Below the pieces are notes generated by a model. The model was not told where the DNA came from. It saw only the letters and a program-made list of their open reading frames with translations, and searched no databases. Positions 1-64,000 of a stretch of DNA of 64,000 nt are shown here, piece by piece. The stretch is from NCBI GenBank assembly GCA_029881255.1, contig JAOUMY010000001.1:310001-374000 (forward strand). Reading direction: 5' to 3'. The DNA comes from Gammaproteobacteria bacterium (GTDB taxonomy: Bacteria > Pseudomonadota > Gammaproteobacteria > S012-40). Numbering within the stretch: the first letter of the stretch is position 1; each line of letters opens with the position of its first letter. The position numbers and the translations under genes were made by a program.

Positions 1-421
1 TCTGCAGACGTGATGCAATATTGTGTTTATCGAGAGCACACACAAAACTGGAAGGGTTAACGCTGCTATCGTGCAAAATGCGCAAGTGCCCGCTGGCAAC
101 ATCGAGGAAGAAGTTTCGCAAACCCGGCTGATTGCTCATGATCTTTTGGATGACTGCGCGTGTTTTCGCATCGATATCTGCAATGATGTCGAGATCAGCC
201 TGAAATACACCTTGCTCTATCAACACCCTAATACCCTGTCTTTGAACAAATGTTATTAGAGCCGACTCATAATAGGAATCTTTCGCATTTGCAATTAAGG
301 TTGCATCTACAAAATCCACCACAATCGAGTCGTCGCCAAATTCTTGGCGCAACTGTTTTTCAAGATTCGCCGCCTTACGTGGCGTAGTAAGTCCATCAAG
401 TTCCAACACTAATTGCTGCAT
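1..421 (-). CDS. Hypothetical protein, partial (C-terminus off the left edge)
   Basis: An open frame of 140 codons runs leftwards from an ATG at 421-419 to the window edge without a stop, so the 3' end is missing. An in-frame TAA sits 30 nt upstream of the ATG at 454-452, and no strong ribosome binding site precedes the start. The visible protein begins MQQLVLELDG, is rich in charged and aliphatic residues and has no signal peptide or membrane helix. I do not recognise the family. It is divergent from the lipoprotein gene at 622, so the 422-621 gap probably holds promoters for both. Its length without a stop and its coding-like composition support it being real, while the opposite-strand frames here look like shadows. 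Confidence 0.55.
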   Translation of the reverse strand, partial: MQQLVLELDGLTTPRKAANLEKQLRQEFGDDSIVVDFVDATLIANAKDSYYESALITFVQRQGIRVLIEQGVFQADLDIIADIDAKTRAVIQKIMSNQPGLRNFFLDVASGHLRILHDSSVNPSSFVCALDKHNIASRLQ

Positions 422-551
422 ATTCGGTTTACCATTAATAGAAGTAATCGCTTACATCGCGTTTTTTTGCGAATCCTCTCAAACAATCATCACCAGAATG
501 CAGCAACCATACCCAATCTGGCGCATAATCTGCCTTATCAATTTCCAAATT

Positions 552-579
552 TTGTATTTCTAGAATTGATAGATATAAT
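552..579 (+). promoter_or_regulatory. Candidate sigma70-type promoter for the lipoprotein gene
   Basis: A perfect TATAAT occurs at 574-579, with a weak -35-like TTGTAT at 552-557 and a 16-nt spacer. It lies about 40 nt upstream of the ATG at 622. This is a motif match only, with no transcript evidence. Confidence 0.4.
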
Positions 580-621
580 GGCGAGTCCCTTTATTTAAGG
601 GACTAAATTCAGGATTCGCAT

Positions 622-2274
622 ATGTCATCACACAAGACATTAAACGCAGTGGCGCTAGGTGTGCTTTTAGCACTGGCAAATGGCTGCGCAACCAGCATCA
701 AGGAAATCAAGGCGTCTCCAGAGAAGGAAGATGTCGTGCGCCTTCAGGCCATGCCTACCAATGAGGCCATAATGGAGGCGGAAACCTATATTACCCGTTC
801 ACGTGAAAGCGAACTGGATTTCCTTACGCCCCAACATTTCGATCTCGCCACCCAGGCAATCACTGAAGCCAAGGATATGTTAGCGCAGAACCAGCCACGG
901 CAGCATGTCGTACAAAAGGTTGCTGTCGCAGAAGCCATGTTAAAAAACGGCGAGCGTGTTGCGCGTCAAATAAAGGCGACGCTTGCGGACGAACTGACGA
1001 TCAAATCCAATCTGGATGAGCTAAACGCCGGCGAGATATATCGTGGCGAATACGGCAGTCTGATTGCACGGCTAAACAACATAATTCGTCAGGTTGAAGA
1101 AGGTAAACGCGCCGAAAAAGAAGAACGCGAGAGTCTTCTCGCCGAGATGAGTAAGCTTGAAAAGAAATCCATCACATATAGTGCATTAAAAGAACCCAAA
1201 GAGATATTAAAGCGCGTTAAATACCGCGGCGGCGCCGAGCTTGCGCCACAGACCTATAACGAGGCGCTTGAGGTATATCGCAAGGCCGAAGAATTTATCA
1301 ATCTCAATCCTCACATGCGCGCAGCCGTCGAACAATTGTCAGATGAAGCGCTATTTGCCGCCAAAAGGGCTCTATATATAGTGGAAGAGGTCGCATCTCT
1401 CTCTCACAAAATCAGTATGTCTATGGAGCAGGTGGTACTTGATGAAGAATATCGGCTTTCGCGTGTCGCGCAGGCTTTGTCCACTCATGACGTGAGAGAC
1501 AATCCATTAGAGGTTCAATCAGAATTACTGGCGCGTTATGTTGAAGAGCTATCTACACAGCAGAAACGTCAGGAAGACCTGGTAATTGCCTTACGAGATA
1601 CCTTGATCAAGGTGAGAGATTCATCGACGCCGGAAGCAGTGAATGCCTCCATCCGCAAGTTAAAGAAGGAGAACGGCGAGTTGGTCGCCAAAGATGCGCT
1701 TTACTCGGCAAAAGTCTCGCAATTACAAGCAGAATTGGAAGCCAAGGAAAGCCAACTTGCGCTGACAAATAATAGGCTGGAGCGTACCGAAAAGGCATTA
1801 ACCATGTCCGAAATGGAAAGCCAGGCACTTAGCATGACGGTACAACAGCAAAAACAGCAGGCGGCAGAACTCAACACTCCTCCTCAGGCGGAAACACTCA
1901 CCAAAGAAAGTGCCAATGAAGAAGATAGTAACTCGCTAGCGGATGCCGATTCTGGTGAAGTCGCGAGTCAGGAAGTGGCCTTCGGAGACGAAGTAAGCGC
2001 ACCAACTGTAGAAAATACCGTTGAAGAGACAAATGAGGCTCCGCAAGCTATAGTCGAAAACGAAGTGGACGACGAGAGCAAGACAACTGAGCCAAACAAT
2101 CAAACAAGCCCACTTGCACCTGAACCAGTAGCCAGTGCACCTATAATTGATAAACCCGTCTCCGCTATCATTGCAGAATTAAACGCGGAAGAGCCCACCG
2201 CTGTTCAAGCAGACCCGGTTAAGACGTCCACCGAGCAAGCAGCAAAACCTGAAGCACTTGCTGCCGGCAATTAA
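622..2274 (+). CDS. Coiled-coil lipoprotein (DUF4398-like)
   Basis: A 550-residue envelope protein. The first 21 residues form a lipoprotein signal ending in ANGC, so Cys22 would be lipidated. Residues about 40-400 are highly charged and alpha-helical, rich in Glu, Lys, Ala and Leu in heptad-like spacing, with a strong coiled coil around 340-420. From about 430 to the end the chain is acidic, proline- and alanine-rich and low in complexity, probably disordered. The first helical part resembles the DUF4398 type of lipoprotein. ATG start at 622 follows a candidate promoter. The patatin-like gene starts 11 nt downstream, so the two are probably co-transcribed. A spacer or scaffold role between membrane and peptidoglycan would fit, but this is inference. 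Confidence 0.75.
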   Translation: MSSHKTLNAVALGVLLALANGCATSIKEIKASPEKEDVVRLQAMPTNEAIMEAETYITRSRESELDFLTPQHFDLATQAITEAKDMLAQNQPRQHVVQKVAVAEAMLKNGERVARQIKATLADELTIKSNLDELNAGEIYRGEYGSLIARLNNIIRQVEEGKRAEKEERESLLAEMSKLEKKSITYSALKEPKEILKRVKYRGGAELAPQTYNEALEVYRKAEEFINLNPHMRAAVEQLSDEALFAAKRALYIVEEVASLSHKISMSMEQVVLDEEYRLSRVAQALSTHDVRDNPLEVQSELLARYVEELSTQQKRQEDLVIALRDTLIKVRDSSTPEAVNASIRKLKKENGELVAKDALYSAKVSQLQAELEAKESQLALTNNRLERTEKALTMSEMESQALSMTVQQQKQQAAELNTPPQAETLTKESANEEDSNSLADADSGEVASQEVAFGDEVSAPTVENTVEETNEAPQAIVENEVDDESKTTEPNNQTSPLAPEPVASAPIIDKPVSAIIAELNAEEPTAVQADPVKTSTEQAAKPEALAAGN

Positions 2275-2285
2275 AGCGACAACGA

Positions 2286-3221
2286 TTGGCCGATCAGCAA
2301 CCCCGAATTGGACTGGCACTCGGTAGCGGCTCTGCACGGGGCTGGTCACACATCGGTGTCATCCGCGAACTCCAGGACATGGGAATCGAACCGGAGATAG
2401 TATGCGGCACTTCGATAGGCTCTCTGGTTGGAGCAGCTCTGGTCAAAGGTGATCTTGACCGCCTCGAACGCTGGGCGCAGCAACTCACCAAATCCAGCCT
2501 GATAAAATTTCTCGACCTCTCGCTATTAACCGGTGGCGGTTTCATTGAAGGCAACAAATTATTTGAATTTCTCAGTCAACATCTGGGCGATATCGCCATA
2601 GAAGAACTCGAAAAGCCTTTTGCCGCAGTCGCCTGTAATCTCGGCACCGGACAGGAAGTGTGGTTTCAAAAAGGTTCTTTATTTGATGCCGTAAGAGCGT
2701 CCTCCGCTCTACCTGGACTGTTTACCCCCGTTCAATATCAAGACACCTGGCTAGTAGATGGGGGCTTAGTGAATCCCGTACCTATCTCAGTGTGTCGCGC
2801 ACTCGGCGCTGAAAAAATCATAGCTGTAAATCTAAACGGCGACATTGTTGGCAAACACATGCCGCGTAAAAATAATATTCCCAACCTGCCAAGCTCCATC
2901 GATCACGACAAGGAAACCGGCATGTTGCAACAGTGGATGAAAAGCCTACGCGACCGGGCAAACCACATGGTCAACAACCACTTCGATGAACACACCGAAG
3001 CACCAGGTTTGTTTGATGTTATGGCTGGATCAATAAACATCATGCAAGATCGCATCACGCGCAGCCGCATGGCTGGAGATCCGCCGGATGTCATCATTAG
3101 TCCGCGCCTGTCACATCTTGGATTAATGGAATTTGATCGCGTCGATGAAGCCGTTGAAGCTGGACGCAAAGCTGTACGTGCGCAGAAAAGTGTTATCGAG
3201 GAATTGGTCAAATCACTATGA
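2286..3221 (+). CDS. rssA: Patatin-like phospholipase, RssA/RssA-like family
   Basis: A 311-residue serine acyl hydrolase of the patatin family. The oxyanion-hole glycine motif GSGSARG is at 13-19, the nucleophile elbow GTSIG at 41-45 puts the catalytic serine at 43, and the dyad aspartate is Asp158 in DGGLVNP. No signal peptide is present, so it should act in the cytoplasm or at the inner face of the membrane. Length and motif layout match the RssA/NTE group of bacterial patatins. The start is a TTG at 2286, 11 nt after the lipoprotein stop, and the 3' end overlaps the next ATG by 4 nt, indicating translational coupling. Substrate is unknown; phospholipids or lysophospholipids are likely for the family. 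Confidence 0.85.
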   Translation: MADQQPRIGLALGSGSARGWSHIGVIRELQDMGIEPEIVCGTSIGSLVGAALVKGDLDRLERWAQQLTKSSLIKFLDLSLLTGGGFIEGNKLFEFLSQHLGDIAIEELEKPFAAVACNLGTGQEVWFQKGSLFDAVRASSALPGLFTPVQYQDTWLVDGGLVNPVPISVCRALGAEKIIAVNLNGDIVGKHMPRKNNIPNLPSSIDHDKETGMLQQWMKSLRDRANHMVNNHFDEHTEAPGLFDVMAGSINIMQDRITRSRMAGDPPDVIISPRLSHLGLMEFDRVDEAVEAGRKAVRAQKSVIEELVKSL

Positions 3222-3856
3222 GTCAAATAGCAGAACAACGCATTAGCATATCCGGGCCGGCAGGCACGCTTGAGGCTGTTGTCTCTATTCCGGAAGAATA
3301 TAACCAGTTTCATGCTGTCAGCGTGGTCTGTCATCCGCACCCACTACATGGCGGCACAATGGACAACAAGGTCGCGCACACCCTAGCCAAAGCATTTAAT
3401 TCGCTAAATGTTCCCGCAATACGTTTTAATTTTCGTGGCGTCGGCAAGAGCACAGGACAGTTTGCCGAGGCAATTGGCGAGACCGAGGATGCGCTTGCCG
3501 TCATTCACTACGCTCAATCTCAGTTTCCAGATCACGATATCTGGTTAGGCGGATTTTCTTTTGGGGCATATATCGCATTACGCGTGTCGCAACAAATTGA
3601 ACTGGCGCAGTTAATTACTGTTTCTCCAGCTGTGAATCTTTACGCATTGGACGACTACCGTTCGCCGACCTGTCCCTGGCTGTTGATTCAGGGTGAGGAC
3701 GATGAAATTGTGCCGGTCGAAAGCGTTAAAACCTGGGCAGACCAGGTGCAACCACCTCCGCAACTTCATCTAATGCCAGAAACCGGACATTTTTTTCACG
3801 GTCGCCTAATCGATCTGCGGGACGCTATTATTCATCACCTGGAACAGACTACTTAG
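3218..3856 (+). CDS. Alpha/beta hydrolase (COG2945-type)
   Basis: A 212-residue cytoplasmic alpha/beta hydrolase. The N-terminal motif CHPHPLHGGTMDNK at about 38-51 is typical of the small COG2945 hydrolases. The nucleophile elbow GFSFG at 112-116 gives Ser114, an acidic residue lies in QGEDDEIVP near 164, and His191 in TGHFFHG completes the triad. The ATG overlaps the patatin stop (ATGA), so it is probably translated from the same message. The family is broadly esterase-like, and the natural substrate is not known. Pairing with a patatin suggests a lipid or ester clean-up role, which is inference. Confidence 0.85.
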   Translation: MSQIAEQRISISGPAGTLEAVVSIPEEYNQFHAVSVVCHPHPLHGGTMDNKVAHTLAKAFNSLNVPAIRFNFRGVGKSTGQFAEAIGETEDALAVIHYAQSQFPDHDIWLGGFSFGAYIALRVSQQIELAQLITVSPAVNLYALDDYRSPTCPWLLIQGEDDEIVPVESVKTWADQVQPPPQLHLMPETGHFFHGRLIDLRDAIIHHLEQTT

Positions 3857-3869
3857 TGGAGCCTCTTAT

Positions 3870-4196
3870 ATGACACTGCTTTGCGCTATGAGTGAATTAC
3901 AGGAAAACACGCCACGCGGATTCAGCCTGGGTGACGATCCCGATACCCAAGATGTGTTTCTGATTAAGCGCGATGGTCAGGTATATGCCTTTAAGAACAG
4001 CTGTCCGCATACCGGCGCTACCATGAATTGGTTGCCAGACGCTTTCATGGATATGGAAGGGTTTTATATCCAGTGTTCCATTCATGGCGCCTTGTTTAAC
4101 GTCGAAGATGGTTTGTGCGTGAGAGGTCCATGCGTCAACCAAAGCCTGACGCCGGCCACCATACGCATCGAAAACCAACAGATTTTTCTTGACTGA
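3870..4196 (+). CDS. Rieske [2Fe-2S] protein
   Basis: A stand-alone 108-residue Rieske ferredoxin domain. The cluster ligands are visible as C45-x-H47 in CPHTG and C69-x-x-H72 in CSIHG. There is no signal peptide or membrane anchor, so it is soluble and cytoplasmic, like Rieske-type electron carriers rather than the bc1 Rieske subunit. A GGAG ribosome site sits a few bases ahead of the ATG. It follows the hydrolase by 13 nt. Which oxygenase or reductase it serves cannot be seen here; no oxygenase is encoded nearby. Alternatively it may be a regulatory Rieske protein. Confidence 0.85.
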   Translation: MTLLCAMSELQENTPRGFSLGDDPDTQDVFLIKRDGQVYAFKNSCPHTGATMNWLPDAFMDMEGFYIQCSIHGALFNVEDGLCVRGPCVNQSLTPATIRIENQQIFLD

Positions 4197-4287
4197 CAAA
4201 ACTACAGTCTTCAGGATGAAATAATCTAGCGATAGTGATATTAGGCCCGAACACGGAGAAACAAAATTAACGTAAAAGGATAAGAAA

Positions 4288-5580
4288 TTGTCTCGTGACT
4301 ACCAACACATCAATCCCTACATCCAGGCCCTGCTAAATGATATCGGACCTGAAAAACTCCACCAGCAATTATCCCCCAAGCATCATGAATCGCCACCACA
4401 CATCGCTCACCGGCCTAATTGCGACATCGACGGTGTCAATGCACGATGGTGTCAGCTAAATGTCGATGAGCACGCCAAAGCACAGTTGTTAGATGCACAA
4501 ACTATCGCGCAACTACCGGTATTCGAACACAACATTGAAAACCTTATCGGAACAGTAAAGTTACCTGTAGGACTTGCCGGTCCGCTGCGTGTCAACGGAA
4601 TGTTTGCGCAAGGTGATTATTATATCCCCCTGGCCACAAGTGAAGCGGCCCTGGTCGCATCATATAGTCGTGGTGCGGTATTAATCAGTAAGGCCGGGGG
4701 TTGTTCGTCAATGTTACTCAGCGAGGGAGTTAGCCGCGCACCCGCGTTTGCATTCGCAAACATTATAGAAGCTGGCGAGTTTGTGCGCTGGGCAGTACAA
4801 CAGGTGGACACGTTTAAATCGATAGCAGAAACCACCAGTAGACACGCAAAACTGAGTGATATGCGTGTAACTGTCGAGGGAAATCATGTTTACCTCGGTT
4901 TTGAATATTTAACTGGTGATGCTGCTGGACAAAACATGGTGACGATTGCGACTGACGCAGTGGTACAACATATCGCGCAACACAGCCCGACTAAACCGCA
5001 ATACTTTTTTGTCGAGGGAAACTTGTCCGGCGACAAAAAGGCCAGCGCCTTGTCTTTCCTGTCGGTACGCGGAAAAAAAGTCAGCGCTGAGGTCACCTTG
5101 CCGGAAAAACTCGTGCGTGCGGTTTTACACACCACCCCGAAGCAAATGGTTGACTACTGGCGCATGTCGGCGATCGGTGGTGTATTGAGTGGCACCATCG
5201 GTGTACAGGGACATTACGCCAACGGACTCGCTGCTTTATATATTGCCTGTGGCCAGGACGCCGCCTGTGTCTCTGAATCTGCGGTTGGTGTCACACGTAT
5301 GGAAGTGACCGACAACAATGAACTATATGCATCGGTAACATTGCCCAATCTTATCGTTGGCACGGTTGGCGGTGGAACGAAATTACCCAGCCAGAAGGCC
5401 TGTCTGGATATTATGGGTTTAGCGGGACATGGTCACGCACGAGCCTTTGCCGAGGTTTGCGCGAGTCTCGCCTTAGCCGGTGAACTTTCCATCATCGGCG
5501 CATTAACGGCGGGACACTTCACCAGCGCCCATCAACGACTCGCACGCGGTGATGCAACAGGGAAAGCGGACGATAAATGA
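4288..5580 (+). CDS. hmgR: Hydroxymethylglutaryl-CoA reductase (class I-like)
   Basis: A 430-residue HMG-CoA reductase, which reduces HMG-CoA to mevalonate with a nicotinamide cofactor. All four catalytic residues of the family can be placed: Glu119 in ATSEA, the lysine in GDKKAS (249-251), Asp324 in CGQDAAC and His415 in AGHFTSAHQ. ENLIGTVKLPVGLAGPL (84-100) and TGDAAGQNM are also conserved. These motifs resemble class I (archaeal/eukaryotic) more than the Pseudomonas mevalonii class II. There is no membrane domain. The start is TTG at 4288 behind an AAAGGA ribosome site. It opens a seven-gene coupled cluster; its stop overlaps the next ATG. No other mevalonate-pathway gene lies in the window, which is unusual because most gammaproteobacteria use the MEP route. 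Confidence 0.93.
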   Translation: MSRDYQHINPYIQALLNDIGPEKLHQQLSPKHHESPPHIAHRPNCDIDGVNARWCQLNVDEHAKAQLLDAQTIAQLPVFEHNIENLIGTVKLPVGLAGPLRVNGMFAQGDYYIPLATSEAALVASYSRGAVLISKAGGCSSMLLSEGVSRAPAFAFANIIEAGEFVRWAVQQVDTFKSIAETTSRHAKLSDMRVTVEGNHVYLGFEYLTGDAAGQNMVTIATDAVVQHIAQHSPTKPQYFFVEGNLSGDKKASALSFLSVRGKKVSAEVTLPEKLVRAVLHTTPKQMVDYWRMSAIGGVLSGTIGVQGHYANGLAALYIACGQDAACVSESAVGVTRMEVTDNNELYASVTLPNLIVGTVGGGTKLPSQKACLDIMGLAGHGHARAFAEVCASLALAGELSIIGALTAGHFTSAHQRLARGDATGKADDK

Positions 5581-6479
5581 ATCGATGGTGGATATATCAA
5601 CGTGAACGATTTCCGCTACTTGCGCACAGCCTGTTAATCCTGGTTTTTAGCGCCTCCGCTGTCACGTACTCGATAATGATTTCAGAAGGAAGTCGCGAGT
5701 TTGCGTGGAGCGCATTGGCACTTTCATTTCTGTCCAGCCTGATTTTTTTTATGTTGCTGCGTATCGCCGATGAGTTTAAGGACTATGAAGACGATCTCGC
5801 CTATCGACCCTATCGCCCTGTTCCAAGAGGACTGGTAAGTCTAAAAGAACTGGGTGGCATTGGCATGCTCATTATTGTTGTGCAACTTGCGGCCGCAATC
5901 GTGTATCAACAAAAGCTTTTACCTTATTTGATTTTTACCTGGATCTATTTTGCGTTAATGAGCAAAGAGTTTTTTGTGCATGAGTGGTTAAAACGTCATG
6001 CACTGGCTTACCTTTTTAGTCATATGTTGATCATGCCCTTGATCGCCTTGTATGCAACCGGCTTCGACTGGATACGCACTGATGCTGTACCGCCCCAGAA
6101 CATTATCTTTTTTCTTGCACTGAGCTTCGTCAACGGCATCGTGTTAGAGATAGGACGCAAGATACGCGCGCCTGAAAGCGAGGAGACCGGCGTTGAAACC
6201 TATTCCTTTTTGTGGGGCGCACACGTCGCGGTTTATGCATGGATTGCGACGATATTGATCGCACTTCTTATCGTCGCGCTTGCGGGTGCCGAACTCGATT
6301 ATTTGGTGCCGTCATTACTCTTAGGCGGAATGTTGTCAGTCACCTGCATTTCCGCCGGTTTAAAGTTTCTGAAAAATATGACGCCGGAATCGTCAAAAAA
6401 GATCGAAAATATGTCTGGCATCTGGATATTGATGTCATACCTGACGATCGGACTCATTCCTTATATTTGGCAACAATAG
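5577..6479 (+). CDS. UbiA-family membrane prenyltransferase
   Basis: A 300-residue polytopic membrane protein with about eight hydrophobic segments. The first aspartate-rich motif is at 65-73 (DEFKDYEDD) followed by RPYRPVPRG, and the second polar loop is at 191-210 (EIGRKIRAPE, then an acidic stretch). These are the places where UbiA enzymes bind Mg-diphosphate, although the sequence departs from the NDxxD consensus of UbiA proper. It should transfer a prenyl group from a prenyl diphosphate to an acceptor in the membrane. The ATG overlaps the HMGR stop (ATGA) and the next gene starts directly after its stop. The prenyl donor could derive from mevalonate made by the neighbour; acceptor unknown. 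Confidence 0.8.
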   Translation: MNRWWIYQRERFPLLAHSLLILVFSASAVTYSIMISEGSREFAWSALALSFLSSLIFFMLLRIADEFKDYEDDLAYRPYRPVPRGLVSLKELGGIGMLIIVVQLAAAIVYQQKLLPYLIFTWIYFALMSKEFFVHEWLKRHALAYLFSHMLIMPLIALYATGFDWIRTDAVPPQNIIFFLALSFVNGIVLEIGRKIRAPESEETGVETYSFLWGAHVAVYAWIATILIALLIVALAGAELDYLVPSLLLGGMLSVTCISAGLKFLKNMTPESSKKIENMSGIWILMSYLTIGLIPYIWQQ

Positions 6480-9134
6480 ATGAAGAATAGCTATTTCCTC
6501 TTTCCATCGCTGCAGGATGATACTTCGAGATACGGCGGCAAGGCCGCGGCGCTTAACCGTTTGTCACGCTACGGACTACCTATACCTGCCTGGTGCGTGG
6601 TCAGCACTCATGCCTTCTTCGATGCGCTATCAGATATTTCCATTGAGGAATTTCAACACCTGAGCGACTGGAAGAATATTGCGACCCAACTCGACAAACT
6701 TACACCACCCGCATCATTTGAAGATGAGTTACAGGAAGCACTCGAGCACAGCTTTCCGAACGAATGCCAGTACTTCGCAGTTCGTTCCTCTGCGGCAGAT
6801 GAAGACGGTAGCCAGCATTCCTTTGCCGGCCAATTGGAAAGCTTTTTATATATTCCACGTTCAGAGCTCGTAACACACATCATAAAAGTATGGCGTTCTG
6901 GATTCAGTGAACATTTATTGCGCTATCGACGTGAGCGGGGACTTGAAGGCTCGCCATCACCTCCTGCGGTATTGATTCAACAAATGTTACGGGCAGAAAC
7001 CGCCGGTGTTGCCTTTGGCGCCGATCCAGTTAGTGGACGCCGTGATGTTTCCGTCATTTCAGCTGTTTATGGGCTGGGTCATATACTGGTGTCGGGTGAT
7101 GTCGATGCAGACAGCTATCGCATTGACCAGCAGGGCAAGGTGTTAGAACAGACGGTGTGTACCAAAACGCACGCATACCAATTTGATGAACAGACACGCC
7201 AGATTGCTCAAACACCGGTTGCAAGTGACCTGAAGAACGTCGCCTGCCTCAGACCACCGCAAATATCAGAGATTCAGACCCTATTAGGGCGCGTAAACGA
7301 GATTTTTCAGCGTCCACAAGATATCGAGTGGGCGTATGAGAATGGAAAACTCTTTTTACTCCAGTCTCGTCCAATTACGTCTCTCAGCGCCATGCCAGAC
7401 CCGGGAGGCGAAACCCGCATCTGGGACAATAGCAATATCGCCGAAAGCTATAACGGCGTAACCACACCGCTAACATTTTCTTTTGCCCGCAGTGCGTATG
7501 AGGAAGTTTATCGTCAATTCTGCCGCCTCATGAGCGTACCCGCAAACACCATTAATTCCTGCGGCAATGTGTTTCGCAATATGTTGGGGCTGATACAGGG
7601 GCGTATCTATTACAATTTGATCAACTGGTATCGACTACTTTCCCTACTCCCCGGCTTCAAGATGAACCGTCGTTTTATGGAACAAATGATGGGAGTGAAA
7701 GAAGGAATACCTGACGAGTTCATCAACATAGAAAAGCCCGGATCAGCGGAGAAATTTTTCGATAGCGTGAGATTTCTGCGCACGCTGCTAATGCTGTTTT
7801 TTAATCATCTTAGTTTACCCAAAAAAATCGATGCGTTTTACCAACGCCTTAACCGTGCGCTCGCTCTTAGCAGCGAGGAATTGAAACGACAGCACCTAGA
7901 CGAATTGGCCAAACACTATCGCGAACTGGAGGCAGCGTTGTTGACGCGTTGGGATGCTCCCTTGATCAACGACTTTTATGCCATGATTTTTTACGGTGCG
8001 CTCAAAAGTCTCTCGAGCAAATGGTGTAATGACGAGGGCGGCAATTTACACAATGAACTATTACAGGATCAGGGCGGTATTATTAGTGCCGAGCCTGCAC
8101 AACGGGTTTGTGAAATGGCGGCGCTGGTACAAGGCCAACAGCAGCTGATTGAAACTCTGGAGGCTGTCACGCCCTACAATATCGAGCAGTCACTTTCCGA
8201 CTGGCCGGAGTTTTACACGCTTTATTCGGCTTATCTGCGCAAATTTGGTGATCGCTGCGTCGATGAATTAAAACTCGAGAGTGAGACGCTCAATGACAAT
8301 CCTCTCTCACTCATACGTTCCGTCGTCGCACTCGCTCGACGTGATCCACCGGTTACCCCCAATTCAGAATCGAAAAAAAACAACAATGAACGATGGAAGG
8401 ATCACATAGGAAACAAGCCGATCAAACGACGCCTGTTTGCCTGGGTTTTACGCAATGCGCGAGCGCGTGTACGAGATCGGGAAAATCTGCGCTTCGAGCG
8501 CACCCGCGTATTTGGTCGCGTGAGGAGCCTATTTGTCGAGATCGGTAAGCGACTTTATGCGGAAGGTGTTTTGCTGCATCCACGCGATGTCTTTTATCTC
8601 AGCGTCGAAGAAAGTCTGGGGTTCATCGAAGGAACGGCCATTTCCACCCAGTTGGCGGAACTCGCGCAACTGCGGCGCAGAGAGTTTGAACACTATTCTA
8701 CACAGGCGGTGCCTGCAGATCGTTTTGATACCAAGGGCGCTGTTTATATCGGCAACTCTTTTGTTCCACCACACCAGGCAAGCTTTGATCAACACGCTTC
8801 GCAACATGCCGGTACCGGTTGTTGTCCCGGCATTGTTCGCGGCAGGGTCCGCGTCATCACTGATCCACGCAGTCAGACACTTGAGGCAGGCGAAATCCTG
8901 GTCGCGGAACGCACCGATCCAGGTTGGATTATGTTGTTCGCCTCTGCCTCCGGTTTATTGGTCGAACGCGGCAGTCTGTTGTCTCACGCAGCTATCGTTG
9001 CCAGGGAGATGAGTATTCCGGCGATCGTCGCGATTGAGGATGTAACAAAGTGGTTAAAGAGCGGAGACCTGGTCGAGTTCGACGGCACCACAGGAAAGAT
9101 CTGGAAGCTAGAGGAAGCAGAACATGTCGAGTGA
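6480..9134 (+). CDS. PEP-synthase/rifampicin-phosphotransferase-like enzyme
   Basis: An 884-residue dikinase-fold enzyme. Residues about 1-310 form the ATP-grasp domain (YGGKAAALNRL near 18, FAVRSSAADEDG near 98, and DIEWAYENGKLFLLQSRPI at the end). Residues about 315-750 are a helical substrate domain starting WDNSNIAESYNGVTTPLTFS. The C-terminal swivelling domain carries the phosphohistidine His836 in GSLLSHAAIVARE. This order and length match rifampicin phosphotransferase rather than true PEP synthase, which has a TIM barrel. Such enzymes move the beta-phosphate of ATP through His to a hydroxyl of a small molecule. The ATG follows the UbiA stop without a gap, and the end overlaps the next gene by 11 nt. 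An antibiotic-resistance role is possible, but its place in a lipid-type cluster suggests a biosynthetic alcohol substrate. Confidence 0.82.
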   Translation: MKNSYFLFPSLQDDTSRYGGKAAALNRLSRYGLPIPAWCVVSTHAFFDALSDISIEEFQHLSDWKNIATQLDKLTPPASFEDELQEALEHSFPNECQYFAVRSSAADEDGSQHSFAGQLESFLYIPRSELVTHIIKVWRSGFSEHLLRYRRERGLEGSPSPPAVLIQQMLRAETAGVAFGADPVSGRRDVSVISAVYGLGHILVSGDVDADSYRIDQQGKVLEQTVCTKTHAYQFDEQTRQIAQTPVASDLKNVACLRPPQISEIQTLLGRVNEIFQRPQDIEWAYENGKLFLLQSRPITSLSAMPDPGGETRIWDNSNIAESYNGVTTPLTFSFARSAYEEVYRQFCRLMSVPANTINSCGNVFRNMLGLIQGRIYYNLINWYRLLSLLPGFKMNRRFMEQMMGVKEGIPDEFINIEKPGSAEKFFDSVRFLRTLLMLFFNHLSLPKKIDAFYQRLNRALALSSEELKRQHLDELAKHYRELEAALLTRWDAPLINDFYAMIFYGALKSLSSKWCNDEGGNLHNELLQDQGGIISAEPAQRVCEMAALVQGQQQLIETLEAVTPYNIEQSLSDWPEFYTLYSAYLRKFGDRCVDELKLESETLNDNPLSLIRSVVALARRDPPVTPNSESKKNNNERWKDHIGNKPIKRRLFAWVLRNARARVRDRENLRFERTRVFGRVRSLFVEIGKRLYAEGVLLHPRDVFYLSVEESLGFIEGTAISTQLAELAQLRRREFEHYSTQAVPADRFDTKGAVYIGNSFVPPHQASFDQHASQHAGTGCCPGIVRGRVRVITDPRSQTLEAGEILVAERTDPGWIMLFASASGLLVERGSLLSHAAIVAREMSIPAIVAIEDVTKWLKSGDLVEFDGTTGKIWKLEEAEHVE

Positions 9135-10227
9135 AATCTCTCAACATGCGGATTTTAGTGAAATACGCTACGCCCAATGTTGGGAGGACGCGGACATTCT
9201 GCTTCAGGCCTTACGCATACAGCCGGGAGATACCTGTTTATCTATCGCCTCTGCAGGGGACAACACGCTGGCGATGTTGTCATGTAGCCCAGCCAAGGTA
9301 ATTGCGTTGGATCTCAGTCACGCGCAACTGGCATGTCTGGAGTTGAGAGTCGCGGCCTATCGCAGTCTACAACACCACGAGCTATTGGAGCTCATCGGCT
9401 CCGTAGCGAGCACACAACGACTATCTCTCTATCGTCGGTGTCGCAATGCGCTGCCTACATGGTGTGTTGAGTTCTGGGACACGCGCCCGAATGATATCCA
9501 GAATGGTATAGGCACGATCGGAAAATTTGAGCATTATTTCGAGTTGTTCCGCAAGCGTGTGCTGCCGCTCGTACATAGACGCAAACGTATTTCCGAATTG
9601 TTAGAGGCCAAGTCGGTTGTGCAGCGAGAACGCTTTTACCAACACACCTGGAATAACTGGCGCTGGCGTCTGCTTTTTAGAATATTTTTTTCCCGTCGGG
9701 TGATGGGTAGCAAAGGTCGCGATCCACGCTTTTTTCACTATGTAGAGGGCAGCGTTGCCGAACGCATACTGCAACGCACACGCTATGCGCTTACCCAGCT
9801 CGACCCCTCGCAAAACCCCTACTTGCAATGGATACTGCTCGGTCAACACCAGCAAGCCTTGCCGTATGCATTACGAGAAGAGCATTTTGAATCCATACGT
9901 AATAATCTCGACAAACTTACGCTACACCCGATGTCGATAGAAGATTATCTGGCAAAGCATCCACAGGAAAGAATCGACTGTTTTAATCTCAGCGATATAT
10001 TCGAATACATGTCTGAAGAAAACTTTCATCGCCTGCTGGACATTATCATTCAACATTCTAATCCAGAGGCAAGACTGGCTTACTGGAATATGCTGGTTCC
10101 ACGTTCACGTCCACAGAGCCTCAGCGACAGGTTACACGCGAACGAGACATTGGCCAGCGAGCTATTTTCGCAGGACAAGGCGTTTTTCTATAGCCGCTTT
10201 ATCGTCGAAGAAGTCTCGCAGCAATGA
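9124..10227 (+). CDS. DUF3419 protein, BtaA-like SAM 3-amino-3-carboxypropyl transferase
   Basis: A 367-residue protein of the DUF3419 family, whose known member BtaA transfers the 3-amino-3-carboxypropyl group of S-adenosylmethionine to diacylglycerol on the way to betaine lipids. The family signature YAQCWEDADIL is at 16-26, and SIASAGDNTLAML near 40-52 is the SAM-binding loop, followed by VIALDLSHAQLACLELR. A basic stretch lies near 140-200. There is no membrane helix. It overlaps the upstream gene by 11 nt and the downstream ATG by 4 nt. No BtaB-like N-methyltransferase is present in the window, so the product need not be a betaine lipid. The acceptor may be a lipid hydroxyl made by its neighbours. 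Confidence 0.8.
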   Translation: MSSEISQHADFSEIRYAQCWEDADILLQALRIQPGDTCLSIASAGDNTLAMLSCSPAKVIALDLSHAQLACLELRVAAYRSLQHHELLELIGSVASTQRLSLYRRCRNALPTWCVEFWDTRPNDIQNGIGTIGKFEHYFELFRKRVLPLVHRRKRISELLEAKSVVQRERFYQHTWNNWRWRLLFRIFFSRRVMGSKGRDPRFFHYVEGSVAERILQRTRYALTQLDPSQNPYLQWILLGQHQQALPYALREEHFESIRNNLDKLTLHPMSIEDYLAKHPQERIDCFNLSDIFEYMSEENFHRLLDIIIQHSNPEARLAYWNMLVPRSRPQSLSDRLHANETLASELFSQDKAFFYSRFIVEEVSQQ

Positions 10228-11555
10228 ACATCGGATTAAAAATTGTCTTTTTTCTGCTTTTGCTTGTTGGCTACCTGCTTGTAGTTAAATTGCTTGCCAG
10301 ACGATTCCAGTGGCACCCAGAGCTGTCGCGTAAAGCCGTACATATCGGCATGGGTTGCGTCACGCTTAGCTTTCCTTTTGTTTTTTCGCAGGCATGGGCG
10401 GTGGCCGTGTTAACCGGCATTTCCGCAATCCTGTTATTTCTGATTAAAAAGCTACCTATACTCCAGCGCAATCTCGGTAGCGCACTACACGGAGTGAAAC
10501 GAGACAGTTATGGTGATTTCTATTTTCCGCTCGCTGTTGCCGCCAGCTTCTATCTGGCCAAGGGCGATACCACGCTCTATATGATACCGATATTGATACT
10601 CACCTTTGCCGACGCCATGGCCGCGCTTATCGGCGTCTTTCTTGGAGAGACACGCTTCAAGACTTCTGTCGGCGAAAAAACGGTTGAGGGTTCACTAGCG
10701 TTTCTGTTTACTGCCTTTCTATGCAGTTTTTGCTATCTGGTCATTTTTACCGACTTTGATGTCTACACCAGTTTGCTGGCGTCCACACTATTGGGCATTG
10801 TTATCATGCTGGTCGAAGCCTTCTCCTGGGACGGAATCGACAATCTATTCGTACCCATAGGCTCATTGTTTCTCATCCGCGAATACCTGCATCTAAGTCA
10901 CGAGACTCTTACACAACACATTGGCATACTGTTGTTGCTACTCCTCGGATTACTCTGGTGGCGCCGCTGGAGCACCTTGCGTAACGAGGCCATTTTACTG
11001 GCCTCAGTATTCGGCTATGTCGTGTGGGCACTGGCGGATTGGCGCTGGTTACTGGTAGCCCTGGTAACAATACTCAGTTATCCGCTATTAACCCCGGCGC
11101 GTGAAGATATACAGCAGCGTATACACGGTATGTCGGCCATCATCAGTGTTACTGCCACAGGTACATTCTGGCTTTATTTTTTTCGCATACTGGAATACCC
11201 AACGCTTTTTTTTCTTTTTTCCCTCGGATTTGCCACGCATCTTTCCATCATTCTTTTCGTCAGACATTTACGTATAAGGCCTCGACTACACCGGGGTATA
11301 TTAGCCATCATTTGCGCAACCAAGAGCGGGATACTTATTATGGGATTGTATCTGGTACTGGACTGGCAAAAAGATACAGCCTCGCTGTTTTATACTTTGA
11401 TTAGCTTTCCGTTAATTTTTCTTGCGACATGGATGTTTTCTATGGATCAGACAAATATCGATGAGGCACCAGCCGACAAGGACCGTTGGCTGAGACAATC
11501 TACGATAGTCGGATTGGCCACGATAGTCGGTATAACACCCTTGGTACTGTTTTAA
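10224..11555 (+). CDS. Phytol/dolichol-kinase-like membrane protein with extra C-terminal membrane half
   Basis: A 443-residue polytopic membrane protein. Residues 1-215 carry the marks of the CTP-dependent phytol/farnesol/dolichol kinase group related to phosphatidate cytidylyltransferases: SRKAVHIGMG near 35-44, TFADAMAALIG near 131-141 and GEKTVEGSLAF near 152-162. These enzymes phosphorylate isoprenoid alcohols using CTP. The second half, about 230-443, is another set of about seven hydrophobic segments not expected in the kinases, so this looks like a fusion. The ATG overlaps the DUF3419 stop and the GNAT gene begins 1 nt after its own. A role in making or salvaging prenyl phosphates for the UbiA enzyme is a reasonable inference. 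Confidence 0.72.
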   Translation: MNIGLKIVFFLLLLVGYLLVVKLLARRFQWHPELSRKAVHIGMGCVTLSFPFVFSQAWAVAVLTGISAILLFLIKKLPILQRNLGSALHGVKRDSYGDFYFPLAVAASFYLAKGDTTLYMIPILILTFADAMAALIGVFLGETRFKTSVGEKTVEGSLAFLFTAFLCSFCYLVIFTDFDVYTSLLASTLLGIVIMLVEAFSWDGIDNLFVPIGSLFLIREYLHLSHETLTQHIGILLLLLLGLLWWRRWSTLRNEAILLASVFGYVVWALADWRWLLVALVTILSYPLLTPAREDIQQRIHGMSAIISVTATGTFWLYFFRILEYPTLFFLFSLGFATHLSIILFVRHLRIRPRLHRGILAIICATKSGILIMGLYLVLDWQKDTASLFYTLISFPLIFLATWMFSMDQTNIDEAPADKDRWLRQSTIVGLATIVGITPLVLF

Positions 11556-11556
11556 A

Positions 11557-12570
11557 ATGAACGATGAATTAAGTATCCGCGAACTTTCTCACTCGGACCT
11601 CGAGCACTATAGGTTTGCCTATGGGCTATCGGGGATATCAAAAACTCAAATCGAATCAGATAAACCCCAACTCACACTGGGCATATTTAACGCCGCCCAG
11701 GAAATAGAGGCCCACGCCTCGGCATGGTGGACTAACACACCAAAATTGAATAGCCAATCCAGCGGACTCATCGGCCATTATGCCGCGGCAAGTGCCACAG
11801 CGGCCCATCTACTCATACACCATATGGAGAAAGTGCTACAGCAACAGCAGTGCGCCTATTGTATTGCTCCGATGAACGGAAACACCTGGAGGAGCTATCG
11901 TTTCACTACAGAACTCGGTGACCATGCACCTTTTTTTCTCGAACCCTATACACCGCCTGCCTGGGCTGAGCAATTTCAGACTGCAAACTATTCAGCCCTG
12001 GCCCATTACACTTCCTCTCTCGCTGAGGATATGAGCATTCGCGATGAACGGATTCCAAAAATACGCCAACGCTTGCAGCCACTCAAAATCCATTTTCGAC
12101 CTATTCAGCTGGAAAATTTTCAACATGATTTACAACACATCTACAACTTATCAGTCGCGTCGTTCAAACACAATTTTCTATACACCGACATCGATTTCGA
12201 GTCTTTCAGTCAACTCTATATTCCGGTACGTCAATACATAAAACCCGAATTGACCTTGTTAGCATTTGATGGCGATATTCTGGTAGGATTTATTTTCGCG
12301 ATACCTGACTATTTACAGCAAGGCAAACACGATACCTTTATTATTAAGACCGTCGCTATTTCACCGCTGCGTAAATACGCTGGCCTTGGGGCGCTTCTCG
12401 TCGATCAACTTGTCGATAAGGCGCAACAACTAGGTTACCGCCACGCCATACACGCCCTGATGCACGACAGCAATAAGTCTCTGGTACTCAGTCACCGATA
12501 TGGGAGACCAATACGCGGATATACCTTGTTCGTAAAACATCTGCAGACGAACACAGGTATCGCGCAATGA
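11557..12570 (+). CDS. GNAT-family acyltransferase
   Basis: A 337-residue soluble protein. The C-terminal half has the GNAT fold: the acyl-CoA loop region TVAISPLRKYAGLGALLVDQLV lies near 265-286, preceded by LLAFDGDILVGFIFAIPD. The N-terminal half has CIAPMNGNTWRSYRF near 102-116, a pattern I associate with a particular group of double-length GNAT-like proteins. It probably transfers an acyl group from acyl-CoA to an amine or hydroxyl. The start is 1 nt after the kinase-like gene and the end overlaps the ligase start (ATGA). An acceptor amine could be the aminocarboxypropyl group installed by the DUF3419 enzyme; this is speculative. Confidence 0.75.
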   Translation: MNDELSIRELSHSDLEHYRFAYGLSGISKTQIESDKPQLTLGIFNAAQEIEAHASAWWTNTPKLNSQSSGLIGHYAAASATAAHLLIHHMEKVLQQQQCAYCIAPMNGNTWRSYRFTTELGDHAPFFLEPYTPPAWAEQFQTANYSALAHYTSSLAEDMSIRDERIPKIRQRLQPLKIHFRPIQLENFQHDLQHIYNLSVASFKHNFLYTDIDFESFSQLYIPVRQYIKPELTLLAFDGDILVGFIFAIPDYLQQGKHDTFIIKTVAISPLRKYAGLGALLVDQLVDKAQQLGYRHAIHALMHDSNKSLVLSHRYGRPIRGYTLFVKHLQTNTGIAQ

Positions 12571-14147
12571 ATGTCGCTGAAATACTCCTGCAACAAACGA
12601 AAACGCGAGCGAATGAAGCGGTTCTTATCAGTTATCAGGGAAAGCAGACACGGTTGACATACGCTGAGCTCGATCATCAGAGCGCTTGCGTAGCCAGCCT
12701 GCTCCAGCAGCAAGGTATCAAGGCGGGTGACGCGGTATTGATCTTTGTGCCCGTTTCCATCCCTCTCTATGTATCGCTTATTGCCTGTTTTAGACTTGGG
12801 GCGATTGCCATGTTCATTGATCCGGGCATGGGTAAAACGTATATCGATAATTGTTGCCGCATATTCCCACCCAAGGCATTTATTGGCAGCGCCAAGGCAC
12901 ATTTACTACGCATTACCACGCGTTCATTACGAAATATTCCCGTTAAATTGCACACAGACCATTGGATACCGTTTTCCATATCATTTACACGCGCGCGTAT
13001 GTTTAATCCCCTGGCTCACATTGCAGCTGGTGGAAGCGAACCCGCGTTGCTAACCTTCACCAGCGGTAGCACAGGCCGGCCTAAAGCTGCAATGCGTACA
13101 CACGATTTTCTACTAGCACAGCATCACGAAGTCGTTAAAACCCTGAACGCCAACATCGGCGAACGCGATCTCACTACCTTTCCCATATTTGTTTTGAGCA
13201 ATATGGCGGCAGGAGTATGCTCTTTGATTCCCGATGGCGATCTGCGCAAACCCGGAGAAATCGACCCGGCGCCTATCTCCGAAATTTTGCAGTCAGAGAA
13301 ACCACAACGCCTATGCGCCCCTCCCGCCTTGCTGGAGAGAATTGCGAATTACTTTGTTCTGGAAAACAGGACATTGACGGCCAAGACGCATATTTTTACC
13401 GGCGGCGCGCCCGTGTTTCCACACCTGATTAAAAAATTGGCAGACATCAATCCACAAGGACTCATCACTACCGTCTATGGGTCTACCGAAGCAGAACCGA
13501 TTGCACATCAATTGTGGCAGGAAGTTGAGGAGAACGATCTGCACCACATGCTAAATGGCGAGGGACTACTGGTTGGAAAACCTGTCTCTAATATCAAGTT
13601 GCGTATTGTTGATTTTGAGTGGGTTAAACAACAATCACACAGTGATTTGGCGACACTTGATCGTCATAGCTGTAGTCAAGGACAAGCGGGAGAAATTCTG
13701 GTAACAGGATCACACGTATTAAAGAGTTATTATCTCGGCAAAGGCGATGGTGAAACAAAACGCGATATAAGCGGCGAAATCTGGCATCGAACCGAGGATG
13801 CTGGATATTTAGATAAAGATGGGCGTTTGTGGTTACTAGGTCGTGCCTCAGCGCGAATAGAGGATGAGGCCGGTGTGCTATACCCATTTGCCGTCGAGTG
13901 TGCCGCACTCATGGTAGACGGTGTGAACCGGGCTGCGCTTATGCAACATCATGGAGAACGAGTGCTGATTTGCGAGACGAATAACAAGACATCCCAAGAC
14001 TTGTCAGAAGTTCTGCATCAACAACTGAGTTGGGCTCAACTGTCACGCATACTGTTCATTAAAAGAATGCCTGTCGATCCACGTCATAACTCAAAAATAC
14101 TGTACCCCGAACTTCGATACTGGTTAGACAAAGAAAATCCTGCTTAA
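12567..14147 (+). CDS. AMP-dependent ligase, OleC/PRK09274-like
   Basis: A 526-residue adenylate-forming enzyme. The P-loop FTSGSTGRPKAAM lies near 162-174, YGSTEAEPIA near 304-313, the hinge region WHRTEDAGYLDKDGRLWLLGR near 405-425, and the catalytic lysine is in PVDPRHNSKI near the C-terminus. The EAEP-type motif and the RHNSKI ending resemble OleC, the beta-lactone synthetase of the olefin pathway, more than ordinary acyl-CoA synthetases. The usual P-loop PKG is PKA here. No OleA, OleB or OleD is nearby. It is the last gene of the coupled cluster. It probably activates a carboxylic acid as an acyl-adenylate; whether it forms a CoA ester, amide or beta-lactone cannot be told. Confidence 0.8.
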   Translation: MNVAEILLQQTKTRANEAVLISYQGKQTRLTYAELDHQSACVASLLQQQGIKAGDAVLIFVPVSIPLYVSLIACFRLGAIAMFIDPGMGKTYIDNCCRIFPPKAFIGSAKAHLLRITTRSLRNIPVKLHTDHWIPFSISFTRARMFNPLAHIAAGGSEPALLTFTSGSTGRPKAAMRTHDFLLAQHHEVVKTLNANIGERDLTTFPIFVLSNMAAGVCSLIPDGDLRKPGEIDPAPISEILQSEKPQRLCAPPALLERIANYFVLENRTLTAKTHIFTGGAPVFPHLIKKLADINPQGLITTVYGSTEAEPIAHQLWQEVEENDLHHMLNGEGLLVGKPVSNIKLRIVDFEWVKQQSHSDLATLDRHSCSQGQAGEILVTGSHVLKSYYLGKGDGETKRDISGEIWHRTEDAGYLDKDGRLWLLGRASARIEDEAGVLYPFAVECAALMVDGVNRAALMQHHGERVLICETNNKTSQDLSEVLHQQLSWAQLSRILFIKRMPVDPRHNSKILYPELRYWLDKENPA

Positions 14148-14173
14148 TACGTTTGACATCGCATGAGGTTTCT

Positions 14174-14221
14174 ATGAACACTACCGAGAACAGTTTAGGT
14201 CAAAAAGATAGTGACGCATGA
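14174..14221 (+). CDS. Possible 15-residue leader ORF
   Basis: A short ATG-to-TGA frame (MNTTENSLGQKDSDA) with a GAGG ribosome-binding-like sequence about 5 nt ahead, between the ligase and the radical SAM gene. It may be chance. If translated it could act as an upstream ORF for the gene at 14243. Confidence 0.15.
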   Translation: MNTTENSLGQKDSDA

Positions 14222-14242
14222 CGAACTGGTGATACGAAGATC

Positions 14243-15319
14243 ATGAACACCAAAAAGGACAAAACGCAGGCATTTAAGCTGGGTCGAGGCGTCAGTAACA
14301 ATGCTGATGGTCGTTTTGAACAACTACAACATATTCCCGCTGTACCGCAATGGCCTGGCGATCTGCACGAAACCGATAATAAAACGACGATCACCTTTGA
14401 AAAAGCAAAACGCATTATCAGCTATAATCAGTCTCCTGATGTACCTTTCGATCGCTCTATAAATCCCTATCACGGCTGCGAACATGGCTGCGTCTATTGT
14501 TTTGCGCGACCTTCACACGCCTATCACGGCCTTTCTCCCGGACTGGATTTTGAGCGAAAATTGTTTGCCAAGCAAAATGCGGCAGAGTTATTAAGAGATG
14601 AGTTGAATGCGAAGAATTATCGCCCTGCGACGATAGCCATAGGTGTGAACACCGACGCCTATCAACCGATAGAGCGCAAGCTCGGCATCACTCGCCGCAT
14701 ACTAGAGGTTTTGGAAGAATCAAGACATCCGCTGGCCATCGTAAGTAAATCAGCACTTATCCAACGCGATATCGATATATTGAGCTCTCTCGCACGACAA
14801 GGCCTGGTACATGTGTATATATCACTGACCTCATTGGATAATAGCTTATCGCGTCACATGGAACCCCGAGCCAGTAGTCCTAAACGTCGACTGGAAACTA
14901 TAGCAGCATTACATGAAAACGGCATACCAGTTGGGGTTATGCTTGCACCAATGATACCTGCAATTAATACAGATGAACTGGAGGCTATGCTACAGGCGGC
15001 TAAAAATGCAGGAGCCGAACAGGCTAGTTATGTGTTATTGCGCTTACCCAGGGAGTTAAAGGATATATTCACACACTGGCTTGCTGAAAATTTTCCGCTA
15101 CGACAGGAGCGCGTGCTGCAATACATCCGCGAAATGCGTGAGGGGAAACTATACAACAACGCATTTGGCACGCGCATGAGTGGCAGCGGCCCCTATGCAG
15201 AGATGCTTGCTCAACGATTTCGATTGCAGTGTAAAAAATTGGGATTGAATGAGAGAACAGAAGAGTTACGTACCGATATTTTTCGAAAATCCGCATCGCC
15301 GCAGATGTCGTTATTCTAA
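14243..15319 (+). CDS. PA0069-family radical SAM protein
   Basis: A 358-residue radical SAM enzyme. The [4Fe-4S] cysteines are in CEHGCVYC near 86-93, preceded by the family-typical SINPYHG. IGVNTDAYQPIERK and LVHVYISLTSLD continue the TIM-barrel pattern of the spore photoproduct-lyase-like PA0069 group. The substrate of this widespread group is not known to me. The gene is separated by 95 nt from the upstream cluster and ends tail-to-tail with the GGDEF/EAL gene, overlapping it by 4 nt, so it is probably its own transcription unit. Confidence 0.88.
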   Translation: MNTKKDKTQAFKLGRGVSNNADGRFEQLQHIPAVPQWPGDLHETDNKTTITFEKAKRIISYNQSPDVPFDRSINPYHGCEHGCVYCFARPSHAYHGLSPGLDFERKLFAKQNAAELLRDELNAKNYRPATIAIGVNTDAYQPIERKLGITRRILEVLEESRHPLAIVSKSALIQRDIDILSSLARQGLVHVYISLTSLDNSLSRHMEPRASSPKRRLETIAALHENGIPVGVMLAPMIPAINTDELEAMLQAAKNAGAEQASYVLLRLPRELKDIFTHWLAENFPLRQERVLQYIREMREGKLYNNAFGTRMSGSGPYAEMLAQRFRLQCKKLGLNERTEELRTDIFRKSASPQMSLF

Positions 15320-17364
15320 TTCGTTCCGCTTTTACCGATTCTGCTCGAAAGCCATATTCCGCTACGATTTATGGTCAGCTTTTCCATGAGCTCATTGAAC
15401 GGATATGGTCGGCACAAGAGAAAACCTTGAACAAAATCGATTTCCTTGCGCAGGATAAAACGGTATTGCTCTTCAGTTTCCACGCCTTCGGCAACCGTTT
15501 TCAACTGCAAACTCTTTGAGAGAGTTGCGATGGCTTCGAGTATCGCCACATCTTCCGCGCAAGAGGACAATTCGCTAATAAACGTTTTGTCTATCTTGAG
15601 CGTCTCGACGGGAATACGCTTTAAGTAATTCAAAGATGAATAGCCCACGCCAAAGTCGTCAATCGCCACAGAGATACCAAATTCTCTCAACTTCAACAAG
15701 GATTGAACGACCTGTGAAATATCGTTCACCAAAAGAGATTCGGTCATCTCAAAGACCAGCTTCTTACCCGACACGCCGGATTGCAAAAGTATGCTATGCA
15801 CAGACTCAACAAATTCTGCCTGCATAAACTGTTTGGGTGAAATATTAACGTTCACGCGTATATCGTCACACCCCATGCGCTCGAGACGGCGTATCGTCGC
15901 GCATGCTTCCTGAATAACCCATTTACCAACTTCTACGATTACACCGCTTTCCTCAAGCGTGGAAATGAATTGCAGCGGACTAACCAAACCTAACTGTGGA
16001 CTTTCCCAACGGATCAGACACTCTAGTGCGTCAACCTTGCCGCTACGTGTCTCAAGTATGGGTTGATAGTGGAGTACAAATTCTTTGTTTGGCAAGGCCA
16101 GATGCAGCTTTTGCTCGACTTCGGCCTTGGCATCAGCGACAGAACGCATGCGATGCGAAAAGACCTGATACATATTACGCCCACCCTTTTTCACAGCATA
16201 CATCGCGGCGTCCGCATTCTTAATAACCTCATCAATGGAGATGTCGCCATCCTCAAACGGATAAAAAGTAATACCGATACTCGAGGTGACAAACAAGGTT
16301 TTGCCTTTGATAACCATAGGGCGTGCAAGCGCATCGAGAATTCTTTCAGCAACTACATTCGCCTGGTCCACATGCAAAATATTTTCAAGAATTACAACGA
16401 ATTCGTCTCCACCGATACGCGAGACGGTATCACTATCACGCACAGCTGTGGTCAAACGTTTGGCCACTTGCACCAACAAGGTGTCTCCCACTGCATGCCC
16501 GAGGCTGTCGTTAATCGGTTTAAATCGATCGAGGTCGATAAACAGAACGGCGATAAGTGTTTCTTCTCTTGTCGCGCGACGCATTGCATGATCCAGTCGG
16601 TCCTGTAACAGTAGCCGATTAGGCAAGCCCGTTAACGCATCATGCAGCGCTCGCTGTTCTATCTCTTTCTTGTTTGTCTCTAACGAAGTGTAGTTTTCAA
16701 CAATAATCGTGTCGGCGCGTTTGACCACTGTAAACAACGCCAAAAACAGCAGTGAAAACATCAGCACCACAATACCGTATATCGAATACACAGTGTTCTG
16801 GATGGTGCCGTATAAAGGGGTAACATCAGAGTACAACTCGAACACGCCGTCAATGCTGCCGGTGTCCAAATTTAGTATGGGTATGTAACTGGCGATGAGA
16901 TTGCGATTACGAATGGTGCCATCAATAGCCGGCATCCCTTCCTTGTATTCCAGTTCCGTCGCATGACCACCTGCCATAGCGGTCAAGAAATCGGGGTTTT
17001 TCGATTTATCTATACCGATCTGGGCTGCATCGGTTGAGAAAATTGTCAGTCCCTTGATGGTATAGATCTTCACCTTCACCACATCCAGCCCTATGGTGTC
17101 AGTACGGATATCCCGTTTTAACTGCTGCGTGACCGGATGGTTGCGTATATCTTCAAATTCCAGTACTTCCAGCTCGTGGACAAAGTTCGAGTAATACGGC
17201 CACAAGGTATTTGCAAATACCTGGGCAAGGGCAGCGTTTTTACTTTCCCCAAGATAAATGAGGTTTTCCTGCGCAATATTCTTGTACAGGTAACCCAATA
17301 TAGTCGCTACTACCACCATGCTTACCAGACTGGCTATCGTAAAGTAGCGTACGAGCTTGAACAC
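15316..17364 (-). CDS. Membrane GGDEF-EAL protein (c-di-GMP turnover)
   Basis: A 682-residue signalling protein. A transmembrane helix at about 8-28 is followed by a periplasmic sensor region to about 190, a second helix at 192-213, a GGDEF domain (about 235-405) and an EAL domain (about 415-670). The GGDEF motif is intact at 318-322 and an I-site RDSD at 309-312 lies five residues before it, so diguanylate cyclase activity with product inhibition is plausible. The EAL signature reads ECLIRW at 448-453, and DDFGVGYSSLNYL and KIDKTFI are conserved, consistent with an active phosphodiesterase. It is transcribed divergently from cmoA. The YcgR-like protein at 23491 is a candidate receptor of the same messenger. 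Confidence 0.92.
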   Translation of the reverse strand: MFKLVRYFTIASLVSMVVVATILGYLYKNIAQENLIYLGESKNAALAQVFANTLWPYYSNFVHELEVLEFEDIRNHPVTQQLKRDIRTDTIGLDVVKVKIYTIKGLTIFSTDAAQIGIDKSKNPDFLTAMAGGHATELEYKEGMPAIDGTIRNRNLIASYIPILNLDTGSIDGVFELYSDVTPLYGTIQNTVYSIYGIVVLMFSLLFLALFTVVKRADTIIVENYTSLETNKKEIEQRALHDALTGLPNRLLLQDRLDHAMRRATREETLIAVLFIDLDRFKPINDSLGHAVGDTLLVQVAKRLTTAVRDSDTVSRIGGDEFVVILENILHVDQANVVAERILDALARPMVIKGKTLFVTSSIGITFYPFEDGDISIDEVIKNADAAMYAVKKGGRNMYQVFSHRMRSVADAKAEVEQKLHLALPNKEFVLHYQPILETRSGKVDALECLIRWESPQLGLVSPLQFISTLEESGVIVEVGKWVIQEACATIRRLERMGCDDIRVNVNISPKQFMQAEFVESVHSILLQSGVSGKKLVFEMTESLLVNDISQVVQSLLKLREFGISVAIDDFGVGYSSLNYLKRIPVETLKIDKTFISELSSCAEDVAILEAIATLSKSLQLKTVAEGVETEEQYRFILRKEIDFVQGFLLCRPYPFNELMEKLTINRSGIWLSSRIGKSGTN

Positions 17365-17500
17365 TAATTCCCACCAAAGCGACTGTTACAACTATGTCTA
17401 GATCGACTTCTTAAGGATTTCCTTTACCTCAGGGGGGCTGTTACAGACTTTTATTTTGGTTTGCACTAGAATATTCGGCTTTATTTTAGAAAAGACTAAT

Positions 17501-18235
17501 ATGCGCTCCCGTGACATAGACAAAATCTACTCACAAGCCCTGGGCAAAATCGTCGATTTTCGCTTTGACGAGCAGGTAGCCAAGGTCTTTCCGGACATGA
17601 TAAATCGCTCTGTCCCGGGGTATGCCTCGATTATCCAGATGATCGGGACGTTAGCAGATCAATATGCCCAGTCCGACAGTAATTGTTATGACCTCGGTTG
17701 CTCGCTTGGGGCAGCCAGTCTATCCATCCGGCACCACTTGAAAGCGCCTAATTGCCGCATTATTTCCGTGGACAATTCGCAGCCCATGTTAGATAGATTT
17801 CAGTCATTGCTCGAGGAAGACTCGGCTGATACACCAGTTGAACTGATGTGTGCAGACGTACGTGATGTCGATATCCACAAGGCCTCTCTTGTGGTTCTAA
17901 ATTTCACCTTGCAGTTCGTGCCCCTGGCCGACCGCCAGCGCTTAATCAACAAAATCTTCGCTGGCATGCTTCCCGGGGGCATACTTGTGCTATCCGAGAA
18001 AATTAGCTTTGACGATCCCAATAAGCAGCAAATGTTGACCGATCTTCACCACGCCTTCAAACGCTCACAGGGATATAGCGATCTGGAAATCAGTCAGAAA
18101 CGCACAGCGTTGGAAAATGTGCTTATACCAGAAACCCTCGACGCGCATATCTCTCGACTTACTCAAGCCGGTTTTCAGCAATCACATATGTGGTTTCAGT
18201 GTTTTAATTTCATGTCACTGGTGGCGGTGCGGTGA
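17501..18235 (+). CDS. cmoA: Carboxy-S-adenosyl-L-methionine synthase CmoA
   Basis: A 244-residue SAM-binding enzyme that turns SAM and prephenate into carboxy-SAM, the donor for cmo5U34 tRNA modification. VAKVFPDMINRSVPGY near 22-37, YDLGCSLGAASLS near 62-74, VVLNFTLQFV near 130-139 and the C-terminal MWFQCFNFMSLVAV closely follow E. coli CmoA, as does the length. I take the ATG at 17501 rather than the longer frame from 17456, whose extra 15 residues do not fit the family. The stop overlaps the start of cmoB by 4 nt. Confidence 0.95.
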   Translation: MRSRDIDKIYSQALGKIVDFRFDEQVAKVFPDMINRSVPGYASIIQMIGTLADQYAQSDSNCYDLGCSLGAASLSIRHHLKAPNCRIISVDNSQPMLDRFQSLLEEDSADTPVELMCADVRDVDIHKASLVVLNFTLQFVPLADRQRLINKIFAGMLPGGILVLSEKISFDDPNKQQMLTDLHHAFKRSQGYSDLEISQKRTALENVLIPETLDAHISRLTQAGFQQSHMWFQCFNFMSLVAVR

Positions 18236-19206
18236 TCGACTTTGGCGCGTTCTATCAGGTACTGGCGCAGGACGCCAAACTCGCAAAGTTTAGCGATACC
18301 TTCCGCCTAAACATAGAACAGGTATGTCAGCGCAAAGACGGCAATCTACCTGGATGGTTGACGATTTTGGACGCACTTCCTCCACTCAGTCCACATCATA
18401 TCGAGTTGAATCAAGCTGTCATCGAAATAGGTTCAGAAAAGCAACTTAACCAGTACGACCAGCAGCGTTTGGAGAAACAACTGCGCGCACTTATGCCTTG
18501 GCGCAAGGGGCCATTTTCAATATTTGGCATCCACATTGATACCGAGTGGCGCTCCGACTGGAAATGGGATCGGGTTGCGCCACACCTGTCTTCACTTGAA
18601 GGCAGGCGTGTACTCGACGTTGGCGCCGGTAGCGGTTATCACTGCTGGCGTATGTATGGTGCGGGTGCTTCTCTGGTGGTAGGTATAGATCCGTGGTGGC
18701 TGTATATCATGCAATTCGAGGCCATCAAGCATTTCATTGGCGAGGTATCGGTATTCAACCTGCCTCTGGGCATACAGGATCTCCCGGTAAATATGCAGGC
18801 CTTCGATACCGTGTTTTCCATGGGCGTGCTGTATCACCGCAAGTCACCAATAGAACATCTGCAACAACTCGCCCAGTGCCTGCGCCCAGGTGGAGAACTC
18901 CTGCTGGAAACACTGGTTATTGAAGGCGGAGCCGGTGAAGTGCTCGTCCCCGACGACCGCTACGCCAAGATGAAAAACGTCTGGTTCATACCCAGCACAG
19001 TTGAACTCGAACGCTGGCTCAAGCGCTGTGGTTTTACTGATATCCGCCTGGTGGATCTCAATCAGACCACGCTTGAGGAACAACGACCAACTAACTGGAT
19101 GACAGGCGAATCCCTGCCAGACTTTCTAAACCAGACTGATCAAAATTTAACCATCGAAGGCTATCCGGCCCCAAAAAGAGCTGTTTTTCTCGCTACACGC
19201 CCCTAA
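18232..19206 (+). CDS. cmoB: tRNA U34 carboxymethyltransferase CmoB
   Basis: A 324-residue methyltransferase that uses carboxy-SAM made by CmoA to convert 5-hydroxyuridine at tRNA position 34 to 5-carboxymethoxyuridine. The family block PWRKGPFSIFGIHIDTEWRS lies near 84-103, the SAM motif VLDVGAGSGYHCWRMYGAGA near 125-144, and DTVFSMGVLYHRKSP near 188-202. Length matches E. coli CmoB (323). The start is a GTG overlapping the cmoA stop (GTGA), showing coupling. Confidence 0.95.
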   Translation: MIDFGAFYQVLAQDAKLAKFSDTFRLNIEQVCQRKDGNLPGWLTILDALPPLSPHHIELNQAVIEIGSEKQLNQYDQQRLEKQLRALMPWRKGPFSIFGIHIDTEWRSDWKWDRVAPHLSSLEGRRVLDVGAGSGYHCWRMYGAGASLVVGIDPWWLYIMQFEAIKHFIGEVSVFNLPLGIQDLPVNMQAFDTVFSMGVLYHRKSPIEHLQQLAQCLRPGGELLLETLVIEGGAGEVLVPDDRYAKMKNVWFIPSTVELERWLKRCGFTDIRLVDLNQTTLEEQRPTNWMTGESLPDFLNQTDQNLTIEGYPAPKRAVFLATRP

Positions 19207-19293
19207 AAACGGCAATTATTCACTTTTCTGAGGCTATTCGGCGCGGTGCTTGCTTTAAAAGCGCTTACCTCTTGAATCCTCAGGCTAAAACAG

Positions 19294-21429
19294 GTGAACA
19301 GCGTGAAGACAGCAGAAACGGTTCAGGACCACATCGAAGAAGGCCTGAAAGCACACCAGGCAGGCCAGCTGCAGGACGCAGAAAAACATTACCACAAGGC
19401 GCTGGAAAGCGACCCAAACAATGCCGACGCCTACCATTTACTGGGCATGCTGGCCTACGATATTCGTAACTACGATGTCGCCAGGGAACTTGTGCTCCAT
19501 GCCGTCGACCTCAACGATAGCGTTCCCCTGTTTTATAACAATCTTGGCAATATCTTCGCGCAGCTCAATGAGCTTGAAGCCGCCCACGACTGTTTTAACA
19601 AGGCCATAAGTCTTGATCCGGGCTACCCCGACGCTCACTACAATCTCGCAAATATACTGCTGCAGCTCGAAGAGGAAGAACAGGCGATCAGCGAATACAA
19701 ACGCGCTATAGAACTGGACAACAACTTTACCCAGGCGCACATCAATCTTGGTGGCGTCTACCTGGACCAGGGGAATTTGCATAACGCATTGGTGCTTTTC
19801 GGTAAGGCGGTGGAACTGGAACCTCAAAATCCGCGCGCACGCCGCGAACTTTCAAACACTCTCATCGCTCACGCACTACAGGATCAGGACAAAGGGGATA
19901 TTACGGCTGCGATCGAATGGCTCGATCGTGCATGTAAAGCAGACAGTCGTAATAGTGAGGCCTTCCAGCACCTGGCGCAATTACACTACCAAAACGGACA
20001 CATCAGCCGAGCAAAACAGGCTTATCTGGAAGGTCTGCAGGACAATCCACTCAATGCAGACATGTATTACAACCTGGGCGTCCTTGCAAGACAGGAGAAC
20101 AATCCAAGCGAAGCGGTAGGAAGGTTTCAGCAGGCCATCACCGTTGATAAGCAGCATTCTGGTGCACACTACAATCTGGCCAATACCTACAAGGAATTGG
20201 GGCAATGGGATGAGGCCTTAAAGCACTACGATTTAGCCATCGAGGCAGATAAAGATTACTGGCCATCCTATGTCAACAAGGCCATCGTCCAACAAGGATT
20301 AGGTGAATTCGAACAGTCTCTGGCGACTCTTCAAACCGCCGACGCATTACACCCTAATGATTTTCAGATACACAACAACATGGGCATGACCTTGCAAAGC
20401 CTGCGTCGTGCCGACGAGGCCATAGCACATTATGATCAAGCCATCGCACTAGAACCTGCAAACCCGGAACCCTACTGGAATAAGTCACTGGCCTTATTAC
20501 TCAAGGGAGACTATACGCAAGGCTGGCAGTTATACGAAAAGCGCTGGGAGCTAAAAAACCAAAAGCTCGGCACCAAACCCTCTTTTGCACAAGCACAATG
20601 GCGAGGTGAAAGTCTAAAGGGAAAAACCATTTTATTGACTTCGGAACAGGGCCTGGGTGACTCAATTCAATTTATTCGTTACGCCCAACCCCTGTCCGAA
20701 CTTGGCGCCAAAGTCATCGTGCAATGCCCTAATTCACTTATCTCACTTTTTAAGACTGTGCCTGGGATCACTACTGTCCATGGGCCCGACGATACGCTGC
20801 CGACATTTGATACCTACTCTCCGCTGATGTCCGTACCAAAAAATATTGGCACAACCTTAAAGACAATTCCTCAAAGCGTCCCCTATTGCGAAATCGATTC
20901 GGCAAAAATAGAGGACTGGAGTGATCGTCTGCGTACGGTCACAGGTTTTCGGGTTGGAATTGCCTGGGCGGGAAACCCAAGACGCCATGACGTGGATAAT
21001 AACCTCATTGACTCCCGTCGCAGTTGTTCACTAAAAGATTTCAAGACCCTCTCAACCGTCCCTGGTGTAACCTTAATCAGTCTACAGAAGGGCGAAGCCT
21101 CTATGCAGACCATTGTCGACAACGGCGGCGTGAATATTGTGGATGAAACAAACGCACTAAATGATTTCAGCGATACTGGCGCATTGATCGAAAATCTCGA
21201 CCTTGTAATCAGCGTGGACACATCCGTTGTTCACCTCGCCGGTGCTCTCAATAAACCGGTGTGGGTCTTGTCACGATTCGATGGTTGCTGGCGCTGGCTA
21301 TTGGAGCGCGACGATAGTCCGTGGTATCCGTCACTGCGTCTTTTTCGCCAAACCACACCTGGCGATTGGCAAAGCTTAATGACTGAAGTAGGTCACGCGC
21401 TGTCTCAATATATCAAGCAAACTCGCTAA
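19294..21429 (+). CDS. TPR protein with C-terminal glycosyltransferase-like domain
   Basis: A 711-residue protein. Residues about 10-420 are roughly a dozen tetratricopeptide repeats, recognisable by recurrent NPNNADAYHLLG-like and YNLANILL-like units. The C-terminal 250 residues start GWQLYEKRWE, then LLTSEQGLGDSIQFIRYA near 447-464 and VGIAWAGNPRRHDVDN near 550-565, typical of the TPR-glycosyltransferase (GT9/GT41-like) proteins of proteobacteria. No signal peptide is present. It probably transfers a sugar onto protein or glycan, though many relatives are uncharacterised. GTG at 19294 is chosen; GTG at 19303 is an equally possible start. It stands alone 87 nt after cmoB. Confidence 0.82.
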   Translation: MNSVKTAETVQDHIEEGLKAHQAGQLQDAEKHYHKALESDPNNADAYHLLGMLAYDIRNYDVARELVLHAVDLNDSVPLFYNNLGNIFAQLNELEAAHDCFNKAISLDPGYPDAHYNLANILLQLEEEEQAISEYKRAIELDNNFTQAHINLGGVYLDQGNLHNALVLFGKAVELEPQNPRARRELSNTLIAHALQDQDKGDITAAIEWLDRACKADSRNSEAFQHLAQLHYQNGHISRAKQAYLEGLQDNPLNADMYYNLGVLARQENNPSEAVGRFQQAITVDKQHSGAHYNLANTYKELGQWDEALKHYDLAIEADKDYWPSYVNKAIVQQGLGEFEQSLATLQTADALHPNDFQIHNNMGMTLQSLRRADEAIAHYDQAIALEPANPEPYWNKSLALLLKGDYTQGWQLYEKRWELKNQKLGTKPSFAQAQWRGESLKGKTILLTSEQGLGDSIQFIRYAQPLSELGAKVIVQCPNSLISLFKTVPGITTVHGPDDTLPTFDTYSPLMSVPKNIGTTLKTIPQSVPYCEIDSAKIEDWSDRLRTVTGFRVGIAWAGNPRRHDVDNNLIDSRRSCSLKDFKTLSTVPGVTLISLQKGEASMQTIVDNGGVNIVDETNALNDFSDTGALIENLDLVISVDTSVVHLAGALNKPVWVLSRFDGCWRWLLERDDSPWYPSLRLFRQTTPGDWQSLMTEVGHALSQYIKQTR

Positions 21430-21443
21430 CCATACTCAATCAC

Positions 21444-21743
21444 TTAATAACCGACGATATTGGCGTTCGCATCTACTTGCCTGACAATTTCAATCAATCT
21501 GTCATAGCTAACTCGGTCAATTCGAAATTCAACATTCAAAAGACTGGGCTTGGTACGCATAAAAAAGACATCGACAACCGCAGCATCATTCATTAAACGC
21601 GTGATAATTTGATCACGCTGTTGCGCGTCGACCTGCTCTTTTAACCAAATAATAGCTGTTCCATACCGTATACGAACGGCTTCGCGCGCCACGTCCAGGG
21701 CGCGTCCTTCAAACTGGATTTCATTAAATGTTATGGCTTGCAT
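21444..21743 (-). CDS. Small conserved-type protein, ferredoxin-like fold possible
   Basis: A 99-residue protein with no signal peptide or cysteines. The C-terminal half (VVDVFFMRTKPSLLNVEFR, then a helix and NANIVGY) has the beta-alpha-beta pattern of HMA-like ferredoxin folds but lacks the CxxC metal site. A good GAGGGAG ribosome site lies before the ATG. Function unknown. It is the most downstream of a run of small minus-strand genes (21444-23057). Confidence 0.6.
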   Translation of the reverse strand: MQAITFNEIQFEGRALDVAREAVRIRYGTAIIWLKEQVDAQQRDQIITRLMNDAAVVDVFFMRTKPSLLNVEFRIDRVSYDRLIEIVRQVDANANIVGY

Positions 21744-21850
21744 AAAGACTCCCTCTCATTTTTTCGACGCGGTTTCTGCGCTCTCTGTTATAGCCAGAAT
21801 ACGCTTTGGGCCGAAATTGAGAAGTGAGTCAGTTCACAGGAGGTTCTGAT

Positions 21851-22105
21851 TCAGTCATCAGTAGATGAAAGCCAGGCAACAAGATAAAACAAGCGCAAGC
21901 CCTCAGAAGATCGAGCAGGTCCAACGACTTTCGCCGCGTACCAGTGCTTGGTCGGGTCTGCATTGTTTAAGGCTTCGTGTTCGGATTCCTGTATTTGGAC
22001 ACAGTTTTCCGGGTAGCGATCACGTTTACGCTTGGGCGCGTAAATGATAGCGAAAACTTCATTCACCACCCCCGTCTCTACATCACGACAATACCCGTTT
22101 ACCAT
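21851..22105 (-). CDS. Small hypothetical protein
   Basis: An 84-residue frame starting MVNGYCRDVETGVVNEVFAI, with a GAGGA ribosome site 6 nt ahead of the ATG. It has several basic residues (APKRKRDRYPENC) and a hydrophobic C-terminal segment (LFYLVAWLSS). I do not recognise a family. Support is the ribosome site, strand agreement with neighbours and even codon use. Confidence 0.5.
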   Translation of the reverse strand: MVNGYCRDVETGVVNEVFAIIYAPKRKRDRYPENCVQIQESEHEALNNADPTKHWYAAKVVGPARSSEGLRLFYLVAWLSSTDD

Positions 22106-22173
22106 GGCTGTCCTCGTTTACGATTACCTATAACTGCTCAGCACAGTAATCATAACGTAAATACAACACAATG

Positions 22174-22195
22174 AAAAAAGGCGGCCAAAGCCGCC
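22174..22195 (-). terminator. Rho-independent terminator
   Basis: On the minus strand a 6-bp G+C stem (GGCGGC/GCCGCC, 4-nt loop) is followed by six T residues. It lies 34 nt beyond the stop of the small secreted protein gene at 22229, which it should terminate. Confidence 0.85.
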
Positions 22196-22228
22196 TCTCT
22201 TAGAGCATCATTCGGTTAGCTGGTGAAA

Positions 22229-22477
22229 CTAGTCCAACTTAGCGGTACCGTCACCTGTCTCACTTTGCTCGGCCGGTGCAGCATTTTCACCTGACTCCTG
22301 AGCAATCAGTTGAACACATTCCTCAACATATGCGCGAATTTCTGATGCGTCGACCAGTCCGACATCTCGCGCTTCTTCAGCGCAATACGCTGCTGGTGAT
22401 TCCCCTTCACCTATCGCGAAAGCCATGGACGGCATAAAGAAACCGACCAATATAACCATCAATAAACGTTTGCTCAT
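22229..22477 (-). CDS. Small exported protein
   Basis: An 82-residue protein with a clear signal peptide: MSKR, a hydrophobic core and cleavage probably after AFA at residue 21. The mature part is acidic, with two cysteines (AAYCAEEARDVG and AYVEECVQL) that could form a disulfide in the periplasm, and ends in a disordered Glu/Ala/Gly-rich tail. Short alpha-helical proteins of this kind are common in gammaproteobacteria without known function. A strong terminator follows at 22174-22195, so it is probably monocistronic. Confidence 0.7.
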   Translation of the reverse strand: MSKRLLMVILVGFFMPSMAFAIGEGESPAAYCAEEARDVGLVDASEIRAYVEECVQLIAQESGENAAPAEQSETGDGTAKLD

Positions 22478-22844
22478 CCCGTCGTCTCCTAACTATGCTA
22501 TATGGATTGCAGCACCGCGGCACATAAGTCCGCTTATTATGTATAGCGCCCGCATCCCTCGCAGGTACAACGAATTAATCTGATGATAACCATTGAAAAT
22601 ATTACTCAAATTTACCCAAAAAGCGGCAAGGAATAATTCGGTCGCCAATCACATTGGCGCGTTCGCAAACGGAAAAAACGGCGGGATGTGACTTGAGAAA
22701 CCTGAAGCGTTGGAAACTGTTGTGTTACTTCAGCGACTGGCCAGACAACTTGCAGAGAAATGCGAAGGTTTAACATAGATAAGATGCAACGGGAGGCGGC
22801 AGAGAGGACACTCAACCACCTCACGCGTTACGACTTGTCATCGA
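22478..22844. other. Gene-free stretch
   Basis: About 370 nt between two small minus-strand genes. Frames of up to 99 residues overlap here but lack ribosome sites and family features. A plus-strand stretch at about 22691-22780 reads codon-like (LEKPEALETVV...) but has a stop directly before it and no good start. No RNA gene or repeat was recognised; it presumably holds the promoter for 22477. Confidence 0.4.
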
Positions 22845-23057
22845 CTAAATACCGGCTAAATAGGAATCGAAATCGTCTCGAAGCAAGTCTTCTAAAGCCT
22901 TGCGTTCACGATACTCTTCCAGCCGGCGACGAGCCGCCGGGTTCATTGAGCCCGATCTCACTATTTGAGGCGTACTGTCCTCTTCAACCTCTGAGTCCGA
23001 AGTCTCACCATCTGAATCCAACTCCAGATCGTCGTCGATTTGCTCTTTTTCGCGCAT
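22845..23057 (-). CDS. PA3496-family small protein
   Basis: A 70-residue acidic protein. The first half is Asp/Glu/Ser-rich and probably disordered, and the C-terminal ARRRLEEYRERKALEDLLRDDFDSYL is the helical block of the PA3496 family of small gammaproteobacterial proteins. The ATG at 23057 is preferred over an upstream frame start at 23084 because a strong AGGGGGAG ribosome site lies directly before it. Function is not established. Confidence 0.75.
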   Translation of the reverse strand: MREKEQIDDDLELDSDGETSDSEVEEDSTPQIVRSGSMNPAARRRLEEYRERKALEDLLRDDFDSYLAGI

Positions 23058-23490
23058 AACTCCCCCTTTAATCCAGACAGCCACACGTAAGGGCTATATA
23101 CAATGGCGGGCAACCTGCGTAAAAACAAAAAAATTGATCGTTACGATAAATATAATATTTGTTAATTAACAACAGGATACGCCATCTGAGCTTAATAAAG
23201 TCTAAAATACGGTCAATAATTGACCGAAAATCAGCCCCTGTTTCATATCTTTTCCCTTGGATTCACGTCTTTATGTCACCAAGAACCACAGGGCAAACAA
23301 AATAGCACTATATGTGATCTTATTAGACTGCACTCTCCGCCCTGAGCGAAACTTTTTTTTACCTTGTTGTAGGTGCTTCTTCCTTATAGCGCTAACAGAA
23401 GTTTACAAACCTATGCCGCTAGGCACCTATAATTCACGCCTCGCCTAAACGATAACCTACAGGTACGCATGATGGTTACAGGCTTATGAT
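23058..23490. promoter_or_regulatory. Divergent intergenic region with palindromes
   Basis: This 430-nt A+T-rich spacer separates the minus-strand PA3496-type gene from the plus-strand YcgR-like gene. It contains a perfect 14-bp palindrome (TTGTTAATTAACAA, 23159-23172) and a 17-bp one (CGGTCAAT-A-ATTGACCG, 23210-23226). Both could be operators for a dimeric regulator. No RNA gene was recognised. Confidence 0.4.
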
Positions 23491-24195
23491 ATGAGTGACT
23501 ACCAAATACTTACATTTCCCAGAGAAATTATGCAACGCATGAGCGAACTCGCAATGCGCAAAGCCGAGCTATCGATTTCCGTTAATAAGTTTTCGGATTC
23601 CGGTGATGCTCGAGCACGTGTGGTTGGCTACGATGAAGGTAAGCGCGTGCTTGGTCTTTCATTTTTCCGTAATACCAATGGCAAGACCATCAAGTTGTCT
23701 TCAAACAAGCTATTTATCAGCGCACATGACAACGGCATACACTATCGTTTCGTATCGCGCGTTGTCCCCACTGAGGTGCTGAATGCCGCTTACGGCATAT
23801 CTTTCCCAGAACAGCTGGAATATTTGCAGCGGCGCAATTTTTATCGCGTGAATGTATCGAAAGAAAGCGCATCGGCGCGACTTTTCATACCTAGCTTTAA
23901 GGCGATCAACGCAGATCTGTTAGATATCTCTGCCAAGGGCTTACGCGTCTTAACCAACGGCGCACCCGAACTGGATCTGGAGCGAGGTTTCAGTATCCCG
24001 AGGATAGAACTAACCTTACACGATTTAGGCGAGGCCCAGTTCTCCACACTAGTGCGATATTTCAAAAGAGCCGGCGAAGGCCAATACATTATCGGCATGG
24101 AGATCGAGGATATTGCAAACGCCTACAGCGTGATGATTGAGCGCTTTATTGCACAGCGAGATAGAGAGCTACGTCAGAAAGCTGTTGGACTGTAA
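23491..24195 (+). CDS. YcgR-like PilZ-domain c-di-GMP receptor
   Basis: A 234-residue protein with the two-domain layout of flagellar brake YcgR. An N-terminal YcgR_N-like beta domain covers about 10-108. The PilZ domain follows, with the c-di-GMP-binding arginines in QRRNFYR (R115, R119) and the second motif DISAKG at 145-150. Both binding motifs are intact, so it should bind c-di-GMP in the cytoplasm and pass the signal to motility or surface structures. No flagellar gene is in the window. The ribosome site is weak. Its end is 9 nt from the convergent barrel gene. Confidence 0.85.
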   Translation: MSDYQILTFPREIMQRMSELAMRKAELSISVNKFSDSGDARARVVGYDEGKRVLGLSFFRNTNGKTIKLSSNKLFISAHDNGIHYRFVSRVVPTEVLNAAYGISFPEQLEYLQRRNFYRVNVSKESASARLFIPSFKAINADLLDISAKGLRVLTNGAPELDLERGFSIPRIELTLHDLGEAQFSTLVRYFKRAGEGQYIIGMEIEDIANAYSVMIERFIAQRDRELRQKAVGL

Positions 24196-24204
24196 GACCG
24201 AGGG

Positions 24205-24732
24205 CTAGTTACTTTCCGACTCTTCCGTAACGACTTTAAAACCGGGGAAATGAAAAACCAGTTTCACACCGGTTTGATAAAATCTATTTCCATTTTCGAA
24301 CTGTCGGTGTACGCGAAAAAATATTTCCAGATCGCGAACAATACGTTCTCCGCGTTGACTCAGCTTCGGAATAAAGACAGCGGGAATAAAACGACTGTTA
24401 AATTCCAAACCGACAGTATGCCCGAGTCCGTGGGTGTATCCGTATTCCGCGTTGACGATGCCGGCCACGGTAAAAATATTGGCAAACAAGGCGTGGCGTG
24501 AACCATCGGTATCAACGTCGAGCCGCGGCCACATACCCAAAAAGCCACCGAGCATCAGATTCTCGTTATAAAACTCCATAGAACCACTGTAGCGCCAACG
24601 GTCTTCAAGCTGAGATACACCTGCACCAATCGATATTTGCGGCTCATAAGCAAACGAGGCGCCGACGTAGGCCCAAGCAACAAGAAAGCAAGAGAAAGCG
24701 CGTTTTAGCCGTCCAGGTATCCTATTTTTCAA
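24205..24732 (-). CDS. Small outer-membrane beta-barrel-like protein
   Basis: A 175-residue exported protein with an N-terminal basic stretch and hydrophobic core ending GASFA near residue 28. The mature part alternates polar and aromatic residues ([44 protein letters not shown]) like short outer-membrane barrels. The TTG start overlaps the sucD stop by 11 nt, so it may be read from the suc message. Family and function not recognised. Confidence 0.6.
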
Positions 24733-25594
24733 TCAATGCCTGCAAGGTCGATCCGAGTTCTGCTGGCGATTTAGCTGTGGCCACGCCAGCCTTTTCCAGG
24801 GCTGCAAATTTTTCCGCTGCTGTGCCCTTCCCTCCGGCAATAATAGCACCCGCATGCCCCATACGCTTGCCCTTAGGCGCGGTAACGCCTGCGATATAGG
24901 CAGCGACTGGTTTGCTCACATTAGATTTGATGAACTCTGCAGCTTCCTCTTCGGCGGTACCGCCGATTTCACCAACCATCAATATCGCTTCGGTCTGCGG
25001 ATCTTTTTCAAACAATGCCAGCGCATCGATAAACGTTGTACCAGGAATCGGATCACCGCCTATACCGATACAGGTGCTTTGGCCATATTTCAGATCAGTA
25101 GTCTGTTTTACCGCTTCGTATGTCAGGGTACCGGAACGGGAGACTACGCCAACCTTTCCGGGTAAATGAATATGCCCCGGCATAATGCCGATCTTGCACT
25201 CGCCTGGTGTGATGATTCCTGGACAATTCGGCCCTATCAATCGTGCACCGGCTTCATGTACCACCATATTGGCCTCAAGCATATCCAAGGTAGGTATGCC
25301 TTCGGTTATACACACAATCAACTCGATACCCGCATCGACGGCCTCAAGTATCGCGTCTTTACAGAAAGGCGCAGGCACGTAAATGACGGTCGCGTTGGCG
25401 TCGGTTTCACGCTTGGCATCTTTGACGGTATCGAATACCGGCAAGCCCAGGTGTCGTTGACCACCTTTTCCGGGTGTAACGCCACCAACCATTTTTGTAC
25501 CGTAAGCAATCGCCTGTTCCGAATGGAAAGTGCCTTGCTTACCAGTGAAACCCTGGCAAATCACCTTGGTGTTTTTATTTACCAATACACTCAT
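24722..25594 (-). CDS. sucD: Succinate-CoA ligase, alpha subunit
   Basis: A 290-residue subunit of succinyl-CoA synthetase, which conserves the thioester energy of succinyl-CoA as a nucleoside triphosphate. The CoA-binding N-terminal domain starts [17 protein letters not shown], and the phosphohistidine lies in [17 protein letters not shown] near 247. Length and sequence are standard. Its ATG overlaps the sucC stop by 4 nt; last core gene of the suc operon. Confidence 0.97.
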
Positions 25595-26760
25595 TTGCCA
25601 CCTCCAATCGACTCGACAACCGCCTTCGCAGCATTATTCAAACCTTCCGCTGCGATCAGACTCAGCCCGCTGGCAGCAAGTAACTCGCGTCCTTTGTCTG
25701 CATTATTTCCTTCCAGACGCACCACCACCGGTACATTGACCTTAACTTCCTTAACCGCGCCGATTATGCCTTCAGCAATCATGTCGCAGCGGACAATACC
25801 ACCAAATATATTTACCAGCACCGCTTTGACATTGCTGTCCGAGAGTATCAGTTTGAAGGCTGCCGCCACGCGCTCACGCGTTGCCGTGCCACCAACGTCG
25901 AGAAAATTTGCCGGACTTCCACCATGTAGCTTGATGATATCCATAGTCGCCATCGCCAGCCCTGCGCCGTTGACCATACAACCGATTTGCCCATCCAGGG
26001 CGACGTAATTCAAATCCCATTCTTTTGCCTCGACCTCGCGCGTGTCCTCCTGGCTGGTGTCACGTAAATCGCCAAGGTCTTTGTGCCGGAATAGTGCGCT
26101 CTCATCAATATTGATTTTGCCGTCCAGGCATAAAAGATCACCGCTCTTGGTTACCACCAGCGGATTCACTTCGATCAGACTCAGGTCTTTTTCGACGAAG
26201 AGTTTGGACAGACCTATGAGGATTTTTGAAAACTGCTTGATCTGTTCTGGCGTGAGACCTAATCCGAAACCCAGATCGCGGCACTGATATGGCTGCATAC
26301 CCGTTAGTGGGTGTACAACAGATTTGAGAATTTTTTCCGGTGTCTCAGCGGCGACTTTTTCAATTTCGGTTCCACCTTCGGTCGAAGCCATGAATACAAC
26401 GCGACGAACGCCGCGATCGACAACCGCGCCGACATAGAGCTCGCGATCAATATCACACGGCGATTCAATCAACACCTGATTCACCGGCTGGCCTTTGGCG
26501 TCGGTTTGAAATGTCACGAGATGAGTGCCAAGCAGACTCTTGGCAAAATCAATGGCCTGTTGCTTGTCGTCGAACAGTTTCACGCCGCCAGCTTTTCCAC
26601 GGCCTCCCGCGTGTACCTGGGCTTTGACAACCCAGCGATTTCCGCCGAGCTCTTCGATCGCCTTCTTCACTTCCTGTTCGTTCGACGCAACACGATGTTC
26701 CGGTACTGCGATTCCGTATGCCTTGAACAGTGCCTTGGCCTGATACTCGTGTAGATTCAT
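25591..26760 (-). CDS. sucC: Succinate-CoA ligase, beta subunit
   Basis: A 389-residue ATP-grasp subunit that partners SucD. It starts [17 protein letters not shown], has [19 protein letters not shown] near 43-61 and the substrate loop [17 protein letters not shown] near 318-334. A longer frame reaches 26868 but the 36 extra residues run into lpd and are not part of the family; the ATG at 26760 gives the normal length. Lies 13 nt after lpd. Confidence 0.97.
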
Positions 26761-26773
26761 AATGTCTCCGTTA

Positions 26774-28216
26774 TTAGCGTTTGCCTTTCGCCTGTACCGC
26801 GTGTATTGCGCGCCCGTGTACAGAGAGCGCCGCTTCATGAAAGGCTTCCGACAAAGTGGGGTGCGCAAACATCGTCATCGCCAGATCCTCGCTACTGGCC
26901 GAGAATTCTATCGCAATTTTCGCCTGCGCGATAATCTCCGAAGCCTGTGGTCCGATAATATGTACACCAAGCACGCGATCGGTTTTCGCATGCGCGATAA
27001 TCTTAATCAAACCCTTAGTATTATTGATTGCCCGCGCGCGACCACAACCACTAAAAGGAAACGTGCCTATCCGATATTCGATGTTCTGTTTCTTGCACTC
27101 GTCTTCCGTCTTACCAACCCAGGCGATTTCCGGATCGGTGTAAATGACGGAGGGGACGGTGTTCAGATCTACGTGCGCGTGTTCACCCGCGATGATTTCC
27201 GCGACCATCACACCTTCCTCGGAAGCCTTGTGTGCCAGCATAGGACCACGCACCACGTCGCCAATTGCATAAATACCATTGATTGATGTACGGCACTGCC
27301 CGTCGACGACAATAAAGCCTCGCTCATCGACAAGTGATTTCAGATCATCGGCAAACACCTCTTCCGAATTGGGCGATCGGCCTATTGCGACAATCAATTT
27401 ATCGACTTTTTCGCTATGTGATCCTTTTTCGTCGTCATATTTAATATCGACTTTGTTGGCTTTCACCTCGACCGTTTTGATCTTGGCGCCCATGCGCACT
27501 TCCACGCCCTGCTGATCAAAATACTTTTTCGCCTCTTTGGCGATTTGCTGATCTGCCTCAGGAAGAAAACTCTTGCTGGATTTCAAAAGAAACACCTCAG
27601 CGCCGAGACGTCGCCACACGCTACCCAATTCCAGTGCGATAACCCCCGCGCCGATGATACCGAGTTTCTTAGGCACGCTGTCAAACGATAAAGCCCCTGT
27701 CGAATCGACGATGTGCTTGTGATCGTATGGCGCCTGTGGCATTTCTCTCGGCCTTGAACCTGTGGCAATGATGATATTTTTTGCGCTGATATGCTGCACA
27801 TCGCCTTTGCCTACCGGATTGACACGAATAGTTTTGTCCCTGGACACCTGGCCCATGCCGTGAAAAAAGGTGATTTTATTCGCTTGAAACAAGGCCGCAA
27901 CGCCTTGCGTCAACTCACGCACGACCTGATCTTTACGCGCGAGCATTTTGTCCAGTTCGAGTTTGACGCTACTCAGTTTGATTCCGTGTTTTTCGAACTC
28001 ATGTTGCGCGCGTTCATATAGTTCGGAAGATTCGATCATGGCCTTGGACGGAATACATCCCACGTTCAAACAGGTTCCGCCCGGAGAGGCTTTATTTGCT
28101 GCATCGACCCAACCGTCTATGCAAGCGGTCTTGAATCCCAGCTGTGCACTACGTATTGCCGCGACATAACCGCCGGGGCCTGCACCTATTACAACCACAT
28201 CGAATTGTTGTGACAT
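26774..28216 (-). CDS. lpdA: Dihydrolipoyl dehydrogenase (E3)
   Basis: A 480-residue FAD disulfide reductase that reoxidises the dihydrolipoyl arm of SucB with NAD. FAD motif GAGPGGY at 11-17, redox-active Cys49 and Cys54 in [16 protein letters not shown] motif [13 protein letters not shown] near 188-200, and the C-terminal [13 protein letters not shown] with the catalytic His-Glu pair from the dimer partner. Its position between sucB and sucC shows that it serves 2-oxoglutarate dehydrogenase. Confidence 0.96.
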
Positions 28217-28323
28217 GATTTATCCTGTTAACTTTGAGCGTAATTATCAAACGGAACAGCGGACTGTGATCGAGCAACGACTGACCCAGGTCCGTACGTA
28301 GGCAGCCTATTTGGACTGCTGAA

Positions 28324-29508
28324 CTAGATCTCGAGCAAAATCCTACCTGGATCTTCTACCAATTCTTTAATGGTGACGAGAAACTGCACGGCTTCACGTC
28401 CATCGACGATACGATGATCATAGGAAAGGGCGAGATACATCATCGGGCGTATCACAACCTGACCGTTTTCGGCCATGGGACGATCCTGAACTTTGTGCAT
28501 ACCCAGTATGGCGCTTTGAGGTGGATTGAGAATAGGCGTCGACATCAGTGAGCCGAACACGCCACCATTGGTGATGGAAAACGTACCACCGGTGATGTCT
28601 TCCATGCCGAGCTTCCCTTCTTTTGCACGCGTACCGAAATCGCGAATCCTGGATTCAATTTCTGCAATGCTTAATTGATCTGCGTCGCGCAGTATGGGCA
28701 CCACCAGGCCACGTGGCGAACCAACGGCAATACCAATATCGAAGAAACCGTGATAGACGATATCATTTCCATCCACAGAGGCATTGATCTCCGGGAATCG
28801 TTTAAGCGCCTCGACAGCCGCCTTGACGAAGAAAGACATAAAGCCGAGGCGCACGCCATGCTTCTTCTCGAAAATGTCTTTATATTTTGCGCGCATTTCG
28901 GTGACCGGCTGCATATTGACTTCGTTAAAGGTAGTCAGTATCGCTGCCGTCTGTTGCGCCTCAACAAGACGCTCCGCAATACGCGCACGTAGCCGCGTCA
29001 TGGGCACACGCTTTTCTTCTCTAGCGCCGACCTGGGCAACAGGTGCTGCAGAACTCGCAGTTGTCGGCATAAGATCCTCTTTCAGCACTCGGCCACCTTT
29101 GCCACTGCCACTGACTTTGGATGTATCAATCCCTTTTTCTGCTGCCATTTTTCTTGCTGCCGGCATCACTAACTTTTCATCCACGTCGGCAGGAACCTTG
29201 GCCGCCGGTGGAGTAGATACTGGAGGTGAAGGCGTTTCCGATTTTTTCTCGGCGCTGGCTTTGGCATATGCAGACGTATCGAGACGCGCAATAATCTGCT
29301 CAGAGACGACAACCGTACCTTCGCCCTCAACAATCTCATCGATAATGCCATCTTCCGGCGCAGGCACTTCAAACACAACCTTGTCTGTTTCAATATCAGC
29401 AATGACTTCTTCACGATGCACGGCATCGCCTTTCTTCTTATGCCAGGCGACTATGGTTCCGTCGGTGACAGATTCGGGAAATACAGGCACCTTTATTTCA
29501 ACAGTCAT
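28324..29508 (-). CDS. sucB: 2-oxoglutarate dehydrogenase E2, dihydrolipoyl succinyltransferase
   Basis: A 394-residue core enzyme. One lipoyl domain (about 2-78) carries the lipoylated Lys43 in ETDKVVFEV. An Ala/Pro-rich linker leads to the E1/E3-binding domain ([15 protein letters not shown] near 110), then the catalytic domain from about 165 with [13 protein letters not shown] near the C-terminus supplying the active-site His. It moves the succinyl group to CoA. It lies 21 nt after sucA and 107 nt before lpd. Confidence 0.96.
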
Positions 29509-29529
29509 TGATTAAACTCTCCAGTCTTT

Positions 29530-32355
29530 CTATTTAAATTCCTTGAAGGCATCATCCAGAATTTTCGCCAATTGCTCTCGATGTACCGACATATATCCAC
29601 AAGCCGGAGCCGCGTGAAAATCTCTGCCGGCATAGTTCAAATACCCTCGATTGCCTATGGCTGTACGCACATGGTGTTGCGAGGTAAACCAAGCGCCCTG
29701 GTTTTTTGGTTCTTCCTGTGCCCATACGAACTCATGAGCATTGGGATAACGATCAATTTCTTTCTTCAACTCTTGCGTTGGGAAAGGATATAGCTGCTCC
29801 ATACGCATGATCGCAACATCGTCACGTCCCAGTTTTTCGCGATGATCGTATAAATCGTAATAGACCTTGCCGCTACAAACCACGACACGGGTGACTTTGT
29901 CCTCTTTGAGATCAGCCGTATCGGGTATGATGTTCAGGAAATTGTTATCGGTCAGTTTCCATAAAGGACTGGCGGCGGCCTTATGCCGTAACAAACTCTT
30001 TGGCGTCATGATTACCAGCGGTTTGCGACACTCCATATGCATCTGTCGTCTGAGCAAATGAAATATCTGCGCAGCGCTTGATGGCATGCACACCTGCATA
30101 TTGTTTTGCGCGCACAGCTGTAGATAGCGCTCGGGACGTGCCGATGAGTGCTCCGGCCCTTGTCCCTCAAAGCCATGAGGCAACATCATCACCAGACCAC
30201 TGGAACGACCCCACTTCTGTTCGCCTGCACTGATAAACTGGTCGATGACCACTTGCGCACCGTTGGCAAAATCACCAAACTGCGCCTCCCAAATCGTCAG
30301 TGTTTGAGGATCCGTTGACGAGTAACCATATTCGAATGCGAGCACCGCTTCCTCAGATAGCAAGGAATTGATAACCAGGAATTTACCTTCCGCACCTCGT
30401 ATACGACGCAAAGGTACGTGTATGCGATCTGTTTCCTGGTCATGAATGGTGGCGTGGCGATGAAAGAAAGTCCCGCGCCCACAATCTTGACCCGACAAAC
30501 GTACGTTATAGCCTTCCTTCACCAATGATGCATAGGCCATGGTTTCTGCAAAACCCCAATCGACATCAATCTCACCATTGGCCATTTGACGTCGGGTATC
30601 CAGGAGCTTCTTGACCGCGAAGTGAATCGAAAAATCTTCCGGTATCGTGGTGATTTCTTCGCCCAACTGCTTTATCAACTTGGCACTGATACGGGTATCG
30701 CAGTCCTGTTCTAAAGGCTTGTTGATGTGCGGTCGCCACAAACCCGCGTGGGCGTAGTTTTCGGCAACCCCACCACGACTCAAGGCTTTCACCACGGGCT
30801 TGTCTAGTTCGAGCTCAGCTTTATAATCGACAACCATCTTATCGCCATAACCACTTGGCACTACCTGAACATCTTCAAGATGCTTGGCGTACAACGCGCG
30901 CGTTGTAGGCAACTCACGAATTGCGCGATACATCATGGGTTGTGTAACCCAAGGCTCATCTGCCTCATTATGTCCATGACGACGATAACAGACGAGGTCG
31001 ATTACCACGTCTTTCTTAAAGCGCATACGATAATCCACAGCCAGCTGCGTTACAAACAACACCGCTTCAGGATCATCACCATTGACGTGAAAAATAGGTG
31101 CGCTCACCATCTTCGCTGCATCCGTGCAATAGAGTGTTGAGCGTGCGTCGCGCTGATTGCTGGTGGTAAAACCAATTTGATTGTTCACTACGATGTGAAT
31201 TGTGCCTTTAGTCGAATAGCCGCGCGACTGTGACATATTCAGTGTTTCCATCACTACGCCTTGTCCGGCAAAGGCAGCATCACCGTGTATGATGACAGGC
31301 AAAACCTGCATCCCTTCTTTGTCATCACTTCTGTCTTGCCGCGCGCGCGCGGAACCTTCCACCACTGGACCAACAATCTCCAGATGCGAGGGATTAAACG
31401 ATAACGCTACGTGAACCGAGCCGCCGGGCGTATCGATGTTTGATGAAAAACCCTGGTGATATTTTACGTCACCAGAAGCATCACCATTGCGCGCGGCCTT
31501 GCCTTCAAATTCCATGAATAGTTCCGCGGGTACTTTACCCATGATGTTTACCAGCACATTTAGACGCCCTCTATGGGCCATGCCGATAGCAATCTCTTTG
31601 AGACCCGCATTTCCTCCGCGCTGAATAATTTCATCCAGCATCGGAATTAGACTTTCAGCGCCCTCTAACGAGAAGCGTTTTTGACCGACATATTTAACGT
31701 GTAGATAGCGCTCCATCCCTTCTGCAGCGGTGATCAGACCAAGCAGCTTTTTTCTTACCTCAACCGGGTATATCCGCGCGCCACGCTCTTTTTCAAACTC
31801 TTCCTGCAGCCAGCGCTTTTCGTGAGGATCGGTGAGATACATGAATTCAGCACCCACAGATCCACAATACGTAACCTCCAGGAAATCGATAATTTCGCGC
31901 AGAGTAAGCGTTCCCTTACCACCTAATGAACCGCAACTAAAGGTCTTATCAATATCGGCCTCAGTGAGCTCTTGTCGGGGTAATGGAGAAAAAGAAATCT
32001 TGTGCTTCACCAGGGGGTTAATACCTGCGCGCAAATGCCCGCGGAAACGATAGGCATTGATCAATTGCAAAACCCGCATCTGTTTCAGCGTTTCCAGACC
32101 CTCGGCAGGCGCGGCGGCGCCATAACTGGGTTTGAAGTTTCGAAATACATCCTTGATCGCCGAATGCACCTGATCCGGCGCACTGGCATTCACTCGCGGT
32201 AGGGAATCAAAAAAGGATCGCCACTCCTCACTCACACTTTGAGGATTGGAAAGATAGTCCTCAAACAAGGCCTCAACGTAAGGCGCGTTACCCCCAGAGA
32301 GCTGGGAACTTTCCCACAATGCTTTTAGCGATGCGTATTTATTCAAATCGTCCAT
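29530..32355 (-). CDS. sucA: 2-oxoglutarate dehydrogenase E1
   Basis: A 941-residue thiamine-diphosphate enzyme that decarboxylates 2-oxoglutarate and succinylates SucB. The N-terminal MDDLNKYASLKALWESSQLSGGNAPYVEALFEDYL region binds E2. GMAHRGRLNVLVNIMGK near 260-276 and GDAAFAGQGVV near 364-374 are conserved cofactor and active-site segments, and YRRHGHNEADEPWVTQPMMY near 464-483 is diagnostic. Length agrees with E. coli SucA. First gene of the operon sucA-sucB-lpd-sucC-sucD. Confidence 0.97.
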   Translation of the reverse strand: MDDLNKYASLKALWESSQLSGGNAPYVEALFEDYLSNPQSVSEEWRSFFDSLPRVNASAPDQVHSAIKDVFRNFKPSYGAAAPAEGLETLKQMRVLQLINAYRFRGHLRAGINPLVKHKISFSPLPRQELTEADIDKTFSCGSLGGKGTLTLREIIDFLEVTYCGSVGAEFMYLTDPHEKRWLQEEFEKERGARIYPVEVRKKLLGLITAAEGMERYLHVKYVGQKRFSLEGAESLIPMLDEIIQRGGNAGLKEIAIGMAHRGRLNVLVNIMGKVPAELFMEFEGKAARNGDASGDVKYHQGFSSNIDTPGGSVHVALSFNPSHLEIVGPVVEGSARARQDRSDDKEGMQVLPVIIHGDAAFAGQGVVMETLNMSQSRGYSTKGTIHIVVNNQIGFTTSNQRDARSTLYCTDAAKMVSAPIFHVNGDDPEAVLFVTQLAVDYRMRFKKDVVIDLVCYRRHGHNEADEPWVTQPMMYRAIRELPTTRALYAKHLEDVQVVPSGYGDKMVVDYKAELELDKPVVKALSRGGVAENYAHAGLWRPHINKPLEQDCDTRISAKLIKQLGEEITTIPEDFSIHFAVKKLLDTRRQMANGEIDVDWGFAETMAYASLVKEGYNVRLSGQDCGRGTFFHRHATIHDQETDRIHVPLRRIRGAEGKFLVINSLLSEEAVLAFEYGYSSTDPQTLTIWEAQFGDFANGAQVVIDQFISAGEQKWGRSSGLVMMLPHGFEGQGPEHSSARPERYLQLCAQNNMQVCMPSSAAQIFHLLRRQMHMECRKPLVIMTPKSLLRHKAAASPLWKLTDNNFLNIIPDTADLKEDKVTRVVVCSGKVYYDLYDHREKLGRDDVAIMRMEQLYPFPTQELKKEIDRYPNAHEFVWAQEEPKNQGAWFTSQHHVRTAIGNRGYLNYAGRDFHAAPACGYMSVHREQLAKILDDAFKEFK

Positions 32356-32706
32356 TCGTCACAACACAATCCGGATATCCATATATGAACTCGACTAAAA
32401 CTACTAATTCTGAACCGAATTACCGACTTATTTTGAAATTTTTTTCTACCGGAATTTACACCGGTTTTACATTCCCGCACTTTACTCCAGTGTAGAGCAA
32501 AATTCTGGCCGTTTCGGCGCAATAAAACATTTGAATTCACACACATGCAAAGGTTCCCAAGTTAATGGGCGGAGATGGTGCTCAAACAACTCAGTTTAGT
32601 GATAAAAGCATAGCGAATTCTCCATCCGCCGCTATGTTCACAGAGCGATATATTCGCCACAGAACCAAGGTCAATTTCAAACCCTGAGCAAACCGTCCAA
32701 ACGGTG
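32356..32706. promoter_or_regulatory. Region upstream of sucA
   Basis: About 350 nt between sucA and the membrane protein gene, both on the minus strand. It presumably contains the suc operon promoter and leader. I saw no convincing gene, RNA or repeat; a 72-residue frame at 32562-32780 has no ribosome site and overlaps the neighbour. Confidence 0.35.
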
Positions 32707-33288
32707 TCACTTTGGAATACGCTCAGAACTGACGTTACGGCGATAGTGGGTAAATTCCAGCGTAAAGAAAATGTTGGCACTAACCAGTATCAGACTGATA
32801 AACACCGCACCAAAGTAGGTATAGCCTTGATCAATAGCGAACTGATGATAGGCATCAATGCCCGCTAGTATCGTTAGGTTGTGCGCTATTGCAAATACGC
32901 TCACCAGAACAAAACTGAAGGGAATAACAAATCCTAACATCGCCAGGTGCGCGTCTTTATATCGCTGATTAGGTGTTTTGAATTGACTGGCGAACCATTG
33001 TCGCCAATTGGCATCGAAACCATTGAAGTAATAAAACACAAATCTTCTTATGCCGAGGCCCGGCTGCGTCACAGGACAACGCTGTCGATTCAGATAGAAG
33101 TAAAAAACGCCTGCCGCCAATATACACAACAGCGATTGAACCACCAGAAAACCACCCCAGGACAGATTCAAACCAGCGACTAGAGGATTCCACTCATACG
33201 CCAGATCTGGCGTAATGTGATATGTGATAACCAAATCGGCACTGCGCAATACCACTAGCAACAAAAATAGTAGTAGGTAAACCTTCAT
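32707..33288 (-). CDS. Polytopic membrane protein (DUF5658-like)
   Basis: A 193-residue membrane protein with about four helices (near 3-20, 40-60, 112-135, 160-180). The first segment reads SADLVITYHITPDL followed by EWNPLVAGL, a polar-acidic pattern like DUF5658 proteins, which have a helix with D-x(3)-T and then E-x-NP. A basic amphipathic loop lies at about 65-105. ATG at 33288 is preferred over 33303 because GCAGGA precedes it. Function unknown. Confidence 0.6.
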   Translation of the reverse strand: MKVYLLLFLLLVVLRSADLVITYHITPDLAYEWNPLVAGLNLSWGGFLVVQSLLCILAAGVFYFYLNRQRCPVTQPGLGIRRFVFYYFNGFDANWRQWFASQFKTPNQRYKDAHLAMLGFVIPFSFVLVSVFAIAHNLTILAGIDAYHQFAIDQGYTYFGAVFISLILVSANIFFTLEFTHYRRNVSSERIPK

Positions 33289-33454
33289 TCCTGCATCCAA
33301 CATCCGGCATAGTTAGTACTTACCAAGCAGACAAGTCAACTAGAGTCAATTCAAATTCACCAAGATCAAGTGAATGTGTTATGACCGCGTGCCTCTCGTC
33401 AAGTTCTCAAATCAATACCTGTCCAGGAATACAACAAGCATACCGTCGACTCGT

Positions 33455-35896
33455 TTAGCGAAAGAATTTTCGCGTACTGAGCGGCGCTGTTGAACCTATG
33501 GCTGGTATCCACTGAGCCACCGTATGACATTGATTGCATGAATTGGATGAAGGAACATGCGTCACGCTTTTCCCTATCGCGAGCACACCATTGTGACAAT
33601 TGATACAAAGCCCAAAAACCTCATCGTGGTCGACACGAATAACAGGTACCCAGGTTAATGGCGAGTGGCAAGCCGCGCAGTTATTACTGGTCGGTATATG
33701 TGACGCCGGCAATGGCGTCGTTCCAGGTGGCGCAGGTGTAGGCGCAGGGACTGGCGTCCCGCCCGGCAGGGCGTTTGTTGGATTAAACCAGGTTATTGTA
33801 CTGTGACATGCCTGACAATCCTGGCGAATACCAACTGCGATATGTGTCGCTGGCGAGATATGACAACTTTCACAAACACCAAGTACCTCATAGTGATCTA
33901 CATTAATAGGCACCCATGTCATTATCGAGTGACAGGCATTACAAACATCCGTGGTTGAGATATGGCCAGGAAATTTGCCCGTTGCAACGGTACCGTTGTG
34001 ACAAGCGACGCACTGACCAATAACCTCGTTGTGATCAACGGAGATCACTGGCATCCAGGCCATTGTGCTATGACAGGCGCCACAGTTTTCGGTCGCTGCG
34101 ATATGCTGTGGAGGTTTACCCATGGCAACAATATTGTTATGACAGCTCAGACATTCTCCCATCACCTGAGTGTGGTCTACGGTAATTGCCGGCATCCATG
34201 TAGTGGTCGTGTGACAAGCGTCACAGGCGTCAGAGGCGATAATATGTGTTATATTTTTTCCAGACGCTGTGACACCGTTGTGACAATCCATGCACGCACC
34301 AATAACATAACTGTGATCGACCATCGTAAGCTGTCCATCTGGACTATGGCATGCCAGACAATCATTTGTGGTAGGAATATGATTCGCTGGTAGAGGCTGA
34401 GTCGGATCAAAAGTGGAAGGCGGAGCCGTCGGCAAAACCTGTCCCGATGTCGCCCAAATATCAAAATTCAAACCTTGTGATGACACCCGCGATTGTTTCC
34501 AAATAACACGGCGAGCACCGCCTGTCTCTTGAAGAATTGACGCCGATTCAACAAATCCGTTTTCGATGTATTCAACAATCTTTTCGGGATTCGACCATAG
34601 GTTATTGCTTTCGAGATGTGCACTGTATAGCGTGCTGGTCTGCGCACTGTTCACTACCCAGGTAGCAGAAAGCATTTCGCCACTCAACGACAAGCTTGTC
34701 TCAGCGATAAAACTTCCTACAACACCGACTGGGCCTTTCTCACTTTGCACGGGAGGACTGATACTCTCCGGCGATTGCCAGTTAGCGTTAGAATACCGAC
34801 TGGTTCGGACCAGAGAGAATACCTGGGTACCTGCAACAACGTCTTCTACCCAGGCCAATGCCGCGTTTCCATTTTTGTCACGCGCAAAGCTAAACGGTAC
34901 GCGTAGCGAATTGCAAACATTTGCCGCCGGACAAATCATCAGCATGGGCTGTCCCCAGGTAGTCCCGCGTAATTCAGACCGATATAGTGAGTCGCCTCCA
35001 ACATCATCGATATTCTGAATGATGAGTTCCATGCCGCCATCAGCGCGATTAAAAAGCGCTAACTGAATGAATTCACTCGTAGGGGAAAAGACTCCAGTCG
35101 GAAATTCCAGCGGATATAGAACACCGGTGTTCATATCAAATACGGCAGCACCGAGATTTACGGTGGCATTCGCCCCTTTTTCCGCCCACGCAATATATGC
35201 CTGCCCTGATGAGGTGAACACCGGCCTGGACATCATCTCTAAGCTAGCTTCTGAACGTAAAAGGGAAACAGGCGCAGACATAGACTGCCCCCAAATGTGG
35301 AGAGTAAAACCCGTGGCGGTATTTTCGTGTGAAAAAATGATAACTTGATCGCTTGGCGTAAGCAGGGGATAGGTTGCCGTTCCCGGCAAAATCATTTCCG
35401 CCGGAGTCCATATACCGTTCAACCTGCTCCAGTAGACGTTTCCTTGAAATGTCCAACTCGCGATAGGTGTAGCCGGATTTTCTCCGAAGACAAATTTCGG
35501 TAGCGTCGCATTAATCGATTGATTTAACGGAATTGGATTGCTTGATGTAAAACTTCCGGCACCATCCGCTAATAGCGCCGTAATCTTGCCAACGCTATCG
35601 GGGGCAGGCGTGGTCTGCTGTCCCTCATGTAAACGCCAGGCAATAATACTTGCATTATTTCCTGGCGAAAGCTCAGGCCCATGCAGATAGCCAACGCTAT
35701 TGGCAGGAAGCACGTCGTTTCCCAATAATACCGGTGAAGACCAGCTACTAAGATCGCGGCTTCTAACGACTTGCGTAGTATGAGAATTATTTTGCGTAGA
35801 ATTGATTTTACGTGAAAAATCTGGAATTTGTTCTGCGCATGAGGTCCATAACAGCACAGTAAAAAGCATCAAGCCGATGGCGGATTTTCTATCCAT
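33455..35896 (-). CDS. Multihaem c-type cytochrome with N-terminal propeller-like region, probable lipoprotein
   Basis: An 813-residue exported protein. MDRKSAIG, a hydrophobic core and Cys20 in WTSC suggest a lipoprotein signal, although Trp at -3 is unusual. Residues about 40-500 contain repeated SAxIAWR/ALAWVED-like strands, resembling a beta-propeller. From about 515 to the end there are 12 CxxCH haem-binding motifs in alternating modules (CxACHS-W-P-VDH-V-G-CxxCHN-A-GK-H). A proline/alanine/glycine-rich linker interrupts the array after the ninth. It should carry c-type haems outside the inner membrane and move electrons, possibly to or from an extracellular partner. ATG 35896 follows GGGAG; an upstream in-frame start at 35911 is less likely. 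No cytochrome maturation gene is adjacent. Confidence 0.8.
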   Translation of the reverse strand: MDRKSAIGLMLFTVLLWTSCAEQIPDFSRKINSTQNNSHTTQVVRSRDLSSWSSPVLLGNDVLPANSVGYLHGPELSPGNNASIIAWRLHEGQQTTPAPDSVGKITALLADGAGSFTSSNPIPLNQSINATLPKFVFGENPATPIASWTFQGNVYWSRLNGIWTPAEMILPGTATYPLLTPSDQVIIFSHENTATGFTLHIWGQSMSAPVSLLRSEASLEMMSRPVFTSSGQAYIAWAEKGANATVNLGAAVFDMNTGVLYPLEFPTGVFSPTSEFIQLALFNRADGGMELIIQNIDDVGGDSLYRSELRGTTWGQPMLMICPAANVCNSLRVPFSFARDKNGNAALAWVEDVVAGTQVFSLVRTSRYSNANWQSPESISPPVQSEKGPVGVVGSFIAETSLSLSGEMLSATWVVNSAQTSTLYSAHLESNNLWSNPEKIVEYIENGFVESASILQETGGARRVIWKQSRVSSQGLNFDIWATSGQVLPTAPPSTFDPTQPLPANHIPTTNDCLACHSPDGQLTMVDHSYVIGACMDCHNGVTASGKNITHIIASDACDACHTTTTWMPAITVDHTQVMGECLSCHNNIVAMGKPPQHIAATENCGACHSTMAWMPVISVDHNEVIGQCVACHNGTVATGKFPGHISTTDVCNACHSIMTWVPINVDHYEVLGVCESCHISPATHIAVGIRQDCQACHSTITWFNPTNALPGGTPVPAPTPAPPGTTPLPASHIPTSNNCAACHSPLTWVPVIRVDHDEVFGLCINCHNGVLAIGKSVTHVPSSNSCNQCHTVAQWIPAIGSTAPLSTRKFFR

Positions 35897-36170
35897 AGTT
35901 TGCTCCCACACAAGCCATTATTGATGTTAAAGGTCTGGATGTGCCTTGCATCAAGTATTATTTTTAAATGCGAATTATAATTATCGCGTCGTTTATCATG
36001 ATTATTCTTAGTGAACTGAAACTGAGAATATCGAACCCAAATTTGGGCTGAGGCGTCTTTCAAGACATAGGAAAATATATTGCCTTAAGGAACAGATATA
36101 AGAAGACGGGGAATTCGAATTTCTGAAGATAGCGGTGTATTTTACTGCCGAAAGATTCGACATATAAAGT

Positions 36171-36605
36171 TTACGCCTGAATATGATTATCCGCATATCG
36201 AAGACGGCGACTCACCTCTCTCGCCATATTCATGTGTAGCAAGGTGTATTGCTTTGGATTTGTTTGGTAAAGATCGAAAAGCGTGTCTTGCGTGATTTCC
36301 ATGACTACACAAGAAGATATTGCGCGGACGGAAGCACTACGCGGCTGGTGATCAATCAGCGCCATTTCACCAAAACAGTCCCCTCGTCCCAGGTCGAAGA
36401 GGTGCTGCTCTGGATCACCACGCACGACTTTAGCCTGTCCACCAACTAAAATATAGAATGCGTCACCTGTATCACCTTCACATAGCATATAGACTCCAGG
36501 TTCACAGGTGAAAACTGATGATTTTTCGATGATATCGTTGACTGTCTGCTGATGCAGACCACCAAATATCGGAATTGACAAAAGCTCGGTATCTGGACAA
36601 CGCAT
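36171..36605 (-). CDS. Cyclic-nucleotide-binding domain protein
   Basis: A 144-residue single-domain protein of the CRP/cNMP-binding fold without a DNA-binding helix-turn-helix. GDTGDAFYILVGGQAKV near 44-60 and the phosphate-binding cassette FGEMALIDHQPRSASVRA near 78-95 are well conserved, including the Glu and Arg that contact cyclic nucleotide. It would act as a small cytoplasmic sensor that docks onto another protein. Its start codon directly abuts a long inverted repeat (36607-36655) which may control its translation. Confidence 0.8.
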   Translation of the reverse strand: MRCPDTELLSIPIFGGLHQQTVNDIIEKSSVFTCEPGVYMLCEGDTGDAFYILVGGQAKVVRGDPEQHLFDLGRGDCFGEMALIDHQPRSASVRAISSCVVMEITQDTLFDLYQTNPKQYTLLHMNMAREVSRRLRYADNHIQA

Positions 36606-36606
36606 C

Positions 36607-36655
36607 GAACCACCATTGCAAAGTTATTTTATATAACTATATGCAATAGTGGTTC
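36607..36655 (-). promoter_or_regulatory. Long imperfect inverted repeat next to a start codon
   Basis: The outer arms are 14 nt (GAACCACCATTGCA and TGCAATAGTGGTTC, one mismatch) and inner arms are AGTTAT/ATAACT with a TTTAT loop. It fills most of the gap between the prlC stop (36683) and the cNMP gene ATG (36605-36603). On the minus strand the 3' arm ends GGTGGTTC one base before the ATG, so a hairpin would mask the ribosome site. It could also be a terminator for prlC, but no T-run follows, or a DNA operator. Confidence 0.6.
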
Positions 36656-36682
36656 AAACGCAAATCGGATACCCAATATAAA

Positions 36683-38734
36683 CTACGCTGCACTGGCTAC
36701 GATGCCATTGTGTCGTAATAAGGCATCTATCTGAGGTTCTCTTCCGCGAAATTCTACAAATAATTCCATAGGCTCCCGCGATCCACCCTGTTCGAGAATA
36801 GTGGTTAGAAAACGCAAACCGGTTTCCCGATCAAAAATGCCGTTTTCTTCGAACAGGGAAAACGCATCCGCAGATAAGACTTCGGCCCACTTGTAGCTGT
36901 AGTAGCCTGCTGCATATCCACCGGCAAATATGTGCGAAAAGCTATGTGGAAAACGATTAAACGAAGGCGGATGGATCACCGCCACCTGTTTTCTGACTTC
37001 TTCCAGAAGAGGATAAATATGTGATGGTTTTTCCGGGTCATATTCCAGATGCAGGCGGAAATCGAAAATCGAAAACTCGAGCTGTCGTAACATCTGCATC
37101 GCGGCCTGAAAATTCTTTGCGGCCTGCATCCGTTGATATAAATCATCAGGAATCTGTTCGCCTGTTTCATAGTGACCGGCAATTTCGTTTAACGCTTCCC
37201 GTTCCCAGCACCAGTTTTCCATAAACTGACTAGGCAATTCGACAGCGTCCCAGGGCACGCCGCTAATTCCGGCAACACTGGGATAATCAACCCGGGTCAT
37301 CATATGATGAAGTCCATGACCAAATTCATGAAAAAGAGTGGTGACTTCATCGTGCGTAAACAACGCCGGTTTGTCCCCGACTGGCGGAGAGAAATTACAG
37401 GTCAGATAGGCCACTGGTAATTGTTCAACCTCGCCCATTTTCATGCGCGTAATACACTCACCCATCCACGCACCGCCACGCTTGTGTGCACGCGCATATA
37501 AATCCAGGTAAAACTGCCCACGCACCTGCCCTTTGTCATCGGTGATTTCAAAAAAACGCACGTCTTTATGCCAGGTATCAATTCCCGCTTTTTCCTGGAT
37601 ATTCACGCCATAAAGTTGTTTGACGGTGTGGAACATACCATTGAGTACCCGATCTTCGGGCAGATAGGGTTTAATTTCCTCCTGGGTCACTGCATATTTA
37701 TGCTGACGTAATTTTTCGCCATAGTAAGGGACATCCCAGGCTTCCATTTCTTCGACACCGAATTGCGCCAGCGCAAAATCTTTTAATTCCTTTAATTCCG
37801 CGTGCGCTTGAGACAACGATTTTTCAGCCAGATCGTTAAGAAAATTCAAGACCTGATCGGTGCGACTAGCCATCTTGGTTTCGATAGAACGCGCGGCATA
37901 ATTTTCAAAGCCCAGGAGTTGCGCTGCCTCATGTCGAAATTGCAGAATCTTTTCCATAATCTCGCTATTGTCCCACTTGCCCGCATTTGGTCCTTCATCA
38001 GATGCGCGAGTGACATAGGCTTGATACATTTCGAAGCGCAGATCACGATCATCGGCATAGCACATCGTAGGATAGTAAGAAGGAAATTCGAGGTTCAACA
38101 ACCATCCACTCTTTCCCTCACGCTCGGCCAGTTGTTTTGCCAGACCCATCGCGGAATCGGGCAAACCGGCCAGCTGCGATTCGTCTTCGATATGCTTGCT
38201 CCAGCCATTCGTCGCATCGAGCAGGTTTTCCTCAAATTTGCTGGTCAGGTTGGATAATTCCTGCATCACTTCCTTATATCGCGCCTTTTTTTCGGCCGGA
38301 AGTTCGACGCCAGAGAGACGGAAATCACGCAAACTATCCTTTAACAACTTCTTCTGTGCGGTGTTATAGGTACGGAATTCGTCGCCGGTTTCAAGCGACT
38401 TGAGTGCAGTAAACAGTCGTTCGTTCTGCCCCATATCGGTGCTGTAGTCGCTGAGCAAGGGCAGGCAGGCATTGTACGCAGCGCGAAGTTCTTCACTATT
38501 GACCACGGAATTCATGTGACTGACGGGAGACCAGGCGCGGCTGAGCTTCTCTTCCATTATTTCCAGCGGCTCAATCAAGGTTTGCCAGGTGTATGTAACG
38601 CCGGCATCGAGCATAGCCTCTACGTTATTTCTGTTTTCTTCGATGATTTGTCTTATTGCCGGTTCAACATGTTCAGGCTTTAACTGCGAAAATGGCGGTA
38701 ATTCATGACTTTCCAAAAGGGGATTGCGATTCAT
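36683..38734 (-). CDS. prlC: Oligopeptidase A (M3 family)
   Basis: A 683-residue cytoplasmic zinc metallopeptidase that degrades short peptides, including cleaved signal peptides. The zinc motif HEFGHGLHHM lies near 466-475, with a downstream zinc-ligand Glu about 25 residues later in the AVELPSQFMENW region. NPLLESHELPPFSQLKPEHVEPAI at the N-terminus is typical of PrlC. Length fits E. coli PrlC (680). Confidence 0.95.
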   Translation of the reverse strand: MNRNPLLESHELPPFSQLKPEHVEPAIRQIIEENRNNVEAMLDAGVTYTWQTLIEPLEIMEEKLSRAWSPVSHMNSVVNSEELRAAYNACLPLLSDYSTDMGQNERLFTALKSLETGDEFRTYNTAQKKLLKDSLRDFRLSGVELPAEKKARYKEVMQELSNLTSKFEENLLDATNGWSKHIEDESQLAGLPDSAMGLAKQLAEREGKSGWLLNLEFPSYYPTMCYADDRDLRFEMYQAYVTRASDEGPNAGKWDNSEIMEKILQFRHEAAQLLGFENYAARSIETKMASRTDQVLNFLNDLAEKSLSQAHAELKELKDFALAQFGVEEMEAWDVPYYGEKLRQHKYAVTQEEIKPYLPEDRVLNGMFHTVKQLYGVNIQEKAGIDTWHKDVRFFEITDDKGQVRGQFYLDLYARAHKRGGAWMGECITRMKMGEVEQLPVAYLTCNFSPPVGDKPALFTHDEVTTLFHEFGHGLHHMMTRVDYPSVAGISGVPWDAVELPSQFMENWCWEREALNEIAGHYETGEQIPDDLYQRMQAAKNFQAAMQMLRQLEFSIFDFRLHLEYDPEKPSHIYPLLEEVRKQVAVIHPPSFNRFPHSFSHIFAGGYAAGYYSYKWAEVLSADAFSLFEENGIFDRETGLRFLTTILEQGGSREPMELFVEFRGREPQIDALLRHNGIVASAA

Positions 38735-38840
38735 ACTTCTTCCTTTGCTTTTGTAAGACTATGCAAGTTATTCAATATGCGGTTTTCATACCCGAATTCA
38801 ATTCATACAATATAGCCTAACTCATGACGGAACCAAATTC

Positions 38841-40193
38841 ATGCAAACTCACTACGATCTAATCGCCATCGGCGCCGGTAGCGGCGGACTGTCAGTCGCG
38901 GAGAAGGCCGCGGCATTCGGAAAACGCTGCGCAATCATCGAGAAGGACACCGTTTTAGGTGGAACCTGCGTCAATCGAGGCTGTGTACCAAAAAAAGTCA
39001 TGTGGTATGGCGCTGAGATGGCACAAGCCATAAGAAACGCCAGCGGCTACGGGTTCAAGGTTGAACAGAAGGGTTTCGACTGGAAGGCGCTGGTTGATAA
39101 ACGAGAAAACTATATTCAAGGTATCAATAGCTGGTACCAATCCTGGTTCAAAGACTTGAACATTGACCTGATTGCAGGCACCGCCAGTTTTATCGATAAC
39201 AACACCCTGGAAGTCAATGGCAAACGTTATACCGCGGATCACATCGTAATCAGCGTCGGTGGCGAACCAATGATACCCGAGATTGAAGGTGCCGAACTGG
39301 GCATTACTTCCGACGGTTTTTTTGAGCTACAGTCTCAGCCCGGCAACGTAGCGGTTATCGGCGCAGGTTATATCGCCGTCGAATTGGCTGGAGTGCTAAA
39401 TGCTCTGGGCAGCGATGTCACTATGTTGCTACGTGGCCAACACCTGCTAGGGCGATTCGACTCCATGTTGCGCGACGTATTGATGGAGGAAATGGTCAAC
39501 GCGGGCGTCAACATTCTCTCATGCATCCAGCTACAGGCGCTAAAAAAGGAAGCAAATGGCAAAATTACCTTAGTAGGCGCTAACAGCCTTACCCTTGGTG
39601 GTTTCGATACCGTTATTTGGGCTGTCGGTCGCAGACATCTCACCTATACGCTCAATTTAGAAAATACCGATGTCACAGTAGAACCTGACGGCACCATCCC
39701 AGTTGACGACTTCCAGAATACTAACGTTCCGCATATCTACGCGGTTGGCGATATCACTGGTCAGGCCGCGCTTACTCCAGTTGCTATTGCCGCAGGACGT
39801 CGCCTGGGCGAGCGCTTGTTTAATCAGCAACACGATCGCAAAGTTGATACCTCACTAGTGCCAACCGTCGTATTCAGTCACCCCCCCATCGGTACGATCG
39901 GTCTCAGTGAAGAAGATGCGCGCAAACAGCATGGGGAAGCAGTCAAGGTGTACCAGACTCGCTTCACCTCCATGCAACAAACCATGTTTGAACACAAACA
40001 CGAAACAGCAATGAAATTAGTCACAGTCGGTGCACAGCAAAAAGTGATAGGTTGTCACATTATCGGACCCGCGAGTGACGAAATGTTACAAGGTTTTGCC
40101 GTTGCCATGCGCATGGGCGCTACAAAAAAGGATTTTGATGATACGATTGCCATTCACCCGACCAGCGCCGAAGAGCTGGTCACCATGCGATAA
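38841..40193 (+). CDS. gor: Glutathione-disulfide reductase
   Basis: A 450-residue FAD/NADPH enzyme that keeps glutathione reduced. FAD motif GAGSGGLSVAEKAA at 11-24, redox-active disulfide Cys43-Cys48 in GGTCVNRGCVPKK, NADPH motif GAGYIAVELAGVL near 174-186, and the C-terminal IHPTSAEELVTMR with the catalytic His. Length matches E. coli Gor (450). It is divergent from prlC; the gamma carbonic anhydrase gene follows by 12 nt with GGGG before its ATG. Confidence 0.92.
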   Translation: MQTHYDLIAIGAGSGGLSVAEKAAAFGKRCAIIEKDTVLGGTCVNRGCVPKKVMWYGAEMAQAIRNASGYGFKVEQKGFDWKALVDKRENYIQGINSWYQSWFKDLNIDLIAGTASFIDNNTLEVNGKRYTADHIVISVGGEPMIPEIEGAELGITSDGFFELQSQPGNVAVIGAGYIAVELAGVLNALGSDVTMLLRGQHLLGRFDSMLRDVLMEEMVNAGVNILSCIQLQALKKEANGKITLVGANSLTLGGFDTVIWAVGRRHLTYTLNLENTDVTVEPDGTIPVDDFQNTNVPHIYAVGDITGQAALTPVAIAAGRRLGERLFNQQHDRKVDTSLVPTVVFSHPPIGTIGLSEEDARKQHGEAVKVYQTRFTSMQQTMFEHKHETAMKLVTVGAQQKVIGCHIIGPASDEMLQGFAVAMRMGATKKDFDDTIAIHPTSAEELVTMR

Positions 40194-40205
40194 AGGGGAA
40201 CATCA

Positions 40206-40739
40206 ATGGCAGTACGTAGTTTTGACGGAATAACACCGGTGCTGGACGACGGTGTCTATGTGGACGAACAGGCCGCAGTCATTGGAGATGTACACATTGG
40301 TAAGGACTCCTCTATCTGGCCGATGGTTGCCCTACGCGGCGACGTGCAGTCGATTCGTATAGGTAAGCGCACAAATGTCCAGGACGGCTCGATTTTGCAC
40401 GTCACCGCAGACAACGCCTTTAACCCCGGCGGTCATGCCTTGACGATCGGGGACGAAGTGACTGTTGGACATGCCGCAATTTTACACGCATGTACAGTCG
40501 AAGATCGCTGTCTGGTCGGTATGGGCGCTACAGTTCTCGATGGCGCAGTAGTAAAGACTAACACCATGGTGGCAGCCGGTGCTCTGGTGCCTCCTGGCAA
40601 GGTATTAGAAAGCGGTTTCCTGTATGTCGGTGCGCCGGTAAAACAGGCACGCGCTTTGTCGCAAAAAGAAATTGAATATCTGAGCTTTTCGGCTCAACAT
40701 TATGTCGATTTAAAAAACCGGCACATGAAAGACCAATAA
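40206..40739 (+). CDS. Gamma-carbonic anhydrase-like protein (YrdA family)
   Basis: A 177-residue left-handed beta-helix protein made of hexapeptide repeats (VIGDVHIGKDSSIWPMVALRG and following). The three zinc ligands expected for gamma carbonic anhydrases are present as His65, His89 and His94. Relatives include YrdA and CaiE; catalytic activity varies within the family. It is probably co-transcribed with gor. Confidence 0.88.
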   Translation: MAVRSFDGITPVLDDGVYVDEQAAVIGDVHIGKDSSIWPMVALRGDVQSIRIGKRTNVQDGSILHVTADNAFNPGGHALTIGDEVTVGHAAILHACTVEDRCLVGMGATVLDGAVVKTNTMVAAGALVPPGKVLESGFLYVGAPVKQARALSQKEIEYLSFSAQHYVDLKNRHMKDQ

Positions 40740-40823
40740 GCATTGTGCCGTTGAAATAGAGAGTTCGCGGGATAAACTGTCCCTAAGCGACCATACGTAT
40801 TCCAACACCCTGAGTAGCATTTC

Positions 40824-41885
40824 ATGCGCAAGATTATCCATGTCGATATGGATTGCTTCTATGCAGCAATCGAGGTTCGCGACAATCCCTCCCTGCTCGG
40901 GCGACCAGTAGCCGTTGGCGGGAGCCCGTCACAGCGGGGAGTCTTGTGCACATGTAATTATGAGGCACGGCGCTACGGCGTCAGATCGGGTATGGCCACG
41001 GCACAAGCACTCAAGCAGTGCCCAGAACTAATATTGTTGCCAGTGAATATGGATAAATACAAAAGGGTAGCAAGTGAAATACGCCGTATCTTTGAAAAAT
41101 TTACTCATCGCATTGAACCACTTTCGCTGGACGAGGCCTATCTTGATGTCACGAATAACCCCTACTCAAACGGCAGTGCGACCTTAATCGCACAAACCAT
41201 ACGCGAAGAGATTTTTGGTAGCCAAAACTTGCGCGCGTCGGCCGGCATTGCGCCAAACAAATTTCTATCGAAGATCGCCAGTGACTGGAACAAACCAAAC
41301 GGACAATTCGTGATCACTCCAGGTGAAGTAGACTACTTCGTCAAACAACTTCCAATAGAAAAAGTTCACGGTATAGGCAAAGTAACCGCCACTCGCCTAC
41401 ACCAGATGCGCATCAATACCTGCGGAGATCTACAGCGAGTCAGTGTCTATGATTTAGTCAAACAGTTCGGCGCCTTTGGACAAACGCTCTATCAATTATG
41501 TCGCGGCATAGATGACCGTGAAGTCGAGCCGTTCCGAGACCGGAAGTCATTAAGCGTAGAAGAGACCTACGCTCAGGACTTACACAGTGCAGACCAATGC
41601 ATAAAGCAAATACCGGCTCTTTTTCAGGATTTCATGCAGCGCCTTCGGCAATGCAAGGACAAGGGGCCACGGGATATCAAAACTTTATTCGTTAAAATCA
41701 AATACGCAGACTTTTCTCAGACAACAGCGCAGGCGCCTGCGATGCATTTATGCGAGGATACATTTATCACGCTGTTTCAACAGCGCTATATCTACAATCC
41801 GCGACCAGTAAGACTGATTGGATTAGGCGTGCGTTTTCGCGACAAGAAGGAAGAAGAAGACAAACAGCTTGAGCTTGCATTTTGA
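40824..41885 (+). CDS. dinB: DNA polymerase IV
   Basis: A 353-residue Y-family translesion polymerase. Catalytic carboxylates are Asp8 in HVDMDCFYAAIE and Asp103-Glu104 in SLDEAYLDVT. The helix-hairpin-helix KVHGIGKVTATRLHQM lies near 177-192. The C-terminus ends QLELAF, a good hexameric beta-clamp-binding motif. Length matches E. coli DinB (351). No clear LexA box was identified upstream. Confidence 0.95.
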   Translation: MRKIIHVDMDCFYAAIEVRDNPSLLGRPVAVGGSPSQRGVLCTCNYEARRYGVRSGMATAQALKQCPELILLPVNMDKYKRVASEIRRIFEKFTHRIEPLSLDEAYLDVTNNPYSNGSATLIAQTIREEIFGSQNLRASAGIAPNKFLSKIASDWNKPNGQFVITPGEVDYFVKQLPIEKVHGIGKVTATRLHQMRINTCGDLQRVSVYDLVKQFGAFGQTLYQLCRGIDDREVEPFRDRKSLSVEETYAQDLHSADQCIKQIPALFQDFMQRLRQCKDKGPRDIKTLFVKIKYADFSQTTAQAPAMHLCEDTFITLFQQRYIYNPRPVRLIGLGVRFRDKKEEEDKQLELAF

Positions 41886-41898
41886 AGACTACCAGTAT

Positions 41899-42420
41899 CT
41901 ACCAAAAATAGCTTAGCATCACACCAGTACTACTAGGCCCAATCAAGGAATAAGACCCATCACCTTGCGAAGTACCAATCATTAACAAAGAAGAACTCAG
42001 CAGAAAATGCTCGCCCAATTTTGCCTCAAACCCAAAACCAATGCCGAGGCTTAAAATATTTTGTGTTTCCCATATCTGCACATCTGCATCTTCATAATAA
42101 GAGTCATCGAAAGTATTTCTCATGCGAAACAACCAATATGGTCGGACTTTGGCTCTCGAAACATAAAGTCTGGCGTCCATCGTCAAATCAACCGTACTAC
42201 TTGTACTCTGAATCCCTGATTCTTCTTGCTCATAGCCAGTTGTATCCACATTAAAGGAAAACATCATCAGGTCTGATGCACGATAGTGAACATAAAAATC
42301 AGGGAACACCAAATTATTCAATCCAATTCCGAAAGAATCTTTATCATCAGCCTGAACAGATGCAGCAGGGAACAAAAAGGCGAAAAGAAAAAGCTTTCTA
42401 TAAAACAGAATTTTCGACAT
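41899..42420 (-). CDS. Small outer-membrane beta-barrel-like protein
   Basis: A 173-residue exported protein: a signal peptide ending SVQADD, then alternating aromatic/polar strands and a C-terminal MLSYFW, the terminal aromatic typical of BAM-assembled barrels. ATG 42420 (GGTGAG ahead) is chosen; a longer frame to 42456 overlaps the neighbour and would hide the signal. The upstream gene ends 5 nt before, so the two form a pair with the same architecture. Family not recognised. Confidence 0.65.
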   Translation of the reverse strand: MSKILFYRKLFLFAFLFPAASVQADDKDSFGIGLNNLVFPDFYVHYRASDLMMFSFNVDTTGYEQEESGIQSTSSTVDLTMDARLYVSRAKVRPYWLFRMRNTFDDSYYEDADVQIWETQNILSLGIGFGFEAKLGEHFLLSSSLLMIGTSQGDGSYSLIGPSSTGVMLSYFW

Positions 42421-42425
42421 AAATC

Positions 42426-42914
42426 TCACCAGTAGTAGCTCATTCCGAAGCGCCAATAGGGAAATCGGTATGCATAACCCCCATCCAGCTTCACAATATA
42501 AATGGATGCAGCCCCTTCTATAGAGACACTTTCCGCCAGCATGTATTCGACACCATAGCGCCCGCCATAATTACCCAGATCATACGTCGGACGTGTACGT
42601 CCATTTACCGTTTCAAGACTAACAACGACTGAACTACCTAATTGAAAAAAATGACGAAACGGTGAAGTATTGAAATAGTAACGCACGCCCAGATCCATCA
42701 CGCCATAGCTTGACTTCAGATCTGAAGTTAAACCACCGCCACCACCCGGTATCAACATCAGGTGCTCAGTTACAGCCCACTTCAGCTGCAGCCCGTATCC
42801 ATTTTCAATAAACAAGGCATATGAACCTGGTGCTTCTTCCTCCTGTGCATATAACAGGGGTGACGTAACGAAGGAAAATAGAATAATAAATAATCGAGTG
42901 GGACTAAATTGCAT
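42426..42914 (-). CDS. Small outer-membrane beta-barrel-like protein
   Basis: A 162-residue exported protein with signal peptide cleavage probably after LLYA near residue 23. The mature part has glycine- and aromatic-rich strands (NGYGLQLKWAV, MDLGVRYYF, YGVEYMLA) and ends RFGMSYYW. It is first in a two-gene unit with the similar protein at 41899-42420. No enzymatic residues are evident; function unknown. Confidence 0.65.
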   Translation of the reverse strand: MQFSPTRLFIILFSFVTSPLLYAQEEEAPGSYALFIENGYGLQLKWAVTEHLMLIPGGGGGLTSDLKSSYGVMDLGVRYYFNTSPFRHFFQLGSSVVVSLETVNGRTRPTYDLGNYGGRYGVEYMLAESVSIEGAASIYIVKLDGGYAYRFPYWRFGMSYYW

Positions 42915-43426
42915 CGGATAGACTTTTATTTATAGTTGGGTGGATATAGTCTAGTACGAATTTTATTCGATTCCAACAATAAACCACACTTCAAACAAAA
43001 CTCTCTTTATGCCATTCACTACTTGCCTGCAGGGATGCGCTCCGCCGCTCCAGAAAGTGAGGACCAGCACCAAATCTCACCATCCCTCTAAAGCTGTATC
43101 CGATGCCTGCAAAAGGCAAATACTTGTCTGAATATCGGTAAAACGAACAACTGGTTCACCACTTGGAAAAATCATGCAAGGCTGTATGTTTCTAACCCAA
43201 ATGGGCTATTTAGCAATACGCGCTCGCGTTTCGCCTTGGTTCACTAGCAGAATGGGAACTCAGTAGTAGCCAGAAGACTTCTGTGTTTTTTTTACACCGA
43301 TCATGTAAATCAATGTAACAAATTTACAAATTTCCAACTGCCGCACATTACACCATTAATACATGCACGGATACCTCCGATATAGCAATACCCAACAACA
43401 TATTTCCTCAGTATCGAGACACCCAC
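42915..43426. promoter_or_regulatory. Divergent intergenic region
   Basis: About 510 nt between the barrel pair (minus) and the sensor kinase (plus). It includes a 7-bp inverted repeat TGTAAAT/ATTTACA at 43304-43328 about 100 nt before the kinase start, a possible operator. A run of eight T flanked by GTG and ACAC lies near 43285. No gene, tRNA or c-di-GMP riboswitch was recognised. Confidence 0.35.
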
Positions 43427-46060
43427 TTGGAAAATAATGAACAATCAAACGACAGAGAAAACGGCTTACATCGCCTTTTGATAGAGCCGTTTCAACTCCT
43501 ACCAAGCAAATCACAAAGATTTCAGGCCAAATTACTTGCCTCAATACTGGCAACTATATTCATCACGCAATTGGCGGTCATACTTGGAACCCGCATAGGC
43601 AACTCGCTTCCTACTATTGTCATTCAAATGATATTACCCATGTCATTCGCATGCTACCTCTTGGCAAGAACGCGATACTTTCAGCTTGGAGCGCTGCTTT
43701 GGGCAGCAACAAACTCTCTTGTTCTATTTTTGGTAACGTTAGATAGCCCGAACTGGAACTCCATGCATTTTGAATTTTACTATTTAAGCATCGGCATGTT
43801 GTTAGCAGCCATCGTGACTGGCCCGATACCGATATTTGTCATCGGCGCGATCAACATTACGGGTTTGTCTATTCTTGCCGCAACAAAGTCCGGATCAATA
43901 ATTACCGAATCGGAGATGATTTTTCCGATACTATTTCAATTCATCATTACGCTACTCTTGGCAGGAAAAGTACATTATCAACGCCATGTAACCAAGCTCA
44001 ATAATCTTGCGCTTACAAAACGTAGCGAACGAATCGACATGTTGATGAATTCGACCAGTGAAGCGATATATGGCGTTGACCTTGAAGGAAACTGCACCTT
44101 TGCCAATAATGCCTGCGCAAAACTTATTGGTTACAAGTCTCCAGACGCGCTGCTCGGCAAAAACATGCATAGACTCGTTCATCACTCCAAATCCGACGGC
44201 ACGCCTATTCCGCTTCGAGATTGTCACATTCACGCCGCAACATTGAACGGACAAAGCTTGCAAACTGAAGAGTTATTTTGGAGACTTGACGGCACCAGTT
44301 TTCCCGTTCAGTTTTGTTCCAGTCCAATTTTTAGCAAAGACCAATTAGTTGGCTCAGTAGTAACACTAAGTGACATTAGTGACAAAAAGGCAATTAACAA
44401 CGAACTAGAGCAAAGTCGCGCACGCTTTGAAGTCATTTTCGAATCTATTCCCGATAGCGTAATATTTGCCGACGAAAACCAGTCTATTCGACTGGTTAAC
44501 AACGCTACAAAGGCATTATTTGGCTATACCAAAACAGATCTCATTGGCAAAAATCTCAACGAGTTTTTGTCGAATGCAGATACCTCAAGGCGTGATACGC
44601 TCAATAAATTTAGTCATCACACCAATACATTGTTTGCGACTTATCGTGCCAGTTATGCAAAACGGGATGGCAGCGTGTTCACCGCTGAAACAACCACAAC
44701 TCCGATGCGCACATCAAGTGGCAAAAACATAGGACACATAACCTTAATCCGCGACGTTTCCGACCGCGCCTATATGGACAATGTTATGCACTCGTTGGCC
44801 AGCGGCAGAGGCGGAAGCAGCGTCAAACAGTTTTTGCAACAGTCTCTAGAGCAAATCAATAGTCTTTTTCATAGCCAGCTTGCCTATGTCGGTCGGTTCG
44901 AAAATGAGAACTCGAGCATCAGCATCAAGGCGGCTAAGGGAGAGGCAAACCTATCCTTGGAAATACAGGAGTTTCCAAGCGCAGGCTCGCCCGAACTGAA
45001 TATTCTAGAGAGCCAGCAAAGCATATATTGCTCCGAGTCGAGTAAGAAATTTCCCGAAAGCCTCATTATGAGTCAATTTCATATCGAAGACTATTTCGCT
45101 ACGCCGATCATATCCTCAGATGGCAACACTGTCGGCGTTCTGGCCATCGCAAGCCAAGGAGCGCTGCAATTGCCTGACTGGGGAGCAGCGGTGCTTGGTG
45201 TTTATGCGACTCGTATGTCCGTCGAAATGGAACGCTGTGCTGCGATTAGCGAATTGAAAGAACATCAAGATTTGCTCGAAACAAAGGTTAAGCAACGGAC
45301 ACAGCAGCTAGAGCATGCACAAGGGGAACTGTTACGCAGAGAAAAGCTTTCTACACTCGGTCAATTGACGGCAACAGTGTCACACGAATTGCGCAATCCG
45401 CTTGGCGCCATGCGGCCAGCTCTTTATTTACTCAACAAGAACCTCGATAAGGATAGCCAAAAACTACAAAAGGCCATCACGCTCATCAATAGGAATATTG
45501 ACCGATGCGATCACATTGTCGATGAATTGCTTGATTTTACACGTACGGGAAATCTGCAAATTCATTCACACACTCTTGACCCGTGGGTAAGCAAACTAGT
45601 AAGCGAATTGACAGAAAATTCAGGAGTCGAACTTCACTGTTCACTCGGTTTTGCTGATGAAAAATTCTTTTTCGACGATGCCCGATTGCAACGCGCAATT
45701 ATCAATATTGTAGAAAATGCGATACAGGCAATGACTACGTCTAGCAATACCGTAGAGAGAGCACCGACACTAAGCCTCATAACACGAGCAAAAGAAGATC
45801 GATTGGAAATTGTAGTCGCAGATAACGGCCCGGGAATGGACGAAAAAACCCGTTCGCGAATGTTTGAACCCCTTTTCTCTACGAAATCATTTGGCGTAGG
45901 TTTAGGAATGTCGATTGTGAAAAGTATAATGAATCAGCATCAAGGTGATATAGAAATTGAAACGCAACTGGGACAGGGAACTACGATTATTCTATGGATT
46001 CCGATGAGTTTTGCGAAAGCCGATGATATGCCAACAGGCTTAGCTAGTGGCAGCAACTAA
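43427..46060 (+). CDS. Membrane PAS-PAS-GAF sensor histidine kinase
   Basis: An 877-residue hybrid-free sensor kinase. About six transmembrane helices lie within 35-190, followed by two PAS domains (about 205-320 and 330-450), a GAF-like domain (about 465-610) and a coiled coil. The HisKA domain has His653 in TVSHELRNPLGAM, and the HATPase domain carries the N box IVENAIQAM, DNGPGMDEK and GVGLGMSIVKSI. No receiver domain and no response regulator gene are adjacent, so it is an orphan kinase in this window. The first possible start is TTG at 43427; no ATG in this frame occurs before about residue 88, and the ribosome site is weak. Signal unknown. Confidence 0.88.
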   Translation: MENNEQSNDRENGLHRLLIEPFQLLPSKSQRFQAKLLASILATIFITQLAVILGTRIGNSLPTIVIQMILPMSFACYLLARTRYFQLGALLWAATNSLVLFLVTLDSPNWNSMHFEFYYLSIGMLLAAIVTGPIPIFVIGAINITGLSILAATKSGSIITESEMIFPILFQFIITLLLAGKVHYQRHVTKLNNLALTKRSERIDMLMNSTSEAIYGVDLEGNCTFANNACAKLIGYKSPDALLGKNMHRLVHHSKSDGTPIPLRDCHIHAATLNGQSLQTEELFWRLDGTSFPVQFCSSPIFSKDQLVGSVVTLSDISDKKAINNELEQSRARFEVIFESIPDSVIFADENQSIRLVNNATKALFGYTKTDLIGKNLNEFLSNADTSRRDTLNKFSHHTNTLFATYRASYAKRDGSVFTAETTTTPMRTSSGKNIGHITLIRDVSDRAYMDNVMHSLASGRGGSSVKQFLQQSLEQINSLFHSQLAYVGRFENENSSISIKAAKGEANLSLEIQEFPSAGSPELNILESQQSIYCSESSKKFPESLIMSQFHIEDYFATPIISSDGNTVGVLAIASQGALQLPDWGAAVLGVYATRMSVEMERCAAISELKEHQDLLETKVKQRTQQLEHAQGELLRREKLSTLGQLTATVSHELRNPLGAMRPALYLLNKNLDKDSQKLQKAITLINRNIDRCDHIVDELLDFTRTGNLQIHSHTLDPWVSKLVSELTENSGVELHCSLGFADEKFFFDDARLQRAIINIVENAIQAMTTSSNTVERAPTLSLITRAKEDRLEIVVADNGPGMDEKTRSRMFEPLFSTKSFGVGLGMSIVKSIMNQHQGDIEIETQLGQGTTIILWIPMSFAKADDMPTGLASGSN

Positions 46061-46149
46061 AATATAGCCTCTAAATTAAAGACAGCGCCTTATTGCAAAT
46101 ATACGAAGAGTGATACGACACGGTCAGATACACCAGAAGTCATCTCTAC

Positions 46150-46965
46150 TCACACAAGACTTTGTCGCACAGCATTTATTACGGATGCTGTTTGCGGGCG
46201 TTTTTTTCGCCAGATATAAAACGCTTCTGCAGCCTGTTCGACCAACATCCCTAAACCGTCTTTTACCGCAGGTGCGCCATGATTGCGAGACCATTGCATA
46301 AAAGGCGTATCCTGTTTGCCATACATCATGTCATAGCAAAGCGCGCCTTCGACGCATTTTACTGGCACAGGCGGTAACTCTCCCTGCAGGCTGGCGGAAG
46401 TCCCATTGATGACGATGTCAAAATTCTCCACGGGTATATTCTCGAAGCTATAGGCTTGCATACTTGAACGTGAGAACTCATTTACCAATTCCCTGGCACG
46501 GGACTCCGTTCTGTTCGCAATACAGATACACTCGGGAGATAACTCTAAAAAGGGTTCAAGTATGCCGCGTACGGCACCACCTGCCCCAAGAACAAGTATT
46601 CTCTTTGCCGTAATGGAATATCCAATGTTGTTTTGAATGTCGCGCACAATACCAATACCGTCTGTATTGTGCCCAACTATTTCACCGCTGGAGGAAAACT
46701 CTAATGTATTAACAGCACCCGCACGATGCGCGAAGTCACTATAGCGATTAGATAACTGCCATGCCTCAGTCTTAAAAGGCACCGTCACATTTAATCCTTT
46801 TCCACCATCTTTTTGAAAGGCACGCACCGCGGATGAAAAACTCTCAAGCGGCACAAGTATCGCTTCGTAGGTCAGGCTTTCTGAAGTTTGCTGCGCAAAC
46901 AACGTATGGATCATCGGCGATTTACTGTGGGCAATGGGATTGCCCATAACCGCATACCGATCCAT
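46150..46965 (-). CDS. aroE: Shikimate dehydrogenase
   Basis: A 271-residue NADPH enzyme that reduces 3-dehydroshikimate to shikimate in aromatic amino acid synthesis. Substrate residues are in GNPIAHSKSP (8-17), catalytic Lys65 in NVTVPFK, Asn86 and Asp102 in NTDGIG. The nucleotide loop is VLGAGGAVRGI near 125. Length matches E. coli AroE (272). It begins 1 nt after the PiT gene, an unusual partner for aroE but consistent with one transcript. Confidence 0.94.
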   Translation of the reverse strand: MDRYAVMGNPIAHSKSPMIHTLFAQQTSESLTYEAILVPLESFSSAVRAFQKDGGKGLNVTVPFKTEAWQLSNRYSDFAHRAGAVNTLEFSSSGEIVGHNTDGIGIVRDIQNNIGYSITAKRILVLGAGGAVRGILEPFLELSPECICIANRTESRARELVNEFSRSSMQAYSFENIPVENFDIVINGTSASLQGELPPVPVKCVEGALCYDMMYGKQDTPFMQWSRNHGAPAVKDGLGMLVEQAAEAFYIWRKKRPQTASVINAVRQSLV

Positions 46966-46966
46966 C

Positions 46967-48226
46967 TCAGCTAAAAATCGCTTTCAGAATAAAGAAGAAA
47001 GAAATTGCCAGGAAAGCTCCGGCCGGCAACGTTACTATCCACGACATAAAAATGGAACCGACAACCTGGAGATTTACCGCGCTCAAACCACGCGCTAAAC
47101 CGACGCCAAGTACTGCGCCAACTAAGGTGTGAGTCGTGGATATGGGTAATCCCGTGCCAGACGCCAATACTACTGTCGTTGCAGCGGCAAGCGTGGCAGC
47201 AAATCCACGGCTGGGCGTCAAATCAGTGATGCCAGTTCCTACAGTTGCAATCACTTTGCGCCCATACATAGCCAGTCCCAACACGATTCCGACACCGCCG
47301 AGCCCGAGTACCCATAGCGGCATCGCCGACTGCTGAGCTACCTGGCCACCACTCTCAACTATTCCAACAATTGCGGCAACCGGACCGACGGCATTGGCAA
47401 CGTCGTTAGAGCCGTGTGCAAAGGCCATCGCGCAGGCAGTAACCATCATGAGAACGCCGAAAACTTTTTCCACATTGGCGAAGTGAAATTTACGATCTGC
47501 CTGTAGATCTATATCAAGGCGACGAATAAAGAAGACACCGCCGACGCTAACCATTCCACCGATAACCATCGCAATTAAATAATTTTGCTCTAGCGTAGTT
47601 TCAAGACCAACGTGTTTGAGGCCTTTAAACAGCGTAACGAGTGCGACGATAAAGCCGACAAAGAACATATAGACAGGCACATAGCGTTTTGCGTTCTTTA
47701 AGGGGTTATCTGTATCAAGAATGAGTCGTTGTACACTCATAAACAAGAGAAAAGCAATCGTACCCGCTAGCAATGGCGATACTACCCAACTCGCTACGAT
47801 TGAACCAACTTTGGCCCACTTCACTGCCTCAAAACCAATACCGACCGCTGCGAATCCAACGATCGCACCAACAATAGAATGTGTAGTAGAAACCGGCCAC
47901 CCTTTCATAGAAGCAACCAGTAGCCATAGCCCGGCTGCGAGCAGGGAAGCAAGCATCCCGTACACGAGCAACTCAGGTGACGATGACATTAATTCAGAAT
48001 CAACAATACCTTTGCGTATCGTTTTGGTAACCTGACCGCCCGCGAGAAAGGCTCCGAGGAATTCAAAGATCGCAGCGATGATAATCGCCTGTTTGATAGT
48101 CAGTGCACGCGAACCAACCGACGTTCCCATTGCATTTGCGACATCGTTTGCACCTATACCCCAAGCCATGAACAGCCCGAAAACAGCTGCCAGGATTAGA
48201 AAGACGGTTCCATACTCCATCACCAT
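46967..48226 (-). CDS. pitA: PiT-family inorganic phosphate transporter
   Basis: A 419-residue inner-membrane permease with about ten helices in two inverted halves. The duplicated PiT signatures GANDVANAMGTSVGS near 27-41 and HGSNDVANAVGPVAAI near 272-287 are clear, as are the GWPVSTTHSIVGA and GLPISTTHTLVGA repeats. It takes up phosphate driven by the proton gradient. The DUF47/PhoU-like gene lies 12 nt upstream, the normal pairing for PiT systems. GTG/ATG starts at 48226 or 48220 are both possible. Confidence 0.92.
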   Translation of the reverse strand: MVMEYGTVFLILAAVFGLFMAWGIGANDVANAMGTSVGSRALTIKQAIIIAAIFEFLGAFLAGGQVTKTIRKGIVDSELMSSSPELLVYGMLASLLAAGLWLLVASMKGWPVSTTHSIVGAIVGFAAVGIGFEAVKWAKVGSIVASWVVSPLLAGTIAFLLFMSVQRLILDTDNPLKNAKRYVPVYMFFVGFIVALVTLFKGLKHVGLETTLEQNYLIAMVIGGMVSVGGVFFIRRLDIDLQADRKFHFANVEKVFGVLMMVTACAMAFAHGSNDVANAVGPVAAIVGIVESGGQVAQQSAMPLWVLGLGGVGIVLGLAMYGRKVIATVGTGITDLTPSRGFAATLAAATTVVLASGTGLPISTTHTLVGAVLGVGLARGLSAVNLQVVGSIFMSWIVTLPAGAFLAISFFFILKAIFS

Positions 48227-48238
48227 CTTCTTATCCTC

Positions 48239-48916
48239 CTATCTTGCCAACAACAACTGCAAGCGACTGCCTACACGCTGGGATATATCGGCCAGCTCAC
48301 CCGTGCTTTCTATCACTTTATAGAAGAACATAACATCAACCGGCGGGAGCTCTTTTTCCATATCGAATAGCATCGCGCGAACACGTACTTCGATAGCATC
48401 GGTATCCGATTCAATCTCGTCGAGCTTTTTCAGCATATCCTGTACAAACTCAACTTCTTTACCACGAAAACCAGTCTCTACCAGTTCATCGAGTTCGTTG
48501 ACTGTTTGTTCTGCCTGTACGGCAGTGTCCACGCAACGTTGAATGAATTGCAGCAGAATTTCATGCATGGACTCAGGAAATGTCATCTTGCGGCCGACAA
48601 TCAGACCCGCAATATCTTTTGCTGTGTTTGCGATACGATCCTGCATGGCCAGCATCTCAAGCAAATCCCCCCGAGAGACCGGCAGCATAAGACTGTTAGG
48701 CAAATGCATACGCAAGTCTTTTTTCAGCTTGTCCGCTTCTCTTTCCTGTTTGGAAATTCTCTTTTGAACGGAATTAACCTGACGCCGATCACCGGCAATG
48801 ACCGCTTCAAAGAGGCTGATAAGCTCCTTGGCGCAGCCAACGGATTTTTCCATGTGTTGCTGTATGGGTTTGACGGGGGATCGTCCGAATAGACGGTAGA
48901 TATAATGACTGGACAC
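48239..48916 (-). CDS. DUF47 (TIGR00153) PhoU-like protein
   Basis: A 225-residue all-helical cytoplasmic protein. The family regularly sits beside PiT permeases and is thought to regulate them, in analogy to PhoU. Features include KRISKQEREADKLKKDLRMHLPNSLMLPVSRGDLLEML near 68-105 and QDRIANTAKDIAGLI near 108-122, with the E-x-x-D-type metal-binding helices. Start of the DUF47-pit-aroE unit. Confidence 0.9.
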   Translation of the reverse strand: MSSHYIYRLFGRSPVKPIQQHMEKSVGCAKELISLFEAVIAGDRRQVNSVQKRISKQEREADKLKKDLRMHLPNSLMLPVSRGDLLEMLAMQDRIANTAKDIAGLIVGRKMTFPESMHEILLQFIQRCVDTAVQAEQTVNELDELVETGFRGKEVEFVQDMLKKLDEIESDTDAIEVRVRAMLFDMEKELPPVDVMFFYKVIESTGELADISQRVGSRLQLLLAR

Positions 48917-49012
48917 CGATTTGTCCTCTCTATTTCTCTCTCAATTTGCGCGAAGTATAACGAATAATTCACGAAATGAAAGGCCAATTTTTAGAAAACT
49001 GGCAAATTGAGG

Positions 49013-49037
49013 ACGCACCAGCTCAGAGCTGGTGCGT
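49013..49037. terminator. Perfect hairpin downstream of the SH3-protein gene
   Basis: A 12-nt inverted repeat (ACGCACCAGCTC and its complement around one base) lies 8 nt past the stop of the minus-strand gene at 49046. It has a strong stem but no adjacent T-run, so it is a likely transcript-end stabiliser or weak terminator. Confidence 0.5.
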
Positions 49038-49045
49038 ATCGGAAA

Positions 49046-49702
49046 TCATGCCCAGGAGGACTGTTTACGCAGGCGCAACCTTGGGACAATCAGGCCAATT
49101 AGCACGCCGAGAATAATAACGCCAGCGCCTGTCATGAACCAATCGCGATCAGAAGCGCCTTTTAATGATTCGTTTTCGATCTTGAGATCTGCGATCTCTT
49201 TCGCCATCTCAGCATTCTTTGTCCGCAGCTCTTTGTTTTCACGATCGAGCTGAATAGGCCGTGCAGCAGCATCTTGTATTTCGGTGTTTTGTTTTTCCAG
49301 TTTGGAGGCGCGGGATTCCAAAGAACTCCGTTCTTTTTCTGTTTGGCTCAACTCACTTCGAGTGGAATCATATTTCTCTTTTAACTGGTTATAGTCATTT
49401 TGCAGACGGGACAAACGATTATTTGTCGATTCCAATATAATATTAGAGGTTGGATCATCGGTGATAAAACGCTCCTGCACCCAGCCTTCGGTACCGTCCT
49501 CAAGGCGAACCTGCGCATATTGATCGTCCTTCTCCATAAGCTCCATTTTGGTACCGCTTTTGAGCGTCTTGAGAATACGAAAGCTATCACCTTTACCTGT
49601 ACGCAAAGTAATGTATAGCACATCAGATACATAAACCGACTTTGCCTCTGCAACCCCAGCAACGGCAAACAAAAATAAAATAGCAAACCAAGCCTGTTTC
49701 AT
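49046..49702 (-). CDS. TIGR04211-family SH3 and coiled-coil membrane protein
   Basis: A 218-residue protein. The signal peptide ends near AEAK (residue 20), followed by a bacterial SH3 domain (YVSDVLYITLRTGKGDSFRILKTLKSGTKMELME and DDQYAQVRLEDGTEGWVQERFI, about 20-88), a coiled coil (about 95-185) and a C-terminal transmembrane helix (about 190-210). This is the TIGR04211 / YgiM layout. The ATG at 49702 gives a proper signal peptide; the 35-codon upstream extension to 49807 is not family-like. It is probably anchored in the inner membrane with the SH3 domain in the periplasm. Confidence 0.85.
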   Translation of the reverse strand: MKQAWFAILFLFAVAGVAEAKSVYVSDVLYITLRTGKGDSFRILKTLKSGTKMELMEKDDQYAQVRLEDGTEGWVQERFITDDPTSNIILESTNNRLSRLQNDYNQLKEKYDSTRSELSQTEKERSSLESRASKLEKQNTEIQDAAARPIQLDRENKELRTKNAEMAKEIADLKIENESLKGASDRDWFMTGAGVIILGVLIGLIVPRLRLRKQSSWA

Positions 49703-49892
49703 CGTTAAAAACCCTAGCAACTCTTCTTCCTTGCGGATTCCATAATTTGTAGAACGTAACGCTCGAAAAAACAATACCTTAACATAACGACCGTCAAATT
49801 GTCTCAACTGGCACTTGCATACGCGCGAAAGAGGCGCAAAACACGGACGAGTTTACGGCAATGCATAAACCACACCGAATCACGTCGCTTCT

Positions 49893-50702
49893 TTAAAACA
49901 GAAGTTTAAATCCCACCAACAACAAGACCAGGCCCATTATACGCCGCAGGACTAGCGTGCTGAAACGCTTACCGAGCTTCGCGCCCCACCCTGCACAGAG
50001 AGTCGATGCAAGCCCAATCGGAATTGCCGCGGGAAAATACACATAGCCAAACAACAGCGCTGCTTCGTTAGATGAATTCAGAAAAACAAATCCCGCAGAT
50101 CCTGTAATCGCAATGATCAAACCACAGGCGGCAGACGTTCCTATTGCCCGATGAATTCCAAAACCGCGCCAGTTCAGATAAGGCACCGTCATTGTGCCGC
50201 CACCTATTCCCAACATACTCGAAAGACTACCAATACCACTACCGACGGTAAACAACTCCCAAGTTCGACTCACTTCTGGCTTACCTGTGTCGACTGTCGA
50301 ATTAACGACGTTGCGTAACAACTGCAATCCGATAATCAATTCGAAAATACCAAACAGTGTTTCTAATTGGCTACGCGGACTGTGTCCTGCGAGAAAAACA
50401 CCAACAAAACTGCCAACAGCTATGCCAACACCAAGCACAGAGAAAGTTGCCCAGTGTAAATTTTTTTGTTGATAATGTTTCCAGGCTGACGCCATCGCGG
50501 TAGGAATCATCACTACCAAAGATGTCGCGACAGCGACATGCATGCGCTGTTCGTCGGGTATGTCGCTATATGGCAACAGCCACAGCAGTGCAGGTACTAC
50601 GACTATTCCCCCACCCACTCCAAGCAGGCCCGCCAGGATTCCGGCCAGACCACCTACAATCAGGTAGCTGATTATATCAATGCTGGGAAATAACGTTTCC
50701 AG
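49893..50702 (-). CDS. TauE/SafE-family permease with unclear start codon
   Basis: An eight-helix permease of the TauE/SafE (YfcA-like) family, usually tied to export of sulfur-containing anions or other organic anions. The duplicated GVGGG motifs occur at the start (GLLGVGGGIVVVPAL) and near the middle (GIGGGTMTVPYLNWRG). The first standard start (GTG, 50618) would cut the first helix in half. Upstream in-frame codons encode SYLIVGGLAGILAGLLG, the expected helix, but between the stop of the upstream gene (50717-50715) and this helix there is no ATG, GTG or TTG. I extend to a CTG at 50702; ATT at 50681 is another option. It follows the lipoprotein gene directly. Confidence 0.75.
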   Translation of the reverse strand: METLFPSIDIISYLIVGGLAGILAGLLGVGGGIVVVPALLWLLPYSDIPDEQRMHVAVATSLVVMIPTAMASAWKHYQQKNLHWATFSVLGVGIAVGSFVGVFLAGHSPRSQLETLFGIFELIIGLQLLRNVVNSTVDTGKPEVSRTWELFTVGSGIGSLSSMLGIGGGTMTVPYLNWRGFGIHRAIGTSAACGLIIAITGSAGFVFLNSSNEAALLFGYVYFPAAIPIGLASTLCAGWGAKLGKRFSTLVLRRIMGLVLLLVGFKLLF

Positions 50703-50714
50703 GAAAGTTTCCGT

Positions 50715-52142
50715 TTATTGCGAATAAGTCACTGTGTGTGAATATAGCAGGCCGTCAACAAATTCACGATTGAAGAGAAATTTTAGTACGGCTTCCGGTC
50801 CGGTACTGGAAGATTGAGAAACAATATCGCGGTTGATCGAACTGTAATACGCACGGACCTCCCAGGCGTCCAGGGCCGTACCGGCCGCAAAATTCCAACC
50901 TGGAAACCATTTATTGGTAAGTCCTACAACCGGTTCAAGCAGAAAACCGTCCCCCTTACCTTTTGCCTTCACCCAACCTGGCGTAACCAGCACATGCCAC
51001 TCGACCTTGCTTACCTGGATTCCTCCACAACTGGGGCAGGGCACGCTATTGGAAGTCTTGCCCTTGAAAATCCAGTAGTACAAATTTGCATCCCCATAAA
51101 CGCCATCGGTGGTTTTCGTCCAGCTAGCGCTAAGCGTTGTTCCTTCCGGATCGATAAGCGTTGTCGCCGCGGGTTGAGAAATCTCGGCTTGCGCAATATT
51201 CATATCAAGGCTTTTAGTCTTTTTAAATAATTGCACGACCTCGCGCGTAATTCGCCCCTGACTATCCTGCTGCCATGCTTTAGCGACATGCCCCTCTTTC
51301 TTTTTCTCGTACTCACGCGAATCCGAATACATTACATCTAGTGGAAACCCGTAGTACTGGAGATTATTTGTATTACTCTTTGCCAACAATAAAGTGGAGT
51401 TCAATTCACTGCGAAAACTGACGCTAAGCCCCGTACCCTGCCCGAAAGTCAGACCTTGCACGCTAAGACTGGCCGGAGTTGCGACGCCCACTGGCGCGGC
51501 AAGCCCCGCTTGTTGATTTTCAGAAAAGTCCAGATCTCTCCGCGCGGGTGGACGAGCAAGCCTTATTAATTCAAATTTGTGAAACCTTTTGGGCTGGATT
51601 GTCCCGTCCTCTTGCTCTAGTCCAACTATCCCAAGGATGTCGTATAGGCCATCAACATCTTCAAAAGCATAGGCCTCGTAGGCAAGCGTGCCGGAGTTAG
51701 CACCTAATGCCATCCACACTTTTTCCCCTGAGTTCAACGAAACCCCCGAGACTTCGCCATAGACTCCACCGAGCAAAATTGTAGACTCGGCTTTGCGACA
51801 CTGGTGGCGGATGTCCCCTAATTCAGCCACTGTGGCCATATAAAAATACACCTTGTGCGGTGTATCCAGCTTGCTCGACGGACACACAAACATAGCTTCA
51901 TAGGATCGGGATTTATCGTTCGCCAGCAATGACACAAAGTTAGGATTGAAAAGCGTGTTACCGGATACATCGACGCGCCAGTCTTTGTCGCCATCGCGAG
52001 TCGCAAATAAAACGGCATTGCTGCTGATTTGTACGTTTTTGCTGGAGTTTTTGGATGTAGGAGACTCCAAATTCAAGTCGCAAGCGCTCAGAACAAAGGC
52101 GCTAAGAAGAGTCAATAACAACAATATCAGTCTTGAATTCAT
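50715..52142 (-). CDS. Lipoprotein of unknown function
   Basis: A 475-residue exported protein with a clear lipobox LSAC (Cys21). The mature chain is beta-rich with no family I recognise. A CPSCGG pair near 375 could form a disulfide or metal site. The ATG overlaps the hyuA stop by 4 nt and its stop lies just before the TauE permease, so all three are likely co-transcribed. Outer-membrane location is expected from the lipobox, the role is unknown. Confidence 0.72.
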   Translation of the reverse strand: MNSRLILLLLTLLSAFVLSACDLNLESPTSKNSSKNVQISSNAVLFATRDGDKDWRVDVSGNTLFNPNFVSLLANDKSRSYEAMFVCPSSKLDTPHKVYFYMATVAELGDIRHQCRKAESTILLGGVYGEVSGVSLNSGEKVWMALGANSGTLAYEAYAFEDVDGLYDILGIVGLEQEDGTIQPKRFHKFELIRLARPPARRDLDFSENQQAGLAAPVGVATPASLSVQGLTFGQGTGLSVSFRSELNSTLLLAKSNTNNLQYYGFPLDVMYSDSREYEKKKEGHVAKAWQQDSQGRITREVVQLFKKTKSLDMNIAQAEISQPAATTLIDPEGTTLSASWTKTTDGVYGDANLYYWIFKGKTSNSVPCPSCGGIQVSKVEWHVLVTPGWVKAKGKGDGFLLEPVVGLTNKWFPGWNFAAGTALDAWEVRAYYSSINRDIVSQSSSTGPEAVLKFLFNREFVDGLLYSHTVTYSQ

Positions 52143-54130
52143 ATAGACGTTTTCGGCACTCCGCGCGGTTTCTCAAGATATTGCAACATCAGATTACCTG
52201 CTTTATCGACACAACATTGCCACAATGGCGCAATCCAGGCGGTGGCAATTTTTTCCACTATTATCGCTGGGCCATCAATCACTTGCCCCACAGCCAGGTG
52301 ATCTCTTCTATACACCGGAACGGTATTATTCACCCCATAAACCGAACTATAGTCATCTATTTCAGCCCATTTCTTGTTGCTGGGAGTAGGAAAGATGATT
52401 TCTGGCTCCGGGCCTTTAATATGCGTTCGGATATTCAGTAATTCCACCGTTTCTTCCAGCTTATGACCGAATCGTTGCTCATGGGTTGCATGAAACAAGG
52501 CCAGAGTGTCTTCCAGCCCTTCCCAGCTCACCGTCAGGGTATATGACTGCCCTCGATATCGCATATCGACCAGGCGCTGGCAATCCAGCTGGATAGCCTC
52601 CAAACCTTCTGCTACCAACGCTTCTTTCCCAGTACTTTCCAGGCGCTCAAATTCCTTTTCCAGTACTGCCAGGTCCAAATTGCGCGCATTCTGGTTAATG
52701 GTATGCGAGTATTCACGAGCCCTTGGAGACACTAGCATACCTAATGCCGACAGCACGCCACCATTGCTCGGCACCATACCTCGCTTTATCCCCATAAGCT
52801 GAGCTATTTCGCATATATGCAAGCCCCCAGCTCCACCAAAACAGGTCAGCACGTATTGCCTGGGATCCTCTCCGCGCTGTACCGATATCACTCTCAAAGC
52901 CTGCGCCATATGTTCATTGGCAATTCGCAGAATGCCTTCACACAAGGTCTCGACAGTCATATTTGCCGCTTGCGCAAGTCGCTGGGCGGCCTGAATTGCG
53001 GCCTGTATATCCAGGCTCATGGCGCCACCAAGAAAGGCGTCAGCATGCAAGCGACCAAGAATTAGATTCGCATCAGTGACGGTGACGTGCTGACCTCCCT
53101 GACCATAACAGGCTGGGCCAGGGTTCGCGCCGGCCGATTCGGGACCGACCTGTAACATCCCGCCCTCATCCAACCAGGCGATGGACCCCCCACCCGCACC
53201 GATAGTGTGCATATCCACCATAGGTACAGCGACAGGGAAATCACCGATTCGACCCTCGTTGGTCAAACGTATATCACCATCGATCAGCGCGACATCTGTA
53301 GAGGTACCGCCCATATCAAAGGTCAGGAGACGAGTTTCTCCGCTCTGAAGCCCCATATATCTCGCCCCCCTCAGACCACCAGCAGGCCCGGACAAGAGCA
53401 ATTGCACCGCCATACGGCCTGCATAGGAGGCGTCGATCGTCCCCCCGGAACTGCTCATTACCGATAACGAGGCTGAAGTCAGCCCCGCCGCCAGGCGTTG
53501 CAGATATCCCTGCATCAAAGGACCAGTATAGGCATTCAACCAAGTGGCAATACCCCGTTCATACTCGCGATATTCAGGGAGTACTTCCGAAGAACAACAT
53601 ACAAATGCCAGATCTTTAATATGCTCTTTAACGCGCATTTCAAAACGCGGATCGAGAAAGGCGAACAACAAATTGATGGCAACCGCCGCGGGTTTCAGTC
53701 GGATAATTTCGTTGCTGAGATGCTGTAATTGCTCATCAGACATATCCTCTACAAGCTCACCATGAGCACCAATTCTACCTCCACACTCCAAACACAATTC
53801 GTGCGCGACAGGTGAATTCACAGCAGATGGCTGAAGCTGGTAAAGCGATTTTCTGGCTTGGCGACCAATACGTAACACATCTGATAAACCGGTGTTGGCG
53901 ATATAAACCGTACGCACACCTTTGCGCTCCAGAACGGCATTGGTCGCGACTGTGGACCCATGCACAACTGCAAGATCGTCAAAGTCGACACCCAGATCGC
54001 GAACCCCCTGCAATATCGCCACTTCGGGCGCATGCGGAGTAGAGAGCACCTTATGAGTGAATAGCTGTCCCTCGCGCCACAACACGAAATCAGTAAACGT
54101 ACCGCCTGTATCAACACCTAGAATTTTCAC
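52139..54130 (-). CDS. hyuA: Hydantoinase/oxoprolinase family protein, HyuA-type subunit
   Basis: A 663-residue ATPase-fold protein. DTGGTFTDFVLW at 6-17 is the phosphate-binding loop, VVHGSTVATNAVLERKG near 55-71 and LLTFDMGGTSTDVALIDG near 262-279 are diagnostic of HyuA/acetone carboxylase beta-type subunits, and GAGGGSIAWLDEGG near 305-318 follows. Such proteins hydrolyse cyclic imides or 5-oxoproline with ATP, normally together with a HyuB subunit, which is not in the window. The start is GTG at 54130, overlapping the stop of a short interrupted frame upstream. The downstream lipoprotein overlaps its stop. Confidence 0.85.
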   Translation of the reverse strand: MKILGVDTGGTFTDFVLWREGQLFTHKVLSTPHAPEVAILQGVRDLGVDFDDLAVVHGSTVATNAVLERKGVRTVYIANTGLSDVLRIGRQARKSLYQLQPSAVNSPVAHELCLECGGRIGAHGELVEDMSDEQLQHLSNEIIRLKPAAVAINLLFAFLDPRFEMRVKEHIKDLAFVCCSSEVLPEYREYERGIATWLNAYTGPLMQGYLQRLAAGLTSASLSVMSSSGGTIDASYAGRMAVQLLLSGPAGGLRGARYMGLQSGETRLLTFDMGGTSTDVALIDGDIRLTNEGRIGDFPVAVPMVDMHTIGAGGGSIAWLDEGGMLQVGPESAGANPGPACYGQGGQHVTVTDANLILGRLHADAFLGGAMSLDIQAAIQAAQRLAQAANMTVETLCEGILRIANEHMAQALRVISVQRGEDPRQYVLTCFGGAGGLHICEIAQLMGIKRGMVPSNGGVLSALGMLVSPRAREYSHTINQNARNLDLAVLEKEFERLESTGKEALVAEGLEAIQLDCQRLVDMRYRGQSYTLTVSWEGLEDTLALFHATHEQRFGHKLEETVELLNIRTHIKGPEPEIIFPTPSNKKWAEIDDYSSVYGVNNTVPVYRRDHLAVGQVIDGPAIIVEKIATAWIAPLWQCCVDKAGNLMLQYLEKPRGVPKTSI

Positions 54131-54372
54131 GCCTTAGACAACTCTTCCCGGTTACACCCCTTAGCCATTGCAAGATACAAGGCCTTTTGAGCACATTCAA
54201 TCAAAGTTGGCAGCGCCGCCTCCGCACAATGGTTTGATCACACACTGCTTGTGCCGATGTCTGCACCAATACCTGCGGCTTTTCGCAGCACCTTCGCCAT
54301 CATTTGACCTGTATCCGATGACTGACAGCCGTGCGCCGATGTAGCATGAAGAATATCGTGGAATTGTGCCAT
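54127..54372 (-). pseudogene. Interrupted small ORF upstream of hyuA
   Basis: On the minus strand an ATG at 54372 opens a 44-codon frame (MAQFHDILHATSAHG...) ended by TGA at 54240-54238. The same frame continues for 36 more coding-like codons (SNHCAEAALPTLIECAQKAL...) and ends in a TGA overlapping the GTG start of hyuA (GTGA), the usual sign of translational coupling. The frame is also open for 15 codons before the ATG. The simplest reading is a small gene broken by a nonsense change. A UGA recoding event is possible but weak. Family not recognised. Confidence 0.4.
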
Positions 54373-54613
54373 TGTTTGTTCGGCTTCAGAATCCCGCCCT
54401 GACCACCCCTGTCAGAGGTAGATTTTTTTTCATTGAAGCGTAATTTTGTATAGTATTGTAGCGATATTATCCTGATTTTTTACGAAGTGGCTTTACATAA
54501 TATCGGCCTGAAAGCTGCATTGTCGATAACCACCAATTCAATAACACTTGTTTGTAATCGTTTTTGTAAAAACGACTTCCAAAAACTTCAAACGGGAAAA
54601 ATGCCCCAGCAAC

Positions 54614-55555
54614 ATGAGTGATGAGATCTTAATTCGCGCGCAGCAAATCACCCGACGTTATGGCCATATCGTCGCGATCGATAATATCAGTTTCGAGGTG
54701 CGCCGCGGCGAAGTGGTAGGTTTTTTGGGCCCCAATGGCGCGGGCAAATCCACCACGATGAAAATCATTACCGGAAACCTGGCACCGACTTTTGGCAGTG
54801 TTGAAATCAATGGCTACGACATCATCGAGCATCCAAAAGAGGCAAAAGCGGCTCTTGGCTATTTACCCGAAACACCGCCGTTGTATAAGGATTCCACAGT
54901 AAACGAGTACCTGCGCTTCTGCGCCAGACTCAACCACATTCCGCGCCCGCGCATAAAACAAACAATAGATACTGCACGAGAACGTTGCGGTTTAGCCGAT
55001 GTAGGGAAACGCCTGATCGGCTCACTTTCCAAGGGTTACCAGCAAAGAGTGGGAATTGCTCAAGCTATTATTCATTCGCCGTCAGTGGTTATACTTGATG
55101 AGCCCACTGTTGGCCTTGATCCAATTCAAATACGCCAGATTCGTACGTTGATACGCGAATTGGGCAAGGATCACAGTGTTATTTTATCCACGCATATTTT
55201 GCCGGAAGTACAAAGCATATGTGATCGGGTTAAAATCATACACAAAGGTAAAATCGTACTCTCAGAAACCATGCATAGCCTCAATCAGAAAATTCAATCC
55301 TCTCAAACTCTGATTGCGCTTACCTCTCCGCCGCAACACTTCGATGAGCTTACGAAGATTGCAGGCGTAGAGCAGATAGAAACAATCGACCATCAGCATT
55401 ACAAAATTCATCATCACCCCGACCACAACCCGGCAAACGCGATTGTTGCCCTTTCAGTGCAAAACAACTGGGGACTCTATGAGTTGATACCGCACAAAAT
55501 GTCGCTGGAAGATGTTTTTGTCGATATTACTCAGCAGGAAGAGGTACTGGAGTAA
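54614..55555 (+). CDS. ABC-2 transporter ATP-binding protein (GldA-like)
   Basis: A 313-residue ATPase subunit. Walker A GPNGAGKST near 38-46, signature LSKGYQQRVGIAQAI near 137-151, Walker B VVILDEPTVGLDP near 157-169, and a C-terminal region typical of GldA/NosF-type subunits. The ATG at 54614 begins MSDEILIRA; a frame extending to 54548 adds 22 residues that do not fit. The stop overlaps the permease ATG by 1 nt. It energises the membrane subunit next to it. Confidence 0.9.
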   Translation: MSDEILIRAQQITRRYGHIVAIDNISFEVRRGEVVGFLGPNGAGKSTTMKIITGNLAPTFGSVEINGYDIIEHPKEAKAALGYLPETPPLYKDSTVNEYLRFCARLNHIPRPRIKQTIDTARERCGLADVGKRLIGSLSKGYQQRVGIAQAIIHSPSVVILDEPTVGLDPIQIRQIRTLIRELGKDHSVILSTHILPEVQSICDRVKIIHKGKIVLSETMHSLNQKIQSSQTLIALTSPPQHFDELTKIAGVEQIETIDHQHYKIHHHPDHNPANAIVALSVQNNWGLYELIPHKMSLEDVFVDITQQEEVLE

Positions 55556-56304
55556 TGTTTACGATTGCCGCCAGAGAATTCCGCTGCTTGTTTCAAACTC
55601 CCTTAGCCTGGGCAATACTCGCAGTGTGCGAGTTTATCGTGGCCTATTTATTTCTGGGACAAGTCGAACTCTTTTTGCAGCTACAAAGCCAGATGTCGGC
55701 ATTACAGAACTCTCCTGGAGTCACTGAATTTATCGCTGTTCCAACGTTTGCCAATGCCGCTGTGATTATTTTACTCATCATCCCACTATTGACCATGCGT
55801 TTGGTTAGCGAAGAAAGACGCAATCAGACTCTACCACTATTATTCAGCGCGCCGGTCTCTATGCTGGAAATCGTACTCGGTAAATTCCTTGGTGTAATGG
55901 GTTTTCTGGCAGTGTTAGTTTTACTGATTTTACTCTTACCCTTGTCACTATTGTTAGGCAGCGGCCTTGATTTTGGACGTCTATGGGGCGCTTTGTTCGG
56001 CCTCGTTTTGATGATATCCAGTTTCTCTGCACTTGGCCTGTATCTATCAACTCTCTGTCAGCAGCCTTCTTTAGCCGCCGTACTTAGTTTTGGCGCCCTG
56101 GTTTTATTATGGATAGTAGAACTGGCAGGGAATTTTTTCGAGCAGGGGCGCCTGCTTTTTGAATATCTTTCTCTGCTGCAACACTACCAGATGATGCTAC
56201 AAGGCATTTTCCGAAGCAGCGACCTGGTGTATTACTGTTTATTTACCGCTTTATTTCTACTTCTGAGCTACCGTCGGCTGGATGCCGATCGTTTACAACT
56301 ATAG
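55555..56304 (+). CDS. ABC-2 permease (GldF-like)
   Basis: A 249-residue inner-membrane protein with six helices (near 15-35, 65-85, 105-130, 140-165, 170-190, 220-240). The segment LLTMRLVSEERRNQTLPLLFSAPVS near 79-103 is the cytoplasmic coupling region typical of ABC-2 permeases such as GldF. Starts on the last base of the ATPase gene. Confidence 0.88.
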   Translation: MFTIAAREFRCLFQTPLAWAILAVCEFIVAYLFLGQVELFLQLQSQMSALQNSPGVTEFIAVPTFANAAVIILLIIPLLTMRLVSEERRNQTLPLLFSAPVSMLEIVLGKFLGVMGFLAVLVLLILLLPLSLLLGSGLDFGRLWGALFGLVLMISSFSALGLYLSTLCQQPSLAAVLSFGALVLLWIVELAGNFFEQGRLLFEYLSLLQHYQMMLQGIFRSSDLVYYCLFTALFLLLSYRRLDADRLQL

Positions 56305-56313
56305 GGAAATATT

Positions 56314-57750
56314 GTGCAGATAAATCCTAAAGTCAGACGCCGGTTACAAATTCAGAAAAGCATATTTCTGTTTTTAGTAGGCCTCATCATTATTAGCCTT
56401 GCCTGGCTAAGCAAAATCTACGAATTTCAGTCTGATTGGACACACAGCTTAAAAAACACCCCGTCTCGCATGGTGCTCGGAGTATTGGGAAATGCTCACG
56501 GACCGATAACCGTGACTGCATTTATTAGCGAAAGCAATAGCGAATTAAGAAAAAGCGTTACCCAGGATATCGAGTTTTTTAGGCGTTATAAAAATGATTT
56601 CGTCTTAAAATTCGTCGACCCGATCACCGATCCTGGACTGGCTCGCGAGCAGAATATTAATGCCGAGGGCGAACTGGTAATTGAATACGAGCAACGTAGC
56701 GAAAAATTACGCCAACTCGATGAACAGACTGTAGCTAATGCAATACAACGTCTTCTTAGAAACGAGAAAAGCTGGATCACATTTCTAGAGGGTCATGGCG
56801 AACGCTCGCCCTTTTCCGATGGAAACCTGGAATACAGCGTACTGAGACAGCAACTCGAGACTAAAGGCTTTAACGTCCGAACAATTAATCTGGCCAGCCA
56901 GGCCAACATTCCGGACGACACATCCACCCTGGTAATTGCAGACCCGCAAAACAATCTGCTGGACGGTGAAATACAACTGATTCAGGAATATGTAGACGCG
57001 GGCAAAAACCTGTTGTGGTTAAACGAGCCACACACCGCAGTAAACCTTGAATCTTTAGCTGAACAACTTGGCATCGAAATACTTCCCGGAATGATTGTTG
57101 ATTTTAGTAGCCAATTATTAGGAATATCAGATCCGCGCTTTGTTATGATTCCGGAGTATCCCACTCACCCTATCACTAATAATTTTCAGACCGTCACATT
57201 ATTTCCAACCGCTGTCGGAATGGAATACCTTGAGGCAGGCGACTGGGACACAAGCACGTTGCTGGAAACACTTCCGCGTAGCTGGATAGAAACTGAGGAA
57301 CTCAACCCCAACGATGAGATCACCATGGATGCAGGCATTGATACGCCTGGCCCTATCAGTTTGGGACTCGCCGTAACCCGCTTTATTGGGCAGGGAAATT
57401 TGGGCGAGGCTGAACGTGACCCGTTGGAAACTGGTCAGAGTGAACTCGATATGGAAGAGCAAGAAATCAGCGCAGAACATCAGCAGCGGATTATTGTGAT
57501 CGGCGATGCCGATTTTATTGCGGACGCTTATATCGGTGAAGCAGGAAACCTCGACCTGATTTTAAACACTTTTAGTTGGCTCACAAAAGACGACGCCATG
57601 ATCAATATCCCTGCCAGATCACTGGTTGATAAACAACTGAATCTTAGTTTATCCAAACAACTTTTTATCACCATAAGCTTTCTTGTTATCGTCCCTTTAA
57701 CTTTAATCGCTTTTGGCGTGACAATTTGGATTAGAAGACGCAGAACATAA
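56314..57750 (+). CDS. GldG-like ABC-associated membrane protein
   Basis: A 478-residue protein with an N-terminal helix (about 17-37), a large extracytoplasmic domain and a C-terminal helix (about 450-472) followed by RRRRT. The middle has the GldG/DUF4350-like pattern: VTAFISESNSELRKSV, LEGHGERSPFSDGNLEYSVL, NLLWLNEPHT and VIGDADFIADAYIG. Homologs serve as the substrate-binding or structural component of these ABC systems. The start is GTG 10 nt after the permease stop. Confidence 0.85.
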   Translation: MQINPKVRRRLQIQKSIFLFLVGLIIISLAWLSKIYEFQSDWTHSLKNTPSRMVLGVLGNAHGPITVTAFISESNSELRKSVTQDIEFFRRYKNDFVLKFVDPITDPGLAREQNINAEGELVIEYEQRSEKLRQLDEQTVANAIQRLLRNEKSWITFLEGHGERSPFSDGNLEYSVLRQQLETKGFNVRTINLASQANIPDDTSTLVIADPQNNLLDGEIQLIQEYVDAGKNLLWLNEPHTAVNLESLAEQLGIEILPGMIVDFSSQLLGISDPRFVMIPEYPTHPITNNFQTVTLFPTAVGMEYLEAGDWDTSTLLETLPRSWIETEELNPNDEITMDAGIDTPGPISLGLAVTRFIGQGNLGEAERDPLETGQSELDMEEQEISAEHQQRIIVIGDADFIADAYIGEAGNLDLILNTFSWLTKDDAMINIPARSLVDKQLNLSLSKQLFITISFLVIVPLTLIAFGVTIWIRRRRT

Positions 57751-58598
57751 TGAAGAAAAATATGATTATAAATATTACTCTGGCTGTAGCTGCATTCACC
57801 CTAATCGTAAGCATTTATCTAAGCCGTGACCAAAACCCAGCAAGCACGGTTCAAACTAAGGATTTTTCGTTCAAGTCAGCACCCTCGGTCATCAATATTA
57901 CCCGCCTGGGCGAATCCAATGTACAACTCAAACTAAGTCCCACTGGTTGGCTGTTAAACCATAACACCATCGATAAATTGTGGGTCAGGGCCAACCATTG
58001 GAAAGTGGAACAAATCGTCAATTCACCGCAAAACTTCGCTGCAATCTACGTCGCACCAGCAAATACACCTGAAAAGTACGGCATGAAGAATCCGATCGTC
58101 ACGTTGACTCTTGGCGGCCTACACGTCGTATTTGGTGACACAGACCCAATCAAGAAGAGGCGCTATGTGTTAATTGAAGAATCAATCTACACTATTAATG
58201 ATGATATTTATCAACACCTGATCTCAGACTACTATAGTTTTATTGATAACTTTGTCCTTCCACAGACAGCAAAAATAACAGGGATAGATACGCAACGCTA
58301 TAAACTGCAGCAAGACAAAAACGGCAAGTGGAAATCTAGTTTTACCAACCCGTCAACCGCTGATCATATCCAGAAGCTATTAGATGAATGGAGCAACCTA
58401 ACGGCGCTCAATGTTCAAAAAATTTCTGAAGGCTTATTCAAAGAATCAGTTACCATACGCTTTGGCGACGGTACAGACATAGCTATCCGCGTCTCTCAAG
58501 AGGAAAAGCAATTTCGCATGCAAAACCTGAAAACACAGTTTGAATACAACATAAACCCCGAAACGTATCAGCGTTTATTTCCTGAAAAATTAAATTAA
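57750..58598 (+). CDS. DUF4340 membrane-anchored protein
   Basis: A 282-residue protein with an N-terminal membrane anchor (about 5-24) and a beta-rich extracytoplasmic domain of the DUF4340 type, which often follows GldFG-like genes. Segments such as VTLTLGGLHVVFGDTDP and YVLIEESIYTINDDIYQHL are family-like. The ATG overlaps the GldG-like stop by 1 nt, and mutM starts on the final base of this gene. Its role in the ABC complex is unknown. Confidence 0.8.
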   Translation: MKKNMIINITLAVAAFTLIVSIYLSRDQNPASTVQTKDFSFKSAPSVINITRLGESNVQLKLSPTGWLLNHNTIDKLWVRANHWKVEQIVNSPQNFAAIYVAPANTPEKYGMKNPIVTLTLGGLHVVFGDTDPIKKRRYVLIEESIYTINDDIYQHLISDYYSFIDNFVLPQTAKITGIDTQRYKLQQDKNGKWKSSFTNPSTADHIQKLLDEWSNLTALNVQKISEGLFKESVTIRFGDGTDIAIRVSQEEKQFRMQNLKTQFEYNINPETYQRLFPEKLN

Positions 58599-59413
58599 TG
58601 CCTGAATTACCTGAAGTCGAAACAACCGTGCGCGGAATTGCTCCGCATATTTCAAACCAGCGCATATCTGATGTCGTGGTAAGGCAAACCAAGTTACGCT
58701 ATCCGGTGCCCGACATTCTTCACACAACACTTAGGCGCCAAATCCTGACCAGCGTCTCTCGACGCGCTAAATATCTGCTATTGCACTTCGAAAACGGTAC
58801 GATGATTATCCACCTTGGTATGTCCGGTAGTTTACGCATATTGACCAGCGATCAGGGACCGGGCAAACACGACCATGTCGACTTAATATTTGAGAATGGC
58901 AAGATCTTGCGCTATCGGGATCCCCGCCGCTTCGGCATGATAGATTGGACGGATCAATCACCTGAATCCTACCACCTACTTTCAAAGCTAGGACCCGAAC
59001 CATTTGATGTCGATTTTAACGGAGGGTATTTGTTTCAGCTTTCAAGGAAACGCAGCATACCTGTAAAACAGCTGGTCATGGACAATCATGTCGTCGTTGG
59101 CGTAGGAAATATTTACGCCAGCGAATCATTATTTCTTAGTGGAATAAGACCAGGCAGACGAGCAAACCGAGTCACTCAGACTGAGTTCGATACCCTGGCA
59201 CGTAATATCGTGCAGGTACTTCAACAGGCGATTACCCAAGGCGGAACGACCTTAAAAGATTTTACCAACAGTGATGGCAGGCCCGGATACTTTGCACAGT
59301 CATTAAATGTTTATGGCCGTGCAGGTGAACCATGTACGACATGTGGCTCGGAGATCAAATCAAAGACTATCGCTCAGCGAAACAGTTTCTACTGCCCAAG
59401 GTGTCAAACTTGA
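58598..59413 (+). CDS. mutM: Formamidopyrimidine-DNA glycosylase
   Basis: A 271-residue base-excision repair enzyme that removes 8-oxoguanine. The N-terminal MPELPEVETTVRGI provides the catalytic Pro2 and Glu3, the helix-two-turn-helix region is near 150-180 (VVVGVGNIYASESLF), and a C4 zinc finger closes the protein (CTTCGSEI...CPRC). Length matches E. coli MutM (269). Read through from the ABC operon with 1-nt overlap; tail overlaps the convergent ybaN by 10 nt. Confidence 0.96.
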   Translation: MPELPEVETTVRGIAPHISNQRISDVVVRQTKLRYPVPDILHTTLRRQILTSVSRRAKYLLLHFENGTMIIHLGMSGSLRILTSDQGPGKHDHVDLIFENGKILRYRDPRRFGMIDWTDQSPESYHLLSKLGPEPFDVDFNGGYLFQLSRKRSIPVKQLVMDNHVVVGVGNIYASESLFLSGIRPGRRANRVTQTEFDTLARNIVQVLQQAITQGGTTLKDFTNSDGRPGYFAQSLNVYGRAGEPCTTCGSEIKSKTIAQRNSFYCPRCQT

Positions 59414-59826
59414 ACGTCGTCTCGCACCGGCAGTCGTGATATGAAAAACAGGGAAATACTCGCCATCATCAGTAGTACCGCTTTTAGCCAAATATATGGG
59501 GCAAAAAATATGATGGTAACGCCAAAGCTTAATATAACTAAAACTATCGCGGTTTTTTTACTTTTCGATGGGATGGATTTAGTTTCCCGCCATTGGCGAA
59601 TAGACGGACCAAACCAACGATTTTCCAATAACCACCAGTAAAATCGTTCTGAGCTGCGCGCATAGCAAGCTGCAGCCAATAGAAGAAAAGGCGTGGTTGG
59701 CAAACCAGGCACTACGATACCTATTATGCCCAGCCCAACGAAAATCGTACCCGCAACGAGTAATAAGATTCGAAGCGCTGACGATCGCACTATTCGGGCA
59801 GTATGACTATAATCTTCGCTCATCAT
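59404..59826 (-). CDS. ybaN: YbaN/DUF454 inner-membrane protein
   Basis: A 140-residue membrane protein with three to four helices. The core VGLGIIGIVVPGLPTTPFLLLAAACYARSSERFYWWLLENRWFGPSIRQW (about 28-78) is the DUF454 signature. Function of the family is not known. It is divergent from the DUF1439 gene by 17 nt. Confidence 0.88.
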   Translation of the reverse strand: MMSEDYSHTARIVRSSALRILLLVAGTIFVGLGIIGIVVPGLPTTPFLLLAAACYARSSERFYWWLLENRWFGPSIRQWRETKSIPSKSKKTAIVLVILSFGVTIIFFAPYIWLKAVLLMMASISLFFISRLPVRDDVQV

Positions 59827-59843
59827 CTTAACGTGTCGACACT

Positions 59844-60386
59844 ATGACGAAAAAAATTCAATTTAACCTCATTTCCTTGCTGATGTTCATGAATATCGCC
59901 ACAGGCGCCTATGCTTTTAGTAATGCAATTTATTTGTCGGAAGCGCAGATACAGCAACGTGTAGACAGCGCCTTTCCCCAAAGCATCGGCACTACAACAC
60001 TAGGCGCTCAATTTCACACCCCTAAAGTACATTTAAGTAAAAACGAAAATCGCGTCACGCTGGAAGTCATGGTTAAACTTCTCACGCCCTCTTCCAGCCA
60101 GCAAGCTGCAAAATTATTCGTCAGCGGTACACCATACTACGTTCCGGAACAGGCAGAGTTTCGGCTTAATAGTCTAAATGTAGACGCCCTGGATATTAAA
60201 CACCTGAGTGCAAACGAAGCCATTCAAATACAGATATTCGCCAATCTGGCTTTGACGGAAGTCATGTTAGACATCCCGATATACACGTTAAATGATAAAG
60301 ATTTGAGGGAGAAAATTGCGAAGAAGCGCCTCAAGAGCGCACGCGTTGTAGACGGTCAACTGGAGTTGGAAATGTCTTTGGATTAG
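59844..60386 (+). CDS. DUF1439 envelope protein
   Basis: A 180-residue exported protein with a signal peptide to about residue 25 (TGAYAF). The mature part begins with IYLSEAQIQQRVDSAFP, like YceB-type DUF1439 proteins, but lacks a lipobox cysteine. Beta-strands and a basic tail follow. Its stop overlaps the convergent thioredoxin-like gene by 4 nt. Confidence 0.75.
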   Translation: MTKKIQFNLISLLMFMNIATGAYAFSNAIYLSEAQIQQRVDSAFPQSIGTTTLGAQFHTPKVHLSKNENRVTLEVMVKLLTPSSSQQAAKLFVSGTPYYVPEQAEFRLNSLNVDALDIKHLSANEAIQIQIFANLALTEVMLDIPIYTLNDKDLREKIAKKRLKSARVVDGQLELEMSLD

Positions 60387-60865
60387 AGAGACTTTTTCAG
60401 TTCCTCTCCGGCGGATTCAATTAGCTTTTCAAGGTCCCAACCGTAATACTCATTGCCGCTATAACCAATGAGCTTTTTGCTAAGACGTTTGCCATTTTGG
60501 GCAAACAGCATAACGGTTGGCGTTACCCTTACGTCGTAACGATGCGCCAATTCCTCACCCGAGGTAGAACCGCCGTCAAAATCCTTGATAGGACGATAGC
60601 TGTCTATCATTACTTTGCGAATGATAACTTTACGGGTGAATTCATCACTGCGCGCCATAGGGAGGAGGTGATCCGCTTCGAGACGTTCACAGTAGCCACA
60701 ATCCTCCGCAGCAAACATAAGCATAACCGGCAGTCCAGAATCGCCAATCTGCACACCAAGCGTCTGAAAGTCATCAGGAACAGGAATTCGCGATAAATCC
60801 GCATAAAGTGAAATCGGTGACAAACATATCAAGCCGATTCCAGCTAGTAACCCCTTGAAATACAT
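60383..60865 (-). CDS. Exported thioredoxin-fold protein
   Basis: A 160-residue periplasmic protein with signal sequence to about residue 23 and a CGYC redox site at 56-59 in FAAEDCGYCERLE, plus the cis-proline VTPTVMLF near 122. This resembles SoxW/thioredoxin-like disulfide reductases. ATG 60865 follows AGGTGGGG and is preferred over TTG 60883. The partner that reduces it is not seen nearby. Confidence 0.82.
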   Translation of the reverse strand: MYFKGLLAGIGLICLSPISLYADLSRIPVPDDFQTLGVQIGDSGLPVMLMFAAEDCGYCERLEADHLLPMARSDEFTRKVIIRKVMIDSYRPIKDFDGGSTSGEELAHRYDVRVTPTVMLFAQNGKRLSKKLIGYSGNEYYGWDLEKLIESAGEELKKSL

Positions 60866-60965
60866 ACCCCACCTGCAAAACAACTAAAACTTAGCTCGAT
60901 ACTTAGATAATATAGCAGCAACCCTAGTTCCTTTTTATAGATCTTTCACCCCAAATTTTACATAT

Positions 60966-62381
60966 ATGTCACAAAGTCTCTTTGATATTGCGATTATTGG
61001 TTCAGGTCCAGGAGGCTATCGGGCCGCTGTTATTGCCGCATTAAGAGGGCAACAAGTCGCTATTATTGAGAAACATCAGTGGGGTGGCTGTTGCCTGAAC
61101 CGTGGCTGCGTCCCTAAGAAAGACTGGTATCACACCGCCAGGCTTCTGGAACAACAACATTATTATTTACGCGGAATAGAGGGCAAGCTAACTGCCGACA
61201 TCCAGCAGGCATGGCAACATCAACATCAAATCGTCTCGAATGTTAGAGACAGCTATATTCAGTACATGCAGCGATTGGGAATTCGACAATACCAAGGACA
61301 TGGCCGGCTACAGGACAGCAATACCATAGCAATAGAACGTGCCGATACGGTAGAACACATAAGTAGTCGTTTTTGTATACTCGCCAGTGGTTCGACAGCA
61401 CGAATTCCCCATGGATTCGAACCCACTGAACTTAAAGTCCTGACGACGGATATGCTGTTTGAAAGTGGCGTTCCCGCAGGTAAACGCGTTGCAATCGTCG
61501 GCAGCGGCGTTATTGCTTCAGAGTTTGCCTATATCCTTACTCAATTGGGACTGGATGTGAGCTGGTTATGCAGGAGCCGTCCTCTCCATCGTTCTGAGTT
61601 CAGCCAACCGGCTCTCACTAGCCTCAGTAACGCCTTTGAGGGACTTGCAATCGCCCCGGTTTACTACAAAAGCCTTGAAGTATCTGCAATTGGAGACAAT
61701 GTAACGCTTACTCGGGATGAGGAAACTCTAGATTTTGACTGGATATTGCTAGCCAGCGGGCGAATTCCTCACACTAGCGAACTGGGGTTAGAACACACTC
61801 AGGTACAGGTTTCAAACGACGGATTCATTTTACGCGACGAATATCTGCAAACTAAGGACCCTCAGATTTACGCCATTGGCGATTGTGCATCTCCACAGAT
61901 GACAGCTAATCAGGCGCTTGATGACGCGTCGGTAGCGATAGACAACATACTCCAGGCACGCACAAGAAAAAGCCGTCCTATTGATGTCCCCCAGGTAGTC
62001 TACAGTGCGCTGGAACTGGCGCGTGTTGGATTGAACGAGGACCAGGCTGAAGACGCCGGGCATGAACCGGCTGTTGGATTCGCGTCTTTCGAGCATTCCC
62101 CTCTCGCGCTAGGCAAAGACCAAACCCAAGGCTTTGTCCGTATTATTGGTGATATGGACAGTGGTCAATTTCTCGGAGGTGAAATCGTCGGCGACGATGC
62201 GGGAGAATTGATTCAATTATTGGATTCTCCTTCTGGCGATAGCCAATTTTTACGCCACCTGCTTGCACGCTCAGTCAACCATCCCAGCCGCGCGGAGGAA
62301 CTGGTCAACGCCGTAGAGACCATGGCGAGCAAATGGGGCATGGGTGAACTACTGAATCGCGGTCCCAGCACTAAAGAATAG
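60966..62381 (+). CDS. FAD disulfide oxidoreductase, dihydrolipoamide dehydrogenase-like
   Basis: A 471-residue class I flavoprotein disulfide reductase. FAD loop GSGPGGYRAA at 12-21, redox pair Cys43-Cys48 in GGCCLNRGCVPKK with an additional adjacent Cys42, NAD(P) loop GSGVIASEFAYIL near 178-190, and YAIGDCASPQ near 304. The usual C-terminal HPT-x-x-E is changed to HPSRAEEL, and the dimerisation domain is divergent, so the substrate is probably not ordinary dihydrolipoamide. The main lpd is at 26774. It stands alone, downstream of the thioredoxin-like gene on the opposite strand. Confidence 0.82.
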   Translation: MSQSLFDIAIIGSGPGGYRAAVIAALRGQQVAIIEKHQWGGCCLNRGCVPKKDWYHTARLLEQQHYYLRGIEGKLTADIQQAWQHQHQIVSNVRDSYIQYMQRLGIRQYQGHGRLQDSNTIAIERADTVEHISSRFCILASGSTARIPHGFEPTELKVLTTDMLFESGVPAGKRVAIVGSGVIASEFAYILTQLGLDVSWLCRSRPLHRSEFSQPALTSLSNAFEGLAIAPVYYKSLEVSAIGDNVTLTRDEETLDFDWILLASGRIPHTSELGLEHTQVQVSNDGFILRDEYLQTKDPQIYAIGDCASPQMTANQALDDASVAIDNILQARTRKSRPIDVPQVVYSALELARVGLNEDQAEDAGHEPAVGFASFEHSPLALGKDQTQGFVRIIGDMDSGQFLGGEIVGDDAGELIQLLDSPSGDSQFLRHLLARSVNHPSRAEELVNAVETMASKWGMGELLNRGPSTKE

Positions 62382-62553
62382 CGACAACAAATAGCTAATC
62401 GACGCTTAATCAATTAACGCTATCTTGCAATTCAAATAACCTACCCGAACGTATTATTGCCTTTTGTTTTTGTCAGTGGCATGGTGCCGAGCTGGAGAGG
62501 GTGTTTGCAGTCACAGGCCCTATGGCTATACTGATAAGCAGGAGGTGGTTTCG

Positions 62554-63075
62554 ATGGAATCCGGATGGATTAACCCCAAACGTGGTCTCACTGATCTCTT
62601 TCAACTCCCCCACAATATTGACGGGCTGGTGAGCAGCCTGAATAAAGATCTCTATATCAGCCCGGAAAAAATCCAGGGTATTTCCCGCCTTGTGGGCAAT
62701 AGCGCGCTGAAGAGAGATTTTACTGGTCCGCGCCTGTTTATTCGAGCCGAATACTCAGAGTGTCTGCAGCAGGACCGAAACGGTTGGCTGGATGCGCTCA
62801 ACATTCTTGGGCTGAATGAAGAAACACGCATCTTCAGCAAAATGGATATTACAAATTATACCGAAGAAGTTATCACTCACTGCGCCACATTTTTGTCCGA
62901 GTTTGGCAAGGTTCACAACATTTACGCCCTGGCCTTACCGAAAAACGAGAGCATCATGGGCATCGTACGCGCCTCCAAACTAGCCGACATTAATCCCTTG
63001 CTCGCGCGCTGTAGTGAGCGGATATATTTCCCTATCATCCATCCCGACTGGGTAACCGAATATCCACAGTATTAA
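62554..63075 (+). CDS. Hypothetical protein
   Basis: A 173-residue soluble protein with no signal peptide. It starts at ATG 62554 with a strong GCAGGAGGT ribosome site; a longer frame from TTG 62464 lacks this and its extra 30 residues look non-coding. Sequence features are mixed alpha/beta (GPRLFIRAEYSECLQQDRNGWLDALNILGL) and many hydrophobic positions, but no family comes to mind. The shared terminator at 63081-63108 follows directly. Confidence 0.6.
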   Translation: MESGWINPKRGLTDLFQLPHNIDGLVSSLNKDLYISPEKIQGISRLVGNSALKRDFTGPRLFIRAEYSECLQQDRNGWLDALNILGLNEETRIFSKMDITNYTEEVITHCATFLSEFGKVHNIYALALPKNESIMGIVRASKLADINPLLARCSERIYFPIIHPDWVTEYPQY

Positions 63076-63080
63076 ATATA

Positions 63081-63108
63081 AAAAAAGGCTCCTTGCGGAG
63101 CCTTTTTT
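63081..63108. terminator. Bidirectional rho-independent terminator
   Basis: A 6-bp GGCTCC/GGAGCC stem with a 4-nt loop is flanked by six A residues on one side and six T on the other, so it can work on both strands. It separates the convergent gene ending at 63075 and petC ending at 63123. Confidence 0.92.
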
Positions 63109-63122
63109 CTGATGCGTTTTTG

Positions 63123-63785
63123 TTAATCCAATTTAGCCCAAACTTTCTTCTTCCATATCCACAATAGCAAAGTAAGTAGCACTAAATAGGCAATGACCCA
63201 TACCCCCAGGCTTTTACGGGCATCCGCATTCGGATCAGATGTCCATACGAGGAATGCCACGACATCCTTGATACGTTGCTCCTGGTAAGCGCGTCGATTT
63301 TCATCGACTTCAACCGACCAATCAAAGATATCCGGCATGCGTATCCCCGGAAACAATTTGTTGTCGTATTGATTCTCTGCCGTCTCATGGTATGAAGTGA
63401 GCAAGGTGTAGATATACTTGTCACCTTTTTTGCGCGCCTTGGCCATCAGAGACAAATCTGGTGGCACCATGCCAAAGGCCTTGTTCGCCACCGATGGCTT
63501 CATCGACGCCGACAATACCTCGTCCATCGCTTTGTCCCCGCGAAAACCATTGATTTCCTCTTCACTAAAACCAATATCGAGAAGATTGCGATAACGGATA
63601 TATTTCAGCTCGTGGCAAAGGTTACACACATTCATAACCACTTTTGCGCCGCGTTGATATGCCTCCTGACTCAACTCGATATCGACGTCGGCAAGCGGAT
63701 GCTCCGATGAGGAAGCGATGGCCTGAGCCGTAAACAAACCGCTACCGATAAAAAACATCGCTGAAACAAGGAAAGATTTTTTCAT
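63123..63785 (-). CDS. petC: Ubiquinol-cytochrome c reductase, cytochrome c1 subunit
   Basis: A 220-residue haem protein of the bc1 complex, exported by a signal peptide ending near AIAS (residue 25). The haem motif CNLCH is at 54-58, a candidate axial Met lies in AFGMVPPDLSLMAKAR, and a C-terminal anchor helix (about 193-211) ends in basic residues. The ATG shares its A with the cytochrome b stop (TAATG), indicating a petABC-type operon. Confidence 0.95.
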   Translation of the reverse strand: MKKSFLVSAMFFIGSGLFTAQAIASSSEHPLADVDIELSQEAYQRGAKVVMNVCNLCHELKYIRYRNLLDIGFSEEEINGFRGDKAMDEVLSASMKPSVANKAFGMVPPDLSLMAKARKKGDKYIYTLLTSYHETAENQYDNKLFPGIRMPDIFDWSVEVDENRRAYQEQRIKDVVAFLVWTSDPNADARKSLGVWVIAYLVLLTLLLWIWKKKVWAKLD

Positions 63786-64000
63786 TATTTTTTTCTCCTT
63801 GCCATTTTTTCGGCTGCGCGCTGTTTGCGCTGCATGACTTCCGCATCGACAAGTTCCTGCACTTTTGGCGGCAGACCTCGCTTGAGCAACCAGGCCTCTT
63901 CCTTACGTGAAATAACTGGCAACAGAGCAAATAATCCGAAGTACATAAATGTTGCAAACTGGCCAATCGGAATCAGCATGCCTTCTGGCGGTTTGGCGCC
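63785..64000 (-). CDS. petB: Cytochrome b, C-terminal part (truncated by window)
   Basis: The last 71 residues of a gene running off the right edge. GAKPPEGMLIPIGQFATFMYFGLFALLP matches the last membrane helix of bc1 cytochrome b (PPEG-x-x-x-x-IG pattern), followed by an unusually long, basic, hydrophilic tail (about 35 residues ending KMARRKK). The position next to petC supports the call. Confidence 0.85.
   Translation of the reverse strand, partial: GAKPPEGMLIPIGQFATFMYFGLFALLPVISRKEEAWLLKRGLPPKVQELVDAEVMQRKQRAAEKMARRKK

Follow-up and report, generated by a model that had tools for sequence, protein, structure and literature searches.

An adenylate-forming ligase from a sister clade of OleC, encoded in a seven-gene cassette that probably makes an unusual lipid

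OleA, OleC and OleD make β-lactones and OleB decarboxylates them, while clusters without OleB yield β-lactone products, according to one published account (PMC7064751). OleC, from oleABCD and lipstatin-type oleACD clusters, shares with the ligase described here the ANL fold, an RHN(A/S)K motif and a set of alignment columns, and OleC enzymes are its nearest relatives in our trees. The ligase differs in having YGSTEAEP in place of YGATExLP and, across its clade, mostly TGxPKA, in occupying a clade of its own, and in its partners, which are GNAT, DUF3419, UbiA and PEP-synthase-like proteins, with no OleA in the same genome. The overall fold and adenylation core are also those of 4-coumarate:CoA ligase and other acyl-CoA or aryl-acid AMP ligases, but at about 20% identity and with an A10 motif of the form (S/T)GK where the ligase has RHNxK. 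With respect to the partner proteins, the betaine lipid pathway of BtaA and BtaB has in common with the locus the Pfam family PF11899 (DUF3419), to which BtaA belongs; however, Pfam identifies no BtaB methyltransferase among the seven proteins, and a GNAT protein and the ligase are present instead.

The ligase ORF closes a compact operon of seven genes (4288-14147, all on the + strand) in the window, by which we mean the whole 64,000-nucleotide stretch of gammaproteobacterial DNA that was analysed. The order is HMGR, UbiA, PEPS, DUF3419, 'DolK', GNAT and ligase (LIG), and adjacent genes either overlap by 4-11 bp or lie no more than 1 bp apart. The ligase ORF is intact, with an ATG start and a 4 bp overlap with the preceding stop. 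The features are as follows.

4288-5580, +, class I HMG-CoA reductase (HMGR); PF00368, 6.4e-118
5577-6479, +, UbiA-family prenyltransferase-like membrane protein; PF01040, 1e-10
6480-9134, +, PEP-synthase-like enzyme (PEPS); PPDK_N and PEP-utilizers domains, 798.6 bits to NF004881 (cutoff 883)
9124-10227, +, DUF3419 protein; PF11899, 7.9e-72, 243 bits (cutoff 28.2)
10224-11555, +, 'DolK' membrane protein, 443 aa; no match in the Pfam scan, CdsA-like fold in the N-terminal half of the model
11557-12570, +, GNAT acyltransferase-like protein directly before the ligase; PF00583, 2.1e-6
12567-14147, +, OleC-sister adenylate-forming ligase (LIG), 526 aa; Pfam AMP-binding, 1.2e-46
13059-13088, +, ligase P-loop TSGSTGRPKA, read from the sequence
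13476-13499, +, ligase YGSTEAEP in the A5 region, diagnostic of the cassette-ligase clade by sequence and clade counts
14082-14099, +, ligase RHNSKI, carrying the A10 lysine and common to OleC, by sequence and clade counts

A sequence search of the PDB gave no convincing relative for DUF3419, DolK, GNAT or UbiA, the best match for UbiA being chlorophyll synthase (E 0.09), and PADLOC gave no match for the three of the seven operon proteins that were scanned. The DUF3419 protein is 23-29% identical to its matches on Rhizobium, Sinorhizobium and Shinella plasmids, and PEPS is more distantly like the prodigiosin ligases PigC and RedH and the rifamycin phosphotransferases (Rph). Elsewhere in the window, an 818-aa ORF with many CxxCH motifs (33455-35911, -) resembles a multihaem cytochrome by eye.

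The motifs of the ligase (YGSTEAEP, residues 304-311; RHNSKI, residues 506-511) were counted across 81 cassette ligases, four others with frame problems having been dropped beforehand, 10 OleC sequences and 18 other AMP-ligases, where 'OleC' denotes rows over the NF006754 cutoff or with OleA/OleB/OleD-like neighbours (L052, L053 and L056, by eye from translations). YG[ST][TS]EAEP is found in 77 of the 81 cassette ligases and is absent from both other groups (0/10, 0/18); YGATExLP is found in all 10 OleC sequences and nowhere else (0/81, 0/18). RHN[AS]K joins the two, occurring in 75/81 cassette ligases, 10/10 OleC sequences and none of the 18 other AMP-ligases, and 15 further columns are likewise common to LIG and OleC and rare in the other AMP-ligases. 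The A10 lysine lies within RHxxK in 80 of the 81 cassette ligases, and the (S/T)GK form of A10 is confined to the other AMP-ligases (12/18, against 0/81 and 0/10). The PKA in the P-loop, to which the initial annotation had drawn attention, is a real difference from OleC, TGxPKA being present in 63/81 cassette ligases, 0/10 OleC sequences and 0/18 other AMP-ligases. Glu310 and Arg177 are invariant across the cassette ligases, at positions where OleC has Leu and Tyr. YGSTEAEP, RHNSKI and PKA are features of a clade and not chance occurrences. The predicted structure of the ligase (mean pLDDT 90.7) has the full two-domain ANL fold, and a fold search with this model returned CoA ligases, A-domains and amide bond synthetases tied at Z of about 39-41; the ligase fold therefore does not name the reaction. 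No solved OleC occurs among the 60 listed of 151 sequence matches, or among the fold-search matches listed.

The best NCBIfam model for the ligase is NF006754, at 381-382 bits and below the cutoff of 478, followed by two olefin β-lactone synthetase models at 223-226 bits. When NF006754 was run at E 1e-70 on 249 genomes of the phylum, nine matches were obtained, eight at 705-821 bits and the window ligase at 382. In a quick maximum-likelihood tree built from 61 rows (35 of the 81 cassette ligases, 13 OleC including three duplicates, 11 of the 18 other AMP-ligases and 2 unlabelled), the three groups are fully separated and the cassette ligases are sister to OleC, with SH-aLRT supports of 98 for LIG, 100 for OleC and 99 for the others. 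A smaller quick tree (43 rows) agrees with the first, although the branch joining the fused variant L054 to the ligase clade has a support of only 85; it omits twelve ligases, the duplicates among the OleC rows and three of the six rows that were longest, and keeps L054, L005 and L012. On these sequence comparisons, the ligase belongs to the OleC lineage without being an OleC itself, and falls in a separate sister clade. Of the initial proposal that it belongs to the OleC branch, the kinship stands (sister clade, RHN(A/S)K) and the membership does not, being ruled out by the sub-cutoff NF006754 score of 382, the tree placement outside the OleC clade and the missing YGATExLP. An identity as an ordinary acyl-CoA synthetase, a placement that the same annotation had named as part of what would refute it, is rejected by phylogeny, with the ligase apart from FadD/Acs-type rows in both quick trees. 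Deinobacterium chartae, one of the control genomes, also matches NF006754 below the cutoff; it may carry a clade-type ligase and so offer a culturable source of one.

The ole partner genes were reported missing at the outset, and for OleA this was confirmed genome-wide: the best match in the window's genome reaches 33 bits, compared with 732-898 bits in three ole positive-control genomes. It lies in a 326-aa frame that also weakly matches HMG-CoA synthase and appears to be FabH-like. For OleB and OleD, a scan of the operon gave no Pfam matches of either type among its seven genes. Another cassette genome has an incomplete match to OleA (G320:C1:3901591-3902214; 81 bits, 36% identity).

The operon recurs widely as a cassette. 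A named-genome scan with an alignment of seven ligase orthologues as query gave at least 553 confirmed relatives, from which 80 were kept; these represent about 16 phyla as judged from record titles, and many are MAGs. All seven genes are found in 35 of the 80 named loci (about 11 phyla, again per record titles), many of the remainder being contig-limited, and of the full loci 26 have the same order as the window, whereas GNAT-LIG precedes HMGR in 8 and HMGR comes last in 1. GNAT and LIG are neighbours on the same strand in all 70 named loci that hold both, with a median of 9 bp between the matched stretches, and their adjacency persists even in loci with a rearrangement of the other cassette genes. 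UbiA and PEPS (48/48) and DUF3419 and DolK (47/47) are also neighbours in every named locus holding both, the corresponding figures being 51/53 for PEPS-DUF3419, 35/36 for HMGR-UbiA and 43/51 for DolK-GNAT. The in-frame stop codon in the matched stretch of one cyanobacterial cassette GNAT (L063 9056-9997) was also recorded.

Within the window's family, a ligase orthologue occurs in 1 of 12 other genomes. A class-level sample of 369 genomes yielded 15 ligase matches at E 1e-40, 7 of which were counted as clade-type by tree and neighbourhoods, and DUF3419 matches in 8 genomes at E 1e-30, of which 7 reach at least 49% identity (cassette-type). Six genomes, including the window's own, hold both the clade-type LIG and the cassette-type DUF3419 (hypergeometric 1.5e-11, or 6.6e-10 without the own genome, a statistic that ignores relatedness). 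All ten genomes with an apparently lone LIG locus hold DUF3419 elsewhere, L130 among them owing to a contig break only, and LIG lies apart from the other cassette genes in four cyanobacterial genomes. One genome (G138) carries a clade-type LIG of 34% identity (L050 9372-10928) with no GNAT or DUF3419 nearby and no DUF3419 match, and another (G013) carries PEPS and DUF3419 with no LIG on that contig stretch and a weak AMP-ligase match in the genome; the cassette can therefore come apart. A full cassette resides on plasmid unnamed3 (137 kb) of Roseinatronobacter sp. S2 (NZ_CP121116.1; L174 1-8507 and L177 3-716), where HMGR spans the record start; culturable carriers include this strain and Alkalilimnicola ehrlichii AK92 (L070). 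Because the distribution is patchy, the cassette is carried on a plasmid and phyla are mixed in the tree, it appears to spread horizontally. A core consisting of UbiA, PEPS, DUF3419, GNAT and the ligase is the best explanation of the composition of the cassette.

Variant loci depart from this arrangement. In G249 (L054 2716-13998), an HMGR-APH-type kinase fusion, a CDP-alcohol phosphatidyltransferase-CarS-like fusion and a formyltransferase are encoded, together with an alpha/beta hydrolase-ligase fusion followed by UbiA and PEPS; no DUF3419 was found within the 18 kb read. The cyanobacterial loci L087 and L068 are without HMGR and DolK and have an upstream protein, radical SAM by Pfam in L087; a 342-aa cyanobacterial membrane protein upstream of UbiA has no Pfam name. 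In a planctomycete (L110), the cassette is accompanied by a sulfotransferase, a P450 and an MFS transporter. CarS, the CDP-alcohol transferase and the CdsA-like fold of DolK would point to membrane-lipid chemistry.

HMGR is distributed together with one form of DolK. Among 86 loci examined, 52 have UbiA, PEPS, GNAT and LIG; of these, the 40 with HMGR include 37 with a long DolK, 2 with a short one (L071, L120) and 1 with none (L089, at a contig end), whereas the 12 without HMGR include no long DolK, 6 short and 6 with none, in a count that ignores shared ancestry (for L119, the contig is too short to judge HMGR absence). The C-terminal half of DolK (10860-11555) is thus confined to loci with HMGR (37/37), and gave no Pfam match and no convincing fold match. 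In the DolK model (pLDDT 92.3), residues 42-224 match CdsA (4q2g) at a middling level (Z 8.7, rmsd 5.2, 167 aligned). Aligned along 6hr7, the HMGR keeps the catalytic Glu, Lys, Asp and His positions of class I enzymes, as read by eye. The best explanation is that HMGR and the long DolK form a coupled accessory module of the cassette.

We tentatively favour a reading, about which we are not far from evenly divided, in which the ligase converts a carboxylic acid to its adenylate for use by the neighbouring GNAT, and GNAT acylates a lipid bearing the amino-acid group that DUF3419 has attached. We propose this route because of the family functions and the strict gene pairing. A lipid alcohol would be built with UbiA and PEPS, and DUF3419 would attach to it the aminocarboxypropyl group from SAM, whose amine stays free; the BtaA-type activity of DUF3419 is assumed here from its Pfam family. 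The ligase would then activate a carboxylic acid, possibly a 3-hydroxy acid, as the acyl-AMP, and the adjacent GNAT, or the ligase itself, would place the acyl group on the amine. The product is probably an unusual lipid; its lipid nature, the formation of an acyl-AMP and the hand-over to GNAT are what the gene content suggests. GNATs normally use acyl-CoA, and therefore a hand-over of acyl-AMP would be unusual.

Two other readings keep the partner genes but change the chemistry of the ligase. Its shared descent with OleC makes lactone formation possible, and the ligase could be an OleC-like β-lactone synthetase acting on a 3-hydroxy acid other than mevalonate, the lactone either acylating an amine or being the product. 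Besides the sister-clade relationship and the shared RHN and 15 further columns, this is consistent with the diverged variant L054 at the base of the LIG clade, in which the ligase is fused to an alpha/beta hydrolase near a formyltransferase, the hydrolase being weakly like the OleB-like protein of L056 in a two-sequence comparison (21% identity, E 9e-7). However, YGATExLP is absent in 81/81 cassette ligases, the score lies below the OleC family cutoff, and there is no OleA in the window's genome (a second cassette genome, G320, has the 81-bit partial match); we consider this reading unlikely. Ordinary acyl-CoA synthetase chemistry, with the ligase making an acyl-CoA that GNAT uses, would fit the adjacency of the two genes, as GNATs commonly use that substrate, and the fold is equally near CoA ligases. 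It is at odds with the placement of the ligase outside the CoA-ligase rows in both trees and with the (S/T)GK form of A10, found in 0/81 cassette ligases and 12/18 controls, and seems rather improbable.

Activation of mevalonate from the operon HMGR, the testable link put forward by the initial annotation, is very unlikely, although the HMGR lies in the same operon. Isoprenoid genes were searched in 14 genomes: the window's (G000), seven further G genomes, one of them the variant G249, and the genomes of six named loci; HMGR is missing from G611 and G612 in this set. A class I HMGR is shared with the mevalonate pathway, but in these cassette or variant genomes the MEP enzyme Dxr is over cutoff in 13/14, the window's included, whereas HMG-CoA synthase and mevalonate kinase are over cutoff in 0/14. 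The synthase cutoff is strict, being passed by 1 of 11 matching control genomes with archaea below it, and a diverged HMG-CoA synthase may therefore be missed; the best match in G000 (30 bits over 131 positions) falls in the same place as the weak OleA match. For mevalonate kinase (cutoff 163), G000 has no match at E 0.001 and G076 has a full-length match of 120 bits, below the cutoff, and HMG-CoA lyase is over cutoff in 5/14 genomes, not including the window's. The window's HMGR thus looks orphaned, with the MEP pathway present and neither HMG-CoA synthase nor mevalonate kinase over cutoff, and without the kinase mevalonate would need another fate. A review likewise describes most Legionella species as without a recognised HMG-CoA synthase, though the genus has been described as a user of the mevalonate pathway (PMC13001223). 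Against mevalonate as the acid, all ten tested cassette genomes without a local HMGR, several of which are MAGs and may be incomplete, have no HMGR match anywhere at E 1e-10, and the ligase is kept; four lone-ligase cyanobacteria have HMGR elsewhere in the genome. In addition, L124 (Acidimicrobiia) and L076 (Gemmatimonadota) have the same gene order with five genes 72-81% identical, yet L124 is without both HMGR and DolK while its ligase remains 74% identical, and HMGR tracks the length of DolK. Since the ligase is kept in HMGR-less cassettes, it is unlikely that it generally uses mevalonate from the operon HMGR as substrate; HMGR-plus cassettes could use a different acid from HMGR-less ones.

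A search of an open-access literature library showed no paper on the seven-gene set among the entries listed. Returning to acylation of an amino-acid lipid as the preferred reading, a broader interpretation, which we regard as possible and hold with considerable doubt, is that the cassette encodes a mobile lipid pathway of many phyla, so far undescribed; that within the OleC lineage the ligase represents a new functional class, one that works by acyl transfer or uses a lactone to acylate an amino-acid lipid; and that the orphan HMGR serves no isoprenoid synthesis but produces or reduces a building block of that lipid in MEP bacteria. If true, an entire pathway for a lipid or natural product, common among environmental bacteria, would have been overlooked, the OleC lineage would be shown to have a capability besides lactone formation, and HMG-CoA reductase would gain a role outside isoprenoid synthesis, a role that the existence of HMGR-plus and HMGR-minus cassettes makes directly testable.
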